64,000 nucleotides of DNA, from assembly GCF_016097415.1 (NCBI RefSeq), contig NZ_JAEHGE010000001.1, positions 87,001 through 151,000 on the forward strand. Reading direction: 5' to 3'. The notes under the pieces were generated by a model that was not told the origin of the DNA, did no database searches, and saw only the letters and a program-made list of their open reading frames with translations. This DNA is from a sulfur-oxidizing endosymbiont of Gigantopelta aegis (GTDB lineage: Bacteria; Pseudomonadota; Gammaproteobacteria; GRL18). The position numbers and the translations under genes were made by a program. Positions 1 through 64,000 of this stretch are shown here, piece by piece. Numbering within the stretch: the stretch's first letter is position 1; every line of letters starts with the position of its first letter.

Positions 1-894
1 AATGCCGCGTTTTATGTCGAAACAGCGCCCAAAGAAGCCTGTATCGCCACTTCAACACAAATTCAGGGCAAAGAGTTATCGTATAATAATATTGGTGATA
101 CCGATGCCGCGTTAGAGTGTGTGAAGCAGTTCAGTGAAGGGCCTGCCTGCGTCATTGTCAAACATGCAACCCCCTGTGGTGTTGCATTGGGTAGCGATCA
201 ATTAGAAGCCTATGATCGGGCTTTTAAAACCGACCCCACTTCAGCATTTGGTGGCATTATTGCTTTTAACCTGCCATTAAATGCGGCCACTGCTCAAGCA
301 ATCATCGAGCGTCAGTTTGTGGAAGTCATTATTGCCCCTTCGGTTGATGACGATGCCATTGCCATTCTCGCCGAAAAGAAAAATGTCCGCGTATTAGCCT
401 GTGGCCAATGGGCTGATATGCCCACACAAACCTGGGATTATAAGCGCGTCAATGGCGGTTTGTTAGTACAGGAACGTGATTTGGGTATGGTTACTGAGGC
501 CGACTTGAAAGTGGTCACCAAGAAAGCACCCACACCTGAGCAAATGATGGACTTACTCTTTACCTGGAAAGTGGCTAAATTTGTTAAATCCAATGCCATT
601 GTTTATGCTCGCGATAAGCAAACAATTGGTGTTGGTGCTGGGCAAATGAGTCGTGTTTATTCCGCTAAGATAGCCGGTATTAAAGCAGCCGATGAAAACT
701 TGGTTGTACCGGGTTCGGTGATGGCATCCGATGCTTTCTTCCCTTTCCGCGATGGTTTGGATGCGGCTGCTGAAGCTGGAATAGCTGCGGTGATTCAACC
801 GGGTGGCTCAATGCGTGATCAGGAAGTGATCGATGCTGCTGATGAGCATGGCATTGCTATGGTATTTACAGGAATGCGTCACTTCAGACATTAA
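1..894 (+). CDS. purH: Bifunctional AICAR transformylase / IMP cyclohydrolase, 3' part
   Basis: Last two steps of purine synthesis: formyl transfer to AICAR and cyclisation to IMP, in the cytoplasm. The frame is open from base 1, so the 5' end lies outside the window; about 297 residues of a protein usually near 520 are present, covering the C-terminal transformylase domain. Visible family motifs are [10 protein letters not shown], the [14 protein letters not shown] stretch, KSNAIVYA and the canonical ending [14 protein letters not shown]. In many gammaproteobacteria purD follows purH; here no purD follows, and the next element is an RNA-like locus on the other strand. Identification is secure; only the upstream half is unseen. 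Confidence 0.97.
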
Positions 895-931
895 GTTTTT
901 CATTTTACTTTTCATTTTACTTTTCTATAGG

Positions 932-1120
932 CACAAAAAAAGCGACCGAGCCGTAGCTCATGGTCGCTTTCGTACCTCCGTTCCAAGCCATTTTGTAATA
1001 CGATTAACCAAAAATCCTATTCAGAAAATATTGCATTATAAAACTCCTGCTTGCGGTCACTCCGTAGACCCTGCACTCCATAATCGATCCGTCTTACGTC
1101 GTCCTTAAAATCTTTAATAT
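932..1120 (-). ncRNA. Candidate CsrA/RsmA-binding small RNA (CsrB/RsmZ-like)
   Basis: Read on the minus strand, this roughly 190-nt segment carries eight GGA triplets (TCC on +), about four times chance for its length, in contexts such as AAGGACG, ACGGATC, ACGGAGT, CAGGAGT and AACGGAGG. One lies exactly in a hairpin loop: GGTC / GACC arms at 1055-1058 and 1067-1070 enclose ACGGA. A TTGATG/TAAGAT promoter precedes it and a strong intrinsic terminator ends it. No convincing protein is encoded. Known CsrB/RsmY/RsmZ RNAs sequester the translational regulator CsrA with repeated GGA loops; family membership here is inference from motif density and architecture. Confidence 0.5.
936..970 (-). terminator. 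Intrinsic terminator of the candidate sRNA
   Basis: On the minus strand AAAGCGACC pairs with GGTCGCTTT, with an inner GAGC/GCTC stem, followed by seven T residues. The T-tract is only on the minus-strand side, so it terminates transcription arriving from about 1120, not primarily purH. Confidence 0.8.
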
Positions 1121-1126
1121 GGAACC

Positions 1127-1156
1127 ATCTTAGCAGTTATTTTCATTAAACATCAA
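1127..1156 (-). promoter_or_regulatory. Sigma70-type promoter of the candidate sRNA
   Basis: Minus strand -35 TTGATG (1151-1156) and -10 TAAGAT (1127-1132) with an 18-bp spacer, predicting a start near 1119. Just upstream of the -35, ATCAC-N4-GTGAT (about 1156-1169) forms a palindrome that could be an activator site; it does not match a GacA box. Confidence 0.4.
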
Positions 1157-1261
1157 TCACTTATGTGATCGTTTATTCTTAAAAAATGCTCGTATAAAAA
1201 AATAAGCATAAAAATACAATCATGAATAGTGTGAACTAATTAACAGTTTTAACCATAAAAT

Positions 1262-2755
1262 TCACAAATTAACAATAATTTTCAATGCCGATTGATTAAT
1301 TGTCTGGGCTTTTTCTACGCTATCCGACTCACTATAACAACGAAATTCGGGGGCATTGCCTGATGGACGAAAATGAATAATATCGTTATTTGCAAAGGTG
1401 ATTCTTAGCCCATCCAAAGCATTCATCTGGCTGATACGACCAAATTGTGGAAAATCAGCCTCAATTGCTTGCTTATTTTCGGCTTCTGTTCCAGCAGTAT
1501 AACGAGACACCAAGGCCTGACTACGCTCAGTGGCAAAGTCTTTAATGCGATCGCTATAGGTGAAACGTTGCGGTAATTGGGCTGATAATTGCGATATTGA
1601 AAGGCCTTGTTCGACACTACTATGGAGCAGGGTCAACAACACAATTATCGCATCTCTGGTCGGTAAAGCCGTTAATAAATATTCATTTCGACGAATCGGT
1701 GTGCCCAGTAAAAAGCCACCATTGGCCTCATAGCCTGCCACTGCGGCATAATGATCTTCAATATAATCATTCATCGCTTCGATAACATAAGGCGAACCAA
1801 TTCGAGTACGTTTCACATCGGCAAAGAAACCGGATGCTTCGACACCCGTATTCGAACTGACCGGCGTCACAATGTGATCGATGTGTAAATATTGCGCACA
1901 TAAAAAACCAACAATGTCACCTCTTAACCAGTCCCCGTTTTCATCACTGATCAAGGGTCTATCGGCATCACCGTCCGTTGACACAATCGCATCTAAGGCA
2001 TGCTCTGCCACCCACTGCTTAGCTAATTTAATATCTTCTTCACGTACCGCTTCGGTATCCACGGGAATAAATTGCTCAGCACGTCCTAATAGCACGACTT
2101 CTGCACCCAGTTTTTCTAAAATAGCAGGAATCATATCCCGAGCGACACCACTATGCTGATACACACCTATTTTTTTCCCTGCCAATGCATTGGCGGGAAA
2201 CAAATCCTGATAGCGTTGCTGATAGGCATTGCCAGCACTTGAGTCCAAACTTGGTAAGCCATTACTCTGATCACTAAATTGCCCCTGAGCATCAAATAAA
2301 CTGTCCGGCACATTAATGACTTGATGTTTAATCAGTATTTCATCTTCTTTGAGGATTTCACCGGCGAGTTTGTAGAATTTGATGCCATTTCGATCATCAG
2401 GAATATGACTCCCGGTGACCATAATGGCCGGACATTGCTGAGTCAGCCCATACAATGCCACGGCGGGGGTGGCAATCAAACCCGTATAAATGACTTCATA
2501 ACCACTATCAATAATGGCTTTTGCACAAGCATTGAGAATGTCTGGCGTACTGGCACGCAAATCACCGGCCAGGGCAATTGAATTCGATGGATTGGCCGCC
2601 CGTCCCATCTGTTGAGTCTGTTCTAAATATTGGATAAAACCTAAGGTATAGGCATAGCAAACCTGATCACTCATGTCTGCTACCAAGCCTCTAGCCCCAC
2701 TGGTACCAAATTTCACCTGACTACTATGCATTAATTCTTCAATACTGATATTCAT
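1262..2755 (-). CDS. manB: Phosphomannomutase/phosphoglucomutase family
   Basis: Interconverts mannose-6-phosphate and mannose-1-phosphate for GDP-mannose synthesis (exopolysaccharide or LPS sugars). 497 residues with all alpha-D-phosphohexomutase signatures: KFGTSGARG near residue 15, the phosphoserine loop TGSHIP (Ser116), the metal loop DGDADRP (261-267), the sugar-binding EANGG (343-347) and a C-terminal phosphate-binding RPSGNAPE. Its ATG lies 2 bp after the manC stop, so the two genes are one transcription unit. Specificity for mannose is inferred from the manC neighbour; phosphoglucomutase activity is also possible. Confidence 0.93.
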   Translation of the reverse strand: MNISIEELMHSSQVKFGTSGARGLVADMSDQVCYAYTLGFIQYLEQTQQMGRAANPSNSIALAGDLRASTPDILNACAKAIIDSGYEVIYTGLIATPAVALYGLTQQCPAIMVTGSHIPDDRNGIKFYKLAGEILKEDEILIKHQVINVPDSLFDAQGQFSDQSNGLPSLDSSAGNAYQQRYQDLFPANALAGKKIGVYQHSGVARDMIPAILEKLGAEVVLLGRAEQFIPVDTEAVREEDIKLAKQWVAEHALDAIVSTDGDADRPLISDENGDWLRGDIVGFLCAQYLHIDHIVTPVSSNTGVEASGFFADVKRTRIGSPYVIEAMNDYIEDHYAAVAGYEANGGFLLGTPIRRNEYLLTALPTRDAIIVLLTLLHSSVEQGLSISQLSAQLPQRFTYSDRIKDFATERSQALVSRYTAGTEAENKQAIEADFPQFGRISQMNALDGLRITFANNDIIHFRPSGNAPEFRCYSESDSVEKAQTINQSALKIIVNL

Positions 2756-2757
2756 AT

Positions 2758-4236
2758 TTAATCTTTCTCTACTGCTTCATTGTCTGTACCGTCATGGACG
2801 GCATTGTCTACTCTTCCATACTCATCATCAAAACGCACAATATCATCTTCGCCGAGATAACTGCCGGTTTGAATTTCAATAATTTCTAAGGGGATCACTC
2901 CCGGATTTTCTAAACGATGTTGAGTACCCAGCGGGATATAATTGGACTGATCTTCAGTCAAAATGAATTCCTTATCACCACAGGTAATTTTTGCCGTGCC
3001 CCTAACCACTACCCAATGCTCCGCACGATGATGATGCATTTGCAGTGATAATTGTGCACCCGGCGTAACAATAATACGTTTCACCTTAAAACGTTCGGTT
3101 TCATCCAGCGTTTCATAACTGCCCCAGGGGCGATAAACACGCTGATGCAATAACGCTTCTGTACGCCCACTACGCTTGAGCTGATTAACAATTTCTTTCA
3201 CATCCTGCGCTTTGGATTTATCGACCACCAATACCGCATCAGCCGTTTCAACCACCACACAATTATCCATGCCGATAACGGCAACCATGCGTTCTTCAGC
3301 ATGCACATAGCTATTGGTTAGATCATGATGTAAGACATCACCGTGTAAGACATTGCCATTATTATCACGATCATTCACTTCCCATAGTGCCGACCAGGCA
3401 CCAACATCATTCCAGTTTGCATCCAATGGTAAAACAACAGCCTTATCGGTCTTTTCCATCACCGCATAATCAATGGAGTCTGAGGGTGAAGCGGAAAATG
3501 CTTCAACGCCCAAACGACAAAAATCTAAATCCACTTGACCTTCTGAGACTGCCGCTTTAACCGACTGGTAAATTGCACCCGAAAGACTTTCAATTTCTTT
3601 TAAAATAGCACCGGCCTGAAACATAAACATGCCGCTATTCCAATAATAGTCACCACTGTCTAAATACTGTTGTGCTGTTGCTAAATCCGGTTTTTCGACA
3701 AAACGCTCAACTTTATAGGCGTTTTCTGAGTCACTGAACAGCTCAGCCCGTTTTATATAGCCATAACCAGTTTCAGCTTTGTCTGGTACTATACCAAAGG
3801 TGATGAGCTGTCCCTGCTGCGCCACTCGATAACCTGATTCGACCACTTGATGAAAGGTTTTTATATCTTGAATAATGTGATCAGCCGCTAGAATCAGCAT
3901 CACATCATCGGCATTGATGTGGCTGGAATATTTGCCCTGAATATATTCTGCTGCGGCACAAATAGCGGGGGCTGTATTACGACCAATGGGTTCGAGAATA
4001 ATTTTATCGACATCCACACCAATATCATTCATCTGTTGCGCGACTAAAAAACGATGCTCTTCATTACAGACAATGATCGGTGCAGCCAGATCATCAATCC
4101 CATTTAAACGTGTCATCGTTTCCTGGAGCATACTGAATTCCCCGCACAATTTTAAAAACTGTTTCGGGTTAAGTTCTCGGGACATAGGCCAGAGTCGCGA
4201 ACCTGAGCCTCCAGATAAAATAACGGGGATAATCAT
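2758..4236 (-). CDS. manC: Mannose-1-phosphate guanylyltransferase / mannose-6-phosphate isomerase
   Basis: Bifunctional type II enzyme: N-terminal nucleotidyltransferase makes GDP-mannose from mannose-1-P and GTP; C-terminal cupin isomerises fructose-6-P to mannose-6-P. 492 residues. The N-terminus shows GGSGSRLWPMSRE (G-rich GTP loop), FVEKPD occurs mid-protein, and the cupin domain carries RPWGSYE and LSLQMHHHRAEHW metal ligands. First gene of the manC-manB pair; together they form a complete route from fructose-6-P to GDP-mannose. No glycosyltransferases are next to it, so the end product (capsule, O antigen, other) is not shown. Confidence 0.95.
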   Translation of the reverse strand: MIIPVILSGGSGSRLWPMSRELNPKQFLKLCGEFSMLQETMTRLNGIDDLAAPIIVCNEEHRFLVAQQMNDIGVDVDKIILEPIGRNTAPAICAAAEYIQGKYSSHINADDVMLILAADHIIQDIKTFHQVVESGYRVAQQGQLITFGIVPDKAETGYGYIKRAELFSDSENAYKVERFVEKPDLATAQQYLDSGDYYWNSGMFMFQAGAILKEIESLSGAIYQSVKAAVSEGQVDLDFCRLGVEAFSASPSDSIDYAVMEKTDKAVVLPLDANWNDVGAWSALWEVNDRDNNGNVLHGDVLHHDLTNSYVHAEERMVAVIGMDNCVVVETADAVLVVDKSKAQDVKEIVNQLKRSGRTEALLHQRVYRPWGSYETLDETERFKVKRIIVTPGAQLSLQMHHHRAEHWVVVRGTAKITCGDKEFILTEDQSNYIPLGTQHRLENPGVIPLEIIEIQTGSYLGEDDIVRFDDEYGRVDNAVHDGTDNEAVEKD

Positions 4237-4274
4237 TGAGCTTCCTTCAGTTTATAGATAGTTTTTATGTAACC

Positions 4275-4431
4275 ATTCAGCGTATTGTAGCCTACCAATA
4301 GAGTATCCGGTTGAATAGCTTGTCTTTACAGGGTTTTGAAAACAGGATGTTTTCATAAAGCGTCACATGGATGTGCTTGAGCGCCCCTGTAAAGACAAGC
4401 TATTTAATCGGGTACGTGAATTACACTGAAT
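4275..4431. repeat. ERIC-like 157-bp imperfect palindrome, copy 1
   Basis: Ends in ATTCAGCGTA and its near-complement TACACTGAAT; inside, TAGCTTGTCTTTACAGGG (near 4316) pairs with CCCTGTAAAGACAAGCTA (near 4386). A second copy in the same orientation lies at 5957-6112. The pair flanks the beta-CASP gene. It looks like a non-autonomous MITE- or ERIC-type element; no coding potential. Confidence 0.8.
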
Positions 4432-4472
4432 AATTACGTTTTTATTTTCTAAAATAATTATTTATATGCCAA

Positions 4473-5936
4473 TTAATCGACTGGTATCATAACATCAATC
4501 GCGGGATATGCGCTGATATATTTCTTCTGTAAGGCTTGCTTGGCCTCATTATCGCCATGAATTAAACGAATTTGACGTGGCTTATTGCGCATACGTTTTA
4601 CAAAGTTAAATAAATTAGTTTGATCGGCATGGGCAGAGTAAGCACTTAGGGTATGAATATTGGCCTCAATCGTATATTTTTTACCTTCTTTGCCTGCTTC
4701 TTTAGCGCCGTCATTAGCACCTAGGTAAACATACCCCCCCCGACCATATTTCTGAATATCACGCCCAGCAGTACCACGCGCCTGATAACCCGTAAACAAA
4801 ATATCCGTGCGCTTATCACTGATCAGCGCTTGTAGATAATTAACAATTCGACCACCCGAGCACATACCGCTAGCGGCAATAACAATCGTCGGACGAGCAG
4901 TTTTTTGTAGATAAGCAACAGTTTGCAAATGGGTTTTATGATCGTTGATGGTGAGTAATTGCGAGAAATCCAAAGGATGGCGACCTTGTTTCAAACGCTT
5001 CTGAGCTTCTGCATCCCAAAAAACCGACAATTGTTGGTATTTTTCCGTAAATTCATTGGCCAGTGGGGAGTCTACGATGATTTCAATACCCTGCCAAAGA
5101 CTTTCTTTTAATGAGCTCTGTCGATGGATGATATTTTCTAACTCATACAATAGTTCCTGGGTACGACCGATACTAAAGGCAGGAATCAAAACCACACCGC
5201 GATCAGCCACCGCCCGTTCAATCACTGACTGAAGGTATTTCTGTCGATAACGCCGATCAGCATGATTTTTATCACCATAAGTGCTTTCAATAACCAATTG
5301 GTCACAGCCATAGGGCGATTTTGGCGCAGCTAATAAAGGCGCATAGGGTGCGCCGAGATCGCCACTGAAAAGCACTTTTAAGCGCTGTTTCTCCATCGAC
5401 TCAATGACACATTCAACATAGGCTGAACCTAAAATATGCCCTGCGGGTTTTAATGAAATTGCCAGCTTATAAGCACTGTTTTTCAATTCAATGGTGGTGT
5501 TTTTAGCATAATCCAATGGCACTAAGAGCGACTTAATATGACGAATAAATTTATCAATTAATTGCCGATTCTTGGTAAAGCCAATTTTCACCGCATCTTC
5601 TAACACATCCGGTAATAATAATGCCGTTGCCTGAGAGCAATAAATCGGCCCCTTAAAACCTGCCGCCAAGAGATAGGGGATACGCCCGACATGATCGATA
5701 TGCACATGAGTCACCACCAGTGCCTGTACAGTTTTGAGCGAAAAATCGATAGCCAATTGATCGTGTTTGGAACCACCCGGTGATGTTTCAGCCCCTTGAA
5801 ACAAGCCACAATCAATCAAAATACTATTTTTATCATCAATATGTAGCTCATGACAGGAACCTGTCACACCATTAACAGCACCATGATGTGAGATATTCGC
5901 CAAATCCATTTGTTTAGATTTCAAATTGTTTTCCAT
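4473..5936 (-). CDS. Beta-CASP metallo-beta-lactamase-fold ribonuclease (CPSF73/YSH1-like)
   Basis: Predicted zinc-dependent RNA endo/exonuclease. 487 residues: MBL motif H77-x-H79-x-D81-H82, GHILGSA (166-172), SGDLG (191-195), then the beta-CASP insert with VDSPLANEFT and SGMCSGGR, and late motifs SAHADQ and IHGDNEA. The order matches bacterial homologues of the archaeal/eukaryal cleavage factor. It stands alone, bounded on both sides by copies of the ERIC-like palindrome, and is transcribed opposite to cbbM. Its RNA targets are unknown. The exact start is uncertain by a few codons because the first residues before GAVNGVTGSCHEL are not conserved in the family. Confidence 0.9.
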   Translation of the reverse strand: MENNLKSKQMDLANISHHGAVNGVTGSCHELHIDDKNSILIDCGLFQGAETSPGGSKHDQLAIDFSLKTVQALVVTHVHIDHVGRIPYLLAAGFKGPIYCSQATALLLPDVLEDAVKIGFTKNRQLIDKFIRHIKSLLVPLDYAKNTTIELKNSAYKLAISLKPAGHILGSAYVECVIESMEKQRLKVLFSGDLGAPYAPLLAAPKSPYGCDQLVIESTYGDKNHADRRYRQKYLQSVIERAVADRGVVLIPAFSIGRTQELLYELENIIHRQSSLKESLWQGIEIIVDSPLANEFTEKYQQLSVFWDAEAQKRLKQGRHPLDFSQLLTINDHKTHLQTVAYLQKTARPTIVIAASGMCSGGRIVNYLQALISDKRTDILFTGYQARGTAGRDIQKYGRGGYVYLGANDGAKEAGKEGKKYTIEANIHTLSAYSAHADQTNLFNFVKRMRNKPRQIRLIHGDNEAKQALQKKYISAYPAIDVMIPVD

Positions 5937-5956
5937 TGCTTGTATGTTTGTAATTG

Positions 5957-6112
5957 TTCAGCGTGTTATAAAATATCAAAAGAGTATCCGCTTGAATAGT
6001 TTGTCTTTATAGGGTTTTGAAAACAGGATGTTTTCATAAAGCGTCACAGGGATGTGTTTTAGCGTCCCTGTAAAGACAAGCTATTTAATCGGATACGAGA
6101 GTGACACTGAAA
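5957..6112. repeat. ERIC-like 157-bp imperfect palindrome, copy 2
   Basis: Same element and orientation as 4275-4431: left end TTCAGCGT, right end ACACTGAA, central block GGTTTTGAAAACAGGATG identical in both copies. It sits in the leader of the beta-CASP gene and just past the stop of cbbR. Confidence 0.8.
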
Positions 6113-6141
6113 AGTCACCTGTTTATTTAATATTAACCTAT

Positions 6142-7062
6142 TTACATTAGCGGCATATTAAAATTTTCTATCACCTTATCCGCTTCTTGCATTATATAAT
6201 CTTTAAACACGGTCGCAATAGGGGATAAGCGCTTACCCTCTCTTTGCACCACATACCAATGACGATAGATAGGAAAGCCTTCCACATTGACAATTTTTAA
6301 GGTCTTGGCTTTCAACTCCAGTTCAAGCGTATGAATTGACACAATGGCAAGTCCCAAGCCTTCTTCGGCCGCATGTTTAATGGCACGATTATTACTCATG
6401 TCCATTTTGGTTTTAAATTCCAGTTCGTGTTCAATAAAAAAACGCTCTACTGCACTTCGCGTACCCGAACCCACTTCCCGGATCACAAATTCTTCCTTGG
6501 CTAAATCTTTAAGAGAGACCTGCTTTTTAGCTACAAGATAATGATTCGGGCAAGCCACTACCACTAGAGGGTTTTCCAGCAAGGGTGAAGAAACAAGGTT
6601 ATAGCCTTCAGGTGGACTACCCATAATCACTAAATCACATTCATTTTTATCTAATAAATCCAATAAAGTACTGCGATTGGTCACTTCCAGACTAATACGG
6701 ATCTTGGGGTGCACTTTAGCAAAACTCGCTAATAAACGGATCACAAAATGATTGGTGGTACTCGCCACTGCCAATTTCAAATGCCCCTGTTGCAGGGTTT
6801 TCATCTGAGAAATATTTTCTTCCAGATCGATCAATTGCTGAATAGTACTTCGAGCATAAGTCTGCATTTCATAACCCACATCGGTCAAATACAGTTTTTT
6901 ACCCAGTTTTTCAATCAGAGGCGTATCCACCTGTTCTTCCAATTGCTTCACCTGCATTGACACCGCAGGCTGGGATAAATGCAGCTCTTTAGCAGCACTA
7001 GTATAGTTTAAATGCCTTGCCACCACTTCAAATACTTTTAATTGCCGAAACGTTAAATTCAT
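6142..7062 (-). CDS. cbbR: LysR-family regulator of RuBisCO genes (CbbR)
   Basis: Transcription factor with an N-terminal winged helix-turn-helix (MNLTFRQLKVFEVVARHLNY and the SQPAVSMQVKQLEE recognition helix) and a C-terminal effector-binding domain; about 306 residues. I chose ATG at 7062 rather than the longer frame to 7158, because CbbR proteins begin at this MNLT motif and AGGTGAG precedes it. It is divergent from cbbM, the usual place for CbbR, and probably activates it in response to a metabolite of carbon fixation. The 335-bp divergent region holds a T/A-rich palindrome suited to a LysR protein. Confidence 0.88.
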   Translation of the reverse strand: MNLTFRQLKVFEVVARHLNYTSAAKELHLSQPAVSMQVKQLEEQVDTPLIEKLGKKLYLTDVGYEMQTYARSTIQQLIDLEENISQMKTLQQGHLKLAVASTTNHFVIRLLASFAKVHPKIRISLEVTNRSTLLDLLDKNECDLVIMGSPPEGYNLVSSPLLENPLVVVACPNHYLVAKKQVSLKDLAKEEFVIREVGSGTRSAVERFFIEHELEFKTKMDMSNNRAIKHAAEEGLGLAIVSIHTLELELKAKTLKIVNVEGFPIYRHWYVVQREGKRLSPIATVFKDYIMQEADKVIENFNMPLM

Positions 7063-7189
7063 TAGCTCACCTTTATGTACAAAAACACCTATTTTTATTA
7101 AAAAACGATATTTTTTTCTGTGTTTTTCGGTTTTTAGCTCAAAAAAACACTTTATCATAAGTAAAACCTTATGACAAACATAAATAATT

Positions 7190-7216
7190 AAAGTTTTACT
7201 TTATAGTATAAACTTT
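7190..7216. promoter_or_regulatory. Palindromic operator candidate between cbbR and cbbM
   Basis: AAAGTTT (7190-7196) and AAACTTT (7210-7216) flank TACT-TTAT-AGTAT, giving a nearly perfect dyad with LysR-type spacing. It lies about 180 bp before cbbM and 130 bp before cbbR. The rest of the 335-bp intergenic stretch has no other clear site. CbbR binding is inferred from position. Confidence 0.5.
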
Positions 7217-7397
7217 GTATATTCTCTTCTCTGATTTTACACAGGATTTAACTTTACCTGGCCAGCTTTGTAAAAAGCATTCAACAGCGCTTGGTAAAGA
7301 CCGTTAAAACTCAGCCACTGCTCTTCAAGCACACAACGCTTCAAGAACACGGCTAAGTTATAAGTAAGTTTTAAGAAATTTAATTAAGGAGTCCAAA

Positions 7398-8780
7398 ATG
7401 GATCAATCCGCACGTTATGCAGATTTAAGTTTAGATGAAGATACGTTAATTGCCGAGGGTGGCCACATACTGGTTGCTTATACCATGCATTGTATGCCGG
7501 GCTTTGGCGGTTATTTAGAAACTGCTGCTCACTTTGCTGCTGAGTCTTCAACCGGTACCAACGTTGAAGTTTCAACCACTGATGACTTCACTAAAAACCT
7601 GGATGCGATGGTCTATGAAATAGACGAAGCTAAAGGCATCATGAAGATTGCTTATCCTAATGACTTGTTTGACCGCAACGTTATTGATGGTCGTGCCATG
7701 GTTGTTTCATTTCTAACACTTGCTATTGGTAACAACCAGGGCATGGGTGATGTTAAAGATGCACAGATGCAAGATTTCTATGTACCGCCTGCTATGTTAG
7801 CTCTTTTTGACGGTCCTGCGATTGATATCACTGATATGTGGAACCTATTAGGTCGTTCAAGAACTGAAGGTGGTTATATTGCTGGAACAATCATTAAGCC
7901 TAAATTAGGTTTACGTCCAGAGCCATTTGCAGAAGCAGCTTACCAGTTCTGGTTAGGTGGTGACTTCATTAAAAATGACGAGCCTCAAGGTAACCAAGTT
8001 TTCTGTCCTATGAAGAAAGTTTTACCTTTAGTTCATGATGCCATGAAACGTGCTCAAGACGAAACTGGCGAAGCTAAAATCTTCTCTATGAACATCACTG
8101 CTGATGATTATCATGAAATGTGTGCTCGTGCGGACTTCGGTCTAGAGACATTTGGTGAAGATGCACCACGCTTAGCATTCTTAGTTGATGGCTATGTGGG
8201 TGGACCTGGTATGGTGACAACTGCACGTCGTCAATACCCATCACAGTATTTACATTATCACCGTGCTGGTCATGGTGCGATCACTTCACCTTCATCGGTT
8301 CGTGGTTATACTGCATTCGTACTGGCTAAACTTTCTCGTCTTATGGGCGCTTCTGGTATCCACGTGGGTACCATGGGTTACGGTAAAATGGAAGGTGGTG
8401 CAGACGATAGAAACATCGCTTACATGATTGAACGTGACAGTGCTGATGGTCCTTTCTATCACCAAGAGTGGCGCGGAATGAAGCCTACTACCCCGATTAT
8501 TTCTGGTGGTATGAATGCTTTACGCCTACCAGGTTTCTTCGAGAACTTAGGTCACGGTAATGTCATCAACACTTCTGGTGGTGGTTCTTACGGACATATT
8601 GATTCTCCAGCAGCCGGTGCAGTCTCTTTACGTCAGTCTTATGATTGTTGGAAAGAAGGTGCTGACCCAATTGAATATGCGAAAGAGCATAACGAATTTG
8701 CTCGTGCCTTTGAGTCATTCCCAGGTGATGCGGATTCAATCTTCCCAGGTTGGAGAGACAAGCTAGGCGTTCATAAATAA
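7398..8780 (+). CDS. cbbM: RuBisCO form II large subunit
   Basis: Carboxylates ribulose-1,5-bisphosphate in the Calvin cycle; form II enzymes are homo-oligomers without a small subunit, and no cbbS is present here. 460 residues, normal length. Catalytic motifs are complete: TIIKPK with Lys167, the carbamylated-lysine/metal site GGDFIKNDE (Lys192, Asp194, Glu195), [21 protein letters not shown], loop 6 region [12 protein letters not shown], and [20 protein letters not shown] lies 7 bp before the ATG. A strong terminator follows, so cbbQ downstream probably has its own promoter or depends on read-through. Form II enzymes suit high-CO2, low-O2 habitats. Confidence 0.98.
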
Positions 8781-8845
8781 AATGAACTCTGAGTTTAAGG
8801 GATGAGGCTACTCTAAAAGCGCTTCATCTCTCAGTACTAAAATTT

Positions 8846-8875
8846 AAAGCCCCTGATTTTAGGGGCTTTTTTTTT
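8846..8875 (+). terminator. Intrinsic terminator after cbbM
   Basis: AAAGCCCCT and AGGGGCTTT form the stem (8846-8869) with a run of nine T residues. Separates highly expressed cbbM from cbbQ. Confidence 0.9.
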
Positions 8876-8906
8876 CAAAGTTTTTTAAGACAATTAAAAA
8901 AAACAG

Positions 8907-8962
8907 ATCAACTTTGTATGATTTTTTTAGGTTTAAAACAAAAGAAGCCATACAAAGTTGAT
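8907..8962. promoter_or_regulatory. 14-bp perfect inverted repeat upstream of cbbQ
   Basis: ATCAACTTTGTATG (8907-8920) and CATACAAAGTTGAT (8949-8962) are perfect complements separated by 28 bp. The core ACTTTGTAT also occurs in the cbbR-cbbM region (about 7212-7220). It lacks a T-tract, so an operator or leader hairpin is likelier than a terminator. Confidence 0.55.
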
Positions 8963-9024
8963 TTAAACCGTAACAATAACGTTGCAATCGGTAATAGACA
9001 AACCACTAAATAGGTAAAATAAAA

Positions 9025-9834
9025 ATGAGTGAGCAAAATATTGAGCAATACTTAATTAATGAAGAGCCTTTTTATCAAGCACAAGATAATGAAGTGGCAT
9101 TATATGAAGCAGCCTATAATGGTCGTTTACCCGTGATGATTAAAGGCCCAACCGGTTGTGGTAAATCGCGTTTTATCGAACACATGGCCTGGAAATTACA
9201 AAAACCATTAATCACTGTGGCCTGTAATGAAGATATGACCGCCTCTGATCTAGTCGGTCGTTATTTATTAGATGCCAATGGCACACGCTGGTTAGATGGT
9301 CCATTAACCATTGCCGCTCGTATTGGTGCAATCTGCTACTTAGATGAAATCGTTGAAGCCCGTCAAGATACCACAGTGGTCATACACCCTTTAACGGATC
9401 ACCGTCGCAATCTACCCTTAGATAAAAAAGGTGAGCTGATCAATGCCCACCCTGACTTTCAATTAGTTATTTCATATAACCCGGGCTATCAAAGCTTGAT
9501 GAAAGATTTAAAACAATCCACTAAACAACGTTTTACTGCGCTGGACTTTGATTACCCGACTGCCGACACTGAGGCAAAAATTATTGCCAGTGAAGCCAGT
9601 ATCGATTTAGAAACAGCAGCTAAATTAGTTAAAATTGCAGAAGCAGCCAGAAACTTAAAAGGTCACGGCTTAGATGAAGGTATTTCTACTCGCCTAATGG
9701 TTTATGCTGCACAACTCATGAATCAAGGCGTTGGTCAGGCTGATGCTTGTCGTATGGCCTTAGTCAGGCCCATTACGGATGATGCTGATATCCGCAATAC
9801 GCTGAATCATGCCGTTGATGCCGTCTTTGCTTAA
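9025..9834 (+). CDS. cbbQ: CbbQ, MoxR-type AAA+ ATPase of the RuBisCO activase
   Basis: ATPase subunit of the CbbQO motor that remodels inhibited RuBisCO to release bound sugar phosphates. 269 residues: Walker A GPTGCGKS (41-48), Walker B CYLDE (104-108), sensor Asn in VISYNPGY (about 152) and an arginine finger near 169 in STKQRF. It lies between cbbM and cbbO, in the usual order except for one small unknown ORF before cbbO. Family assignment is firm from sequence and context together. Confidence 0.95.
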   Translation: MSEQNIEQYLINEEPFYQAQDNEVALYEAAYNGRLPVMIKGPTGCGKSRFIEHMAWKLQKPLITVACNEDMTASDLVGRYLLDANGTRWLDGPLTIAARIGAICYLDEIVEARQDTTVVIHPLTDHRRNLPLDKKGELINAHPDFQLVISYNPGYQSLMKDLKQSTKQRFTALDFDYPTADTEAKIIASEASIDLETAAKLVKIAEAARNLKGHGLDEGISTRLMVYAAQLMNQGVGQADACRMALVRPITDDADIRNTLNHAVDAVFA

Positions 9835-9890
9835 TAACACCCTTGTATAAGAGCAGTATAAGAGCAATACATAAGCGGGTAGAAATAACT

Positions 9891-10292
9891 ATGAATAGCA
9901 TTGATATAAGTGTCGATTTTTCTTTTCAAGGCACGCATTACACACCAGTCATCACCATCGACCTGGATCTTTTTGTGCAACAAAAAGAGCCTACGTCGTT
10001 TCACCGACTAATTGCCAACCAACATCAAATTGACTGCTATTCTTATTTATATGAAGTGTTAGAGTCCAGTAGCATTATCTATTGCAACCCGCAAGGCATG
10101 GCAGTCGAGCATATCAAAGACAATTACTTTGATTTAGCGGGCTATGCGCAATACGCCAGAGAAAGCAAAGTAGCTGATGCGCTGTTAAACATTGCCCAAA
10201 AAGAAATGGGCATTACTGACTTTAGCAACAATCAAGCACTTAAAAATGCCTTATTGCAGGCATATGAACTTGGCAGTGCTCAAAGCCTTTAG
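9891..10292 (+). CDS. Unknown protein between cbbQ and cbbO
   Basis: A 133-residue soluble protein, start chosen at ATG 9891 (MNSIDISVDFSFQG); a longer frame from 9843 has no better ribosome site. The N-terminal half is beta-rich (ISVDFSFQG, TPVITIDLDLF), the C-terminal half helical (AQYARESKVADALLNIA). No signal peptide, membrane segment or metal motif. I do not recognise the family. Its position inside the cbbQ-cbbO unit suggests a role with the activase or RuBisCO; this is inference from context only. Confidence 0.75.
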   Translation: MNSIDISVDFSFQGTHYTPVITIDLDLFVQQKEPTSFHRLIANQHQIDCYSYLYEVLESSSIIYCNPQGMAVEHIKDNYFDLAGYAQYARESKVADALLNIAQKEMGITDFSNNQALKNALLQAYELGSAQSL

Positions 10293-10364
10293 CCAATAAA
10301 AAGCCTTTAGCTTAGAAAAAAGCCTTTCGCCAATATAGAATTTAGCCACATTCAGGTGCACAGT

Positions 10365-12632
10365 ATGGATCAAGAATTACTAGAACAATACCGAAGTCAA
10401 TTAAAATGCAGTTTCGAGCAACTTGATGATACCTTCGAAGACTGTATGCTTGAAGCCTTCATTTCTCTATCCGATCAGGGCATCAAAGACTACCTTAAAG
10501 GCGCCTCCTTAGTGTGCATGATTGGACGTGGCTTTGAACCCGTCCTAGTTTATCTTGAAGAAATGCCTCAGGTGGCTAAATTATTAGGTGAAAAAAGCCT
10601 GACAACCGTTTCTCAAATCGTGTGGGAGTTATCACGCTCACCGAATGGCAATTCCATCCCACCATTTTTAAACTCTGTGGCTGAAGCCGCTCGTCGCCTG
10701 GGCAGTGAAGAATTATTTCAAAAATACATTGACCTATTATGTGCTTTAGCAGAAAAAACCACCGGTTCAATTCATGGTCATCACACGACATTCCCTAGCC
10801 CCGGTTTACCATTACTACTGGCCAACATCCCCTACCTTCTGAACCAATTATCACTGGAAGGCTTACAGAATTGGGTCGATTATGGCGTCAGAAATTATCC
10901 CGATCATCCCGAACGTCAGGAGAACTATTTTTCACTGCAATCTGCTGACAGTAAAGCCATTTTACAACGTGAACGTCATGGCACATTATTTATCGACAAT
11001 GAACGCAAACTCAGTTTGTACCTGAAGGCGCTATGGAATAAAAAACTTTACATGATCCCTTATTCCACGGGTTTTGATGAATTACGCAAGCCTATTCCCT
11101 ACTATGACAACTTAGGCGCTCGCTTACCCGATGTACTGGATGACATCCAAGGTGCAAATGGTGAAACAGTGCTCGGCATTGATCGTTATCGCGCTATTTT
11201 AGCCCACATTGTTGGTCATAAGCGCTGGTCATCCGCAATATTTGCCGATAACCTCAGTCCATTTCAGCGTATTGCTGTAGAGTTATTCGAAGATTCCCGG
11301 GTTGAATATTTAGCCGCTAAAATCTACCCGGGTCTGCGTAAAATATTTTTATCACTGCATCCTAAGCCTATTGAAGATGATTGTAAGATGGAGCAGGAAT
11401 CCTGTATTCGTCATCGCTTAACCATGCTCTCTTACGCCATTTTAAACCCCGAGCATGATTATAAAAATGCCGACATTATAGAATTCAGCCAGCGTTTTCA
11501 TGATGCTATGCTCGCCAGCGATGCCAGCACCCAAGCGATGTCCGTCCTTGCCACTTCTTTCATTGCCCGCACACGCAGACAAACAGACCAACTCGCCAAT
11601 ATGTATTTTAAAGACACCGAAGTGGCCTATCGAGATGATAACCGCCACCTCTGGAAGTTTATTGAAATGGGTGACGAAGAGGAAATGTTTGCTCAAAAAG
11701 AAAGTCAGGCCAAAGAAGATGAGGAAGAAGACAAGGGTTTACCTCCCAGACACTATCATGAATGGGATTATGCGACAAAATCCTATCGCCCTGACTGGGT
11801 CAGCCTATATGAAACCTTGCATCCACCGGGCAATCCTGCCGACATTGATGCCTTATTAGACAAGCATGCCATCTTAGCCAAACGCTTAAAACAATTGCTG
11901 GATCTGTTAAAACCACAGCAATACGTCCGTGTTCGCTATCAGGAAGACGGCAGTGAACTGGATTTAGACACCGCCATACGCTCTTTGATAGATTATAAGA
12001 GTGGTTCAACGCCCGATCCACGCATTAATATGAGTCATAAACACGATGGTCGTGACATTGCCGTCATGTTGCTATTGGATTTGTCCGCCTCATTGAATGA
12101 AACACCGCCCGGCAGTGATAAAACCATCTTAGAACTCAGCCAGGAAGCCGTGGCCTTATTGTCCTATGCCATTGAGCATTTAGGCGACCAATTTGCCATT
12201 GCCGGATTCTCATCCAATACCCGCCATGAAGTCCGTTACCAGCATATTAAAGGTTATAGCGAACACTGGGGCGATGAAGTGAAAGCACGCCTAGCCGCCA
12301 TTGAAGCAGGCTATTCAACTCGCATGGGTGCCGCATTACGTCATGCCGCTCACTACCTGGGCAATTGTCAGGCAGAGAAAAAATTATTATTAGTACTGAC
12401 CGATGGCGAACCCGCTGACATTGATGTCAGTGATTCAAAATTGTTAATTGAAGACACTCGCAAAGCGGTACAAGAACTCGATCAAGATGGTATCTACACC
12501 TTCTGTATCAACCTTGATCCCCATGCTGATGACTATGTGCAAACCATCTTTGGTAAGCAATTTTTAGTCATTGACAAAGTAGAGCAGTTGCCGGAAAAAC
12601 TACCCTACTTGTTTATGTCTCTGACGGGCTGA
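10365..12632 (+). CDS. cbbO: CbbO, von Willebrand A-domain RuBisCO activase adaptor
   Basis: Adaptor of the CbbQO activase: its vWA domain docks on RuBisCO while the CbbQ hexamer supplies force. About 755 residues. The C-terminal vWA domain starts near residue 560 with the MIDAS motif DLSAS in AVMLLLDLSASLNE and later LLVLTDGEPADID; a strongly acidic linker (KEDEEEDKG) precedes it; the N-terminal half is helical. Start chosen at ATG 10365, preceded by AGG at 8 bp; a GTG at 10356 is an alternative adding three residues. Last gene of the cbb unit. Confidence 0.93.
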   Translation: MDQELLEQYRSQLKCSFEQLDDTFEDCMLEAFISLSDQGIKDYLKGASLVCMIGRGFEPVLVYLEEMPQVAKLLGEKSLTTVSQIVWELSRSPNGNSIPPFLNSVAEAARRLGSEELFQKYIDLLCALAEKTTGSIHGHHTTFPSPGLPLLLANIPYLLNQLSLEGLQNWVDYGVRNYPDHPERQENYFSLQSADSKAILQRERHGTLFIDNERKLSLYLKALWNKKLYMIPYSTGFDELRKPIPYYDNLGARLPDVLDDIQGANGETVLGIDRYRAILAHIVGHKRWSSAIFADNLSPFQRIAVELFEDSRVEYLAAKIYPGLRKIFLSLHPKPIEDDCKMEQESCIRHRLTMLSYAILNPEHDYKNADIIEFSQRFHDAMLASDASTQAMSVLATSFIARTRRQTDQLANMYFKDTEVAYRDDNRHLWKFIEMGDEEEMFAQKESQAKEDEEEDKGLPPRHYHEWDYATKSYRPDWVSLYETLHPPGNPADIDALLDKHAILAKRLKQLLDLLKPQQYVRVRYQEDGSELDLDTAIRSLIDYKSGSTPDPRINMSHKHDGRDIAVMLLLDLSASLNETPPGSDKTILELSQEAVALLSYAIEHLGDQFAIAGFSSNTRHEVRYQHIKGYSEHWGDEVKARLAAIEAGYSTRMGAALRHAAHYLGNCQAEKKLLLVLTDGEPADIDVSDSKLLIEDTRKAVQELDQDGIYTFCINLDPHADDYVQTIFGKQFLVIDKVEQLPEKLPYLFMSLTG

Positions 12633-12751
12633 TAAATTAAGCTCAACGTCATCCCAAAACAGGGGTATACTATAGAAATAATATTAAGTATTACGTTAAA
12701 AGATAGTCTAAGCTAACAAAATAATTATTGAGTCACCTCTTTTGAAGAACA

Positions 12752-12885
12752 AATATCCAAGCTGCTAAACAGGAAGCACTCAACACCATCGATCACTGGA
12801 TAAGATCAGAAAGGGATAACAAGCAGTGAAAGAAGGCAAAACAATCACTAGCGAGGAACTTAAGCGAGAAATTGATTCATGGTAA
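12752..12885 (+). pseudogene. Decayed ParD/CopG-type antitoxin
   Basis: Two reading frames joined by a one-base shift near 12830 give QEALNTIDHWIRSE followed by AVKEGKTITSEELKREIDSW and a stop, the pattern of a ribbon-helix-helix antitoxin C-terminus. A toxin-like start overlaps its end. Too short and shifted to be functional; the family is inferred from the tail motif. Confidence 0.5.
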
Positions 12886-12917
12886 TTTGGTCAGAGGCAT
12901 TGGTTCAAATGGCTTGA
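12879..12917 (+). pseudogene. Truncated ParE/RelE-type toxin start
   Basis: ATG at 12879 overlaps the antitoxin end and encodes MVIWSEALVQMA before a stop; the MVIWSE start is typical of ParE toxins. Everything after about ten codons is lost at the junction with the SulP gene. Confidence 0.45.
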
Positions 12918-14606
12918 TCACTTTGCTAACGCTGCACAAATGGCTTTAGTACGATCATTGAACTCATGCCCTTTCTTTAAATATCGTTTGGCTTTGAGTT
13001 TTTCTAATGTTTCGTTAACTTCTAAACTTGCACCAGTTATATAGGCTTGATGATCGGCCAATTTTAGTCCTTCAAGTATTTCATCAATGGCCTTGCAGGA
13101 CGTGTAATCAATTGCAGTCATTTCATGCATATCAAGAATTAAACTATCATAATCCGTATATTCTGATAGTTTTTGTACCATGTTCTTAGCCGAAGTAAAA
13201 CTTCTGGGGCCAGAGAGTTTGTAAATTAAAATTTTTCCTTTTGCTTTATCCAATAATTCAGCTTCTTCATCACTGAGTGATTCATCATCTTCTTTAGAGC
13301 GAATTATATGCATTGATTTAACTTGTAAATCCGTCATACGATGCATAAAAACAAATGATGCCATAACCATACCAATTGCCACTGCTTCGATTAGATCAAC
13401 AAATACAGTCAAAAAGAAGACTGTCAACATCATCATAACTCCAGCAATGGGAGAGTGGCGAATTTGTTTTAAATAATCCCAATCAATAATATCTGTCCCA
13501 ACTTTAATTAAAATACCAGCTAATACCGCTTTAGGGATAAACAGCGCCAAAGATCCAAGGCCAAGCACAATCGCCAGTAAAACCAAAGCATGTAATGCGC
13601 CAGAAATAGGGGTCATTCCACCCGCACGAACATTAACCACAGTGCGCATTGTGGCTCCTGCTCCAGGTAGTCCACCAAAAGCACCCGCGACCATATTACC
13701 AATTCCTTGCCCAATTAACTCCTGATTGGGCTTATGATAGGTTCTAGTCATATTATCAGCCACTAGTGAAGTCAATAAAGAATCAATCGAGCCTAATGCC
13801 CCCAAAATTAATCCCGATTTTATCATATCAACAAGCAAGTTTAATTCAATGGTTGGGAAAATCAATCCAGGAAATCCTGAAGGTATGTCACCAATAATCG
13901 ATACTCCAGACATTAGGTAGGTAGAGGAATCACCCTGCTTAAGAAGTTCAATTTGACCATTACTCAAAAAATATAATACCAAAGTGCCTCCAACCAAAGC
14001 CACAAGTGGAGCGGGTATAATGACAGTGATCTTCTTGGGCAAGCCATAAACAATGGCCAAAGTCATAGTGGAAAGTATAACTGCCAGCCAAACCGGTTCA
14101 TGTAAGGTTTGAGGGAACTGTATGAGTGCACCTAATGGGGTAGATAAAGCAACTTGTCCAAAGAGAGGTTGTAATTGCAATAAAATAATAATAACACCGA
14201 TACCCGACATAAAGCCGGAGACGACAGGATGAGGGATTAAAGAAATAAAACGTCCGATTTTGAGCAAACCAAAGAGGATTTGAAAGGCTCCCCCAAATAT
14301 AACCACAGTAAAGGCTAGTGCCATGCCATGTGAGAGATCGTTTGGGAACATAGATGTATATTGTACAAAAATAACAGCCATAACAACTGTCATAGGCCCT
14401 GTTGGACCTGATACCTGAGCAGGTGTGCCACCAAAGATAGCAGCAAAAAAACCGACAAAAATTGCCCCATAAATGCCCGCCATTGGCCCGGCACCAGAGG
14501 TAACACCCATTCCCATTGCAAGTGGTAAGGCCACAACTGCAGCAGTTAAACCGCCATAAATGTCGCCTTTAATGTTATTAAAATGTAATCCGTTAAAAAA
14601 TATCAT
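12918..14606 (-). CDS. BicA-like SulP anion transporter with STAS domain
   Basis: Inner-membrane SulP transporter, 562 residues, many hydrophobic helices followed by a cytoplasmic STAS domain (from about 440; ILDMHEMTAIDYTS). The N-terminal segments NIKGDIYGGLTAAVVALPLA, GFFAAIFGGTPAQVSGPTGP and SGFMSGIGVIIILLQLQP resemble cyanobacterial BicA, a Na+-dependent bicarbonate carrier, more closely than the second SulP gene in this window does. It converges on cbbO. A role supplying inorganic carbon to RuBisCO is therefore reasonable inference; sulfate transport cannot be excluded. No clear ribosome site precedes the ATG. Confidence 0.85.
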   Translation of the reverse strand: MIFFNGLHFNNIKGDIYGGLTAAVVALPLAMGMGVTSGAGPMAGIYGAIFVGFFAAIFGGTPAQVSGPTGPMTVVMAVIFVQYTSMFPNDLSHGMALAFTVVIFGGAFQILFGLLKIGRFISLIPHPVVSGFMSGIGVIIILLQLQPLFGQVALSTPLGALIQFPQTLHEPVWLAVILSTMTLAIVYGLPKKITVIIPAPLVALVGGTLVLYFLSNGQIELLKQGDSSTYLMSGVSIIGDIPSGFPGLIFPTIELNLLVDMIKSGLILGALGSIDSLLTSLVADNMTRTYHKPNQELIGQGIGNMVAGAFGGLPGAGATMRTVVNVRAGGMTPISGALHALVLLAIVLGLGSLALFIPKAVLAGILIKVGTDIIDWDYLKQIRHSPIAGVMMMLTVFFLTVFVDLIEAVAIGMVMASFVFMHRMTDLQVKSMHIIRSKEDDESLSDEEAELLDKAKGKILIYKLSGPRSFTSAKNMVQKLSEYTDYDSLILDMHEMTAIDYTSCKAIDEILEGLKLADHQAYITGASLEVNETLEKLKAKRYLKKGHEFNDRTKAICAALAK

Positions 14607-14749
14607 AAAAATTTGGCGTTCTAAATTATTAAGTTATAGTATCTCACGCTTCATCTAAGAGTGATTCTCTTTTCTAAAGTGTCTGTCAGATTATATGTAA
14701 ATTAAATTTTTCTTCCCAAAATGCTTCACTATCAATTAAAATGTAAAGT

Positions 14750-14834
14750 GTGATACGTCCACAACACTTTTTCCCTGCTGAGTTCGTTCATTATTATAGC
14801 ATTTCACCCATTCGTCCAGATATTTTTATCATTC
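14750..14834 (-). pseudogene. C-terminal scrap of an IS481/IS3-type transposase
   Basis: Minus-strand translation gives LDEWVKCYNNERTQQGK, then, after a one-base shift, KCCGR: the conserved end of integrase-core transposases. Upstream codons are interrupted by stops. No ends of an element are visible. Confidence 0.4.
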
Positions 14835-15193
14835 ATCTATTTGCAATATACAGCCAGACACCCAGTAAATTCTGTTCCGCCTGTAGTGATTTTATTAATG
14901 TTGCCACTAACTTTTATCCTTCTGAGCCATTATTTCACGGCCTCTGGCTTTAATCACATCAATATCCAATAATTTCCCTCATCGCTGTCTAATGAACTGA
15001 TTCCTGCTTGTTTATGTCTCTTGGCTTACTATATAAACACAACGTTAAATCTACTCGGATTTAACGGAATCGGCAAAGAAAAAGCCTGACAATGGCAGTC
15101 CTGAGAAGTAATTCATATTTCTCTTGAAGAATTGAGCATCTCCCCATATTATTGTCCAGCAATAACAAATTCTAAGCATGTTTTTCAAAGGAT
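14835..15193. other. Non-coding stretch without recognised content
   Basis: Short frames on both strands show no family motifs, plausible ribosome sites or codon bias. Probably decayed mobile DNA, judging from the transposase scrap on the left and the MITE remnant on the right. Confidence 0.4.
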
Positions 15194-15249
15194 ATGCCTG
15201 TAATACTTGGAAATGCATCCTAAGGGCACTTCCAAATATCATGGGTATA
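15194..15249. repeat. Deleted copy of the TATACCC MITE
   Basis: Left end with ATACTTGGAAATGCA and right end ATATCATGGGTATA match the ends of the 117-bp element at 48121-48237, but the middle is missing. Confidence 0.65.
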
Positions 15250-15322
15250 GATCATCAAAATGATCTTAAACCTCTCCAAAGTACGACTAACCGCTTTGGA
15301 TACACGATTTATGGAAGAATAA

Positions 15323-16234
15323 ATGGCGACTAAAATCAGTATCAATATCGATCTGTCCCAATCCAATCGCACTCATTCACACGACGATTTAGCACCTAAG
15401 AACAAGAGTCTAACTGCTCCCGTTGAATACAAATACCGATACGACAGAATTTTTTTATTCGCAGTTATCACTTTAATTATTATTGCTGTTAGCCTGTATT
15501 TACTTTTTACTGAAGAAGAAAATGTCGATCAGAAAACATCAAAATCCATTCCGGCACATGAAATTATCAAGGAAAGACACCTGACGGTGCCACCTTCTAT
15601 TCCGCAAAAGCCACGTAAACATCTCGTTTCTCTTTATTATGAAGAAATCAACCCATTTGAAACCTTTCAGTTTCCCCTAAAAAAGCCAACACCCATCCCC
15701 GAAAAGCCTCATCTAGCCAAAGAGATAGCAGAGCCCTCTAAACCACTTTCTGACGAGAAGATAAAAATTGAAGACCTTCAGGAGATTGAAGTCGAATTAA
15801 AAATAAAAGTGCCTGCTCCTACTATTTTAAATCCTCCTCAGCCAAGCAAAGGAGTCAACGATAGCACGGAAGAACCCGATTTTATTCAAATTTACTCAAA
15901 TGATCTGAGCCGGGTTTTACTGGTTAGTAATATCTATAAAAAAGAACCCCTCAATAAACTCTCTTACATTGTCACTGGACAGGAAGACAGTGCAAAAAAA
16001 ACCTATCTTTTCACACAAATTGACAATCGAATGGGTCAAAGCATCGAACATCAATGGTGGTATAAAGACAAAATGCGCTATCAAAGAAAGTTTACAATTC
16101 TAGGCCAACGCTGGCGTTGTTATTCCAGTAAAAATCTGGGCAAACTGCAACAAGGAAAGTGGTTAATCAAGGTCGTAGATGAAAATGGTGACACCTTATC
16201 AACCGTCAACTTCAAATATCAAACTGCCCCATAA
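15323..16234 (+). CDS. Membrane-anchored DUF2914-domain protein
   Basis: 303 residues: hydrophilic N-terminus, one transmembrane helix at about 43-63 (IFLFAVITLIIIAVSLYLLF), a long proline/lysine/glutamate-rich linker (about 90-190) and a C-terminal DUF2914-like domain with IEHQWWYKDKM, QRWRCYSS and GKWLIKVVDENGD. The topology suggests the DUF2914 domain is periplasmic. Function of the family is unknown. It sits alone between mobile debris, with no operon partner. Confidence 0.75.
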   Translation: MATKISINIDLSQSNRTHSHDDLAPKNKSLTAPVEYKYRYDRIFLFAVITLIIIAVSLYLLFTEEENVDQKTSKSIPAHEIIKERHLTVPPSIPQKPRKHLVSLYYEEINPFETFQFPLKKPTPIPEKPHLAKEIAEPSKPLSDEKIKIEDLQEIEVELKIKVPAPTILNPPQPSKGVNDSTEEPDFIQIYSNDLSRVLLVSNIYKKEPLNKLSYIVTGQEDSAKKTYLFTQIDNRMGQSIEHQWWYKDKMRYQRKFTILGQRWRCYSSKNLGKLQQGKWLIKVVDENGDTLSTVNFKYQTAP

Positions 16235-16393
16235 GGTGTACTTTGCTCTGAGGCATCCGCTAGGTAGGTTCTGAATGTTTGTCCACTTTGTGGATCCAGA
16301 GACACTATAAGGCTTCGGATCAATGCGCACCTGACTCAGTGAAAAGCGATGACCCCACTGATTTTATCAAGATGCTTATATTTTATTAAGAAA

Positions 16394-16440
16394 ACACCAA
16401 AATCATCGGTGCTTTTTTCCCCTCCGATACATTTTCTAGT
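16394..16440. repeat. TCATCGG hairpin repeat, copy 1
   Basis: Contains AAAATCATCGGTGC and CCTCCGATACATTTTCT, matching the repeats at 38584-38640 and 39277-39320. Forms a small stem-loop with a T-rich loop. Confidence 0.55.
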
Positions 16441-16441
16441 T

Positions 16442-16613
16442 AGTGCCCATCCGTAAATAGGTTTTTTATATAAATAATCGTAGGGTGGGCACGCTTTTTG
16501 TGCCCACGCTGAAAGTGTACATAATAAGCGCTTGAGTCAGCGTGGGCAGATAAAGCCATGCCCACCCTACGGTCAAAATTATCAAATAATTCTAGAATAA
16601 ACGGATGGACACT
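16442..16613. repeat. 172-bp MITE with GTAGGGTGGGCA arms
   Basis: Terminal inverted repeats AGTGCCCATCCGT (16442-16454) and ACGGATGGACACT (16601-16613); inner arms CGTAGGGTGGGCA and TGCCCACCCTACG. CTAGTT is present on both flanks. A related, inverted fragment occurs at 46213-46305. No protein is encoded. Confidence 0.75.
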
Positions 16614-16728
16614 AGTTACCTATTTTTCATTGAATCTATCATCAATTAAATATTGACTGAGTACCCTTTCACTACGCATAACAATTACTAGTGGCAGATA
16701 AACACAATACATTAAAGTAAAAGGTTAA

Positions 16729-17481
16729 CTACTGAGTTTTAGGGAGTTTAGATGAAATAACGACATCATCGATAGCATACCAGCGCTCTCTTTCAGACAA
16801 GGGGGCGTTTTTATCTAAGTTAAAACGATAAAAATCATTCCCCCCAAAAGAAATGCTATTCCATTTTGCATTCATGTTTCCCCCCGTACCGATCCAAGGG
16901 ACTTTAGGCATACTAATAATAAGTTTTCCATCAAACCAGTGTCTTAGAATTCCATCTTGCACCCCCGGAGCGCTATTGAGTTTGACATAAAAGGCTAATT
17001 CATGCCATTTATCAGAAAACACCTGCTCATGCCAAACAGTCCCCTCTTTAGGTAAGTAGCCACCATTCAATAAATCAGGTATCGATGGGTGCACGTCAAG
17101 CCATTTTAAATCTGAAGTATAATTTGCAGACATGTCACCACGAAATATTTTTCTTGGTGATGAACCAACAACGGGGGCAGTACAAAAGTAACTTACTTCT
17201 TGAGGATCACACCTAAATGCATGGAAATGTCTAACACCATACGTATTATTTCCCCATTCATAGAGATAAATCGGGGCACTATTGCCTTCTTTAAAGAATT
17301 TACTTCTTTCACCTACGCCATCATAACTCAGTATTCGAAAGAGTTTTATTATTCCCGTTTTACCACCATAACCTTCTGTGAACCCTTTTTGAAATTTGAT
17401 TTTAAATTTAACATAAACCTCATTGCTTGGTTGTATATCTTTAGTTAAAAAGCCGTCCGAAGCAAAACTATCTGGCGTCAA
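16729..17481 (-). pseudogene. 5'-truncated lectin-fold protein, possibly polysaccharide lyase-like
   Basis: About 250 residues remain. Motifs WHELAFYVKLNS, RHWFDGKLI and WYAIDDVVIS are those of concanavalin-like beta-sandwich proteins such as some polysaccharide lyases. The frame has a stop immediately upstream (TAG at about 17482-17484) and no signal peptide, and the sequence beyond 17482 resembles an IS end, so the 5' part has been lost. Catalytic identity is not established; confidence is for a truncated extracellular-type beta-sandwich gene. Confidence 0.5.
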
Positions 17482-17482
17482 C

Positions 17483-17767
17483 TACCTTGTCCGGTTGGCG
17501 ACAATTAGCTTGGCCGGTTTCTAATTTATTATTTTATTCATAGTGAGTTTTTTACAATCGATTATTCTCCTTTAATTGTCTGCTCTTCTTTTTAACTTGA
17601 TTTTTCTTTAGTCGCTGCTCTTGATCTGGCTCTAGGGCGAAAAGCGACCGATGTGCGGCTTTTGCTCTTGCACGAGGCCACTTTGAGCTTTTTGGCTTTT
17701 CGCCCGCTCTATGCTTTTTATCTTGCTTTTAAAATGTTCAGCGATCAATGAGTTAGCCATTAATCTA
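17483..17767. other. Possible IS21-type end plus a long hairpin
   Basis: 17486-17515 reads TGTCCGGTTGGCGACAATTA then GCTTGGCCGG, resembling the end of an IS21-type element. Further right, GGGCGAAAAGC (17635-17645) and GCTTTTCGCCC (17695-17705) are perfect 11-bp inverted arms. No gene recognised in the 548 bp between the lectin-fold fragment and the IS66 transposase. Confidence 0.35.
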
Positions 17768-18676
17768 GTAACTTCTCAATAAGTCTGTGCAAAACTTGAA
17801 ATAAAAACAAAAAAAGTCTTGACAGCATTTTAGAGGACAAAAATTGCATTTTCACTGCCCCATGTAATTTATCCCTATAAATGATCCTGTCGATCTGTCT
17901 CAGATCGAAATAGAATATTTTTGAATATTATCTTAACTGAGAGGGAGTTTGATCAACACAGGGCAAACTAAAGAGCCTTAAAAAGCCATGATACAATTGT
18001 TTTATTGAAAACAACCTGTATTGATTATAGTGAAAAAATTACCTCCAATTCCAGAGATACCTGAAGAAGAAAAGACACCGGTAGTCCGATTACTCCTTGC
18101 TTTCATGGAGCAACAACAGGAAATCATTCAAAACCAACAGGTTGAAATCGATGCCCTTAAAACAGAAGTTGCTAAGCTTAAAAAGCTACCTCCAAAGCCT
18201 AAAATAAGAGCCAGTAAATTGCCAAAGGATGATGACAATGATAATCCGACAGGTCATTCAGGAAGCAAGAAAAACAACTCAGGAAATGGGACTAGTAAAA
18301 GTCGTAAACGAAAGAAGAAATTGGCTATTCATAAAACCACCGTTATCAAACCAGATAACCTGCCAGAACATTCACGTTTTTTAGGGTATCAGGATTATTT
18401 TGTTCAGGAGCTGCTGATTAAGCCTTTCAATACTCGTTATCGATTGGCTCGCTATAAAACACCCGATGGTGATACCTGTATAGGAAAATTGAGCTTTGAT
18501 ACACATATAGGACATTTTGGCCATACATTACAGAGTTATATCGTTTATCAATATTATCACCAGAGAGTGACTCAGCCATTGATAATACAACAATTAACAG
18601 AATTAGGTTTTAATGTGGCTATACTTAACCGGACACACAACTTAAAATAACTAAAAAATAAAAAGTGTGACCTAAA

Positions 18677-19003
18677 ATGAATGATCAAACAAAAAAACCG
18701 AATAAAAGCTATACATCAGAATTTAAAGAATCAGCTGTCAAATTAGCTAATGAGACGGATCAACCCGTTTCTCAGACTGCCAGGGAGCTAGGTGTTAATG
18801 TAAATACTCTACATACCTGGATCAGTAAATATTCCAAACCGGTGAAGACGGTAGCCAATAGAAGTGATGAACACATTTATGATGAAGTAAAACGTCTGAA
18901 AAAAGAATTGGCAAAAGTGATTCAGGAGCGTGATTTATTAAAAAGGCCACAGCGTACTTTGCAAGGGAAACTTTGTGAAGTACGCATGGATAGATCAGGC
19001 TAA
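18677..19003 (+). CDS. IS3 OrfA (copy 1)
   Basis: Helix-turn-helix DNA-binding subunit: [20 protein letters not shown] and [12 protein letters not shown], then a leucine-zipper-like [17 protein letters not shown]. The usual ending [14 protein letters not shown] is in another frame here because the A-run at about 18940 has five rather than six A, so the last 20 residues are out of frame. The same defect is in all four copies. Lacks the 3-bp ACT present in the other copies near 18990. Confidence 0.85.
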
Positions 19004-19835
19004 AGATTACCCGGTAACGATTCTGTGCCGTTTTATGGATGTTTCCCGTAGTTGCTATTATGATTGGGTTAGCTCTCCTAAAACGGATAGAGAGAAAGAA
19101 AATGAAGCGCTTACTGAGCAGCTAAAAAACTGTTTGAAGACAGTCGCAAGACTTATGGAACCCGTCGTCTTAAAAAGAAAACTGGCTGAAAAAGGCGTTC
19201 ATATAAGCCGCCGGAGAATTGGTCGATTAATGAAAAAAGCCGGTTTGTTTTGTAAAACGAAGAGACGCTTTAAAGCGACGACTAATTCCAAGCATAATAA
19301 GCGTATATCTCCAAATTTACTGGAAAGAGAGTTTACTGTCTCTCAACCTGATCGCTACTATGTGGGTGATATTACCTATATTGCCACCAAGGAAGGCTGG
19401 TTATATTTAGCGGTTGTCATTGACTTATTCTCTAGGCAAATTGTTGGCTGGTCGATGGATGAGCGAATGAAAGCCAAGCTAGTCAATGATGCTTTACTGA
19501 TGGCCATATGGAAGCGTAAACCAATGGATGGATTGCTTTGGCATACTGACCGAGGTAGCCAATATGCCTCTGATAGTCATAGAAAAATATTGTCGGATCA
19601 TAACATAATTCAGTCTATGAGCCGCAAAGGAAATTGCTGGGACAATGCTGTATCAGAGAGCTTCTTTCATAGTTTGAAAACTGAATTGACGCACCATTGT
19701 CGATTCAAAACCAGAGTAGAAGCAAAGCAGGCAATATTTGAATATATTGAGGTATTTTATAATCGGGAGCGACTTCATTCGGCTAATGATTATTTGTCAC
19801 CAGTCGATTATGAAATACAGCAGGAAATAGCTTAA
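18975..19835 (+). CDS. IS3 OrfB transposase (copy 1)
   Basis: Integrase-core DDE transposase, 286 residues from GTG 18975. Catalytic Asp in YVGDITYI, Asp in [10 protein letters not shown] and Glu in [15 protein letters not shown]. The segment [16 protein letters not shown] is out of frame: the canonical [11 protein letters not shown] lies in the next frame between a short A-run (CTAAAAAACTG) and a compensating extra A (CTTAAAAAG). About 23 residues are therefore altered, although the ORF stays open. Confidence 0.85.
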
Positions 19836-21194
19836 ATCGATTGATTGAAGAGGGGTAAAAGGCGACATAAATGCCGCCCATTACCGTTGACGGCCATCGG
19901 CTCCTCAGCCTGTGCCGTGAAGATATTGTAACAGGATCATTACCGTTGTGAAAATACCTTGGGTGAATGGAACGGCTCTATCGTTCCAGAGGGCAAAGCC
20001 CTTTCTCTTCATCTGTTTAAAGTTAACATGAGAAACTAAAATGATAGGAAATACAAAATGACAAAAATCACTTGAAACAGCCAAAAAAATATTTAGAAAA
20101 CTGTCCGGAAAAGTGTTGACACATCAGTTTTGATATTTCAACGGGTCAGATCAATGAGATTTTAATCCATGACAAAGACCATTTTCATACTGAAAAAAAT
20201 ACATTGCTAACTGCCGGTATCAACAATAGTACTTATATCCATGTTGATGATACGGGTAGTCGTCATGATGGAAAGAATGGTTATTGTACTCACGTTGGCA
20301 ATGAAACCTTTGCCTGGTTTTCAAGTACTCGATATAAGAGCCGGATTAATTTTCTACAATTGTTACGAGGTGCTGCTGTTGATTATACGCTCAACGATGC
20401 AGCACTTGATTATATGAGAGCAGAAAAATTACCTCACAAGCCATTGAGCGTTATTGAACAAAGTCATCAGACTTGCTTTGATAATGAAGAAGCCTGGAAA
20501 TACTATCTGCAGAACAATAGTATCATAACACAACGGCATGTTCGCATTGCCACAGAAGGCGCTTTACTGGGGGCATTAATTAACAGTGGCTTTCCAAGTG
20601 ATTTGGTGATTGTGAGTGATGATGCAGGACAATTTGATATTTTGTTGCACGCATTATGTTGGATACATGCAGACAGAGTGTTTCAGCGGATACTACCACT
20701 CAATGAGCGACATGATAAAGAACTGAACTGGGTACATACTCAGATTTGGGAACTATTTTATGATCTCAAACAATATAAACTTGAGCCAGATGATCCGTTG
20801 AAGTCAGCGATTGCTGAACATTTTGATGAATTGTGCCGGACTAAAACAAGCTTTGAAACGTTGAATCAGGCACTGAAACGATTGGCAAGAAATAAAACAG
20901 AATTACTGCTGGTATTGGAACGGCCTGATATTCCTCTTCATAATAATTTGAGTGAAAATGATATTCGAGAATATGTTATTAAGCGTAAAATTAGTGGTAG
21001 TACACGCTCAAAGGATGGGCAACTTTGCAGAGATACCTTTGTCAGTTTAAAGAAAACTTGTTTGAAACAAGGAATTTCATTCTGGGATTTTATTAATGAC
21101 CGGATCAGCAAGAGAAATTTGATCCCATATCTGCCTGAGTTGCTGAAAGGTAAAGTTTGTGCTGTTTAAATGCACAGACTTATTGAGAAGTTAC

Positions 21195-22018
21195 GATCTA
21201 CAAACCGCAGAAAACCCTCGTTTTGATGCGGAGCTGCAACAAGAAGGTGTGACCTGTGCTGCTTGTCATGTTAAAGACGGAGTGATTTATGGTCCTTATA
21301 AAAGGACTTACTCAATGCCCCCCATCCTGTTGCCTATGATGAAAAATTCCTCACCAAAGAACTCTGTAGACAATGCCATGAAGTGCCCAGTAAAGAATTT
21401 TCTCTCATGAATGAAGGCATCTGTAGCACCGGCATGGAATCCAATACCGGCCAATGGGCTGCTAGGGGTTACACTTGTCAAGATTGCCACATGCCCGCTA
21501 TCAAACGTCCGCTAATGAGCGGCTACCCCGTCAGAGAAGGACGTAAACATACCTGGCCAGGTGCTTACTCGACAACACAATTACAAAAAGTGTTCACTTT
21601 TAAAGCCACAGCAAAACAAAATGAACTCAGCATTACGATCACTAATAGTGGCGCAGGCCACAAAGCACCCACGGGTGATACTGATCGATTCATTACTCTG
21701 GATTTTTTCTGGATAGATGAGAAGGGCCAAAGAACTGAACTTGACTCCATTGAATTCAAACGTCAGGTCGTCTGGCAGCCCATTATGTTTGTCTTAGCAG
21801 ACAATCGCCTTGGTGCAGGAGAAAGCACACAGTTCACAAGCACAATTCCAGAGGCTACACCCAATAAAAAAGGCATACTCTACGTCAATGGCACCTATCA
21901 TGTCATGACCGATCGTTCATTAAAACGTCTTAAAGAAAAATTTGAGTTAAAAAATGAGTGGCCAATCCATCGACCTTTTATTGAACAACAAGAAATTAAA
22001 ATTCAGTGGCTTCATTAA
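21195..22018 (+). pseudogene. Multihaem cytochrome c, N-terminally truncated and frameshifted
   Basis: Three c-type haem motifs remain: CAACH (near 21260), CRQCH (near 21370) and CQDCH (near 21480), followed by a beta-rich domain containing AGHKAPTGDTDRFITLDFFW, as in several periplasmic multihaem cytochromes. The N-terminus and signal peptide were removed by the IS66 element. Between haems 1 and 2 the frame shifts at a run of six C (about 21320); a seventh C would restore SMPPHPVAYDEKF. Likely once a periplasmic electron carrier; exact family unknown. Confidence 0.8.
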
Positions 22019-22223
22019 AAAAACAGCCAACCGCCACTGTCCAAGTCACTTTTACAGCGCTTATATTGAGCGCTATAACGTTTAGCACGTTGATCGACTT
22101 TCCTGGCCACTTTTTTCAGCCACGGTTTTGCATTATAACTTTTCTTACGATAGCCGCCCCAGCCCTCATGATAATTCAGGTATTGTCCATAGGCATCCCA
22201 TTTTGAGACCTTGTTAATTTTAC
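22015..22223 (-). pseudogene. C-terminal fragment of an SLT-domain lytic transglycosylase
   Basis: Minus-strand translation ending at TAA (22015-22017) gives YLNYHEGWGGYRKKSYNAKP then WLKKVARKVDQRAKRY, the characteristic tail of a family of small transglycosylases. The rest of the gene was displaced by the IS1595 element, whose end is at 22224. It overlaps the cytochrome stop by three bases, convergently. Confidence 0.65.
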
Positions 22224-22227
22224 TTGA

Positions 22228-23178
22228 TTACCCATAAAGCTCCGCCATTTTTAGGAGCTTTCCATTCATAGGTGGCGTTTTCATCGCCACGCATAAAAAC
22301 CTTGGCATCATGTCTTTTAAGTTAAAGCGTCTATTAAACCGATAACAAAATTCAGCAAGATACCGAGGTAAATGTTTTGAGTTAATGGAATGATAGCTTC
22401 CCTTCATAGAGTTTTTAATATTACCTATCATAGTGTTAACCCAGATAAACTCAATTTTATCAACACTTGCCGCACCACCACCCGTGACGATTGGAACATG
22501 CTTACAGTCAGCTTCTTTAACCGCAGGAAAACAATTTAACCCATCTGAGTAAACAGTACTTCCAGGTGTTAAATGAGTTTGTGCCCATCGTTTTATTTCA
22601 CTGGATTTAAACCCTTTAAGCACATTTAAATTCATTGCAATCGGGTGTCCATCTTCATTAGTAGAAACGGCTGCAACGAACGGTGTTTTATTTTCTGAAC
22701 CACGACCTCTGGAGCCGCCTCTGTGCTCACCACCCCAGTAGGCATCATCAATTTGAATGATGCCTGATAAAGGTTTACTGTCATCACGTTCTTTCATAAC
22801 CTGCATGATCTTTTGTTTCATACTCCAGGCTGTATTGTAGCTTACCTTAAGCTGTCTCTTTAATTCTAATGCTGAAACCGCTGTCTTCAATTGAGTCATA
22901 AGATGAATCGCTAAAAACCACTTAGATAAAGGCAGTTTGGTACTATCAAATATTGTCCCACAGGTTGCTGATGTCTGATGATGACAATGGTGGCACTGAT
23001 AAAGATGGCGATGTTCTAGAGTGCAATAAGTCTTATTGCCACACTCTGGGCAAACAAATCCATCAGGAAATTTCCATTTAAATAAGGCTTGTCGGCACTG
23101 TTTGTCAGTGCCATAATCATTAAAAAGCTCAAATAAACTATAACCTTCTTGAAACTGAATTTTATTTTTTGACATCAT
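22228..23178 (-). CDS. IS1595 transposase
   Basis: About 316 residues. N-terminal zinc ribbon (CPECGNKTYC ... CHHCHHQTSA), then an RNase H-fold core with IIQIDDAYWGGEHRGG, STVYSDGLNCF and FIWVNTMIGNIKNS. This pairing is typical of the family. ATG 23178 is preceded by GGAG; the frame extends to 23190 but the shorter start fits better. Appears intact. Three AT-rich 11-bp direct repeats lie just upstream within the element. Confidence 0.93.
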   Translation of the reverse strand: MMSKNKIQFQEGYSLFELFNDYGTDKQCRQALFKWKFPDGFVCPECGNKTYCTLEHRHLYQCHHCHHQTSATCGTIFDSTKLPLSKWFLAIHLMTQLKTAVSALELKRQLKVSYNTAWSMKQKIMQVMKERDDSKPLSGIIQIDDAYWGGEHRGGSRGRGSENKTPFVAAVSTNEDGHPIAMNLNVLKGFKSSEIKRWAQTHLTPGSTVYSDGLNCFPAVKEADCKHVPIVTGGGAASVDKIEFIWVNTMIGNIKNSMKGSYHSINSKHLPRYLAEFCYRFNRRFNLKDMMPRFLCVAMKTPPMNGKLLKMAELYG

Positions 23179-23204
23179 TCTACTCCACACATAATCTATA
23201 CTTT

Positions 23205-23243
23205 AATTATAGTATAATTATAGTATAATTATAGTATAATTAT
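23205..23243. repeat. 11-bp AT-rich tandem repeats
   Basis: AATTATAGTAT is repeated three times plus a partial fourth, inside the IS1595 element between the transposase start and the right end. Could contain overlapping -10-like sequences. Confidence 0.85.
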
Positions 23244-23292
23244 CGAAATATGGCGGAGCTTTGTGGGTAATCAAGAAAGAGAAAGTAACACT

Positions 23293-26200
23293 ATGTCCCC
23301 TGTTTTTTTTATTAAACGCCCTATCTTTGCAATGGTCATTGCAATATTAATTGTGATACTTGGTATTGTCTCTGTTTCTATTTTGCCCATTGAAGAATAC
23401 CCCAGCGTTACACCACCAACGGTTTCTGTCACCAGTACTTATACAGGGGCGAATGCTTATGATGTTGAAGAAGCAGTTACTCGCCCGATTGAAGATCAGC
23501 TCAATGGTGTACAGGGAATGATCTATATTGAATCTTCCAGTACCAGTGCTGGTGAGTCAAATATTAATGTTTATTTTGAGCCGGGATACGATTTAGATAT
23601 TGCCGCTGTCGATGTACAAAATAAGGTTGAACTGGCCAAGCCTTCTCTACCCGAAGAAGTCACTAAGCAAGGTGTGAGTGTCGATAAAAAATCACCCAGT
23701 ATTGTTGTCCTTGTCACTCTTACAGGTAATGAAAGCCATACGGATGCCTATCTCAGTAACTATATCAATATCAATATCAATATCCTTGATGAAATCAAAC
23801 GTATTCCCGGTATTGGCAAAGCCATTAATATGGGCGAAAAAAAGTATGCGATGCGTATCTGGCTTGATCCCGATAAGATGAAGTCAATGGCGATGACGCC
23901 AATGGAAGTGATTGCAGCAGTTCAGAATCAAAATAAGCAGGCATCTCTGGGGAAAATTGGGGCAGCACCCGGTTATAAAGATCAGCAGATTACCTATACA
24001 TTGACTGCTAGTGGACGGCTGAAAAATGTCCGTGAGTTCGGCATGATTGTTTTACGTCATAATCCAGACGGTAGTCTTGTTTATCTTAAAGATATTTCAG
24101 ATATTAATCTAGGTGCTGAAAAATATGACTGGAATGCATTGCTTAATGGTAAGCCGGCAGGACTTATTGCTATTTATCAGCTTGCTGGTGCTAATGCTCT
24201 GGAAATTAAAGATAATGTTATTTTAAAAATGGAAGAACTTAAAGGGCGTTTTCCTGAAGGGCTTGTATACAAAACACCTTATGATACAACTAAATATGTT
24301 CAGGTCGCCATCGATAATGTGGTGGAAACACTCATTATGGCCATCTTTTTAGTGATTTTAGTCATTTATATCTTTTTACAGTCATGGCGACCGACTATTA
24401 TTGCTACTGTTGCGATTCCAGTATCATTGATTGGCGCCTTTGTCGCTATGTATATCACCGGGTTTTCTATTAACTTTTTGACCTTATTCGGGCTTATCTT
24501 AGCCATTGGTATTGTTGTAGATGATGTTATTCTGGTGGTTGAAAATGTAGAAACGATTATGCTCAATGAACCTGATCTGCCCATGCCACATGTGGTAAAA
24601 AAAGCCATGGCTGAGATTACTGGCCCCATTATTGCCACCACTATAGTACTTATTGCCGTTTTTGTGCCTGTATCTTTAATGCCGGGAATCACCGGTTCAC
24701 TGTATCAGCAATTTGCCTTAACTATTGCCTTTGCTGTTGCTATTTCCTCTGTTAATGCACTCACTTTATCACCGGCTATTGCTGCTATTATTATTAAACG
24801 TAATGGCCCTGAACATAATAAATTTATAGGATTTAAATTGTTTGATCAGGGGTTTGACTGGCTGACACATCAGTATAGACGTGCAATACATTTGTTTATT
24901 AAATTAAAATGGCTGGTTGTTGTGCTATTTGTTGTGTTGATAGCTTATACCGCCTATATGTTTAAAACCATTCCAACCGGCTTTGTTCCTGAAGAAGATA
25001 AGGGCGTTGCCATAGCGGGTTATATACTAAAACCGGGTTCATCAATAGTTCAAACTAAAAAAATTGCCACTGAAATTGAAAAACGTCTCGCCACTATTGA
25101 TGCGATTGAAAATGTAACAACTGTACATGGTTATAATGTCATCACAGGCTCTCTTGATCCAGGGGCTGGCGCCTCATTTATTACTTTTAAACCCTGGAGT
25201 GAGCGTGATGACAAAACCGAAAATGCAGATGTAATTATTCGTCAGATTTTCAAAAAAACAGCCGACATTTCTGATGCCAATGTATTTGCATTTAATCTGC
25301 CGGGAATTCCGGGGCTTGGTATTGCCGGTGGTTTTGATTTTCGAGTGCAGGATTTTATGGCTTCTGATATTGAGCAATTTCAACATTATGTTAAAGAGCT
25401 TCTTGTTGCCGCCAATAACGATCCGCGTATAGGTTCAGCCTATACCACCTTTAACTCAGCCAACCCGATGTACCAGATTGATTTTAATCGAGAAAAAATT
25501 AATGCACTGGGTATTAATATTGCCGATGTGTTTATCACCATGCAAACCTATTTAGGCTCTGTTTATATTAATGATTTTACTAAATACGGTAAAGTCTATC
25601 GTGTTTTTGTTCAGGCAAAAAAAGAGTTCAGAAGCGATAAAAGTGATATTGCAAAATTATATGTTCGTAATAATGAAAATGAAATGGTGCCCTTAAGTGC
25701 TGTTATTACGGTTAAGGAAATCACCGGACCACAGAATATTACTCACTATAATCTTTATCGCTCTATTCAGATAAATGGCTCTGCTGCGCCGGGCTATAGT
25801 TCCGGTGATGCGATGGCGGCTATGGAAGAGCTGCAGAAAAAAATAATGCCTAAAGAGTACGGCTTTGAATGGTCAGGTATGTCACTACAGGAAAAAATTG
25901 CTGGCAATTCAATTGTTATCACCTTTACTTTTGTTTTAATTGTTGTTTTTCTGGTTCTGGCTGCTCAGTATGAATCATGGATTTTACCGCTGATGATCAT
26001 GATCCCTGTGCCGTTAGTGATGCTGGGTGCACTGCTTGCTCTGCAGTATGTTAATCTGCCTATGAATGTCTTTGCTCAGATAGGTCTGGTGTTGTTGATT
26101 GCCATGTCATCAAAAAATGCCATACTCATTGTCGAATTTGCCAAAGAACTGCGGGAATCCGGTAAAAGTATTGTCGACTCAGCAATAGATGCTGCAGTAT

Positions 26201-26442
26201 CTCGTTTCAGACCTATTTTAATGACCATTTTTTCCTTTATCTTTGGTATTATTCCATTAGCACTTGCTACCGGTGCAGGTGCTGAGACACAAAAAACCAT
26301 TGGTGTTGCGTTATTAGGTGGCATGACTATCGCAATTTTTGTTGCACTGTTTATTGTTCCTGTTATTTATGTCTTACTTGAAGCCATGCGAGAAACAGTG
26401 GTGGATGTTCAGGAAGAAGTGAAAATGAGAGAGAGTTTGTAA
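23293..26442 (+). CDS. RND efflux permease (HAE1/AcrB type)
   Basis: Proton-driven inner-membrane pump of about 1050 residues. Start set at ATG 23293 (MSPVFFIKRPIFAMV); the frame open from 23263 runs into the IS. Features: first TM, porter loop EEYPSVTPPTV, TM4 with adjacent Asp residues in GIVVDDVILVVENVE, internal repeat with second-half TM FVPEEDKGV, and FSFIFGIIPLALATGAGAE near the end. The usual membrane-fusion partner gene is missing upstream; the IS1595 element stands there and may supply or disrupt transcription. No TolC-type gene nearby. Confidence 0.93.
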   Translation: MSPVFFIKRPIFAMVIAILIVILGIVSVSILPIEEYPSVTPPTVSVTSTYTGANAYDVEEAVTRPIEDQLNGVQGMIYIESSSTSAGESNINVYFEPGYDLDIAAVDVQNKVELAKPSLPEEVTKQGVSVDKKSPSIVVLVTLTGNESHTDAYLSNYINININILDEIKRIPGIGKAINMGEKKYAMRIWLDPDKMKSMAMTPMEVIAAVQNQNKQASLGKIGAAPGYKDQQITYTLTASGRLKNVREFGMIVLRHNPDGSLVYLKDISDINLGAEKYDWNALLNGKPAGLIAIYQLAGANALEIKDNVILKMEELKGRFPEGLVYKTPYDTTKYVQVAIDNVVETLIMAIFLVILVIYIFLQSWRPTIIATVAIPVSLIGAFVAMYITGFSINFLTLFGLILAIGIVVDDVILVVENVETIMLNEPDLPMPHVVKKAMAEITGPIIATTIVLIAVFVPVSLMPGITGSLYQQFALTIAFAVAISSVNALTLSPAIAAIIIKRNGPEHNKFIGFKLFDQGFDWLTHQYRRAIHLFIKLKWLVVVLFVVLIAYTAYMFKTIPTGFVPEEDKGVAIAGYILKPGSSIVQTKKIATEIEKRLATIDAIENVTTVHGYNVITGSLDPGAGASFITFKPWSERDDKTENADVIIRQIFKKTADISDANVFAFNLPGIPGLGIAGGFDFRVQDFMASDIEQFQHYVKELLVAANNDPRIGSAYTTFNSANPMYQIDFNREKINALGINIADVFITMQTYLGSVYINDFTKYGKVYRVFVQAKKEFRSDKSDIAKLYVRNNENEMVPLSAVITVKEITGPQNITHYNLYRSIQINGSAAPGYSSGDAMAAMEELQKKIMPKEYGFEWSGMSLQEKIAGNSIVITFTFVLIVVFLVLAAQYESWILPLMIMIPVPLVMLGALLALQYVNLPMNVFAQIGLVLLIAMSSKNAILIVEFAKELRESGKSIVDSAIDAAVSRFRPILMTIFSFIFGIIPLALATGAGAETQKTIGVALLGGMTIAIFVALFIVPVIYVLLEAMRETVVDVQEEVKMRESL

Positions 26443-26483
26443 GGCTTCCCGAACACGACAGGCGTGGAAAATGAACAGCATAC

Positions 26484-26888
26484 CTACTCTACCACGCCCT
26501 CCCCTAGCCACTGCAAAGCATCTTCACAATGTTCAAAGAATTTGACTTCTCCGGCAATAAACCATGAGCCTATTTTCGCGACTTTTTCCTGCCAGTTTTT
26601 ATTACCGTAAATGGCGACTTGGTCAAATTCTTTGCCATGTTTCAGACCCAGTTTAAAATCATCCCAAGCAGCTCGTGCTTCCCAGTCGTCCATTTCTGTG
26701 CCGTCAATCAGCATTTTAACCTGAGGAAAATCAACACTGGCTAGCGCTGAATCAATCATTGGTGTAATCACTTCATAATCTTCATGAGTCAATTTACCAA
26801 CAGCTTTCATAGTCAAAAAAAAGTGGCTATCAGTTCGCTCTATGCCAATTGAAAGTCCATGTCTTTTGGTGATATTTTTGGTATTCAT
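26484..26888 (-). CDS. SpoIIAA-like STAS/SEC14 domain protein
   Basis: 134-residue soluble protein of the SpoIIAA-like (DUF3478 type) family: THEDYEVITPMIDSAL, the conserved VKMLIDGTEMDDWEARAAWD segment and FFEHCEDALQWL. Members are small, often membrane-associated proteins of unknown role. Separated by 32 bp from the flavoprotein gene upstream on the same strand, so possibly co-transcribed. Intact. Confidence 0.8.
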   Translation of the reverse strand: MNTKNITKRHGLSIGIERTDSHFFLTMKAVGKLTHEDYEVITPMIDSALASVDFPQVKMLIDGTEMDDWEARAAWDDFKLGLKHGKEFDQVAIYGNKNWQEKVAKIGSWFIAGEVKFFEHCEDALQWLGEGVVE

Positions 26889-26920
26889 TTATCCATCTCC
26901 TAATAATGAAACAACTTATG

Positions 26921-28144
26921 TTAAACAAACTGTCCTGCAGTAAAGCCGGAAGACCATGCCCACTGAAAATTAAAACCGCCCAAGTGTCCGGTCACATCAA
27001 CCACTTCGCCAATAAAATATAAGCCCGGAACCGCTTTGGCAGCCATTGTTTTAGAGGACAAGTCATCGGTATCGACGCCGCCCAAAGTCACTTCAGCAAC
27101 ACGATAACCTTCTGTACCCTCAGGCCAGAAATGCCAGTTTTGGAATATTTCAGCAATATGCTTTAATTCGGCTTCATGATATTGATTGATTGGCTTATCG
27201 ATACCATGCAATTGACAAAAACATTCCGCTAAACGTTTAGGCATTTTTCTTGCCAATATGTTCTTAACCAACATTTTCGCTTGCTTTGATTTTGCTGTTA
27301 AGAACTGTTCTAAGAGCCATTCATACAAATCCATGTCAGGTAATAGCTTAATACGAATACTTTCACTTGCATGCGCTTTGGCTCTCTGCCAATAGGATGA
27401 AATTTGTAATACGGCTGGACCACTGATACCTTTATGGGTAAATAATAAGTTTTCTTTAAAACTATGTCCTGCACAACTCAATTCTGCTGAGATGCTAATA
27501 CCGCTGAGTTGCAGGTATTTTTTGCTGTCTTTAGCACTATAACTCAAGGGGACTAATCCCGGTCTGGTATCGATAGTATGCAAGCCGAATTGCCTTGCCA
27601 CTTGCAAGCCAAAATCAGTTGCGCCCATTTTTGCGACCGATAAGCCACCGGTCGCAATAACGACAGCCTGACTACCATATTTGCCCTGAGAGCTTACAAT
27701 CATGAAATCTACTTCTCGTTTCTGAATTTGTTCAATATGGGTATCCAATTGAATAGTGACTGCGTATTTTTCACATTCAGACAATAGCATTTGCACAATA
27801 TCATTGGCACTGCGATCACAAAATAATTGACCATGTTCTCTTTCATGCCAGGGAATATCATAATCTGCCACTAAGGCTAAAAAATCATAATATTGATAGC
27901 GGGATAAGGCGGATTTACAAAAATGTGGGTTATTTGATAAGAAATTACTGGCACTAACATCATAGTTAGTAAAATTACACCGACCGCCGCCAGATATACG
28001 AATTTTTTTGCCAGCCTTACTGGCATGATCAAGCACCAGCACTTTTCGGCCTCTTTTGCCTGCTTCAATAGCACACATTAGTCCTGAAGCACTGGCTCCA
28101 ATAACAATTACGTCAAAATCCATATTTAATTTATCAATATTCAT
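26921..28144 (-). CDS. HI0933/YhiN-family flavoprotein
   Basis: FAD-dependent oxidoreductase of unknown substrate, 407 residues. N-terminal dinucleotide-binding motif VIVIGASASGLMCAIEAGKR, then KKIRISGGGRCNFTN, a mid-protein GLVPLSYSAKD, and the C-terminal FAD motif YFIGEVVDVTGHLGGFNFQW typical of the family. ATG at 28123 (MDFDVIVIG) is an alternative start. Divergent from slyX with about 125 bp between. Confidence 0.88.
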   Translation of the reverse strand: MNIDKLNMDFDVIVIGASASGLMCAIEAGKRGRKVLVLDHASKAGKKIRISGGGRCNFTNYDVSASNFLSNNPHFCKSALSRYQYYDFLALVADYDIPWHEREHGQLFCDRSANDIVQMLLSECEKYAVTIQLDTHIEQIQKREVDFMIVSSQGKYGSQAVVIATGGLSVAKMGATDFGLQVARQFGLHTIDTRPGLVPLSYSAKDSKKYLQLSGISISAELSCAGHSFKENLLFTHKGISGPAVLQISSYWQRAKAHASESIRIKLLPDMDLYEWLLEQFLTAKSKQAKMLVKNILARKMPKRLAECFCQLHGIDKPINQYHEAELKHIAEIFQNWHFWPEGTEGYRVAEVTLGGVDTDDLSSKTMAAKAVPGLYFIGEVVDVTGHLGGFNFQWAWSSGFTAGQFV

Positions 28145-28269
28145 TCAAAATCAGTTAAAATTGGTATATTGACCTATTTTAACACTTACTCACACTATGG
28201 CTCATTTTTTTTAACGCTTATTTTTAACACTCATTTTTTTAAACACAAGAGGTGCCGAAAGGCTTTGCA

Positions 28270-28479
28270 ATGTCTGATATTGAAAATCGTATTATGGAAC
28301 TGGAAATAAAAAATTCTCATCAAGAAGACACCATCGAACAACTGAATCAAATTATTATTAAGCATGACAACATTGTCACCAACTTGGCGAAACAAATGGA
28401 ACAATTGCAAAATAAACTCAGCACCATGCAGACTGACAACTCAAAAGACGAGCCTGAAACACCGCCACCTCATTATTAA
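28270..28479 (+). CDS. slyX: SlyX-like protein
   Basis: 69-residue coiled-coil protein: MSDIENRIMELEIKNSHQED with continued heptads and the SlyX-type C-terminal PETPPPHY. ATG 28270 chosen; AAGG lies 7 bp upstream. Function of SlyX is poorly defined. Single gene. Confidence 0.85.
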   Translation: MSDIENRIMELEIKNSHQEDTIEQLNQIIIKHDNIVTNLAKQMEQLQNKLSTMQTDNSKDEPETPPPHY

Positions 28480-28617
28480 GCATAATTATAAAATTTATCT
28501 TCAATGTTAATAGTGTGAACTAGGGCTAAAATTAGAACTATCACATTGATTACATTAAAAATATATTTTATACTTGCCCTAATTTATCGGTCAATATGAT
28601 TAAACGGAGTTAATCAA

Positions 28618-28707
28618 ATGCCAAAGCGACATCAGCAAACAACCTGCTTGTTAAATAGCCATTTCTATCATTCTATTTCTTGTCGTATCCGACAGATATT
28701 TCTTTAA
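28618..28707 (+). pseudogene. 5' remnant of a REP-associated tyrosine transposase
   Basis: ATG 28618 preceded by GGAGTTAATCAA, exactly as in the intact copies at 39518 and 41677. Encodes MPKRHQQTTCLL, FYHSISCRIRQIFL, aligning with MPTPRSQQISLS and YYHCISRCVRRTFL, then a stop. The remainder of 28480-28871 has no recognised content. Confidence 0.7.
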
Positions 28708-28871
28708 TACCAATGCCCTCTTAGCCAACACTAATCAGATATAGCCTGAGAAGATCTAATGGACATCTATCAGTCCTAAAACAGCAAATTTATCAACAAT
28801 AAAGAAGATATGTTTTTAACTTTGTCTTTCCATTGGAAGTTGAATTTTATTTTAAAACGGAGATTTTTATT

Positions 28872-30344
28872 ATGCCTAAAACCCACAGTATTAGACTAGC
28901 AATTATAAGCACTTTTTTTTCCATCACCCTCTGCTCATCCGTTAATGCCGATATAGTGAATATCCCCAACACATTTTCCAATGGTTCTGTTGCTGATGCA
29001 ATAGATGTTAATGATAATTTTACTGCTCTAGAAGATGAGGCCAATGCAAAAGACGCGCGACTAGCCCTTGTCGAACAGGGGAAATTTATTAGCACACATT
29101 TTTCTTTGTCAAACAATGATGACGGACTTTTTAATACAATTTTAGGTTATCAAGCAGGCTTTAGTATAAAAAAAGAGGCGACTCATAATGTTGCCGTTGG
29201 TCACTTGGCACTCTTTTCAAATACCACCGGCAAATATAATACGGCTAGTGGTAATAATGCCCTTTATTACAATACTAGTGGCTATAGAAATACTGCTACT
29301 GGTAACACTGCACTTAACTCTAACACCTCTGGTTTCACCAATACCGCCAATGGTAATAGCGCCCTATATTCTAATACCACAGGCTATAGTAATACTGCTA
29401 CTGGTAGCAATGCTCTTTTTTCAAATACCTCTGGCATAAGAAACACCGCCATGGGAGCAGCGACTCTTTCTTCAAATACGACTGGCGATTCAAATACTGC
29501 CATGGGCTATAATGCACTTGAAAATAGTACCACTGGAAGCAAAAATACAGCCACTGGCTTCTGGGCGCTTAATTCAAATACCACGGGGAGTGAAAACACT
29601 GCCACAGGTACTTTTGTTCTTGAACGTAATACCACTGGCAGCTCAAATACAGCCAATGGTTTTGGTGCGCTTAAGTATAATACCTCCGGTGAATCAAATA
29701 CTGCCATTGGCTACGATGCTCTTTCTGCCAATCAAATCGGGAGTTTCAATACGGCGAGTGGCGCAGGGGCTCTTAAAAAGAATAATACCGGTATATTCAA
29801 TACTGCCTTTGGCTACAATGCCCTGAGAAATAACACCTCAGGACAATACAATACTGCTATTGGTTATAATGCCGGTAACATACCAAACAACCTTTTTAAT
29901 TCCACTGCTATTGGTTATTATGCCAAGGTAAATAGTTCCAATACCATACGTCTAGGTAATACCAGTATAGCCACCATTGAAGGACAGGTGCCTTTCACTT
30001 CTACATCTGATCGACGCCTCAAAGAAGATATAACTACCACCTCTTTAGGATTAGCCTTTATTAATGACTTGAATCCTGTCCAATACCATCGAATTAACAA
30101 TCAAAACCCTGCTCTTGAAATGGGAATTATTGCTCAAGAACTTGATGCCGTACTTAAACATCATGATGCCAGTAATATGGGTATGATTCATCAGGTGAAC
30201 AATGGCATGATGTCAGTGAGATATAATGATTTATTAGCCCCCATAATTAAATCAGTGCAAGAATTAAGTGCTGAAAATAATGCCTTAAAAACTGAACTGT
30301 CAGAGCTTAAAGCATTAATACTCAGTCGTAACAAATACGAATAG
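28872..30344 (+). CDS. Secreted repeat protein with S74-type intramolecular chaperone domain
   Basis: 490 residues from ATG 28872, preceded by CGGAG. Signal peptide MPKTHSIRLAIISTFFSITL ending near SVNA. Residues about 100-340 hold roughly 13 tandem units of 17 residues, consensus NTAxGxxALxxNTTGxx, coded by 51-bp repeats. The C-terminus has SDRRLKEDI and LGLAFINDLNPVQYH, the start of a peptidase S74 chaperone domain that trimerises tail fibres and adhesins, and ends in a coiled coil (ELSAENNALKTELSELKALI). A trimeric, fibre-like surface or released protein is likely; the ligand is unknown. Confidence 0.85.
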   Translation: MPKTHSIRLAIISTFFSITLCSSVNADIVNIPNTFSNGSVADAIDVNDNFTALEDEANAKDARLALVEQGKFISTHFSLSNNDDGLFNTILGYQAGFSIKKEATHNVAVGHLALFSNTTGKYNTASGNNALYYNTSGYRNTATGNTALNSNTSGFTNTANGNSALYSNTTGYSNTATGSNALFSNTSGIRNTAMGAATLSSNTTGDSNTAMGYNALENSTTGSKNTATGFWALNSNTTGSENTATGTFVLERNTTGSSNTANGFGALKYNTSGESNTAIGYDALSANQIGSFNTASGAGALKKNNTGIFNTAFGYNALRNNTSGQYNTAIGYNAGNIPNNLFNSTAIGYYAKVNSSNTIRLGNTSIATIEGQVPFTSTSDRRLKEDITTTSLGLAFINDLNPVQYHRINNQNPALEMGIIAQELDAVLKHHDASNMGMIHQVNNGMMSVRYNDLLAPIIKSVQELSAENNALKTELSELKALILSRNKYE

Positions 30345-30384
30345 CAAAAAACAGTGATCAGGCATTGAATTTTTTTCCTGATAA

Positions 30385-31163
30385 ATGATATTGGGTCAGC
30401 AAGGGACGATAAATCGATACATAAAAAGACAAGTGCGTGATGTGCCATTTATGGGCTATCCCTGCTATCTGGAAATTGAGTTAGCTCAGGTTTGTATCAG
30501 TAAAAATGAACGCCGAATAGAGCAATGTGACTTTGTTGATAAAGGCTGTCGTTTTACTCAACGATTTTGTCATATGATCAGTGGTCTTTGTCGTCATATC
30601 AGCATTCAGGCTGTTTCCAGGCATCTCAATATACGTTGGGAAACCGTTAAGAATATTGACAAAGCTTATCTTGAAAAAACATTACCGGCATTAGAGCCCG
30701 AAAAATTAAAGGACTTAAAATATATCGGTGTTGATGAAGTGGCCAGAGCAAAAGGCCATGATTATATGACGGTTATTTATGATATGGTTGAAGGGCATTT
30801 AATCGGGGTAGAAACAGGTCGAACTTCAGATGTATTTACAAAGTTTTTAAAACGAATGCCGAAGGAAACCACTAAATCATAGAGGCAATCGCCATGGACA
30901 TGGGACTTGCCTATCAAAAATCAGTGAGATAAATATTGCCCAATGCAGATATTGTTTTTGATCGATTTCATGTCATGAAAAATTTCTCTAACGTGATAAA
31001 AAACCAACGCAGGATTGAATTTAGACGAGCTAGCAAGCCAGGAAAAGATTTACTCAAGGGATGCTATTACTTGCTACTAAAAAATGAAGACAAGCTCACT
31101 GAAAAACAATCTGAGCGATTGAATAACCTGTTATCAGAAAATCAGGCAAACCTCCATTCCTGA
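30385..31163 (+). pseudogene. ISL3-family transposase, truncated and frameshifted
   Basis: Fragments VRDVPFMGYPCYLEIELAQV, CRHISIQAVSRHLNIRWETV, YIGVDEVARAKGHDYMTVIY and NADIVFDRFHVMKNFSNVI are typical of ISL3 transposases. The frame is lost at ETTKS (about 30880), a nonsense codon (TAA for GAA) follows at about 30930, and both ends of the protein are missing. No IS termini visible. Confidence 0.85.
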
Positions 31164-31375
31164 TGAGCAGAGTATGTTCTATTTTGGGTAAACCCTCACT
31201 CATCAAAGCGGAGAAGAACCATTTTCGTTCCCTTTTTAACACTTCCTGATCATATTGAAAAAAAAATCTTATATTTAAAAATTCATAAATTATAACTTAA
31301 GTATAGGTTGACACTGCATAAGAATAAAGCTCGGACAGGCAAATTTGATACTGAGTCCAATATTAAGCGAATAAC

Positions 31376-31466
31376 GGTGTTTTTGTTGCCAATATTACTG
31401 TATAAGCATTTGCTTTATTACCCCAATAAGCGGATAATATGCCACAGTATTATTACGTAAAACACC
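31376..31466. repeat. 91-bp imperfect palindrome
   Basis: GGTGTTTT (31376-31383) pairs with AAAACACC (31459-31466) and TACTGT with ACAGTA further in. Lies in the 366-bp gap before the second SulP gene, which otherwise shows nothing recognisable. Confidence 0.5.
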
Positions 31467-31529
31467 CCTACCTGCATTAACAGCAGTTTATGCTGAACCT
31501 TGTTATTGACTATTTTTCAGGATCACTAA

Positions 31530-33257
31530 ATGAATTTAGAGAAAATTTTTCCTTTTCTTATTTGGTTTAAATTAATTACCAAAGAGTCACTTAAAGCTGA
31601 CTTATTAGCCGGTTTGACTGGTGCCGTCATCGTACTCCCACAAGGTGTTGCCTTTGCTACCATTGCAGGGCTACCACCGGAATACGGTCTTTATACGGCG
31701 ATGGTCACTCCCATCATCGCAGCACTCTTTGGTTCTTCTTTTCACTTAGTTTCCGGCCCGACGACAGCCATTTCAATCGTCGTATTTTCAGCCGTAAGTC
31801 ATCATGCGGTTCCTGGCACACCGGAATTTGTTTCTTTGGCATTAACACTGACCTTTTTAGCCGGTGTTTATCAGTTTGCCTTTGGTGTCGCACGTTTAGG
31901 CTCATTGGTTAACTTTGTTTCACATACGGTTGTGATTGGTTTTACCGCCGGTGCTGCAATCTTGATTGCCACCAGTCAGTTAAAACATATCACCGGTATT
32001 TTTGTGCCTAAAGGTGAAACCTTTATCCATACCTGGATGGAATTAATTAGCGGTATTGGAGACATTAACCCTTACTTGTTCCTCATCGCCATGGCGACTT
32101 TGGGTAGCGCACTACTGACCAAAATTTATACACCCAAGTTACCTAACTTATTAATCGGCATGGTCATCGGTAGTGTCATCGCACTCTTATTAAAAAATCA
32201 AACAGAGATTCAATTAGTCGGTGAAATTCCAGCGCATTTACCCCCACTATCTCATCCTGAATTCTCTTTTGAAACATTGAAATTATTAGCGCCTGAAGCC
32301 TTTGCTGTGGCATTACTTGGCTTGATCGAAGCCGTTTCCATTAGTCGTGCAGTCGCCACAAAATCCAACCAACGTATTGACTCCAATCAGGAATTTATTG
32401 GCCAGGGTTTATCAAATATGACTGGTAGTTTCTTCTCCAGTTATGCGGGTTCAGGTTCTTTTACCCGCTCTGGCATAAACTATGAATCTGGCGCTAAAAC
32501 ACCCTTATCTGCTATTTTAGCCGCTCTATTTCTGATGGTTATTGTGTTATTGATTGCCCCATTAACCGCCTATTTACCCATCGCAGCAATGGGTGGCGTG
32601 ATTTTATTAGTTGCCTATAACTTGATTGATATTAAGCAAATTAAACATACTTTCTCATTCAGTAAAACAGAATCAAGCATTCTATTAACCACCTTTTTTG
32701 CCACGCTCTTTCTGGAACTTGAATTTGCTATTTATTTAGGTGTATTACTGTCACTTATTCTATTTTTAGCAAAAACATCAACACCTCGTATTCCCACCTT
32801 ATCTTTTGACGAATCAGCGGGAAATTCAAAACGCAAATTAATTAATATTAATAAGAAGCCCGTTAAACAATGTCCTCAAATTAAGATTATTCGTATTGAT
32901 ATGTCCATTTACTTTGGTTCTATTAATCATATCCAGAACCGTATTGCCCATATCGTTGAAAATGAGCACATTTATCATATTCTGATTGTCGCCTCCGGTA
33001 TCAATTTCATCGACTTAGCCGGTGCAGAAGGCTTAATCTCTGAGAATAAAGCACTGAAAAAACATGGCGGCGGCTTATATTTCGTTGGCTTAAAATCAAC
33101 TGTCTATGAGTTCGCAGCTAAATCAGGCTTTATTAAACACATCGGCAATAGACACTTCCATGATTCAAAACCAGAGGCAATTTCTTATATCTATACCCTG
33201 CTAGATAAAGATGTTTGTTCTAAATGTAATATGCTTATCTTTGATGAGTGTCAATAA
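31530..33257 (+). CDS. SulP-family sulfate permease-type transporter with STAS domain
   Basis: 575 residues. Transmembrane domain with LLAGLTGAVIVLPQGVAFAT, AGLPPEYGLYTAMVTPIIAA and VSGPTTAISIVV, then a C-terminal STAS domain (from about 450; IIRIDMSIYFGSI, GINFIDLAGAEGL) and a cysteine-bearing tail (CSKCNMLIFDEC). The N-terminal motifs are those of ordinary SulP sulfate permeases, unlike the BicA-like one at 12.9 kb. Substrate is not shown by sequence. Followed by a bidirectional terminator. Confidence 0.88.
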   Translation: MNLEKIFPFLIWFKLITKESLKADLLAGLTGAVIVLPQGVAFATIAGLPPEYGLYTAMVTPIIAALFGSSFHLVSGPTTAISIVVFSAVSHHAVPGTPEFVSLALTLTFLAGVYQFAFGVARLGSLVNFVSHTVVIGFTAGAAILIATSQLKHITGIFVPKGETFIHTWMELISGIGDINPYLFLIAMATLGSALLTKIYTPKLPNLLIGMVIGSVIALLLKNQTEIQLVGEIPAHLPPLSHPEFSFETLKLLAPEAFAVALLGLIEAVSISRAVATKSNQRIDSNQEFIGQGLSNMTGSFFSSYAGSGSFTRSGINYESGAKTPLSAILAALFLMVIVLLIAPLTAYLPIAAMGGVILLVAYNLIDIKQIKHTFSFSKTESSILLTTFFATLFLELEFAIYLGVLLSLILFLAKTSTPRIPTLSFDESAGNSKRKLININKKPVKQCPQIKIIRIDMSIYFGSINHIQNRIAHIVENEHIYHILIVASGINFIDLAGAEGLISENKALKKHGGGLYFVGLKSTVYEFAAKSGFIKHIGNRHFHDSKPEAISYIYTLLDKDVCSKCNMLIFDECQ

Positions 33258-33299
33258 AGGCATTACTTTTTGCCGTTACACAAATTAAAGTAACACGCA

Positions 33300-33330
33300 T
33301 AAAAAAGCCTGATAAATATCAGGCTTTTTT
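33300..33330. terminator. Bidirectional intrinsic terminator
   Basis: AAAAAAGCCTGATA pairs with TATCAGGCTTTTTT, so both strands have a stem followed by T residues. Serves the converging SulP and CptA-like genes. Confidence 0.9.
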
Positions 33331-33358
33331 ATTTCTCTTAATTCTTTACTTATCGCTT

Positions 33359-35164
33359 TTAAGCATCATTGTTCGTTTCAAACAGAGTTTCCCCTAATAC
33401 TTTTTCCCTTTGTACCGCTTGTTTCTTTTTATGTAGCTTTTCAATATCAGAAAAAGGCTCAACCCGTAAATCTCTTAGGCTCTTAGGCCGACTGGGATCT
33501 CCTATCCAGATAGGATGCTGAGAAAACAATGGGCTGACCAGACTCCGTGACAGGTCATCCCCTTTAAACTTAATTCCCACTAAATCAGACCAGGTATAAA
33601 TAAAGTCAGAAGTACTATAAGCTCGATGCACAATTGAATCGATATTTTCAATAACATTTTCTTTCTGCCAGGCATCACTGCACCAGATAATAAAGGGCAC
33701 GGTATACATAGGGCTACTTGGGCTACCCTCGTTACGCCCTGCAAAGAGTTTTTCTGGATTATCATAAACTTCTTCACCATGATCAGAAAAATAGGTCAGC
33801 ATGCCCTTGTCATCATTTTCTTTTAAGGTTTTAATTAACTGGGCAACCACATAATCATTATAAAGAATCGCATTATCATACTCGTTGTATTCTTCAACTT
33901 GATCGCTATCAAGCCACTTGGGCACGTCATTTTTTCCCTCAAACGCTGCAAAATCATCAGGGTAACGGTAATGATACTTTCGATGCGTACCTAATAAGTG
34001 AATCACAATGAATTTTTTAGCTTCAGCACTTTTTAATATCTTTTCAAACGGCTTAATCACCACACCATCGTACTGAGAAGAATCCTGTGAACGATTATTG
34101 TTGAGGTAAACTTGTTCATCAGCTTGCCTAGAAAATGTTGTCAACATGGTATTGCGCTTTGTTTGCGTCTGCTGGTTAGTGATCCAATAGGTTTTATAAC
34201 CCGCTTGTTTCATCATATTGATCAGGGTTGGACGTTCCAAATACAGATCAGGATTTTTTTGATCCGCAAAGGTTAAAACCTGCTGTAAGGTCTCAATTGT
34301 ATAAGGTCTGGGTGAATAAACATTATCAAAGACCAATAATTCACCTTTCAATGCATCCAACATCGGCGTAGTTTTACGATTATAACCATACAGGCTCATT
34401 CGCTGGCGGTTGGTTGATTCACCAATCACTAAAACCAGGGTATTTTTATCGACGGCATTTCTTTCCCGTAAATTTTCCAAAGGCGCTAAATTTTCATTAG
34501 CCAATAAATTCTTTTCAATTGCTGCTAAGGTTTTCTTATACTTCATATACCCCATCACTAAATGCCAGGGTGCTGCAGGCTCCATACGGTTCATTTGTCC
34601 TGCTATTGCATAATCGACTGAGCTTTGCTTTATCACTAAGCGATTAAAACTCGGCCAAACGACAACAAAAGACAATGTTAGCACCAAAACAGTACGCATT
34701 TTTGCAGTGGTATAAAGTGCCTGGTTCGTTTTCCATAACACATAGGGGATCAAACTATAGATAATAAACGCAGGAACCATCCACCATTTAAAATAGGATT
34801 CTAAAAACTCTTTAGATTCTGAAAAATTAGATTCAAATATGATGTAAAGCACACTTTGAGAAAAATCCTGACCATATAAGGCTAAATAGCCCATGGTCAT
34901 CAACGATGTCCCCCACAAGACAAGACCAATTGCGCCAGAAATTAACTTAGTGTATTTAGGCAATAGCAAAATAGGAATAAGCCATAAAAAGCTCATATAA
35001 ATCGCCTGACGTAAGCCAACGCCACCGGCAACACCTGACGAAAAAATAATGATTTGATAGAGACCAGAAAAATAGAAAAAGAACAAATAATGGCGCCAGA
35101 AACTTCCCCAGGAAAATGCTTTTGTTGCGCTGGAACTTTCAGACGAATTGGAAATAGATGACAT
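33359..35164 (-). CDS. CptA/EptA-family phosphoethanolamine transferase
   Basis: Inner-membrane enzyme that adds phosphoethanolamine to lipopolysaccharide on the periplasmic side. About 601 residues: five hydrophobic helices in the first 180, then a sulfatase-fold periplasmic domain with the nucleophile motif VIGESTNRQRMSLYGYNRKT (Thr near 251) and FSDHGEEVYD metal ligands. Overall layout is closest to CptA-type core-heptose transferases. ATG 35164 preceded by AGAGGT is preferred over 35185. Transfer to lipid A rather than core cannot be excluded. Could affect resistance to cationic peptides. Confidence 0.88.
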   Translation of the reverse strand: MSSISNSSESSSATKAFSWGSFWRHYLFFFYFSGLYQIIIFSSGVAGGVGLRQAIYMSFLWLIPILLLPKYTKLISGAIGLVLWGTSLMTMGYLALYGQDFSQSVLYIIFESNFSESKEFLESYFKWWMVPAFIIYSLIPYVLWKTNQALYTTAKMRTVLVLTLSFVVVWPSFNRLVIKQSSVDYAIAGQMNRMEPAAPWHLVMGYMKYKKTLAAIEKNLLANENLAPLENLRERNAVDKNTLVLVIGESTNRQRMSLYGYNRKTTPMLDALKGELLVFDNVYSPRPYTIETLQQVLTFADQKNPDLYLERPTLINMMKQAGYKTYWITNQQTQTKRNTMLTTFSRQADEQVYLNNNRSQDSSQYDGVVIKPFEKILKSAEAKKFIVIHLLGTHRKYHYRYPDDFAAFEGKNDVPKWLDSDQVEEYNEYDNAILYNDYVVAQLIKTLKENDDKGMLTYFSDHGEEVYDNPEKLFAGRNEGSPSSPMYTVPFIIWCSDAWQKENVIENIDSIVHRAYSTSDFIYTWSDLVGIKFKGDDLSRSLVSPLFSQHPIWIGDPSRPKSLRDLRVEPFSDIEKLHKKKQAVQREKVLGETLFETNNDA

Positions 35165-35412
35165 GAATACCTCTATCATTAACAAGTTGGAATTTATATT
35201 TATTTGGTCAGACTTAAACCTATTCCATGGAATCTTAGCAAATGAATCTTAAGGTAGGCTTATGATAACAGAAATCAGATGATTTTACATAAGACTTCTA
35301 TTTACAGGGGGGCTTTTACAGAACAGGAGGATAGTGTTAAATTAATCCTACTTGGGGAACAATTAAATGTGTCCAAAAAAGGACATAACAATATTATAAT
35401 ATGGAGATACAC

Positions 35413-36489
35413 ATGAAGCTTACATTTCACCTGAATATTCTAATCCTTTTGCTTTTTCTATTTTTATTAAACCCTGCATGGGCTGATAAGAAATTAGCCA
35501 TAGATAAAGTTAAAGGGCCACTATCGGTTATGGTTCTAGGCTCTGGCGGGCCTGTTGCTACAGCCAAAGGTAGAGCCAGTGCCAGTTATATGATTTTTAC
35601 CGATGGCAAGCCTCGGGTATTAATGGATATTGGGGGAGGCGCTTATCAACGGCTAGCGGCCAGTGGTATGAATGTTAAAGATCTGGATATTATCTTACTC
35701 AGTCATTTACACATTGATCATACCGGCGACCTATCCGCAGCCATAAAAACCATCTATTTTCACAGTACCATGGCAGGTGTAGCACGCACATCACCCATTC
35801 ATATCTTTGGCCCTGAAGCCAATGGCATTCCATTTCCTAATACCCCTATTCCTCAATACCCAGATACCACAGAATACGCTCATTCTCATTATGACATTAA
35901 GGATGGTAGTGAACGTTATTTGAATATTTTTGCCAGTGCGATCAGCGGCAAACAAAGCCGATTCAAATACATGGCTCATGATTTATCATCACAAGTCAAT
36001 GGTGCTGTCATTGAAGAAATTCTTAATACCCCTGATGGTTTAATTATCCAATCAATTGCTGTCGATCATGGTCCCGTCCCTGCCGTGGCATTTCGAGTTG
36101 AATATAAAGGTCATAGCATCGTTTATTCTGGTGATACCGGTTCTAAAAACAGCAATATGATCACCATTTCGCAAAATGCTGATTTATTGATTTATGATAC
36201 AGCCATCACTGACACCCTCCCAGCCAACCCCGTATTTCATGTACTTCATACCAGCCCTAGCCGCATTGGTCAGGTTGCCGCTGCTGCTGGCGTTAAGAAA
36301 TTACTACTGTCTCACATTACACCCGTCGTTGAGCCACGGATTAAATTAGTTAAAAAAACCATTCGCCAACAGGGATATACTGGAAAAATAAAAGTAGCTA
36401 AAGACCTGAAGGTGTATAATTTGGCTGATAACGATGATGACGATGATCATGATGGCGACGATGAATCGAAGCAAGAAGATGATGATTAA
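35413..36489 (+). CDS. Secreted metallo-beta-lactamase-fold hydrolase
   Basis: 358 residues from ATG 35413 (GGAG upstream). Signal peptide MKLTFHLNILILLLFLFLLN-PAWA with cleavage after Ala24. Zinc motif H98-x-H100-x-D102-H103 in LLSHLHIDHTGD, then VDHGPVPAVAFRVEYKG, YSGDTG and LLLSHITP. The order resembles RNase Z/arylsulfatase (AtsA)-type MBL hydrolases rather than beta-lactamases. The last 20 residues are strongly acidic (DDDDDHDGDDESKQEDDD), perhaps metal binding. Substrate unknown. A terminator follows at once. Confidence 0.85.
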   Translation: MKLTFHLNILILLLFLFLLNPAWADKKLAIDKVKGPLSVMVLGSGGPVATAKGRASASYMIFTDGKPRVLMDIGGGAYQRLAASGMNVKDLDIILLSHLHIDHTGDLSAAIKTIYFHSTMAGVARTSPIHIFGPEANGIPFPNTPIPQYPDTTEYAHSHYDIKDGSERYLNIFASAISGKQSRFKYMAHDLSSQVNGAVIEEILNTPDGLIIQSIAVDHGPVPAVAFRVEYKGHSIVYSGDTGSKNSNMITISQNADLLIYDTAITDTLPANPVFHVLHTSPSRIGQVAAAAGVKKLLLSHITPVVEPRIKLVKKTIRQQGYTGKIKVAKDLKVYNLADNDDDDDHDGDDESKQEDDD

Positions 36490-36510
36490 GCACTAAATCA
36501 AGCAAGAGAA

Positions 36511-36540
36511 AATAAAAAAGGGCTAAAAAGCCCTTTTTTT
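36511..36540 (+). terminator. Intrinsic terminator after the MBL hydrolase
   Basis: AAAAAAGGGCT-AAAA-AGCCCTTTTTTT stem with T-tract, immediately after the gene. Confidence 0.9.
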
Positions 36541-36613
36541 ATCACAGAAATAAAGAGCATGATAAATATCATAAGCTCTGGCAAGCGGCAAGCAAAGCAC
36601 TAAAAATAAAACT

Positions 36614-37102
36614 ATGAACAAGCAACTATTACTACAACATATATTAGTCACGTTAGAAGAAGTGCATCAAGGTGCGCTAAACGCAGCCAAACGTGCCTAT
36701 GAGACTGCAACCGATAGCGAAAATGAGGCCGAAAACAAATATGACACCATGGGCTTAGAAGCATCCTATCTAGCCTATGGCCAATCACAGCGAGTTTTAG
36801 AGTGTGAAAACGATGTAGAACAATTTAAGCGACTACAGCAAAGCAATATGCAATTTTCTAATAATAGCCCCATCGCCATCGGTGCTTTGATTTTGCTTGA
36901 AGACGACCATTCCCTTCAAAAAAACATTTTTTTTAGCCCAGTTGCAGGAGGACTCAAAGTAATGTTTGGGCATCAGGAAATTACCCTTCTTACCCCGTCA
37001 TCCCCTCTTGGCAAAGCACTCTCAGGACAACACAGCGGAGATGAAATTGAAATTTTAATCGCTAGTGAGAAAAAATATTATGAGATTATTAATGTTCAGT
37101 AG
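36614..37102 (+). CDS. GreA/GreB-like protein
   Basis: 162 residues. The N-terminus is helical and acidic with ETATDSENEAENKYDTMGLE, resembling the coiled-coil tip of transcript cleavage factors; the C-terminal half is beta-rich and ends with the GreA-like SPLGKALSGQHSGDEIEI. These elements suggest a stand-alone relative of Gre factors acting on RNA polymerase. The coiled coil looks shorter than in GreA (about 158 residues, two long helices), so it may be a regulator rather than a cleavage factor. No operon partner. Confidence 0.6.
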   Translation: MNKQLLLQHILVTLEEVHQGALNAAKRAYETATDSENEAENKYDTMGLEASYLAYGQSQRVLECENDVEQFKRLQQSNMQFSNNSPIAIGALILLEDDHSLQKNIFFSPVAGGLKVMFGHQEITLLTPSSPLGKALSGQHSGDEIEILIASEKKYYEIINVQ

Positions 37103-37284
37103 CAGTTGACTGGAAACAAACTCGCCCACAAAATTTTCATTTTTAAAATCAACAAAACACTGTCAGGCATGAATTTTTTCATTTCCCGACCGAAATACTT
37201 TTACCAGGCACCCATCAATTTAAAAAAACAAGACAATGCCTCGTATTTTTGTTAATAATTATCAATTAACCGACCAGTTAAAAA

Positions 37285-37383
37285 CTATTTACTTTTCTTC
37301 GCCTTCTTTGCTGCTTTTTTTTCTTTTGGTGTCAGTGCTGATTTCTTTTTAGTTTCTTTATTACTCTTTTGTTCTCTACCCAT
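37285..37383 (-). CDS. Small lysine-rich protein (32 aa)
   Basis: MGREQKSNKETKKKSALTPK followed by further Lys/Ala residues; AGGAG lies 8 bp before the ATG. Small proteins of this composition occur in many proteobacteria, with no assigned role. The good ribosome site and typical sequence support a real gene. Confidence 0.7.
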   Translation of the reverse strand: MGREQKSNKETKKKSALTPKEKKAAKKAKKSK

Positions 37384-37707
37384 ATCGTTTACTCCTAAAA
37401 ATTAATTTAGATTATGATAACACATTTTTGGCCACCCTGTACCACCACCCTGTACACATACTTTCCTAAACCTCCCGTTAACACACAGTAGCGGTATTTT
37501 GGAACAAAAATTATATGGTACTGGCAATACCATAAAACATATGATAATTTTTAAAATCTACTCATTTGTTTATTTCTGATTGAATTGCGGGAACAATTTA
37601 ATCAAGTATTGCACTTGGGCAGATTTTTACGCAAAGCTTTTTTACCCCGCCCATAGGGCGCGGTTATTTAAGTTCTAATATAGGCCATTTGGAGCGAATT
37701 TTAGGCT
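37384..37707. other. Non-coding stretch
   Basis: No gene seen. Contains an ATGGTA/TACCAT hairpin near 37515 and a GC-rich stem CCGCCCATAGGGCGCGG near 37654; neither has a T-tract. Confidence 0.4.
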
Positions 37708-37962
37708 GTATTAATTTGTGTAGGAAATTATTTAAAATCGATTCTGCCGTTCCCGTCACGACTTAAACGTAACAGCCTATAATTACACCTCTTAGCAGAA
37801 CAATGCAGGTCTCCCCTTGTTCGTCATGCAGAGCAACCCATTTAATTAGCTACTTTTACTACCCATTCCACTGAAAAACATTTAATTTTTTGTAAATTCA
37901 CATTTCGAGAAGAATTTTTTTTACAATTTAGCTTTGATGTTGCTTTTTATTAAGTGGGTGGC
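37708..37962 (+). pseudogene. 3' remnant of a REP-associated transposase element
   Basis: From TATTAATTTGTGTAGGAAAT onwards this matches the last part of the intact element at 41538-42916, including the stop context CACGACTTAAACGTAACAGC, the long 3' tail and the terminal TGGGTGGC (37955-37962). The 5' three quarters are missing. Confidence 0.85.
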
Positions 37963-38015
37963 TATAAGACTAGCTATAAAGACTAAAGACAAAACTTTCC
38001 ATGAGCAAATTCTTA

Positions 38016-38311
38016 TTATATTCTGCTTTTCCAATTTTCGGGATCTCTTCTTGCGTGTAATACAGCCAATACAATCACTGCATCATTGTCAACCAAATAA
38101 TACACGCCAAAGGGGAAGCGCTTTAGGATGACTCGTCTTACATCTTGAAAGACTTTTTTGTAAATAATAGGGGATCTAGTAATTTTAGTTATGGCTTCAT
38201 CTGCACATAATTTGAAGTCAAATCCGAGGCCCTGTCTTTGCTCTGATACCAGTGAAAAGTATCTAGCAAAGCCTCCCGAGCTTCAGGGCGAATGATTAAC
38301 TCATAATCCAT
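38016..38311 (-). pseudogene. ParE/RelE-type toxin, frameshifted
   Basis: Starts MDYELIIRPEAREALLDTFH-WYQ, then continues one frame over with QRQGLGFDFKLCADEAI and FPFGVYYLVDNDAVIVLAVL-HARRDPENW, the standard ParE layout. A single missing G after the CAG codon (about 38243) would restore the frame. Follows the antitoxin by 2 bp. Either inactivated or a sequencing slip. Confidence 0.8.
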
Positions 38312-38313
38312 TA

Positions 38314-38535
38314 TTATATCATTTCGTTTTTAACTTCTTCCCATGACGAACCCTCGTCTGGTGACGCTTTGTAGGCAGAAAGTCTTGCTTCAAGTATTTT
38401 CTTTTGGGATTCAGTAACTTCCAATGTATTTTCATTATTGGCTACACTATCCCACAGCTCTTCAGCAAGTAAAATACGCTCAGATTGACTAAGCTCTTGA
38501 ATGTTAATTGTTTTTGCAATATTCATAATAAACAT
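38314..38535 (-). CDS. Addiction-module antitoxin (TIGR02574-like)
   Basis: 73 residues: LSQSERILLAEELWDSVANN, LTESQ-like TESQKKILEARLSAYKASP and the conserved DEGSSWEEVKNEMI tail. Partner of the ParE-type gene just downstream. An internal ATG at 38526 could be the real start. Normally such antitoxins repress their own promoter. Confidence 0.8.
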   Translation of the reverse strand: MFIMNIAKTINIQELSQSERILLAEELWDSVANNENTLEVTESQKKILEARLSAYKASPDEGSSWEEVKNEMI

Positions 38536-38583
38536 TTTAGTTGAAATTCTACTGTTTGTCGATAATGTAAGTGAAAGAATATA

Positions 38584-38640
38584 ACGCCAAAATCATCGGG
38601 GCGTCTTTTTGCCTCCGATGAATTTTCTGGTTGTGCCTAT
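38584..38640. repeat. TCATCGG hairpin repeat, copy 2
   Basis: AATCATCGGGGCG and CCTCCGATGAATT form a stem over a T-rich loop. Lies between two toxin-antitoxin loci; related copies at 16394-16440 and 39277-39320. Confidence 0.6.
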
Positions 38641-38642
38641 TT

Positions 38643-38912
38643 TTAACCAGAATGAAATTCTTGTTCAATTTTCTCTGATAAAAATATTTTTAATAATGAT
38701 TGATAGGGAATATCACGTTTATTAGCCAATAACTTCAGTTCATCTATCATAATTTCAGGCAATCTAATAGAAATTTTTTTGGTTGATGGTTTAAGGTTTG
38801 GTAAGATTGTTTTTTTTGATTTTGACCAATCAATATATTCTGTTGATTCAGAGCTAGCCCAAAACTCTCTTTCTTCATCTTCTGTTTTAAAATGTGGTAA
38901 TTTTTTGCTCAT
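38643..38912 (-). CDS. brnA: BrnA-type antitoxin
   Basis: 89 residues: LPHFKTEDEEREFWASSEST, YIDWSKSKK, then a ribbon-helix-helix region KKISIRLPEIMIDELKLLAN and IPYQSLLKIFLSEKI. Start overlaps the toxin stop by four bases (ATGA), the normal arrangement for BrnT-BrnA. Expected to bind BrnT and repress the operon. Confidence 0.85.
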   Translation of the reverse strand: MSKKLPHFKTEDEEREFWASSESTEYIDWSKSKKTILPNLKPSTKKISIRLPEIMIDELKLLANKRDIPYQSLLKIFLSEKIEQEFHSG

Positions 38913-39202
38913 TTTAGATATACCTCTTTTTCTTTTTTACTCATATCTCTTGCTGAAATAACACGAATTAATTCACCCCTAATAGTGCTAACAATAAATA
39001 AAAGTCGACCACTATCAGTTTGCCCTAAAGAGTAATAACGGATCTCAAGTTGTGAGTGTTTTTCATCATCACCAATAATGAGGGGTTGATTAAAAAAAAT
39101 TTGTTCACATTCAGACTTACTAACTTGGTGTGAAATCCAATTTTTTTCAGAATTTCCAGTATCCCATTGGAAACCAATACAATTTAATATTTTATGAGTC
39201 AT
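38909..39202 (-). CDS. brnT: BrnT-type toxin (ribonuclease)
   Basis: 97 residues: FQWDTGNSEKNWISHQVS, ECEQIFFNQPLIIGDDEKHS, EIRYYSLGQTDSGRLLFIV and RVISARDMSKKEKEVY, matching the BrnT fold (RelE-like RNase that stops translation). First gene of the BrnT-BrnA pair, intact. Confidence 0.88.
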   Translation of the reverse strand: MTHKILNCIGFQWDTGNSEKNWISHQVSKSECEQIFFNQPLIIGDDEKHSQLEIRYYSLGQTDSGRLLFIVSTIRGELIRVISARDMSKKEKEVYLK

Positions 39203-39276
39203 AGATAATGTATACCATGAAGGTATACAAAATTCAAGAATAAGGGTAAGAAATTAGGAATTTTACAAGCACAACG

Positions 39277-39390
39277 TTGAGATCATGGGAGCGTCTTTTT
39301 GCCTACCATACATCTCCTGGTTATGGAGACCAGTCTTGGCTAGACCAGTCTTGGCCACCCATGGCTAGACCAGTCTTGGCCACCCATGAT
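39277..39390. repeat. TCATCGG-type hairpin copy 3 plus 25-bp tandem repeats
   Basis: 39277-39320 is the third, more diverged hairpin copy (GATCATGGGAGCG / CCTACCATACATC). It is followed by three partial repeats of CCAGTCTTGG(CCACCCA) at about 39330, 39345 and 39370, the last of which is the left end of the transposase element. Confidence 0.65.
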
Positions 39391-40754
39391 CTAAACCCAG
39401 TGTAATACAAATAATAAGCTGAAACAAATGCTCATGGGATAGCATCACTTGAATATTGTACATTTATATTCTATACTTTCCATTCAGCTATCATCCCGAT
39501 TAAATGGAGTTAATCAAATGCCCACCCCAAGAAGCCAACAAATTAGCCTTTCAGATACCCCTTACTATCATTGCATCTCTCGCTGTGTCCGCAGAACATT
39601 CTTATGTGGTGTCGATACTGTCACCAATAAAGACTATAGCCATCGTAAACAATGGTTTGTTGAGCGACTCGCTTTACTCTCAAAAACCTTTGCCATTGAT
39701 GTTTGTGCCTACAGCATTATGTCCAACCATATACACGCCGTATTAAAAATCAATGCCTCACTCGCCCAAAGTTGGTCAGATGAAACCGTGATACAACACT
39801 GGCAACAACTTTGTTCAATTCCAGTATTGGTAGAACGCTACCTTAATGGTGAAAGCCATTCTGAGGCTGAACAAGACAAGGCTCGGGAAACCATTGCCGT
39901 CTTCAGAGACCGGTTAATGGATATCAGTTGGTTCATGCGTTGCCTCAATGAACACATTGCTCGCAGAGCCAATGCTGAAGATAAATGTACGGGCCGTTTC
40001 TGGGAAGGACGCTTTAAGAGTCAGGCATTGCTCGATGAGCAAGCCATTCTCAGCTGCATGGTCTATGTTGATTTAAATCCCATTAGAGCGGATATCAGCC
40101 AAACATTGGAAGACTCTGATTATACCTCTGTAAAACAGCGTATCGACTTAGTTAAAAAGACAAAAAGCATTAGCCAAAAAATAACGCAACAAAGCACAGC
40201 CACGATTAAGCTCGCCCCCTTTATCGGTAGCTAACTCAAAGACAAGGGTATTGCCTTTGATCTTAATGACTATCTGGAACTTGCAGAATGGACAGGGCGA
40301 ATAAAGAGAGATGATAAACGTGGCTATATCAAATCAGGCACTCCGGCTATATTGCAAAAATTACAACTCAATGAAGATGCTTGGCTAGAAACAGTCGATG
40401 GTTTTTCAAAGGGCTTTCATTCCTTTGTTGGCCCGGAAGAACAATTAAAATCCTTATGCCAGAAACAAAAACGGCATTGGGTGCGCGGTATTAATTTGTG
40501 TAGGAAATTATTTAAAATCGATTCTACCGTCCCCATCACGACTTAAACGTAACAGCTCACCAAAGCACACACCTTAGCAGAACAGTGCAGGCCTCCCCTT
40601 GTTCGTCATGCAGAGCAACTCATTCAATTAGCTACTTTTACTACCCATTCCCTACCCACTCCACTGAAAAACATTTAATTTTTGTAAATTCACATTTCGA
40701 GAAAAAATTTTTTTACAATTTAGCTTTGATATTGCTTTTTATTAGGTGGGTGGC
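39379..40754 (+). mobile_element. REP-associated transposase element, copy A
   Basis: About 1376 bp from GCCACCCA (39379-39386) to the complementary TGGGTGGC (40747-40754). Over 90% identical by eye to copy B at 41538-42916, including 140 bp of leader and 210 bp of tail. Both are in + orientation and enclose one gene. Confidence 0.8.
39518..40546 (+). pseudogene. REP-associated tyrosine transposase, nonsense mutant (copy A)
   Basis: Same protein as copy B up to IKLAPFIGS, where TAA (40232-40234) replaces TCA. The frame then stays open with ILQKLQLNEDAWLETVDGFS to the normal end. HUH motif is SNHIHAVL and the tyrosine motif YVDLNPIRAD, so the catalytic domain is present but about 100 C-terminal residues are cut off. 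Confidence 0.85.
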
Positions 40755-40776
40755 TATAAAGGTGTTCCATAAAGAC

Positions 40777-41463
40777 TTAACGCACTTGGCCCCGCTTAAC
40801 TGTATAAACAACGATACGCCTGAATGGGATCAAACTGGATTTAACTATTCTTTCCGTCCCATTTTTTTCGACAACATATTTTAAGTCTCGTGTGTTGTAG
40901 TTGACGCCTTTGATCTCTATAGTCTCACTTCCTCTGAGGTAGATGACATCTTCACATTCTTCATCAAGTTCTGCCAAGATATCGGTCATAGCTTGCCTTT
41001 CGTATTCTTGAACTTCTTTAAGAATATTTCTCCATGTTATGTTCGGAAGACCTCCCTTACTGCGCTCAATATTAATTATTTCCAATTTCCCTCGAGCAAA
41101 AAAATAGATGAGACCAGAGGCGAAAAATATCAGTATGGCAGAAGTAACAAAGGCCCAACTGGCGAAGGTTAGACCCAAAAAGGTCGCTGGCGCGAGGCCA
41201 AGGCTTTGAGCTAATCCGGACAACCCTACAGCAGTAAGTCCAGTACCTACCGCTGTGCCTGCAGATGATAATGTCCCTCCAAGAGCGGCATATACACCAG
41301 CAGCTGAAGTAATACCAAGACCTGATAAAAGCCCAGCATTACCGGCAATGAAAGCTCCAACCCAAGTAGCGGAAAGCGTACTAGCAATATAACCGCCCGT
41401 AGCAGTTGATGCGATCCATGCACCTGAAGAGTGCAGAAGCGGTATGGCAATAAAAGGCAGCAT
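40777..41463 (-). CDS. Unknown glycine-rich membrane protein between two transposase copies
   Basis: 228 residues from ATG 41463, with AAGGAAT upstream. The first about 100 residues are Gly/Ala/Ser/Thr-rich and hydrophobic with small-residue spacing of glycine-zipper type (GLLSGLGITSAAGVYAALGG). One strong transmembrane helix follows (AFVTSAILIFFASGLIYFFA), then a charged cytoplasmic-type domain with ILKEVQEYERQAMTDILAEL and a basic end. I do not recognise the family. It is the only gene enclosed by copies A and B, in the opposite orientation to them. Confidence 0.75.
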   Translation of the reverse strand: MLPFIAIPLLHSSGAWIASTATGGYIASTLSATWVGAFIAGNAGLLSGLGITSAAGVYAALGGTLSSAGTAVGTGLTAVGLSGLAQSLGLAPATFLGLTFASWAFVTSAILIFFASGLIYFFARGKLEIINIERSKGGLPNITWRNILKEVQEYERQAMTDILAELDEECEDVIYLRGSETIEIKGVNYNTRDLKYVVEKNGTERIVKSSLIPFRRIVVYTVKRGQVR

Positions 41464-41537
41464 AGTTATTCCTTACGTTTGTTATGAATATTTTCCAGCT
41501 CAATAAAAGAGGCTAGTGAGAGATGGAGCCAGTCTTG

Positions 41538-42916
41538 GCCACCCATGATCTAAACCCAGTGTAATACAAATAATAAGCTGAAACAAATACTCATGGGATA
41601 GCATCACTTGAATATTGTACATTTATATTCTATACTCTCCATTCAGCTATCATCCCGATTAAATGGAGTTAATCAAATGCCCACCCCAAGAAGCCAACAA
41701 ATCAGTCTTTCAGATACCCCTTACTACCATTGCATCTCTCGCTGTGTCCGCAGAACGTTCTTATGTGGTATCGATAGCGTCACCAACAAAGATTACAGTT
41801 ACCGTAAACAATGGTTCATTGAACGACTGGCCTTACTATCAAAAACCTTTGCCATTGACGTCTGCGCCTACGCTATTATGTCCAATCACCTGCACACAGT
41901 ATTGAAAATCAACGCCTCACTTGCCCAAAGTTGGTCAGATGAAACTGTGGTACAACACTGGCAACAACTTTGCTCAATTCCTGTATTGGTAGAACGCTAC
42001 CTTAATGGTGAATGCCATTCTAAGGCTGAGAAAAATAGGGCACAAGAAACCATTGCCATCTTCAGAGACCGGTTAATGGATATCAGTTGGTTCATGCGTT
42101 GCCTCAATGAACACATTGCTCGCAGAGCCAATGCTGAAGATAAATGTACAGGTCGTTTTTGGGAAGGACGCTTTAAGAGCCAGGCATTGCTTGATGAGCA
42201 AGCCATTCTTAGCTGCATGGTCTATGTTGATTTAAATCCCATTAGAGCGGATATCAGCCAAACATTAGAAGGCTCTGAATATACTTCAGTAAAACAGCGT
42301 ATCGACTCAATTAAAAAGACAACAAGCATTAGCCAAAAAATAACGCAACAAAGCACAGCCACGATTAAGCTCGCTCCCTTTATCGGTAGCTCACTTAAAA
42401 ACAAGGGCATTGCCTTTGACCTTAACGACTATCTGGAACTTACAGAATGGACAGGGCGAATAAAGAGAGATGATAAACGTGGCTATATAAAATCGGGCAC
42501 TCCCGCTATATTACAAAAATTACAACTCAATGAAGATGCTTGGCTAGAAACAGTCGATGGTTTTTCAAAAGGCTTTCATTCCTTTGTTGGCCCAGAGAAA
42601 CAATTAAAATCATTATGCTTAAAACAAAAACGGCATTGGGTGCGCGGTATTAATTTGTGCAGGAGATTATTTAAAATCAATTCTGCCGTCCCTGTCACGA
42701 CTTAAACATAACAGCCTACCAAAAAGCACCACACCTTAGCAGAACAGTGCAGGCCTCCCCTTGTTCGTCATGCAGAGCAACCCATTCAATTAGCTACTTT
42801 TACTACCCATTCCCTGCCCACTCCACTGAAAAACATTCAATTTTTGTAAATTCACATTTCGAGAAGAAATTTTTTTACAATTTAGCTTTGATATTGCTTT
42901 TTATTAGGTGGGTGGC
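41538..42916 (+). mobile_element. REP-associated transposase element, copy B
   Basis: About 1379 bp between GCCACCCA (41538-41545) and TGGGTGGC (42909-42916). Has an intact transposase gene. Its right end abuts a K+ channel fragment, whose 5' part is lost. Confidence 0.8.
41677..42705 (+). CDS. REP-associated tyrosine transposase (IS200/IS605-like Y1 domain)
   Basis: 342 residues from ATG 41677, preceded by GGAG; the frame to 41608 upstream is leader. HUH nuclease motif SNHLHTVL, catalytic tyrosine in YVDLNPIRAD, and the typical N-terminus TPYYHCISRCVRRTFL. These enzymes cut single-stranded DNA at palindromic REP sequences. The long C-terminal extension (about 150 residues after the Y1 domain) is common in the larger RAYT subgroup. 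Likely the source of the other, defective copies. Confidence 0.92.
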   Translation: MPTPRSQQISLSDTPYYHCISRCVRRTFLCGIDSVTNKDYSYRKQWFIERLALLSKTFAIDVCAYAIMSNHLHTVLKINASLAQSWSDETVVQHWQQLCSIPVLVERYLNGECHSKAEKNRAQETIAIFRDRLMDISWFMRCLNEHIARRANAEDKCTGRFWEGRFKSQALLDEQAILSCMVYVDLNPIRADISQTLEGSEYTSVKQRIDSIKKTTSISQKITQQSTATIKLAPFIGSSLKNKGIAFDLNDYLELTEWTGRIKRDDKRGYIKSGTPAILQKLQLNEDAWLETVDGFSKGFHSFVGPEKQLKSLCLKQKRHWVRGINLCRRLFKINSAVPVTT

Positions 42917-42951
42917 AATAAATACTTTGAGCTAACTGAAGCTTATTGTGA

Positions 42952-43224
42952 ACGTGGGTTTTAATTGACGTTTACGAGAATGAAGTCCAGCCAGAGGCAT
43001 TCAAATCTATCTTCCACAGTTTATGGTGGGCTGTATCTACTTTAACAACAGTTGGTTACGGTGACGTTTATCCCATAACTGTTGGAGGAAAAATATTTAC
43101 TTTTTTTATCTTAATGATTGGTCTAGGAATTGTTGCAGTGCCTGCAGGGATATTATCATCTTCTTTGTCTCAAGCGAAAAGGAATGATATCAATAACAAC
43201 ATAACAAAAAATGAGGAAAAGTAA
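42952..43224 (+). pseudogene. Voltage-gated-type K+ channel, C-terminal fragment
   Basis: Open frame without a start codon: VYENEVQPEAFKSIFHSLWW, then STLTTVGYGDVYPITVGG (pore helix and TVGYGD selectivity filter) and IFTFFILMIGLGIVAVPAGI (last transmembrane helix). The voltage-sensor half is missing; the upstream junction is the end of transposase copy B. Confidence 0.85.
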
Positions 43225-43496
43225 TATTCCTGAATTTATAATTAAAGGAAAAGAGCTGGTCGAAAAAGCAAGCAATCATCACTAAATGGAATATTTAACT
43301 AATTTTTTTCCGTTGGAGTCAAGTCTATACTCGATTAATCAGCAAAACTCGGTGAAGTAACTTATTCTTATGAATTAAGCTGAAAACAGCATTTTTTGTT
43401 TGCCTGATGCTTTTTAAAAATTTTTTTGTTCTTTCTTTCTAAATAGCAGGCACGGGAGATGCTGCGTTTAATCGACGCATTTTCCCTAAAATAGGT
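43225..43496. other. Non-coding stretch after the channel fragment
   Basis: No gene seen. A short GCTG/CAGC stem followed by six T residues (43379-43397) could end transcription of the channel gene. Confidence 0.35.
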
Positions 43497-44691
43497 TTAT
43501 TTTCTTATTTTTACAGGTCTCATCTCCTCATAATCGTCTCTGTACAATAAAAAATCCATTAAATGTTCCCAGGAGTCCATCACAAAAAAGGTAATAACCC
43601 CTCTGAACTTTTCCCACATTAATTTTTTAGAGCCAAACTTTTTACGACAAGCTTGATAAGTCCCATCGGTTAATTCAAAAATTTGATGGAAATAAAAAGC
43701 CAGCAAGGTTAACAGATACATATTAAAGCTCAGGTGCTTCTTCCCATGACCATAATTATGCTCAATGTGATAGCCTTGGTTCTTTAATGTGTTGAAACAT
43801 TCGTTTTCTATTTTCCAACGACATCGACCCGCCTGGGTCATTGTTTGAATATTATGTTCACTGATCTTTATGTCGGTGACCCAGCTATTTCGGTAGATAA
43901 TTTTCCCTGCGGTATTGGTGAGGGTATATTCAAAAAAGTTAACTTCAATGGCATTTTTTCGCCATGTAAAGGGACATTATTTTTCCATCGATAATGATGT
44001 TGGTGCCCTTTTTCGTCAATCCAGTCCATTGATGGGAGTTCAGAAAATGCTTCAAGCCATTCAAATAAATATGTGTGATCACCAGGTTTGGCAACCAATA
44101 AATAATGCATCATTTCTTCAATTACATCTTCTATCATAGGTTGATGTGACATCAAACCATCACCACAAACCATAAATCCTTGTCTTGGATGTGCTTTTTT
44201 AGATTGGCTATAAAACGTTTGGCTGCATTACTTTCACAATCCTGTTTTTTTGTACCATCCGTATTTTGTATTGCTTCAGGCATGACAGGGAGCACTTGTT
44301 TTTTATCGGGGTGCATAATGGCACCTTGTAAAACAGCATGACTGTAGGTTATTTCACCCGTTCTATGTTCTTTATGAAGACAACAGTCACAATGGATTTG
44401 CTTAGAGGAATAATATTGCGTGCCATCAATAACACAAAGCAATGTGTTGGGTAATATGGCATACTCTTCAAGATGCTTATGTCGTCTGAGTCGTTCAAAT
44501 AAATCTTTAAATGCAGGTGCAAATGTTTTAGAGGGTATGAGATCCAAAATATCTCTTAGTTGACTATTTTTAGAAATTTTTTCAACATTAAAAAGAGTGC
44601 GTAAATTATTTTGATTCTGTTCCTCTTCCATCTGTTTCTGAAATTCACTTAAAGAGGATCTTGAAAATACATGCAGGCAAAAGCACTCATA
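43497..44691 (-). pseudogene. IS4-like DDE transposase, truncated and frameshifted
   Basis: Three frames in order encode one protein: CVIDGTQYYSSKQIHCDCCL and KQVLPVMPEAIQNTDGTKKQ; then MVCGDGLMSHQPMIEDVIEE; then MTQAGRCRWKIENECFNTLK and YHIEHNYGHGKKHLSFNMYL. The WKIENECFNTLK motif carries the catalytic Glu of IS4-type transposases. Two frameshifts (about 44160 and 43870) and loss of the N-terminus by IS3 copy 2. Confidence 0.8.
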
Positions 44692-44757
44692 TAATGTGGC
44701 TATACTTAACCGGACACACAACTTAAAATAACTAAAAGATAAAAAGTGTGACCTAAA

Positions 44758-45080
44758 ATGAATGATCAAACAAAAAAAACCCGAATAAAAGCTATACATC
44801 AGAATTTAAAGAATCAGCTGTCAAATTAGCTAATGAGACGGATCAACCCGTTTCTCAGACTGCCAGGGAGCTAGGTGTTAATGTAAATACTCTACATACC
44901 TGGATCAGTAAATATTCCAAACCGGTGAAGACGGTAGCCAATAGAAGTGATGAACACATTTATGATGAAGTAAAACGTCTGAAAAAAGAATTGGCAAAAG
45001 TGATTCAGGAGCGTGATTTATTAAAAAGGCCACAGCGTACTTTGCAAGGGAAACTTTGTGAAGTACGCATGGATAACTGA
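44758..45080 (+). pseudogene. IS3 OrfA (copy 2), frameshifted
   Basis: Same as the other OrfA copies, but the run after MNDQT has eight A and three C instead of seven A and two C, shifting the frame from codon 5. Confidence 0.85.
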
Positions 45081-45920
45081 TCAGGCTAAAGATTACCCGG
45101 TAACGATTCTGTGCCGTTTTATGGATGTTTCCCGTAGTTGCTATTATGATTGGGTTAGCTCTCCTAAAACGGATAGAGAGAAAGAAAATGAAGCGCTTAC
45201 TGAGCAGCTAAAAAACTGTTTGAAGACAGTCGCAAGACTTATGGAACCCGTCGTCTTAAAAGAAAACTGGCTGAAAAAGGCGTTCATATAAGCCGCCGGA
45301 GAATTGGTCGATTAATGAAAAAAGCCGGTTTGTTTTGTAAAACGAAGAGACGCTTTAAAGCGACGACTAATTCCAAGCATAATAAGCGTATATCTCCAAA
45401 TTTACTGGAAAGAGAGTTTACTGTCTCTCAACCTGATCGCTACTATGTGGGTGATATTACCTATATTGCCACCAAGGAAGGCTGGTTATATTTAGCGGTT
45501 GTCATTGACTTATTCTCTAGGCAAATTGTTGGCTGGTCGATGGATGAGCGAATGAAAGCCAAGCTAGTCAATGATGCTTTACTGATGGCCATATGGAAGC
45601 GTAAACCAATGGATGGATTGCTTTGGCATACTGACCGAGGTAGCCAATATGCATCTGATAGTCATAGAAAAATATTGTCGGATCATAACATAATTCAGTC
45701 TATGAGCCGCAAAGGAAATTGCTGGGACAATGCTGTATCAGAGAGCTTCTTTCATAGTTTGAAAACTGAATTGACGCACCATTGTCGATTCAAAACCAGA
45801 GTAGAAGCAAAGCAGGCAATATTTGAATATATTGAGGTATTTTATAATCGGGAGCGACTTCATTCGGCTAATGATTATTTGTCACCAGTCGATTATGAAA
45901 TACAGCAGGAAATAGCTTAA
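45058..45920 (+). pseudogene. IS3 OrfB (copy 2), split
   Basis: Begins [20 protein letters not shown], but the short A-run (CTAAAAAACTG) is not compensated, so the frame ends at about 45291. The catalytic domain continues as a separate frame from 45315 with all three DDE motifs. Confidence 0.88.
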
Positions 45921-46212
45921 ATCGATTGATTGAAGAGGGGTAAAAGGCGACATAAATGCCGCCCATTACCGTTGACGGCCATCGGCTCCTCAGCCTGTGC
46001 CGTGAAGATATTGTAACAGGATCATTACCGTTGTGAAAATACCTTGGGTGAATGGAACGGCTCTATCGTTCCAGAGGGCAAAGCCCTTTCTCTTCATCTG
46101 TTTAAAGTTAACATGAGAAACTAAAATGATAGGAAATACAAAATGACAAAAATCACTTGAAACAGCCAAAAAAAATATTTAGAAAACTGTCCGGAAAAGT
46201 GTTGACACATCA

Positions 46213-46305
46213 CAATGGCTTTATCTGACTACGCTGACTCAAGAGTTTATTATGTGCACTTTCAGCGTGGTTTCAAAAAGCGTGGCCGCCCTATAAATAT
46301 TTATT
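46213..46305 (-). repeat. Fragment of the GTAGGGTGGGCA MITE
   Basis: Matches the reverse complement of 16442-16613 from ATGGCTTTATCTG through ACTTTCAGCGTGG to CCGCCCTA with some 15% differences. Its left part is missing at the IS3 copy 2 end. The rest of 46306-46351 shows nothing. Confidence 0.65.
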
Positions 46306-46417
46306 GGACAGACTTTTTAAATGCTTTTATGCTATATTGTAGTTCCTGAATTAATGTGGCTATACTTAACCGGACACACAACTTAAAATAACTAAAAGAT
46401 AAAAAGTGTGACCTAAA

Positions 46418-46741
46418 ATGAATGATCAAACAAAAAAAACCGAATAAAAGCTATACATCAGAATTTAAAGAATCAGCTGTCAAATTAGCTAATGAGACGG
46501 ATCAACCCGTTTCTCAGACTGCCAGGGAGCTAGGTGTTAATGTAAATACTCTACTACATACTGGATCAGTAAATATTCCAAACCGGTGAAGACGGTAGCC
46601 AATAGAAGTGATGAACACATTTATGATGAAGTAAAACGTCTGAAAAAAGAATTGGCAAAAGTGATTCAGGAGCGTGATTTATTAAAAAGGCCACAGCGTA
46701 CTTTGCAAGGGAAACTTTGTGAAGTACGCATGGATAACTGA
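46418..46741 (+). pseudogene. IS3 OrfA (copy 3), frameshifted
   Basis: Eight A instead of seven after MNDQT, and an altered CTACTACATACTGG segment near 46550. Otherwise as copy 1. Confidence 0.85.
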
Positions 46742-47582
46742 TCAGGCTAAAGATTACCCGGTAACGATTCTGTGCCGTTTTATGGATGTTTCCCGTAGTT
46801 GCTATTATGATTGGGTTAGCTCTCCTAAAACGGATAGAGAGAAAGAAAATGAAGCGCTTACTGAGCAGCTAAAAAACTGTTTGAAGACAGTCGCAAGACT
46901 TATGGAACCCGTCGTCTTAAAAGAAAACTGGCTGAAAAAAGGCGTTCATATAAGCCGCCGGAGAATTGGTCGATTAATGAAAAAAGCCGGTTTGTTTTGT
47001 AAAACGAAGAGACGCTTTAAAGCGACGACTAATTCCAAGCATAATAAGCGTATATCTCCAAATTTACTGGAAAGAGAGTTTACTGTCTCTCAACCTGATC
47101 GCTACTATGTGGGTGATATTACCTATATTGCCACCAAGGAAGGCTGGTTATATTTAGCGGTTGTCATTGACTTATTCTCTAGGCAAATTGTTGGCTGGTC
47201 GATGGATGAGCGAATGAAAGCCAAGCTAGTCAATGATGCTTTACTGATGGCCATATGGAAGCGTAAACCAATGGATGGATTGCTTTGGCATACTGACCGA
47301 GGTAGCCAATATGCCTCTGATAGTCATAGAAAAATATTGTCGGATCATAACATAATTCAGTCTATGAGCCGCAAAGGAAATTGCTGGGACAATGCTGTAT
47401 CAGAGAGCTTCTTTCATAGTTTGAAAACTGAATTGACGCACCATTGTCGATTCAAAACCAGAGTAGAAGCAAAGCAGGCAATATTTGAATATATTGAGGT
47501 ATTTTATAATCGGGAGCGACTTCATTCGGCTAATGATTATTTGTCACCAGTCGATTATGAAATACAGCAGGAAATAGCTTAA
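46719..47582 (+). CDS. IS3 OrfB transposase (copy 3)
   Basis: 287 residues, open throughout. As in copies 1 and 4 the segment [12 protein letters not shown] is out of the canonical frame; here the compensation is an extra A in the GCTGAAAAAAGGC run rather than at CTTAAAA, so the altered stretch is longer ([11 protein letters not shown]). DDE residues as in copy 1. Activity doubtful. Confidence 0.82.
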
Positions 47583-47899
47583 ATCGATTGATTGAAGAGG
47601 GGTAAAAGGCGACATAAATGCCGCCCATTACCGTTGACGGCCATCGACTCCTCAGCCTGTGCCGTGAAGATATTGTAACAGGATCATTACCGTTGTGAAA
47701 ATACCTTGGGTGAATGGAACGGCTCTATCGTTCCAGAGGGCAAAGCCCTTTCTCTTCATCTGTTTAAAGTTAACATGAGAAACTAAAATGATAGGAAATA
47801 CAAAATGACAAAAATCACTTGAAACAGCCAAAAAAATATTTAGAAAACTGTCCGGAAAAGTGTTGACACATCACTATATAAAACTTTACCTAATGAATT

Positions 47900-48085
47900 T
47901 TATAAACCTTTAGAAAATTCATTAGCCTTGTCGGATAAGTCAGCAATATCCATATCTTCAAATAGATCTTTTCTCCATTTAGTACAGTCAAATTTTTCAC
48001 GGTTTATCAGCATAATAAATCGTTCCATCTCAACAATTCCCAAATTTTCTTTTAACCTAGAAACCTTTTTACTTTGTAGCATCAT
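47900..48085 (-). CDS. Small hypothetical protein (61 aa), possible antitoxin-type
   Basis: MLQSKKVSRLKENLGIVEME, RFIMLINREKFDCTKWRKDL and FEDMDIADLSDKANEF. Small proteins of this pattern (ERFIxLINREKFDYTKWRKDLF) are frequent next to toxin-antitoxin and mobile loci; function not known to me. It lies beside IS3 copy 3 and 36 bp from a MITE. Confidence 0.6.
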   Translation of the reverse strand: MMLQSKKVSRLKENLGIVEMERFIMLINREKFDCTKWRKDLFEDMDIADLSDKANEFSKGL

Positions 48086-48120
48086 TTATTGTGGTTAAAA
48101 ATTCAGGTATTGGCCTCATG

Positions 48121-48237
48121 TATACCCGTGATACTTGGAAATGCACCCCAAGGGCACACTCTGGGCGTATAAGTACTACATGATTGAGACTTTTAGTTAA
48201 AACAACGAAGTCTGCATTTCCAAGTATCATGGGTATA
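48121..48237. repeat. 117-bp MITE with TATACCC ends
   Basis: 25-bp terminal inverted repeats with one mismatch: 48121-48145 (TATACCCGTGATACTTGG...) and 48213-48237 (...CCAAGTATCATGGGTATA). No coding content. Deleted relative at 15194-15249. Confidence 0.88.
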
Positions 48238-48270
48238 GATTGCTCAGGCTCAATAATAAGTGATAAGCAA

Positions 48271-48537
48271 TCAGTGCTTTTCTGTTAACTGACCGGTAAT
48301 GTACTTATGTAAAATAGAGTTGATCAATGTCTGATAAGGCATACCTTCGGATAAGGCTTTTGCTTTAAAACGTTCAATATCGCTTTCTAAGACTTTAATA
48401 TTAATGGCTTTTCTTTTGCTGTATTTCGCTTTAGCCGCTGATTTTAATTGCTGAGTTTTTTGTTCAAGGTGATCGACACTTTGGGGTTTATCTGATTCAA
48501 TGTAATCAACAATGGCAAGTTCATCTTTGGTATACAT
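48271..48537 (-). CDS. BrnA/CopG-like antitoxin
   Basis: 88 residues: N-terminal KDELAIVDYIESDKPQSV, then KRKAINIKVLESDIERFKAK and EGMPYQTLINSILHKYITGQ, a ribbon-helix-helix-like segment with the GxPYQTLIxS motif of CopG/BrnA-type antitoxins. Three bases after the toxin gene on the same strand. Intact. Confidence 0.78.
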   Translation of the reverse strand: MYTKDELAIVDYIESDKPQSVDHLEQKTQQLKSAAKAKYSKRKAINIKVLESDIERFKAKALSEGMPYQTLINSILHKYITGQLTEKH

Positions 48538-48540
48538 ATC

Positions 48541-48816
48541 TTATGATTCCTTAGTTTTATATGTTTTATGATGCTTCCTGCTCGGTATAATATTTTTTAA
48601 AAAAATTTGTTCTTCATTCATAACAAATGGTACATAATAAGTATAATCATTCAGTGAGATAATCATTATCTCTTGATTGGGGTATTTCTGTTTATTGTGA
48701 TGGGGAATAATGTCTAATATTCCATCATTCATCATTGCATACTCAATCTCTTCAAAACAGACACCTCTGGTTTGCTTTAATAATTCATTTTTATCTTCAT
48801 TCCAGTTAATTTGCAT
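48541..48816 (-). CDS. BrnT-like toxin
   Basis: 91 residues: MQINWNEDKNELLKQTRGVC, FEEIEYAMMNDGILDIIPH, YPNQEIMIISLNDYTYYVPF and IFLKNIIPSRKHHKTY. This matches a BrnT-related toxin subgroup (WNxxKNxxLKxxRGVxFEE). Forms a pair with the CopG-like antitoxin downstream. Confidence 0.75.
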   Translation of the reverse strand: MQINWNEDKNELLKQTRGVCFEEIEYAMMNDGILDIIPHHNKQKYPNQEIMIISLNDYTYYVPFVMNEEQIFLKNIIPSRKHHKTYKTKES

Positions 48817-49096
48817 TTATTTTCTCATGAGTATACATAAAGTATATACCAAAGATAGGTAGTAATATATAATTTATAGTGTTTTTCGGGTTTCTTTATG
48901 GCTTAGTGTACCGTTCCGCTTTATCATCTAGGGCTTGCTTCGACCTAATTTCATCTTATTCTCACTTAAAGATCTCAATGGCTTCCTAGCTCACATCATC
49001 CGGCAGATGATTGATTTTCTTCTCAGTAGCCAGTTGTAATGCATTGAGTATTAACTGACTGGCAATTCAAACCTTTTTAAACAGTCCAAAAACAAC
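48817..49096. other. Non-coding stretch with a possible decayed ORF
   Basis: Minus-strand frame near 49065-48990 reads QLILNALQLATEKKINHLPD before stops, resembling a small antitoxin N-terminus; too degraded to assign. A promoter for the BrnT-like gene should lie at the left side. Confidence 0.3.
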
Positions 49097-49119
49097 AAAA
49101 CCCTTTGTTAAAGGGTTTT
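49097..49119 (-). terminator. Intrinsic terminator after ssb
   Basis: AAAACCCTTT / AAAGGGTTTT stem; on the minus strand it is followed by a T-rich tract, ending the MFS-ssb unit. Confidence 0.75.
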
Positions 49120-49154
49120 GAGGTAAACTTTACACTTTAAGTATAAGGTGCTTT

Positions 49155-49703
49155 TTAAAAGGGTATATCGTCATCAAATTCCTCATCAAAAGCTTGGCTG
49201 GCAGGTGCGGCTTGGGGCTGTTGCTGCATTGGTGCCTGATTCTGTTGGTTATTTTGCTGTGGTGCTTGTTGCTGTTGCATTTGTTGCTGAGGGGCTTGAT
49301 TTTGCTGGTAGTTTTGATTGCCACCGTTTGGTTGTCCAAAAGCGGTATCACCACCGGTGCGGCTATCTAGCATTTGCATTGTGCCACCGGCACCGGAAAC
49401 AATTATCTCCGTAGTGTAGCGATCCTGACCACTTTTATCTTGCCATTTATTAGTTCGTAATTGCCCTTCAACGTAAACCTTTGAACCTTTCTTTAAATAC
49501 TCCCCAGCGATTGTCGCTAAACCGCCAAAAAAGACAATACGATGCCACTCAGTTCTTTCCTGTTTCTGGCCGGTATTTTTATCTTTCCAGGTTTCTGAGG
49601 TTGCCAAAGTAATATTGGTGATAGCTTTACCATCGGGGGTATATCTTACCTCAGGGTCTTTGCCTAAATTACCCACTAAAATTACTTTATTGACTCCAGC
49701 CAT
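49155..49703 (-). CDS. ssb: Single-stranded DNA-binding protein
   Basis: Coats single-stranded DNA in replication and repair and recruits partners through its C-terminal tip. 182 residues: OB fold from [20 protein letters not shown] to TTEIIVSG, a long Gln/Asn/Pro-rich linker (about 120-170) and the acidic DDDIPF tip. Follows the MFS gene by 24 bp, so probably co-transcribed, and both diverge from uvrA as in many gammaproteobacteria. Confidence 0.97.
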
Positions 49704-49727
49704 TATTCATCCTCTTGTGAAAATCTA

Positions 49728-51113
49728 TTATAAAAATCGTTGTGAAAATTCTTTTAGTCCTGCTCGATCTAAAGCATGTAAATCGACTTTTAAATAAGCC
49801 GCACCATCCTCTGGGATCACGACGGCTTCGGCTACACCACAAATGCCGGTCAATCCTGCAGTCACTTTTGCCTTATCTGCAGTTGTTATATTACCTAGCT
49901 TAACAATGTAGTTGCTTAAATAGCGTGGACTTTTCATCGTCAGGGCAATTAAGGCCCAAAGAAGCATCGCAAACATTGTAAACAGGAAGACTCCATTTAT
50001 ACCATATAAACCCAGTAATTTACCACCTATTACGCCACCTAAAAATGCGCCAAAAAACTGGCTGGTGCTATAAATCCCCATAGCAGTTCCCTTCGACTCT
50101 GAGGGTGACATTTTAGAGATAAGTGAAGGCAATGATGCTTCGAGTAAATTAAAGCCAGCAAAAAAAATCAGTATAAAAAAAGCCAGTGCATACAAGGAAT
50201 CGTTAAATGCCCAAAAACCCATTTCTGCCAGCGCAACTACCACAATGGCACCGACAAAGACTTCTTTCATGCGGCGTTTTTTTTCGGCGATAATGATAAA
50301 GGGCAACATCAATAACATTGAGACTAACATCACAGGCAAATACAATTTCCAATGTTCTGCCGATGGAAAATTTGCCGCCTGCTCATTGACCAGAGCAATG
50401 GGGATCACTAAAAAAGTTGCCGTTAACACCATGTGCAAAATCAGTATGCCAATATCCAGCCGTAATAATTGTCTATCAGCAAGAATCCTTTTAAACTGCT
50501 CAGGCACGGGCTGGGTATCGCGATGAAAAACTTTTGGTGCATCCGGTACCCAAAAAATAACCACTACGACACCCAGCATAGCAAATAAGGCGGTGAGCCA
50601 GAAAATACCATCTACGCCAATCATTTCATTTAAAATCGAACCTAATACCATTGCAATAGCAAAGGCAAAGCCGATACTCATGCCAATAACAGCCATGATT
50701 TTAAGCCGTTGTTCTTCACGACTTAAATCAGCTGCCAAGGCCATAACGGCAGCCGCCACCGCACCACTGCCTTGAATAATTCGGCCAATGATTACGCCAT
50801 AAATTGAGTCTGCCATAGCCGCAACGATACTGCCTATGGCAAAAATCAACATGCCAACAATGATAACCGGTTTACGGCCAATTTTGTCAGACAGCATACC
50901 AAAAGGAATTTGAAAGATGGCCTGTGTCAGTCCATAGGCACCAATCGCAAAGCCTATTAAAAAAGGCGTATTGCCATCAAGCTCCTGACCATAAAGAGAG
51001 AACACCGGAAAAATCATAAACAAGCCAAGCATACGCAATGCATAGATGCTGGCCAATGACATTGCGGCACGTTGTTCTAATGGATTAAGTTTATCTATTT
51101 CAGTGTCTTTCAT
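49728..51113 (-). CDS. YajR-like MFS transporter
   Basis: 461 residues: twelve hydrophobic helices with the MFS motif A GMLSDKIGRKPVI after TM2, and a C-terminal soluble ferredoxin-like domain (about 400-461; VAEAVVIPEDGAAYLKVDLH) as in YajR. Substrate unknown. This gene is conserved between ssb and uvrA in gammaproteobacteria. ATG 51113 starts about 185 bp from uvrA. Confidence 0.88.
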   Translation of the reverse strand: MKDTEIDKLNPLEQRAAMSLASIYALRMLGLFMIFPVFSLYGQELDGNTPFLIGFAIGAYGLTQAIFQIPFGMLSDKIGRKPVIIVGMLIFAIGSIVAAMADSIYGVIIGRIIQGSGAVAAAVMALAADLSREEQRLKIMAVIGMSIGFAFAIAMVLGSILNEMIGVDGIFWLTALFAMLGVVVVIFWVPDAPKVFHRDTQPVPEQFKRILADRQLLRLDIGILILHMVLTATFLVIPIALVNEQAANFPSAEHWKLYLPVMLVSMLLMLPFIIIAEKKRRMKEVFVGAIVVVALAEMGFWAFNDSLYALAFFILIFFAGFNLLEASLPSLISKMSPSESKGTAMGIYSTSQFFGAFLGGVIGGKLLGLYGINGVFLFTMFAMLLWALIALTMKSPRYLSNYIVKLGNITTADKAKVTAGLTGICGVAEAVVIPEDGAAYLKVDLHALDRAGLKEFSQRFL

Positions 51114-51299
51114 TTACAATATAATTTGTGTAATCATTCAGCATGTTATTAATAAGTAACCATATACTTAGTGCTGGTTTTAAAACAAGAGTTTAAAACA
51201 TGTTGAGCTATTACTTATTTTAAAAATCTTTTGACGGCATTCCATGTCAAAGAAAGATAACATTTTATCAGTTTTTCACTAGGCTTGCTTATATTTTTT

Positions 51300-53538
51300 A
51301 TGGACACAATCAAAATTCAGGGTGCTAGAACCCACAATTTAAAAAATATTGATATCGAACTACCGCGTGACAAATTAATTGTCATCACTGGGCTCTCAGG
51401 TTCAGGAAAATCCTCTCTGGCTTTTGATACGATTTATGCCGAAGGTCAGCGCCGCTATGTTGAGTCATTATCCAGCTATGCTCGCCAATTTCTATCCATT
51501 ATGGAAAAGCCGGACATTGATCACATAGAAGGTTTATCACCGGCTATTTCCATCGAGCAGAAATCAACATCTCATAATCCTCGTTCAACCGTTGGCACAG
51601 TGACAGAAATATATGACTACTTGCGTCTGATGTTTGCCCGTGCGGGCATTCCACGTTGCCCTGAGCACAATACAACATTGGATGCACAAACCGTCAGTCA
51701 GATGGTTGATCGAACGCTGGAGCTAAATAAAGGCACTAAACTTATGTTGCTCGCACCGGTTGTTCAGGCACGTAAGGGTGAACATCATGGCTTGTTCGAT
51801 GAGTTAAAGTCTCAGGGCTATATTCGTGCGCGCATTAACGGAGAATTATATGAGCTGGATGATGCTCCGGCTCTGGATCTACATAAAAAACATACCATTG
51901 AAGTGGTCATCGATCGCTTTAAAGTACGGCCTGATTTAAAGCAACGTCTGGCAGATTCTTTTGAAACTGCCCTAGAATTATCCAATGGCATAGCCCGCAT
52001 TGCTTATATGGACGATACTCACCACGAAGATATTACTTTTTCAGCAAAATTTGCCTGTCCTGAATGTGGTTATAATCTAAGCGAACTAGAACCACGCCTA
52101 TTTTCATTTAACAATCCTGCAGGAGCTTGCCCTAGCTGTGATGGTCTAGGTGTCGATCAATTTTTTGATCCGACCAAAGTTGTTCATGATCCTTCTGCTT
52201 CACTGACATCTGGTGCAATACGTGGCTGGGATCGCCGCAATGCCTATTATTACCAAATGCTCACATCATTAGCCAAATATTATAAATTTGATATTGAGGC
52301 TGACTACCAGGATCTACCCAAAAAGATTCAGAAAATGATCCTCTATGGTAATCAGGGTGAAGCCATTAATTTTGTTTATGTGAATGACAAGGGTAGAAAA
52401 ACCACCCGTAATGGCCCTTTTGAAGGTGTCATTCATAATATGCAGCGTCGTTATCGTGAAACAGATTCCAATGTTGTGCGTGAAGAACTGAGTAAATATC
52501 AAACCATACAATCTTGTCAGGAATGTAATGGTAGCCGCTTAAATACCGCCGCACGGCATGTTTTTATTGAAGATAAAACCTTGCCCCAAGTCACTGCCCT
52601 CTCCATAGCAGAAACTCAGGATTTCTTTAAAAATTTGAACTTAAGCGGTAAACAAGGTCAAATTGCCAAAAAAATCATTATAGAAATTTCTCAACGACTG
52701 GATTTTTTAATGAATGTCGGGCTTGAGTACCTGAGCCTTGATCGTCGAGCAGAAACACTATCGGGTGGTGAAGCTCAACGTATTCGTTTAGCCAGCCAAA
52801 TAGGAGCGGGACTCGTTGGGGTAATGTATATCCTTGATGAACCTTCCATTGGCTTACATCAACGTGATAACCAGCGCTTACTGAATACGCTTATCTATCT
52901 TCGCGATCTGGGCAATACCGTTATTGTTGTCGAACATGATGAAGATGCAATTCGTGCTGCTGATCATATTGTGGATATTGGCCCTGGTGCAGGAATTCAT
53001 GGCGGTGAGATCATTGCTCAAGGGACATTGGAGGATATTTTAAAAAATAAAAAATCCATTACTGCACAATTTTTAAATGGTACGGATGGCATTATTGTGC
53101 CTAAAGAACGTACTAAGGCTGATCTTGAACGTGTATTAACAATCACCGGAGCATCAGGAAACAATTTAAAAAATGTCAAAGTGACCATCCCTGTGGGTCT
53201 ATTAACCGTTGTGACCGGCGTCTCTGGCTCAGGTAAATCAACCCTTATTAACGATACTCTTTATCTTTATTCAGCAGCCAAGCTTAATCGTGCCAACACC
53301 TCTCCTGCCCCTTTTAAATCAATTGAGGGCATAGGACATTTCGATAAGGTGATTGATATTAATCAAAGCCCCATTGGTCGCACGCCTCGTTCAAATCCTG
53401 CCACTTATACTGGCTTATTCACTTCTATTCGTGATCTTTTCACTGCAACTAATGAGGCACGTTCTCGTGGTTATACCCCTGGACGCTTTAGTTTCAATGT
53501 CAAAGGTGGACGCTGTGAAGCATGTCAGGGTGATGGTG
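51300..53538 (+). pseudogene. uvrA: Excinuclease ABC subunit A, 5' part
   Basis: Damage-recognition ATPase of nucleotide excision repair. Present: first Walker [19 protein letters not shown] and ACPSC zinc site, first signature [16 protein letters not shown], Walker [12 protein letters not shown], second Walker [13 protein letters not shown] and the beginning of the second zinc finger [10 protein letters not shown]. The reading then enters IS3 copy 4 at 53539. About 165 residues that should follow (rest of the zinc finger, second signature, second Walker B) are absent; only the last 36 codons occur beyond the IS. ATG 51300 is the family start. No LexA box found upstream. Confidence 0.93.
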
Positions 53539-53604
53539 TAATGTGGCTATACTTAACCGGACACACAACTTAAAATAACTAAAAAATAAAAAGTGTGACC
53601 TAAA

Positions 53605-53925
53605 ATGAATGATCAAACAAAAAAACCGAATAAAAGCTATACATCAGAATTTAAAGAATCAGCTGTCAAATTAGCTAATGAGACGGATCAACCCGTTTCT
53701 CAGACTGCCAGGGAGCTAGGTGTTAATGTAAATACTCTACATACCTGGATCAGTAAATATTCCAAACCGGTGAAGACGGTAGCCAATAGAAGTGATGAAC
53801 ACATTTATGATGAAGTAAAACGTCTGAAAAAAGAATTGGCAAAAGTGATTCAGGAGCGTGATTTATTAAAAAGGCCACAGCGTACTTTGCAAGGGAAACT
53901 TTGTGAAGTACGCATGGATAACTGA
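53605..53925 (+). CDS. IS3 OrfA (copy 4)
   Basis: 106 residues, identical to copy 1 up to the last few codons (ends RMDN). HTH region and leucine zipper intact; C-terminus out of canonical frame through the five-A run. Confidence 0.85.
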
Positions 53926-54766
53926 TCAGGCTAAAGATTACCCGGTAACGATTCTGTGCCGTTTTATGGATGTTTCCCGTAGTTGCTATTATGATTGGGT
54001 TAGCTCTCCTAAAACGGATAGAGAGAAAGAAAATGAAGCGCTTACTGAGCAGCTAAAAAACTGTTTGAAGACAGTCGCAAGACTTATGGAACCCGTCGTC
54101 TTAAAAAGAAAACTGGCTGAAAAAGGCGTTCATATAAGCCGCCGGAGAATTGGTCGATTAATGAAAAAAGCCGGTTTGTTTTGTAAAACGAAGAGACGCT
54201 TTAAAGCGACGACTAATTCCAAGCATAATAAGCGTATATCTCCAAATTTACTGGAAAGAGAGTTTACTGTCTCTCAACCTGATCGCTACTATGTGGGTGA
54301 TATTACCTATATTGCCACCAAGGAAGGCTGGTTATATTTAGCGGTTGTCATTGACTTATTCTCTAGGCAAATTGTTGGCTGGTCGATGGATGAGCGAATG
54401 AAAGCCAAGCTAGTCAATGATGCTTTACTGATGGCCATATGGAAGCGTAAACCAATGGATGGATTGCTTTGGCATACTGACCGAGGTAGCCAATATGCCT
54501 CTGATAGTCATAGAAAAATATTGTCGGATCATAACATAATTCAGTCTATGAGCCGCAAAGGAAATTGCTGGGACAATGCTGTATCAGAGAGCTTCTTTCA
54601 TAGTTTGAAAACTGAATTGACGCACCATTGTCGATTCAAAACCAGAGTAGAAGCAAAGCAGGCAATATTTGAATATATTGAGGTATTTTATAATCGGGAG
54701 CGACTTCATTCGGCTAATGATTATTTGTCACCAGTCGATTATGAAATACAGCAGGAAATAGCTTAA
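53903..54766 (+). CDS. IS3 OrfB transposase (copy 4)
   Basis: 287 residues from GTG 53903 (MKYAWITDQ). Same compensated double frameshift as copy 1 around the [11 protein letters not shown] region; all DDE motifs present. Overlaps OrfA by 23 bp in the -2/+1 frame rather than the -1 frame expected for IS3 programmed frameshifting. Confidence 0.85.
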
Positions 54767-55057
54767 ATCGATTGATTGAAGAGGGGTAAAAGGCGACATA
54801 AATGCCGCCCATTACCGTTGACGGCCATCGGCTCCTCAGCCTGTGCCGTGAAGATATTGTAACAGGATCATTACCGTTGTGAAAATACCTTGGGTGAATG
54901 GAACGGCTCTATCGTTCCAGAGGGCAAAGCCCTTTCTCTTCATCTGTTTAAAGTTAACATGAGAAACTAAAATGATAGGAAATACAAAATGACAAAAATC
55001 ACTTGAAACAGCCAAAAAAATATTTAGAAAACTGTCCGGAAAAGTGTTGACACATCA

Positions 55058-55166
55058 ACCTGAGGGTGGTAACAAGGGAGGGACAGTGATTGCTTGTACC
55101 ACACCAGAAAAATTAATTAAGAATAAGAAATCTTATACAGGACAGTATTTGAAGAGTTATTTATAG
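55058..55166 (+). pseudogene. uvrA: uvrA 3' end remnant
   Basis: [20 protein letters not shown] followed by [15 protein letters not shown] and TAG: the normal UvrA C-terminus after the D-loop (LGPEGG). Shows the gene was whole before IS3 insertion. Confidence 0.9.
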
Positions 55167-55195
55167 ATAATCTCAACTTAGTTTATGATGTTGAA

Positions 55196-55284
55196 GATGC
55201 GCTTCGTACCTCAGCAGCATCCTACATTCCATATAAATTTGACTAGGTAGATTTGTAGGATGCTGCTGAGGTACGAAGCGCATC
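55196..55284. repeat. 31-bp perfect inverted repeat (89-nt hairpin)
   Basis: Arms 55196-55226 (GATGCGCTTCGTACCTCAGC...) and 55254-55284 are perfect complements over 31 bp with a 27-nt loop. No T-tract follows. Lies between uvrA and rplQ; probably a palindromic mobile repeat unit. Confidence 0.9.
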
Positions 55285-55313
55285 AAGTTTAAAGTCTCAT
55301 AGAATATTTATCA

Positions 55314-55348
55314 GGCATAAAAAAACCGAGCAAGCCCGGTTTTTATGC
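55314..55348 (-). terminator. Terminator of the ribosomal operon after rplQ
   Basis: GGCATAAAAACCGGGC and its partner CGGTTTTTTTATGCC on the minus strand form a long stem with internal T-tract, 37 bp after the rplQ stop. Confidence 0.85.
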
Positions 55349-55384
55349 CCTTACAGGCTAGAACATTAAGTCAGTGAAACTTAT

Positions 55385-55789
55385 TTATTCATCAATTTCT
55401 TCAATATCGTCTTCTTCTTCATCTTCGATGATAGGACGGTCAACCAATTCTACATAAGCCATTGGTGCACGGTCACCCTTACGGAAACCACATTTCAAGA
55501 CACGTACATAACCACCTGGGCGATCTTCATATCGAGGACCAATCTCAGTGAATAATTTTGCTGTAATTTCGCTATCACGAGTACGAGCAAAAATGATACG
55601 ACGGTTAGCAACGCTGTCAGATTTACCACGAGTAATCAATGGTTCAACAAAACGACGCAGTTCTTTTGCCTTAGGCAAAGTTGTTCTAATAATTTCGTGG
55701 CGTAACAAAGAAACACACATATTTCTAAACATCGCTTTACGATGTGAGCTATTACGATTTAATTGACGACCACTATGGCGATGACGCAT
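55385..55789 (-). CDS. rplQ: 50S ribosomal protein L17 (bL17)
   Basis: 134 residues; [20 protein letters not shown] and [13 protein letters not shown] are the family signature. The last 13 residues are an acidic extension ([10 protein letters not shown]). Last gene of the alpha operon. Confidence 0.98.
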
Positions 55790-55900
55790 GATAAAACCCT
55801 TTTACTAATTCACAGCACCCAGTGAATAAAAACATGCACTGAATCAAAGTAACTGTAAACACTATTTACATAGATTTTTAAAACTTAAAAAACAACCAGC

Positions 55901-56896
55901 TTATAACTTAGTGCTGTCCTTAAGGATAGCAGGTGGCCAGTTTTCTAATTTAATACCAAGACTTAAGCCCTTAGAAGCAAGTACATCTTTAATTTCAGTT
56001 AAAGACTTCTTACCTAGGTTAGGTGTCTTCAACAATTCAACTTCAGTTCTCTGAATCAGATCACCAATGAAGTAAATTTGTTCTGCTTTCAAACAGTTTG
56101 CTGAACGAACAGTCAATTCTAGATCATCAATTGGACGTAATAGAATTGGGTCAATTTCAGGCTCTTTCTCTTCTGGTGCTTCTGCTTCACGCACATTCAG
56201 ATTAACGAAAGAAGACAGTTGGTCAGTAAGAATAGTCGCAGCATGTTTAATTGCTTCTTCTGGATCAATCGTACCGTTTGTTTCTAAATCAATAATTAAT
56301 TTATCCAGATTAGTACGCTGTTCAACACGGGCACTTTCAACGGAATAAGAAACTTTGATAACCGGACTATAGCTTGCATCTAATTGTAAGCGACCGATAA
56401 CAGTATCTGACTCTTCAGCATTAGTACGTGCATTTGAAGGATGGTAACCAATTCCCTTATTGATGCGTAATTTCATAGAAATTTCAGCACCTGAGGATAG
56501 GTTACAAATAACGTGATCAGGATTGATGATTTCAACATCATGATCCAAAGCGATATCAGCCGCAGTAACTATACCAGGACCTTTCTTAGTCAAGCTAAGC
56601 TCAACTTCATCACGATTATTTAAAACAATTGCAACACCCTTAAGGTTCAGCAAGATTTCAATCACATCTTCCTGCACGCCTTCCATGCTCGAATACTCGT
56701 GCAATACACCATCTATTTCAACTTCATGGATGCAAGCACCAGTCATTGAAGAAAGTAAGATGCGACGCAATGAGTTACCCAAAGTATGTCCGAAACCACG
56801 TTCGAGAGGTTCCAAAACTACTTTCGCATGATTTTCTGAATATTGTTGTACATCAACCAGTTTAGGTCTTAGAAACTGTGATACAGAGTCCTGCAT
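55901..56896 (-). CDS. rpoA: RNA polymerase alpha subunit
   Basis: 331 residues, normal length. N-terminal dimerisation domain with [21 protein letters not shown]-terminal domain with [20 protein letters not shown] and [19 protein letters not shown] that contacts UP elements and activators. Between rpsD and rplQ as usual. Confidence 0.98.
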
Positions 56897-56998
56897 GAAG
56901 TGTCCTCATAGCATTTTAAGTTTATTTGAACGACAAAAGCACCAATAGCACCCTGCAATAAAGCCAGGATGATATAGTGCTTTTTACAAAAAGTAGAA

Positions 56999-57619
56999 TT
57001 ACTTAGAGTATAATTCCACAATTAGATTTTCTTGAATTTCGCTTGGTAAATCAGCACGTTCAGGAATGGATTTAAAGGTACCTTCCATTGATTTTTCATC
57101 AACAGCAATCCACTCATCAGTTTCACGTTGCTTGCGTAGTTCTAGAGCATCTTTAACGCGTTGTTGTTTTTTTGCTTTTTCACGTATGGAAATAACATCA
57201 CCCGGCTTACAGCAAAAAGAAGCGACATTAACAGTCTGACCATTAACAACAATGGCTTTATGACCGACCAATTGTCTTGCTTCTGCACGTGTAGAGCCAA
57301 AACCCATACGATAAACAACGTTATCGAGACGTTGCTCAAGAAGTTTTAACAGGTTTTCACCCGTAGCACCCTTTTGACCTGATGCTTTTTTATAGTAATT
57401 TCTGAATTGTTTTTCCAGAACACCATAGATTCTTTTTACTTTTTGTTTTTCACGTAACTGAAGTCCGAATTCGCTTAAGCGACCACGGCCTGCACCATGA
57501 ACGCCAGGAGGCTGTTCCATGTTACATTTTGAATCCAGTGAACGTAAGCCACTTTTAAGACCTAAATCAGTTTTTTCACGACGTGCTAATTTACAAGTTG
57601 GTCCGATATATCTAGCCAT
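56999..57619 (-). CDS. rpsD: 30S ribosomal protein S4
   Basis: 206 residues: [21 protein letters not shown]4 RNA-binding domain [20 protein letters not shown] and C-terminal IVELYSK. In E. coli S4 represses translation of the alpha operon; the leader was not examined for that structure. Confidence 0.98.
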
Positions 57620-57635
57620 TATTTATCTCCCTACC

Positions 57636-58022
57636 CTATACACGACGTTTCTTAGATGGACGACAACCGTTATGTGGAATCGGTGTCACATCTGTAATAC
57701 TATTAATTTTATAACCCAAGGCATTGAATGCACGAACTGCAGATTCACGACCAGGACCAGGACCTTTAACATTCACGTCAAGATTTTTCATACCCATTTC
57801 AAGGGTGATTTTGCCCGCTCTTTCAGCAGCAACCTGTGCTGCAAAAGGGGTACTTTTTCTTGAACCACGGAAACCAGAGCCACCAGCGGTAGCCCAAGAC
57901 AGAGCATTACCCTGACGGTCTGTGATTGTGATAATAGTGTTATTGAAGGATGCATGTATATGTGCAATGCCATCAACAACTGTACGTTTTACTTTCTTAC
58001 GTGAACGACTTGGTTTAGCCAT
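57636..58022 (-). CDS. rpsK: 30S ribosomal protein S11
   Basis: 128 residues: [20 protein letters not shown] and the conserved end [18 protein letters not shown]. Seventeen bases before rpsD. Unusually far (232 bp) from rpsM because of an inserted palindrome. Confidence 0.98.
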
Positions 58023-58082
58023 AGTTGTACCTACATTTTGATCCCTTTTGAAATAATCAATTCGGGATATAATAAATGAAAC

Positions 58083-58189
58083 TTAATTGAGCATCTATTT
58101 AGTTGCATAGTATTAGTTATTTTATTGGTAACACTTGTTACCAATGGCTGTTTATTTGATAAAACAGTTTACTAAGGCAGCTCAATTAA
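58083..58189. repeat. Nested palindrome between rpsM and rpsK
   Basis: Outer arms TTAATTGAGC (58083-58092) and GCTCAATTAA (58180-58189); a perfect 22-bp palindrome ATTGGTAACACTTGTTACCA(AT) at 58124-58145 lies inside. The rpsM-rpsK gap is 232 bp, whereas it is usually some tens of bases. Confidence 0.8.
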
Positions 58190-58254
58190 CAATCAGTTCG
58201 TGTTAATTCGCAAATTATTCATTTACGATTTACGGATTGGCTCGTGGTAAAAGC

Positions 58255-58611
58255 TTACTTACGAATTGGTTTTCTAGGACCCTTACGTGTTCTAGCATTC
58301 GTTTTAGTACGCTGACCGCGTAGAGGTAAACTTCTACGGTGTCTTAAACCACGGTAACAACCCATGTCCATCAAGCGTTTGATGTTCATAGACGTTTCAC
58401 GTCGTAGATCACCTTCTACACTGAACTCACCCACAAAACCACGAATTGCATCTAACTGCGCTTCGGATAAAGTGTCAATTTTAGTATCACCAGCAATACC
58501 GGCTTTTTCTAAAATTTGAGTTGAACGGGTTCTTCCAATTCCATAAATCGATGTTAACGCAATAACTGCATGTTTTCTATCTGGAACATTTACACCAGCA
58601 ATACGAGCCAT
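58255..58611 (-). CDS. rpsM: 30S ribosomal protein S13
   Basis: 118 residues: [20 protein letters not shown], helix-two-turn-helix region and the basic tail [20 protein letters not shown]. Follows rpmJ. Confidence 0.98.
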
Positions 58612-58784
58612 AAAGGCACTCCCATCAATCTAATAGTAATACAAAGAGCGCGTAAGTATACGCGCCCTCATTAGGTCTGTCAATCAGAAACCTTTTAAAC
58701 TCTAAAGATTAATTGATATGACAGTATTTAAAATTAATCGGGTTAGGATTAATTATTTAAAAAAACATAATACCAGGTTAAAAA

Positions 58785-58898
58785 TTAACCCTGACGTTGT
58801 TTGTGACGGCCATCTGAACAGATGACGCGTACTACGCCTTTACGTTTGATAATTTTGCAATTTCTGCAAATCTTTTTCACTGAAGCACGTACTTTCAT
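58785..58898 (-). CDS. rpmJ: 50S ribosomal protein L36
   Basis: 37 residues, [20 protein letters not shown] then [17 protein letters not shown]; zinc-type Cys-Cys-Cys-His set present. AGAGGTG precedes the ATG. Sits between secY and rpsM as expected. Confidence 0.95.
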
Positions 58899-58947
58899 AA
58901 TACACCTCTAAAAATTTAAATCGTAATTCTTTATAATGTGCTACTAA

Positions 58948-60288
58948 CTACTTTTTAGAACCTTTTTTCAGGTTGGCTTTCTTCATTAGACCTTCATACT
59001 GATGTGACATGATGTAGGTTTGAATTTGTGCCATAAAGTCCATAGTAACAACAACAATAATCAATAAGGATGTACCACCAAAATAAAATGGTACATTCCA
59101 GTTAAGTATTAAAAATTCAGGTAGCAAGCAAACACCGGTAATATAAACTGCACCAATGAGTGTTAAACGACTCATAATGGCATCAATAAAACGTGATGTA
59201 TTTTCACCCGGTCTAATACCCGGAATAAAAGCACCTGATTTCTTTAGGTTATCCGCTGTTTCTCTGGGATTAAACATAATCGCAGTATAGAAAAAACAAA
59301 AGAAGAAAATACCTAAAGCATAAAACAATACATATAAAGGTTGTCCTGGAGAAATAGCGTCTGCCATTGTCTGCATCCAACCCATCCCTTCTGAATTAGC
59401 AAATAACTTACCAATCGTCGCCGGGAACAAAATAATACTTGAAGCAAAAATAGGTGGAATAACTCCCGCCATATTCACTTTCAAAGGTAGGTGAGATGAT
59501 TGCGCAGCATACATCTTTTTACCTTGTTGTCGTTTTGCATAATTGACCGTTATTCGGCGCTGGGCTCGCTCAACAAATACCACAAATGCAGTCACTGCAA
59601 TGATGATTAAGATGAGTAGCAATAACACGCCAGAAGAAATTGCACCTTCACTCTGTAAAGAGAATGTACCACCTAAGGCGCTAGGTAAACCAGCCACAAT
59701 ACCGGCAAAAATAATCAATGAAATACCATTACCAATACCGCGTTCCGTGATCTGCTCACCTAGCCACATCAAAAACATCGTACCTGTAACCAGTGTTGCC
59801 ACTGTTGAAATTCTAAAAATCATACCTGGGTCAACTACTACGTTGGTCGCACCAGCAGTCTGACTTTCAAGGGTGATTGCAACACCTAATGCCTGGAATG
59901 TTGCCAGACAAACAGTACCAATACGTGTGTATTGGGTAATTTTTCTTTTTCCTGACTGACCTTCTTTACTCAATTGCTCAAGTGTAGGGATTACCTTGGT
60001 CATAAGTTGAACGATAATCGAAGCAGAAATATAAGGCATAATCCCCAGAGCAAAGACTGAAAGTCTCTCCAAAGCACCACCTGAGAACATATTAAACATG
60101 CCTAAGATGGAGTCACGTTGCTGATCAAATAAAGTAGCAAGTGCATCTGGATTAATACCAGGAACTGGAATATAGGTTCCTATACGAAAAACTAATAATG
60201 CACCAAGAACAAAAAGAAGGCGGTTTTTTAACTCAGAGAGTTTACCGCCTCCTAGTGAACTGGCCAATTGCGCTGCTGATGCTGCCAC
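58948..60288 (-). CDS. secY: Preprotein translocase subunit SecY
   Basis: Central channel of the Sec translocon, 446 residues with ten membrane helices. [41 protein letters not shown] and NAIRPGENT-like [20 protein letters not shown] are family signatures. Follows rplO in the spc operon. Confidence 0.98.
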
Positions 60289-60346
60289 AAATCGTCCCTT
60301 TTCTTCAAATAATTTTGACTAAAATTGTTATAAAACGAAGATTAAC

Positions 60347-60778
60347 TTAATCTTCGATTTTACCACCGGCAGCTTCAATTGCTGCACGCGCACCCTTAGA
60401 GACTTTAAGACCTTTAAGAGTAACCGCCTTAGTCAGTTCACCTGAAGCAAATACTTTGACACGTTTAATGTTTTTATTGACTAGATTAGCTTTTTTCAGC
60501 ACTTCTATATCAACAACACCATCAAAACGGTTTAATTCGTGTAAACGAATTTCATCAGTAATAATGCTCACACGTGATGAAAAGCCGACTTTAGGTAGAC
60601 GCTTTTGTAAAGGCATTTGACCACCTTCAAAACCGACCATTACTTTACCACCAGAACGTGACTTCTGACCTTTATGACCGCGTCCACAAGTCTTGCCTGT
60701 ACCAGATCCGATACCACGACCAACTCGCTTTCCCGTTTTATTCGAACCTGCAGCAGGTTTTAGTGAATTAAGATACAT
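60347..60778 (-). CDS. rplO: 50S ribosomal protein L15
   Basis: 143 residues from ATG 60778 ([20 protein letters not shown]), preceded by GAGGA; the longer frame to 60793 overlaps rpmD and is not needed. [13 protein letters not shown] and [15 protein letters not shown] are typical. Confidence 0.97.
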
Positions 60779-60782
60779 TATC

Positions 60783-60962
60783 TTAGTCCTCAACTTTTAA
60801 TAGATAGGACACCTTGTTGACCATACCACGGTTTTCCGGGGTATCGATAACTTCAACAGTGTGGTTAATTCTTCTTAGGCCAAGACCGGCAACACAGGCT
60901 TTATGTGCTTTCAGTCGACCATTAATACTCTTAATTAGAGTTACTTTAATTGTCTTTGACAT
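60783..60962 (-). CDS. rpmD: 50S ribosomal protein L30
   Basis: 59-60 residues: [20 protein letters not shown] and [20 protein letters not shown]. Two adjacent ATG codons at 60965 and 60962; AGGT upstream suits either. Confidence 0.96.
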
Positions 60963-60978
60963 CATTGTTACCTGTTAT

Positions 60979-61491
60979 TTAACCAGTGACTTCTTCAACG
61001 GTCTTGCCACGTTTAGCAGCAATAAAGTCTGGTGAACGCATTTCTGATAAACCAGTAATTGTTGCGCGAACCACGTTGATTGGATTCTGTGTACCAATAC
61101 ATTTTGCTAACACGTTGCGAATACCAACAGCTTCGAACACTGCACGCATTGCACCACCAGCAATAATACCTGTACCTTCAGATGCGGGCTTCATGTAAAC
61201 ACGCGCCGCACCTTCAACTCCGTACAAACCATATTGTAAAGTACCATCTTTAACAGGCACTTTAACCAGGTTACGACGAGCATTTTCCATTGCCTTTTGA
61301 ATTGCCGCTGGTACTTCTTTCGCTTTACCGCGACCAAAGCCAACACGACCATTACCATCACCGACAACTGTCAGAGCTGCGAATCCGAAAACTCGACCAC
61401 CTTTAACAACTTTTGCAACACGATTCACGTTGATCAGCTTTTCGATCAAATCGTCTGTTTGTTTTTCTCTTGCTTGGTTTTTTCCAGCCAT
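60979..61491 (-). CDS. rpsE: 30S ribosomal protein S5
   Basis: 170 residues from ATG 61491 ([20 protein letters not shown]), preceded by AAGGGT; the frame to 61533 runs into rpl[21 protein letters not shown] and the C-terminal [16 protein letters not shown] are standard. Confidence 0.97.
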
Positions 61492-61501
61492 GATATTACC
61501 C

Positions 61502-61855
61502 TTAAAATTCCAGACCATTTTCACGAACTGCATCAGCTAGTGACTTGACACGTCCATGGTATTTAAAACCACTTCTATCGAATGCGACTTTCGTAATGCC
61601 GGCTGCTTTTGCTTTTTCTGCAATGGCCTTACCCACTACAGTTGCAGCATCACAATTACCCGTATATTTGACTTCTGCTTTAATCGTTGCTTGAGCAGTA
61701 CTCACAGCAGCAATCACTTCAGAACCATTAGGCGCAATCACTTGAGCATAAATATGTCTAGGTGTTTTATGAATAGTCAGACGATTAACCGCTAACTCTC
61801 TTATCTTTGCACGCGCTCTGCGAGAACGACGTATACGTTTTTCTTTTTTATCCAT
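61502..61855 (-). CDS. rplR: 50S ribosomal protein L18
   Basis: 117 residues: [20 protein letters not shown] and [20 protein letters not shown], the 5S rRNA-binding family signature. Confidence 0.97.
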
Positions 61856-61866
61856 TACAGCCGCCT

Positions 61867-62400
61867 CTACTTCTTCTTAGCTTCTTTACGAGCAACATGC
61901 TCATCAGCATAACGAACACCCTTACCTTTATAAGGCTCAGGTGGACGATAGGAACGAATATCAGCAGCAGTTTGACCTACTTTCTGTTTATCAATTCCTC
62001 TGATAATGATTTCAGTCTGACTAGGTGTTTCTGCAGTGATACCTTCAGGTAACTGGTGTTCTACAGGATGAGAAAAGCCCAGGGTCAAATCAACTTTGTT
62101 GCCCTGTGCTTTTGCTCTATAACCAACACCGATGAGTGTAAGTTTCTTTTCGAACCCAACACTCACTCCGGTCATCATATTGGTAACGATTGACTTCATA
62201 GTACCGGTCAATGCATCACCTTGTTTATCTTTCGGATCAACAGGCTTAAACGCAGCGCTGCCATCTTCAAGTGTTAGTTCAACTGCTGTGTTTAAATTCA
62301 TTTGCAATTGACCCTTAGTTCCTTTGACTGAAACCTCTTGCCCGTTAAGGGAGACTTCAACACCGGAAGGAATTGCTACCGGCTTTGTTACTCTAGACAT
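61867..62400 (-). CDS. rplF: 50S ribosomal protein L6
   Basis: 177 residues: [20 protein letters not shown] and [20 protein letters not shown]. Two L6 domains, normal length. Confidence 0.98.
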
Positions 62401-62493
62401 ATATTCACCTTATAGTGTCATAATTCTTGATTTCATATTAAGGAGACTTAGAATCTGCTAGATTCCAGTTTCCCCAGACATAAGCATGTTAGC

Positions 62494-62886
62494 TTATGCT
62501 ACGAAACACAATACTTCGCCACCTTGTCCAATATTTTTAGCTGCAGTATTAGTCATAATACCTTTAGAAGTAGAAACAATAGAAACACCTAAGCCATCCC
62601 AAACAGTTGGAATGTCATTAGCTGACTTATATTGTCTAAGACCGGGTCTGCTGGCTCTTTTGATCAGTTCAATAACTGGTTTGCCCTGAAAATATTTCAA
62701 GTCAATGGTTAGAACTGGCTTGCTACCATCGCTCACTTTGTGTGAAAGAACGAAACCTTCGTCTTCCAAAACTTTAGTGATAGCAACCTTCATTTTAGAT
62801 GAAGGCATGGATACGTTTACTTTGTTTGCAGCTAATGCATTTCTTATGCGAGTTAGCATATCTGCAATTGGATCACTCATGCTCAT
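62494..62886 (-). CDS. rpsH: 30S ribosomal protein S8
   Basis: 130 residues: [20 protein letters not shown] and [20 protein letters not shown]. In E. coli S8 controls the spc operon by binding the rplE leader. Confidence 0.98.
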
Positions 62887-62919
62887 AACTTTCTCCTAAT
62901 TCCTGAATCTAATCGTCGA

Positions 62920-63225
62920 TTACCAGCTGGCTTTACGCAAACCTGGGACATCTCCCTTCATGGTGTGCTCGCGTAGTTTGTTTCTTGACATACCAAACTT
63001 ACGGAAATAACCATGTGGACGACCTGTAATACGACAGCGATTACGCAGACGAACTGGAGAAGAGTTTCTTGGTAGGGCGTTAAATTTCTCACGCGCTGCC
63101 ATTTGTTCTTCATAGCTTGCTTTGGGATCGGACATAGCCGCTTTTAATGCAGCACGTTTAGCAGCATATTTAGCAACCATCTTTTCGCGTTTTAATTCGC
63201 GTTGAATCATTGATTGTTTGGCCAT
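62920..63225 (-). CDS. rpsN: 30S ribosomal protein S14
   Basis: 101 residues, zinc-free type: [20 protein letters not shown] and [20 protein letters not shown]. Four bases after rplE. Confidence 0.98.
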
Positions 63226-63229
63226 CTGA

Positions 63230-63787
63230 CTATCCTTTTGCTTCTGCTTCAGCTTTCAATGGGAAGCTAAAGGCTTTTAATAAAGCTTTGGCTTCGTCAT
63301 TGGTTTTTGCGGTTGTAGTAATAGTAATATCCATACCGCGTATCTTATCAATTTTGTCATAATCTATTTCAGGGAAAATGATTTGTTCTTTCACACCCAT
63401 ACTATAGTTACCACGACCATCAAATGACTTGGGGTTTAAACCACGGAAGTCACGGATACGAGGAATAGAAATACTGATCAAGCGCTCAAGAAATTCATAC
63501 ATTCTTTCTCTGCGCAAAGTTACTTTGCAACCAATAGGATAATCATCACGAATTTTGAATCCAGCGATAGATTTTCTAGCTTTGGTCACAACAGGTTTTT
63601 GACCGGATATCTTGGTCATATCGCCTACTGCGTGCTCAATAATCTTTTTGTCACCAATTGCTTCACCAAGACCCATATTCAGGGTGATCTTGGTGATCTT
63701 AGGAACTTCCATTACACTTTTGTAATTGAATTCCTTTTGTAGCTGAGCTACAACTGTGTCTTTATAAAACGTTTGTAAAGTTGCCAT
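63230..63787 (-). CDS. rplE: 50S ribosomal protein L5
   Basis: 185 residues: [40 protein letters not shown] and [20 protein letters not shown]. 5S rRNA-binding protein, normal length. Confidence 0.98.
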
Positions 63788-63859
63788 TTTTGAACTTGTC
63801 CTACTTCGAATTTAGTAAGGATGACTAAGAATCTGTTGCGTCATCAATGAAATAATTAC

Positions 63860-64000
63860 TTACGCAATCACTTCATTGTTTGACTTGTAAAAACGGACTT
63901 TTTTGCCGTCTTCCAAGAACTTAATACCTACTCGGTCAGCTTTACCCGTGGCAGCATTAAAAATTGCTACATTGGAGATGTTCAAAGGCATAGCTTTATC
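63860..64000 (-). CDS. rplX: 50S ribosomal protein L24, 3' part
   Basis: Runs off the window. Visible end: [20 protein letters not shown] and [14 protein letters not shown], the C-terminal half of L24, before TAA (63860-63862). Confidence 0.93.

Follow-up and report, generated by a model that had tools for sequence, protein, structure and literature searches.

A predicted GGA-rich RNA locus between purH and a pgm/manB-type gene

The window, the whole 64,000-nucleotide stretch of DNA analysed here, begins with the 3′ part of purH (1..894, plus strand), which converges on a predicted CsrA-sequestering small RNA (sRNA) of about 186 nt on the minus strand (935..1120). The 5′ end of the sRNA was inferred from its −10 element and the 3′ end from its terminator. 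Upstream of it, on the same strand, lies a phosphomannomutase/phosphoglucomutase-type (pgm/manB-type) gene (1262..2755). Both gene names were assigned by reading the protein sequences, and both neighbours are kept in other species. A preliminary description of this DNA had seen no plausible protein in the gap, and the sole longer open reading frame there (833..1108, plus strand) indeed runs over the 3′ end of purH in a different frame. The same description had counted eight GGA motifs on the minus strand; direct counting confirmed them, with starts at 1104, 1090, 1079, 1063, 1047, 1017, 984 and 979. The intrinsic terminator that it had proposed was recovered by a terminator scan and by folding as a stem followed by seven U (935..969, minus strand; U-tract 941-935), a feature present in most homologues.

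We measured the GGA density against the rest of the window and against shuffled sequence. At least eight GGA per 190 nt occurred in 0.05% of window stretches on both strands, and the only other eight-GGA cluster on either strand of the 64 kb, at +52970, lies within a 762-codon uvrA-like reading frame. Relative to dinucleotide shuffles of the window RNA, the excess of GGA was borderline (8 versus 5.0, p ~0.05), and five ANGGA/AGGGA motifs were found where shuffles gave 1.5 (p ~0.01). The GGA count alone is suggestive, not decisive; the strong evidence is conservation.

Conserved GGA sites and covarying helices

Alignment of homologues defined a conserved core (1034..1110, minus strand) with five GGA sites spaced 11-16 nt apart and a consensus of approximately AAGGAnGAyGTAAGAnGGAnCGATtAnGGAGnnnAGGGTCnAnGGATtGACCGCAAGCAGGA. 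Conservation in this alignment is concentrated on the GGA columns of the core, which have 98% mean identity with 13 of 15 columns invariant, compared with 84% and 18 of 48 for the other core columns; at the fifth site, homologues have either GGA or GGG. In homologues the core is followed by a linker of 6 to ~100 nt, then GCTTGGTAnGGAGGTA and then the terminator. The corresponding conserved 3′ module of the window copy, GCUUGGAACGGAGGUAC...AAAGCG (962..988, minus strand), places a GGA site ahead of the terminator.

Two helices emerged from the minimum free energy fold and from covariation. One is the hairpin GGUC-UACGGAGU-GACC (1055..1070, minus strand), with the consensus GGUC-nAnGGAnn-GACC across homologues; in the predicted fold its loop presents the ACGGA at 1063, as the preliminary description had proposed. 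The other pairs CAAGC (1053-1049) with GCUUG (988-984) around a CAGGA and the variable linker (984..1053, minus strand). The second helix is paired in 100% of cells across the alignment through compensatory changes (CAAGC/GCUUG, CAGGC/GCCUG, CAUGC/GCAUG and CAGAC/GUCUG), and in the copies with the shortest linkers it is reduced to a simple hairpin, CAAGC-AGGAAA-GCUUG, whose loop again holds a GGA. For the two helices together, a MAFFT alignment that was not fitted to structure gave 95.6% of cells paired and 18 double changes versus 6.0 in shuffled controls (0/500), a signal that was lost once the helix partners were slid. Inclusion of a further order (see below) raised the count to 47 double changes versus 13.5 in shuffles, in an alignment fitted to the model and thus leaning towards it.

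Folding predictions indicated that the GGA sites of the window RNA are not all buried in stems, with a mean unpaired probability of 0.65 compared with 0.41 for the whole RNA. GGA sites were also predicted to be more exposed than other purines (0.70 versus 0.48), the difference being in this direction in 30 of 32 RNAs. The folding energy of the window RNA is unremarkable, with a z of about −1 to −1.8.

Homologues within and beyond the host's family

A DNA search of 57 related genomes returned matches in 16, mostly within the 3′ module and the core (1110-1034). We built a covariance model (R1) from homologues of the window RNA; it matched the window at 1108-962 with 103 bits (E 8e-23), the next best match having 12 bits. 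The same model located four copies in the host genome, at C1:87962-88108 (the window copy), 735178-735315, 2112387-2112480 and 4121974-4122085, and matched 16 of the 24 genomes of the host's family. No match was found in the other eight, some of which are nearly complete (G007 and G016) and have no RNA found by the model despite the presence of CsrA. Across the class, R1 matched 5 of 369 sampled genomes. Three of these belong to the host's family, and the two weak matches outside it are GC-rich RNAs of the same plan.

A second, widened covariance model that included GC-rich relatives from other families (R2) gave matches in 15 of 24 genomes from one further gammaproteobacterial order. An example from this order combines GUCG-AAGGAU-CGAC, GGUC-AGGGAUU-GGCC, GGCAAGGAGGUAAC and a terminator, GGCAAGGAGGUAAC being the form in which the 3′ module is common to the two groups. 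The loci L123-L136, from a gammaproteobacterial order other than the host's, are GC-rich and of the same plan, and had no Rfam match where tested. A class-wide R2 search gave no family beyond those already found, and it missed G087 under stricter filters; one other genome order tried around L087 yielded no further matches. Judged on sequence, this is a conserved, uncatalogued RNA family in at least two gammaproteobacterial groups.

The genomic surroundings of the copies are partly retained. purH and/or the pgm-type gene stand beside nine other copies, three of them in a second genus; in both genera, host copy 3 and the copies related to it retain aspC and a thioredoxin-type gene. The L087 copy, from a further family, also adjoins a thioredoxin-type gene (37% protein identity) in the same relative orientation as at host copy 3. 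From these arrangements, the copies seem to be fixed genes of the chromosome rather than mobile elements. We also observed a DsbC-type gene preceding the RNA in L123 and another near host copy 3 (L024). Host copy 4 (G000:C1:2112387-2112480; L090 and L032) does not have the usual terminator and runs ~130 nt further, through more GGA hairpins, to a run of T; from its sequence we read it as a longer sponge of the same RNA family. A sub-threshold match to L20_leader (29 bits; gathering score 58.7) overlaps this extension.

In a pattern scan of named genomes, the matching records were mostly uncultured ‘Gammaproteobacteria bacterium’. One matching named record comes from a symbiont of Bathyaustriella thionipta, a lucinid clam. 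The main symbiont of this clam has been placed in Thiohalomonadales, and specimen L181 gave two genomes (PMC9938160), either of which the matching record could be. Matches of the pattern to coding sequences in other phyla are unrelated and were set aside, since those sequences have nothing else of the RNA.

Promoter and upstream region

The TTGATG-N18-TAAGAT promoter of the preliminary description is present as read on the minus strand, with the −10 hexamer TAAGAT at 1127..1132 and a possible −35 hexamer TTGATG at 1151..1156 (spacer 18). Its −10 part lines up with TAnnnT in 15 other copies, whereas the promoter as a whole is a weak sigma-70 match (8/12) with a −35 below the scan cut-off; an automatic promoter scan of the gap reported nothing above that cut-off. 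Most other copies, unlike the window copy with its TTGATG, carry CCCTAATTG with 19 nt to the −10. In total, CCC(T/C)nnTTG, usually as CCCTAATTG, followed by a spacer of mostly 19 nt and then TAnnnT, was found upstream of 20 of 32 copies, compared with a chance level of 0.14% for CCC(T/C)nnTTG-N19-TAnnnT in shuffled upstream regions. The form CCCTAATTG-N19-TAnnnT is seen, for example, at L088, L100 and L106, and the window copy is without it. Several copies also carry a hairpin, GGATT-AGGA-AATCC, shortly downstream of their inferred start, which is again missing from the window copy. Because it has neither the common promoter element nor the 5′ GGA hairpin, the window copy may be weaker or differently regulated.

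Many copies have an imperfect inverted repeat, AGG-N4-CCC, ahead of the promoter element. The centre of a palindrome in the window, ATCAC-N4-GTGAT (1156..1169; one match versus 0.05 expected in the window), lies at the same distance from the −10 as this repeat does in other copies, and it had been suggested to be an activator site. Among all fetched loci, the palindrome occurred only in those holding the window copy. We reject it as a conserved activator site because no other fetched copy has it, which leaves the suggested role unsupported. A scan of 32 upstream regions for the GacA box TGTAAG-N6-CTTACA found no consistent site, and the best score in the window copy (8/12) equalled that of shuffles.

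CsrA and GacA in the host

A csrA gene, on which the earlier proposal depended, was looked for in the host genome and is present, encoding a CsrA of 65 aa and near-standard sequence. Across the family, CsrA was found in 22 of 24 genomes and in 15 of the 16 that carry the RNA, the exception being 81% complete; both CsrA and the RNA are missing from G018, a genome of 94% completeness. The host has two further, divergent CsrA paralogues (G000:C1:1339934-1340089 and 1335436-1335531; L022 and L023), which lie ~4.5 kb apart and one of which has a long C-terminal extension (105 aa). A GacA/UvrY orthologue, 55% identical to UvrY of E. coli, lies just ahead of uvrC in the host, as it does in E. coli. 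A search of the host for a BarA/GacS orthologue returned many hybrid kinases of ~33% identity over the shared domains, and none could be singled out.

Alternative explanations and interpretation

We consider it highly likely that an sRNA gene occupies the minus strand between 1120 and 935, and that its product is transcribed independently, is not translated and titrates CsrA. The preliminary description had proposed such an RNA from the sequence of the window, and the near-invariant GGA sites, compensatory base pairs, terminators, synteny and the host's CsrA and GacA orthologues lend this reading support. Four other explanations were weighed against it. The RNA might instead be a processed or read-through 3′ untranslated region of the pgm/manB-type gene, with CsrA sites that work either in cis or as a sponge derived from that region. 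That gene is on the same strand with its stop codon at 1262, and no terminator-like site with a good U-run lies between this stop and the RNA. However, the −10 occupies a position conserved among the copies, a promoter element is strongly conserved in the other copies, and different genes stand beside three of the four host copies, all of which make a 3′ untranslated region improbable. We regard as similarly improbable an Hfq- or ProQ-type base-pairing sRNA whose GGA or GGAGG sequences mimic or pair with ribosome-binding regions while CsrA is uninvolved. The Shine-Dalgarno-like AAGGAGGU in the 3′ module would fit such an RNA, but it would leave unexplained why six separate GGA sites are selectively conserved amid varying bases, why GGA occupies the loops of covarying hairpins and why CsrA is present in 15 of the 16 RNA-bearing genomes.

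The two remaining explanations have very little left to recommend them. Translation of a short open reading frame, ATG CAA TAT TTT CTG AAT AGG ATT TTT GGT TAA, after GCAGGAG, or a leader function, could be imagined from the GGAG seven bases ahead of the ATG. This reading frame sits in the linker, whose length ranges from 6 to ~100 nt in homologues and which conserves neither a start nor a frame, whereas the non-coding parts of the RNA are conserved; we rejected it on these grounds and give it almost no weight. A chance cluster of GGA motifs next to a terminator serving purH is just as hard to credit: shuffles do reach eight GGA in 5% of cases, yet chance does not account for the conservation, the covariation, the four copies or the synteny, and the homologues refute it.

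Under the preferred reading of a CsrA-titrating sRNA, the RNA would be transcribed from its own promoter from 1120 to 935. Its (A)NGGA sites, which recur at regular intervals and several of which are predicted to be single-stranded or in hairpin loops, would be bound by CsrA dimers. More of the sRNA would then mean more sequestered CsrA and the release of CsrA-repressed mRNAs. The four host paralogues are probably additive, by analogy with CsrB/CsrC or RsmX/Y/Z. More tentatively, and with less confidence than doubt, we propose that the family is old, spanning at least two orders of Gammaproteobacteria and expanded in the host's clade to as many as four syntenically fixed paralogues that share a promoter element, and that AGG-N4-CCCTAATTG-N19-TAnnnT could represent a non-Gac-box input that acts besides or instead of Gac.

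The sequences of CsrA-sponge sRNAs evolve quickly, and such RNAs are usually discovered lineage by lineage. For the clade that includes the clam symbiont, we found no described Csr sRNA in the literature searched; this family now has a working covariance model, a covarying structure and synteny there. The work names RNAs expected to determine how much CsrA is free in the clade, and the four natural paralogues offer material on the number of GGA sites required in a sponge and on the signal that drives it.

Comparison with known Csr and Rsm RNAs

The preliminary description had likened the locus to CsrB, RsmY and RsmZ. The likeness holds for the plan, which the window RNA has in common with them, and does not extend to membership of those Rfam families: the CsrB, CsrC, RsmY and PrrB_RsmZ models had no match in the window or in 22 homologous loci, permissive E-values included, and the RsmY model had none in the host genome. 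Because no Rfam family matches, the window RNA is not a catalogued CsrB, CsrC, RsmY or RsmZ. A match to RsaJ in the window (12 bits; gathering score 100) was treated as chance. In the reverse direction, R1 searched against 11.5 kb of E. coli K-12 made one match, inside csrB (15.8 bits, E 0.006). This match is weak and may reflect GGA density, yet it falls at a known CsrA sponge.

Single-motif RNAs fail to sequester RsmA, several GGA being required (PMC2375449), and a published screening rule for such sRNAs asks for at least two ANGGA, a poly-U tail and a terminator (PMC5568370), all of which the window RNA has. From its sequence, it very probably belongs to a new family of CsrA-sequestering sRNAs that work like RsmY/RsmZ/CsrB. 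The family resembles RsmX/RsmY/RsmZ of Pseudomonas (RF00195 RsmY and RF00166 PrrB_RsmZ) in size class, intrinsic terminator, multiple GGA predicted to be unpaired, GGA hairpin loops, several copies per genome and a host with CsrA/RsmA and GacA, and differs in having no Rfam match and no GacA box. It shares its working plan with CsrB/CsrC of Escherichia coli (RF00018 and RF00084), but is about half their length, with 6-10 GGA and no Rfam match. Compared by description, Pf1 of Pseudoalteromonas (PMC9927453) has ~21 GGA and a reported putative GacA-binding sequence, unlike the RNA described here; it too is a lineage-specific Csr sRNA, confined by sequence to its genus.
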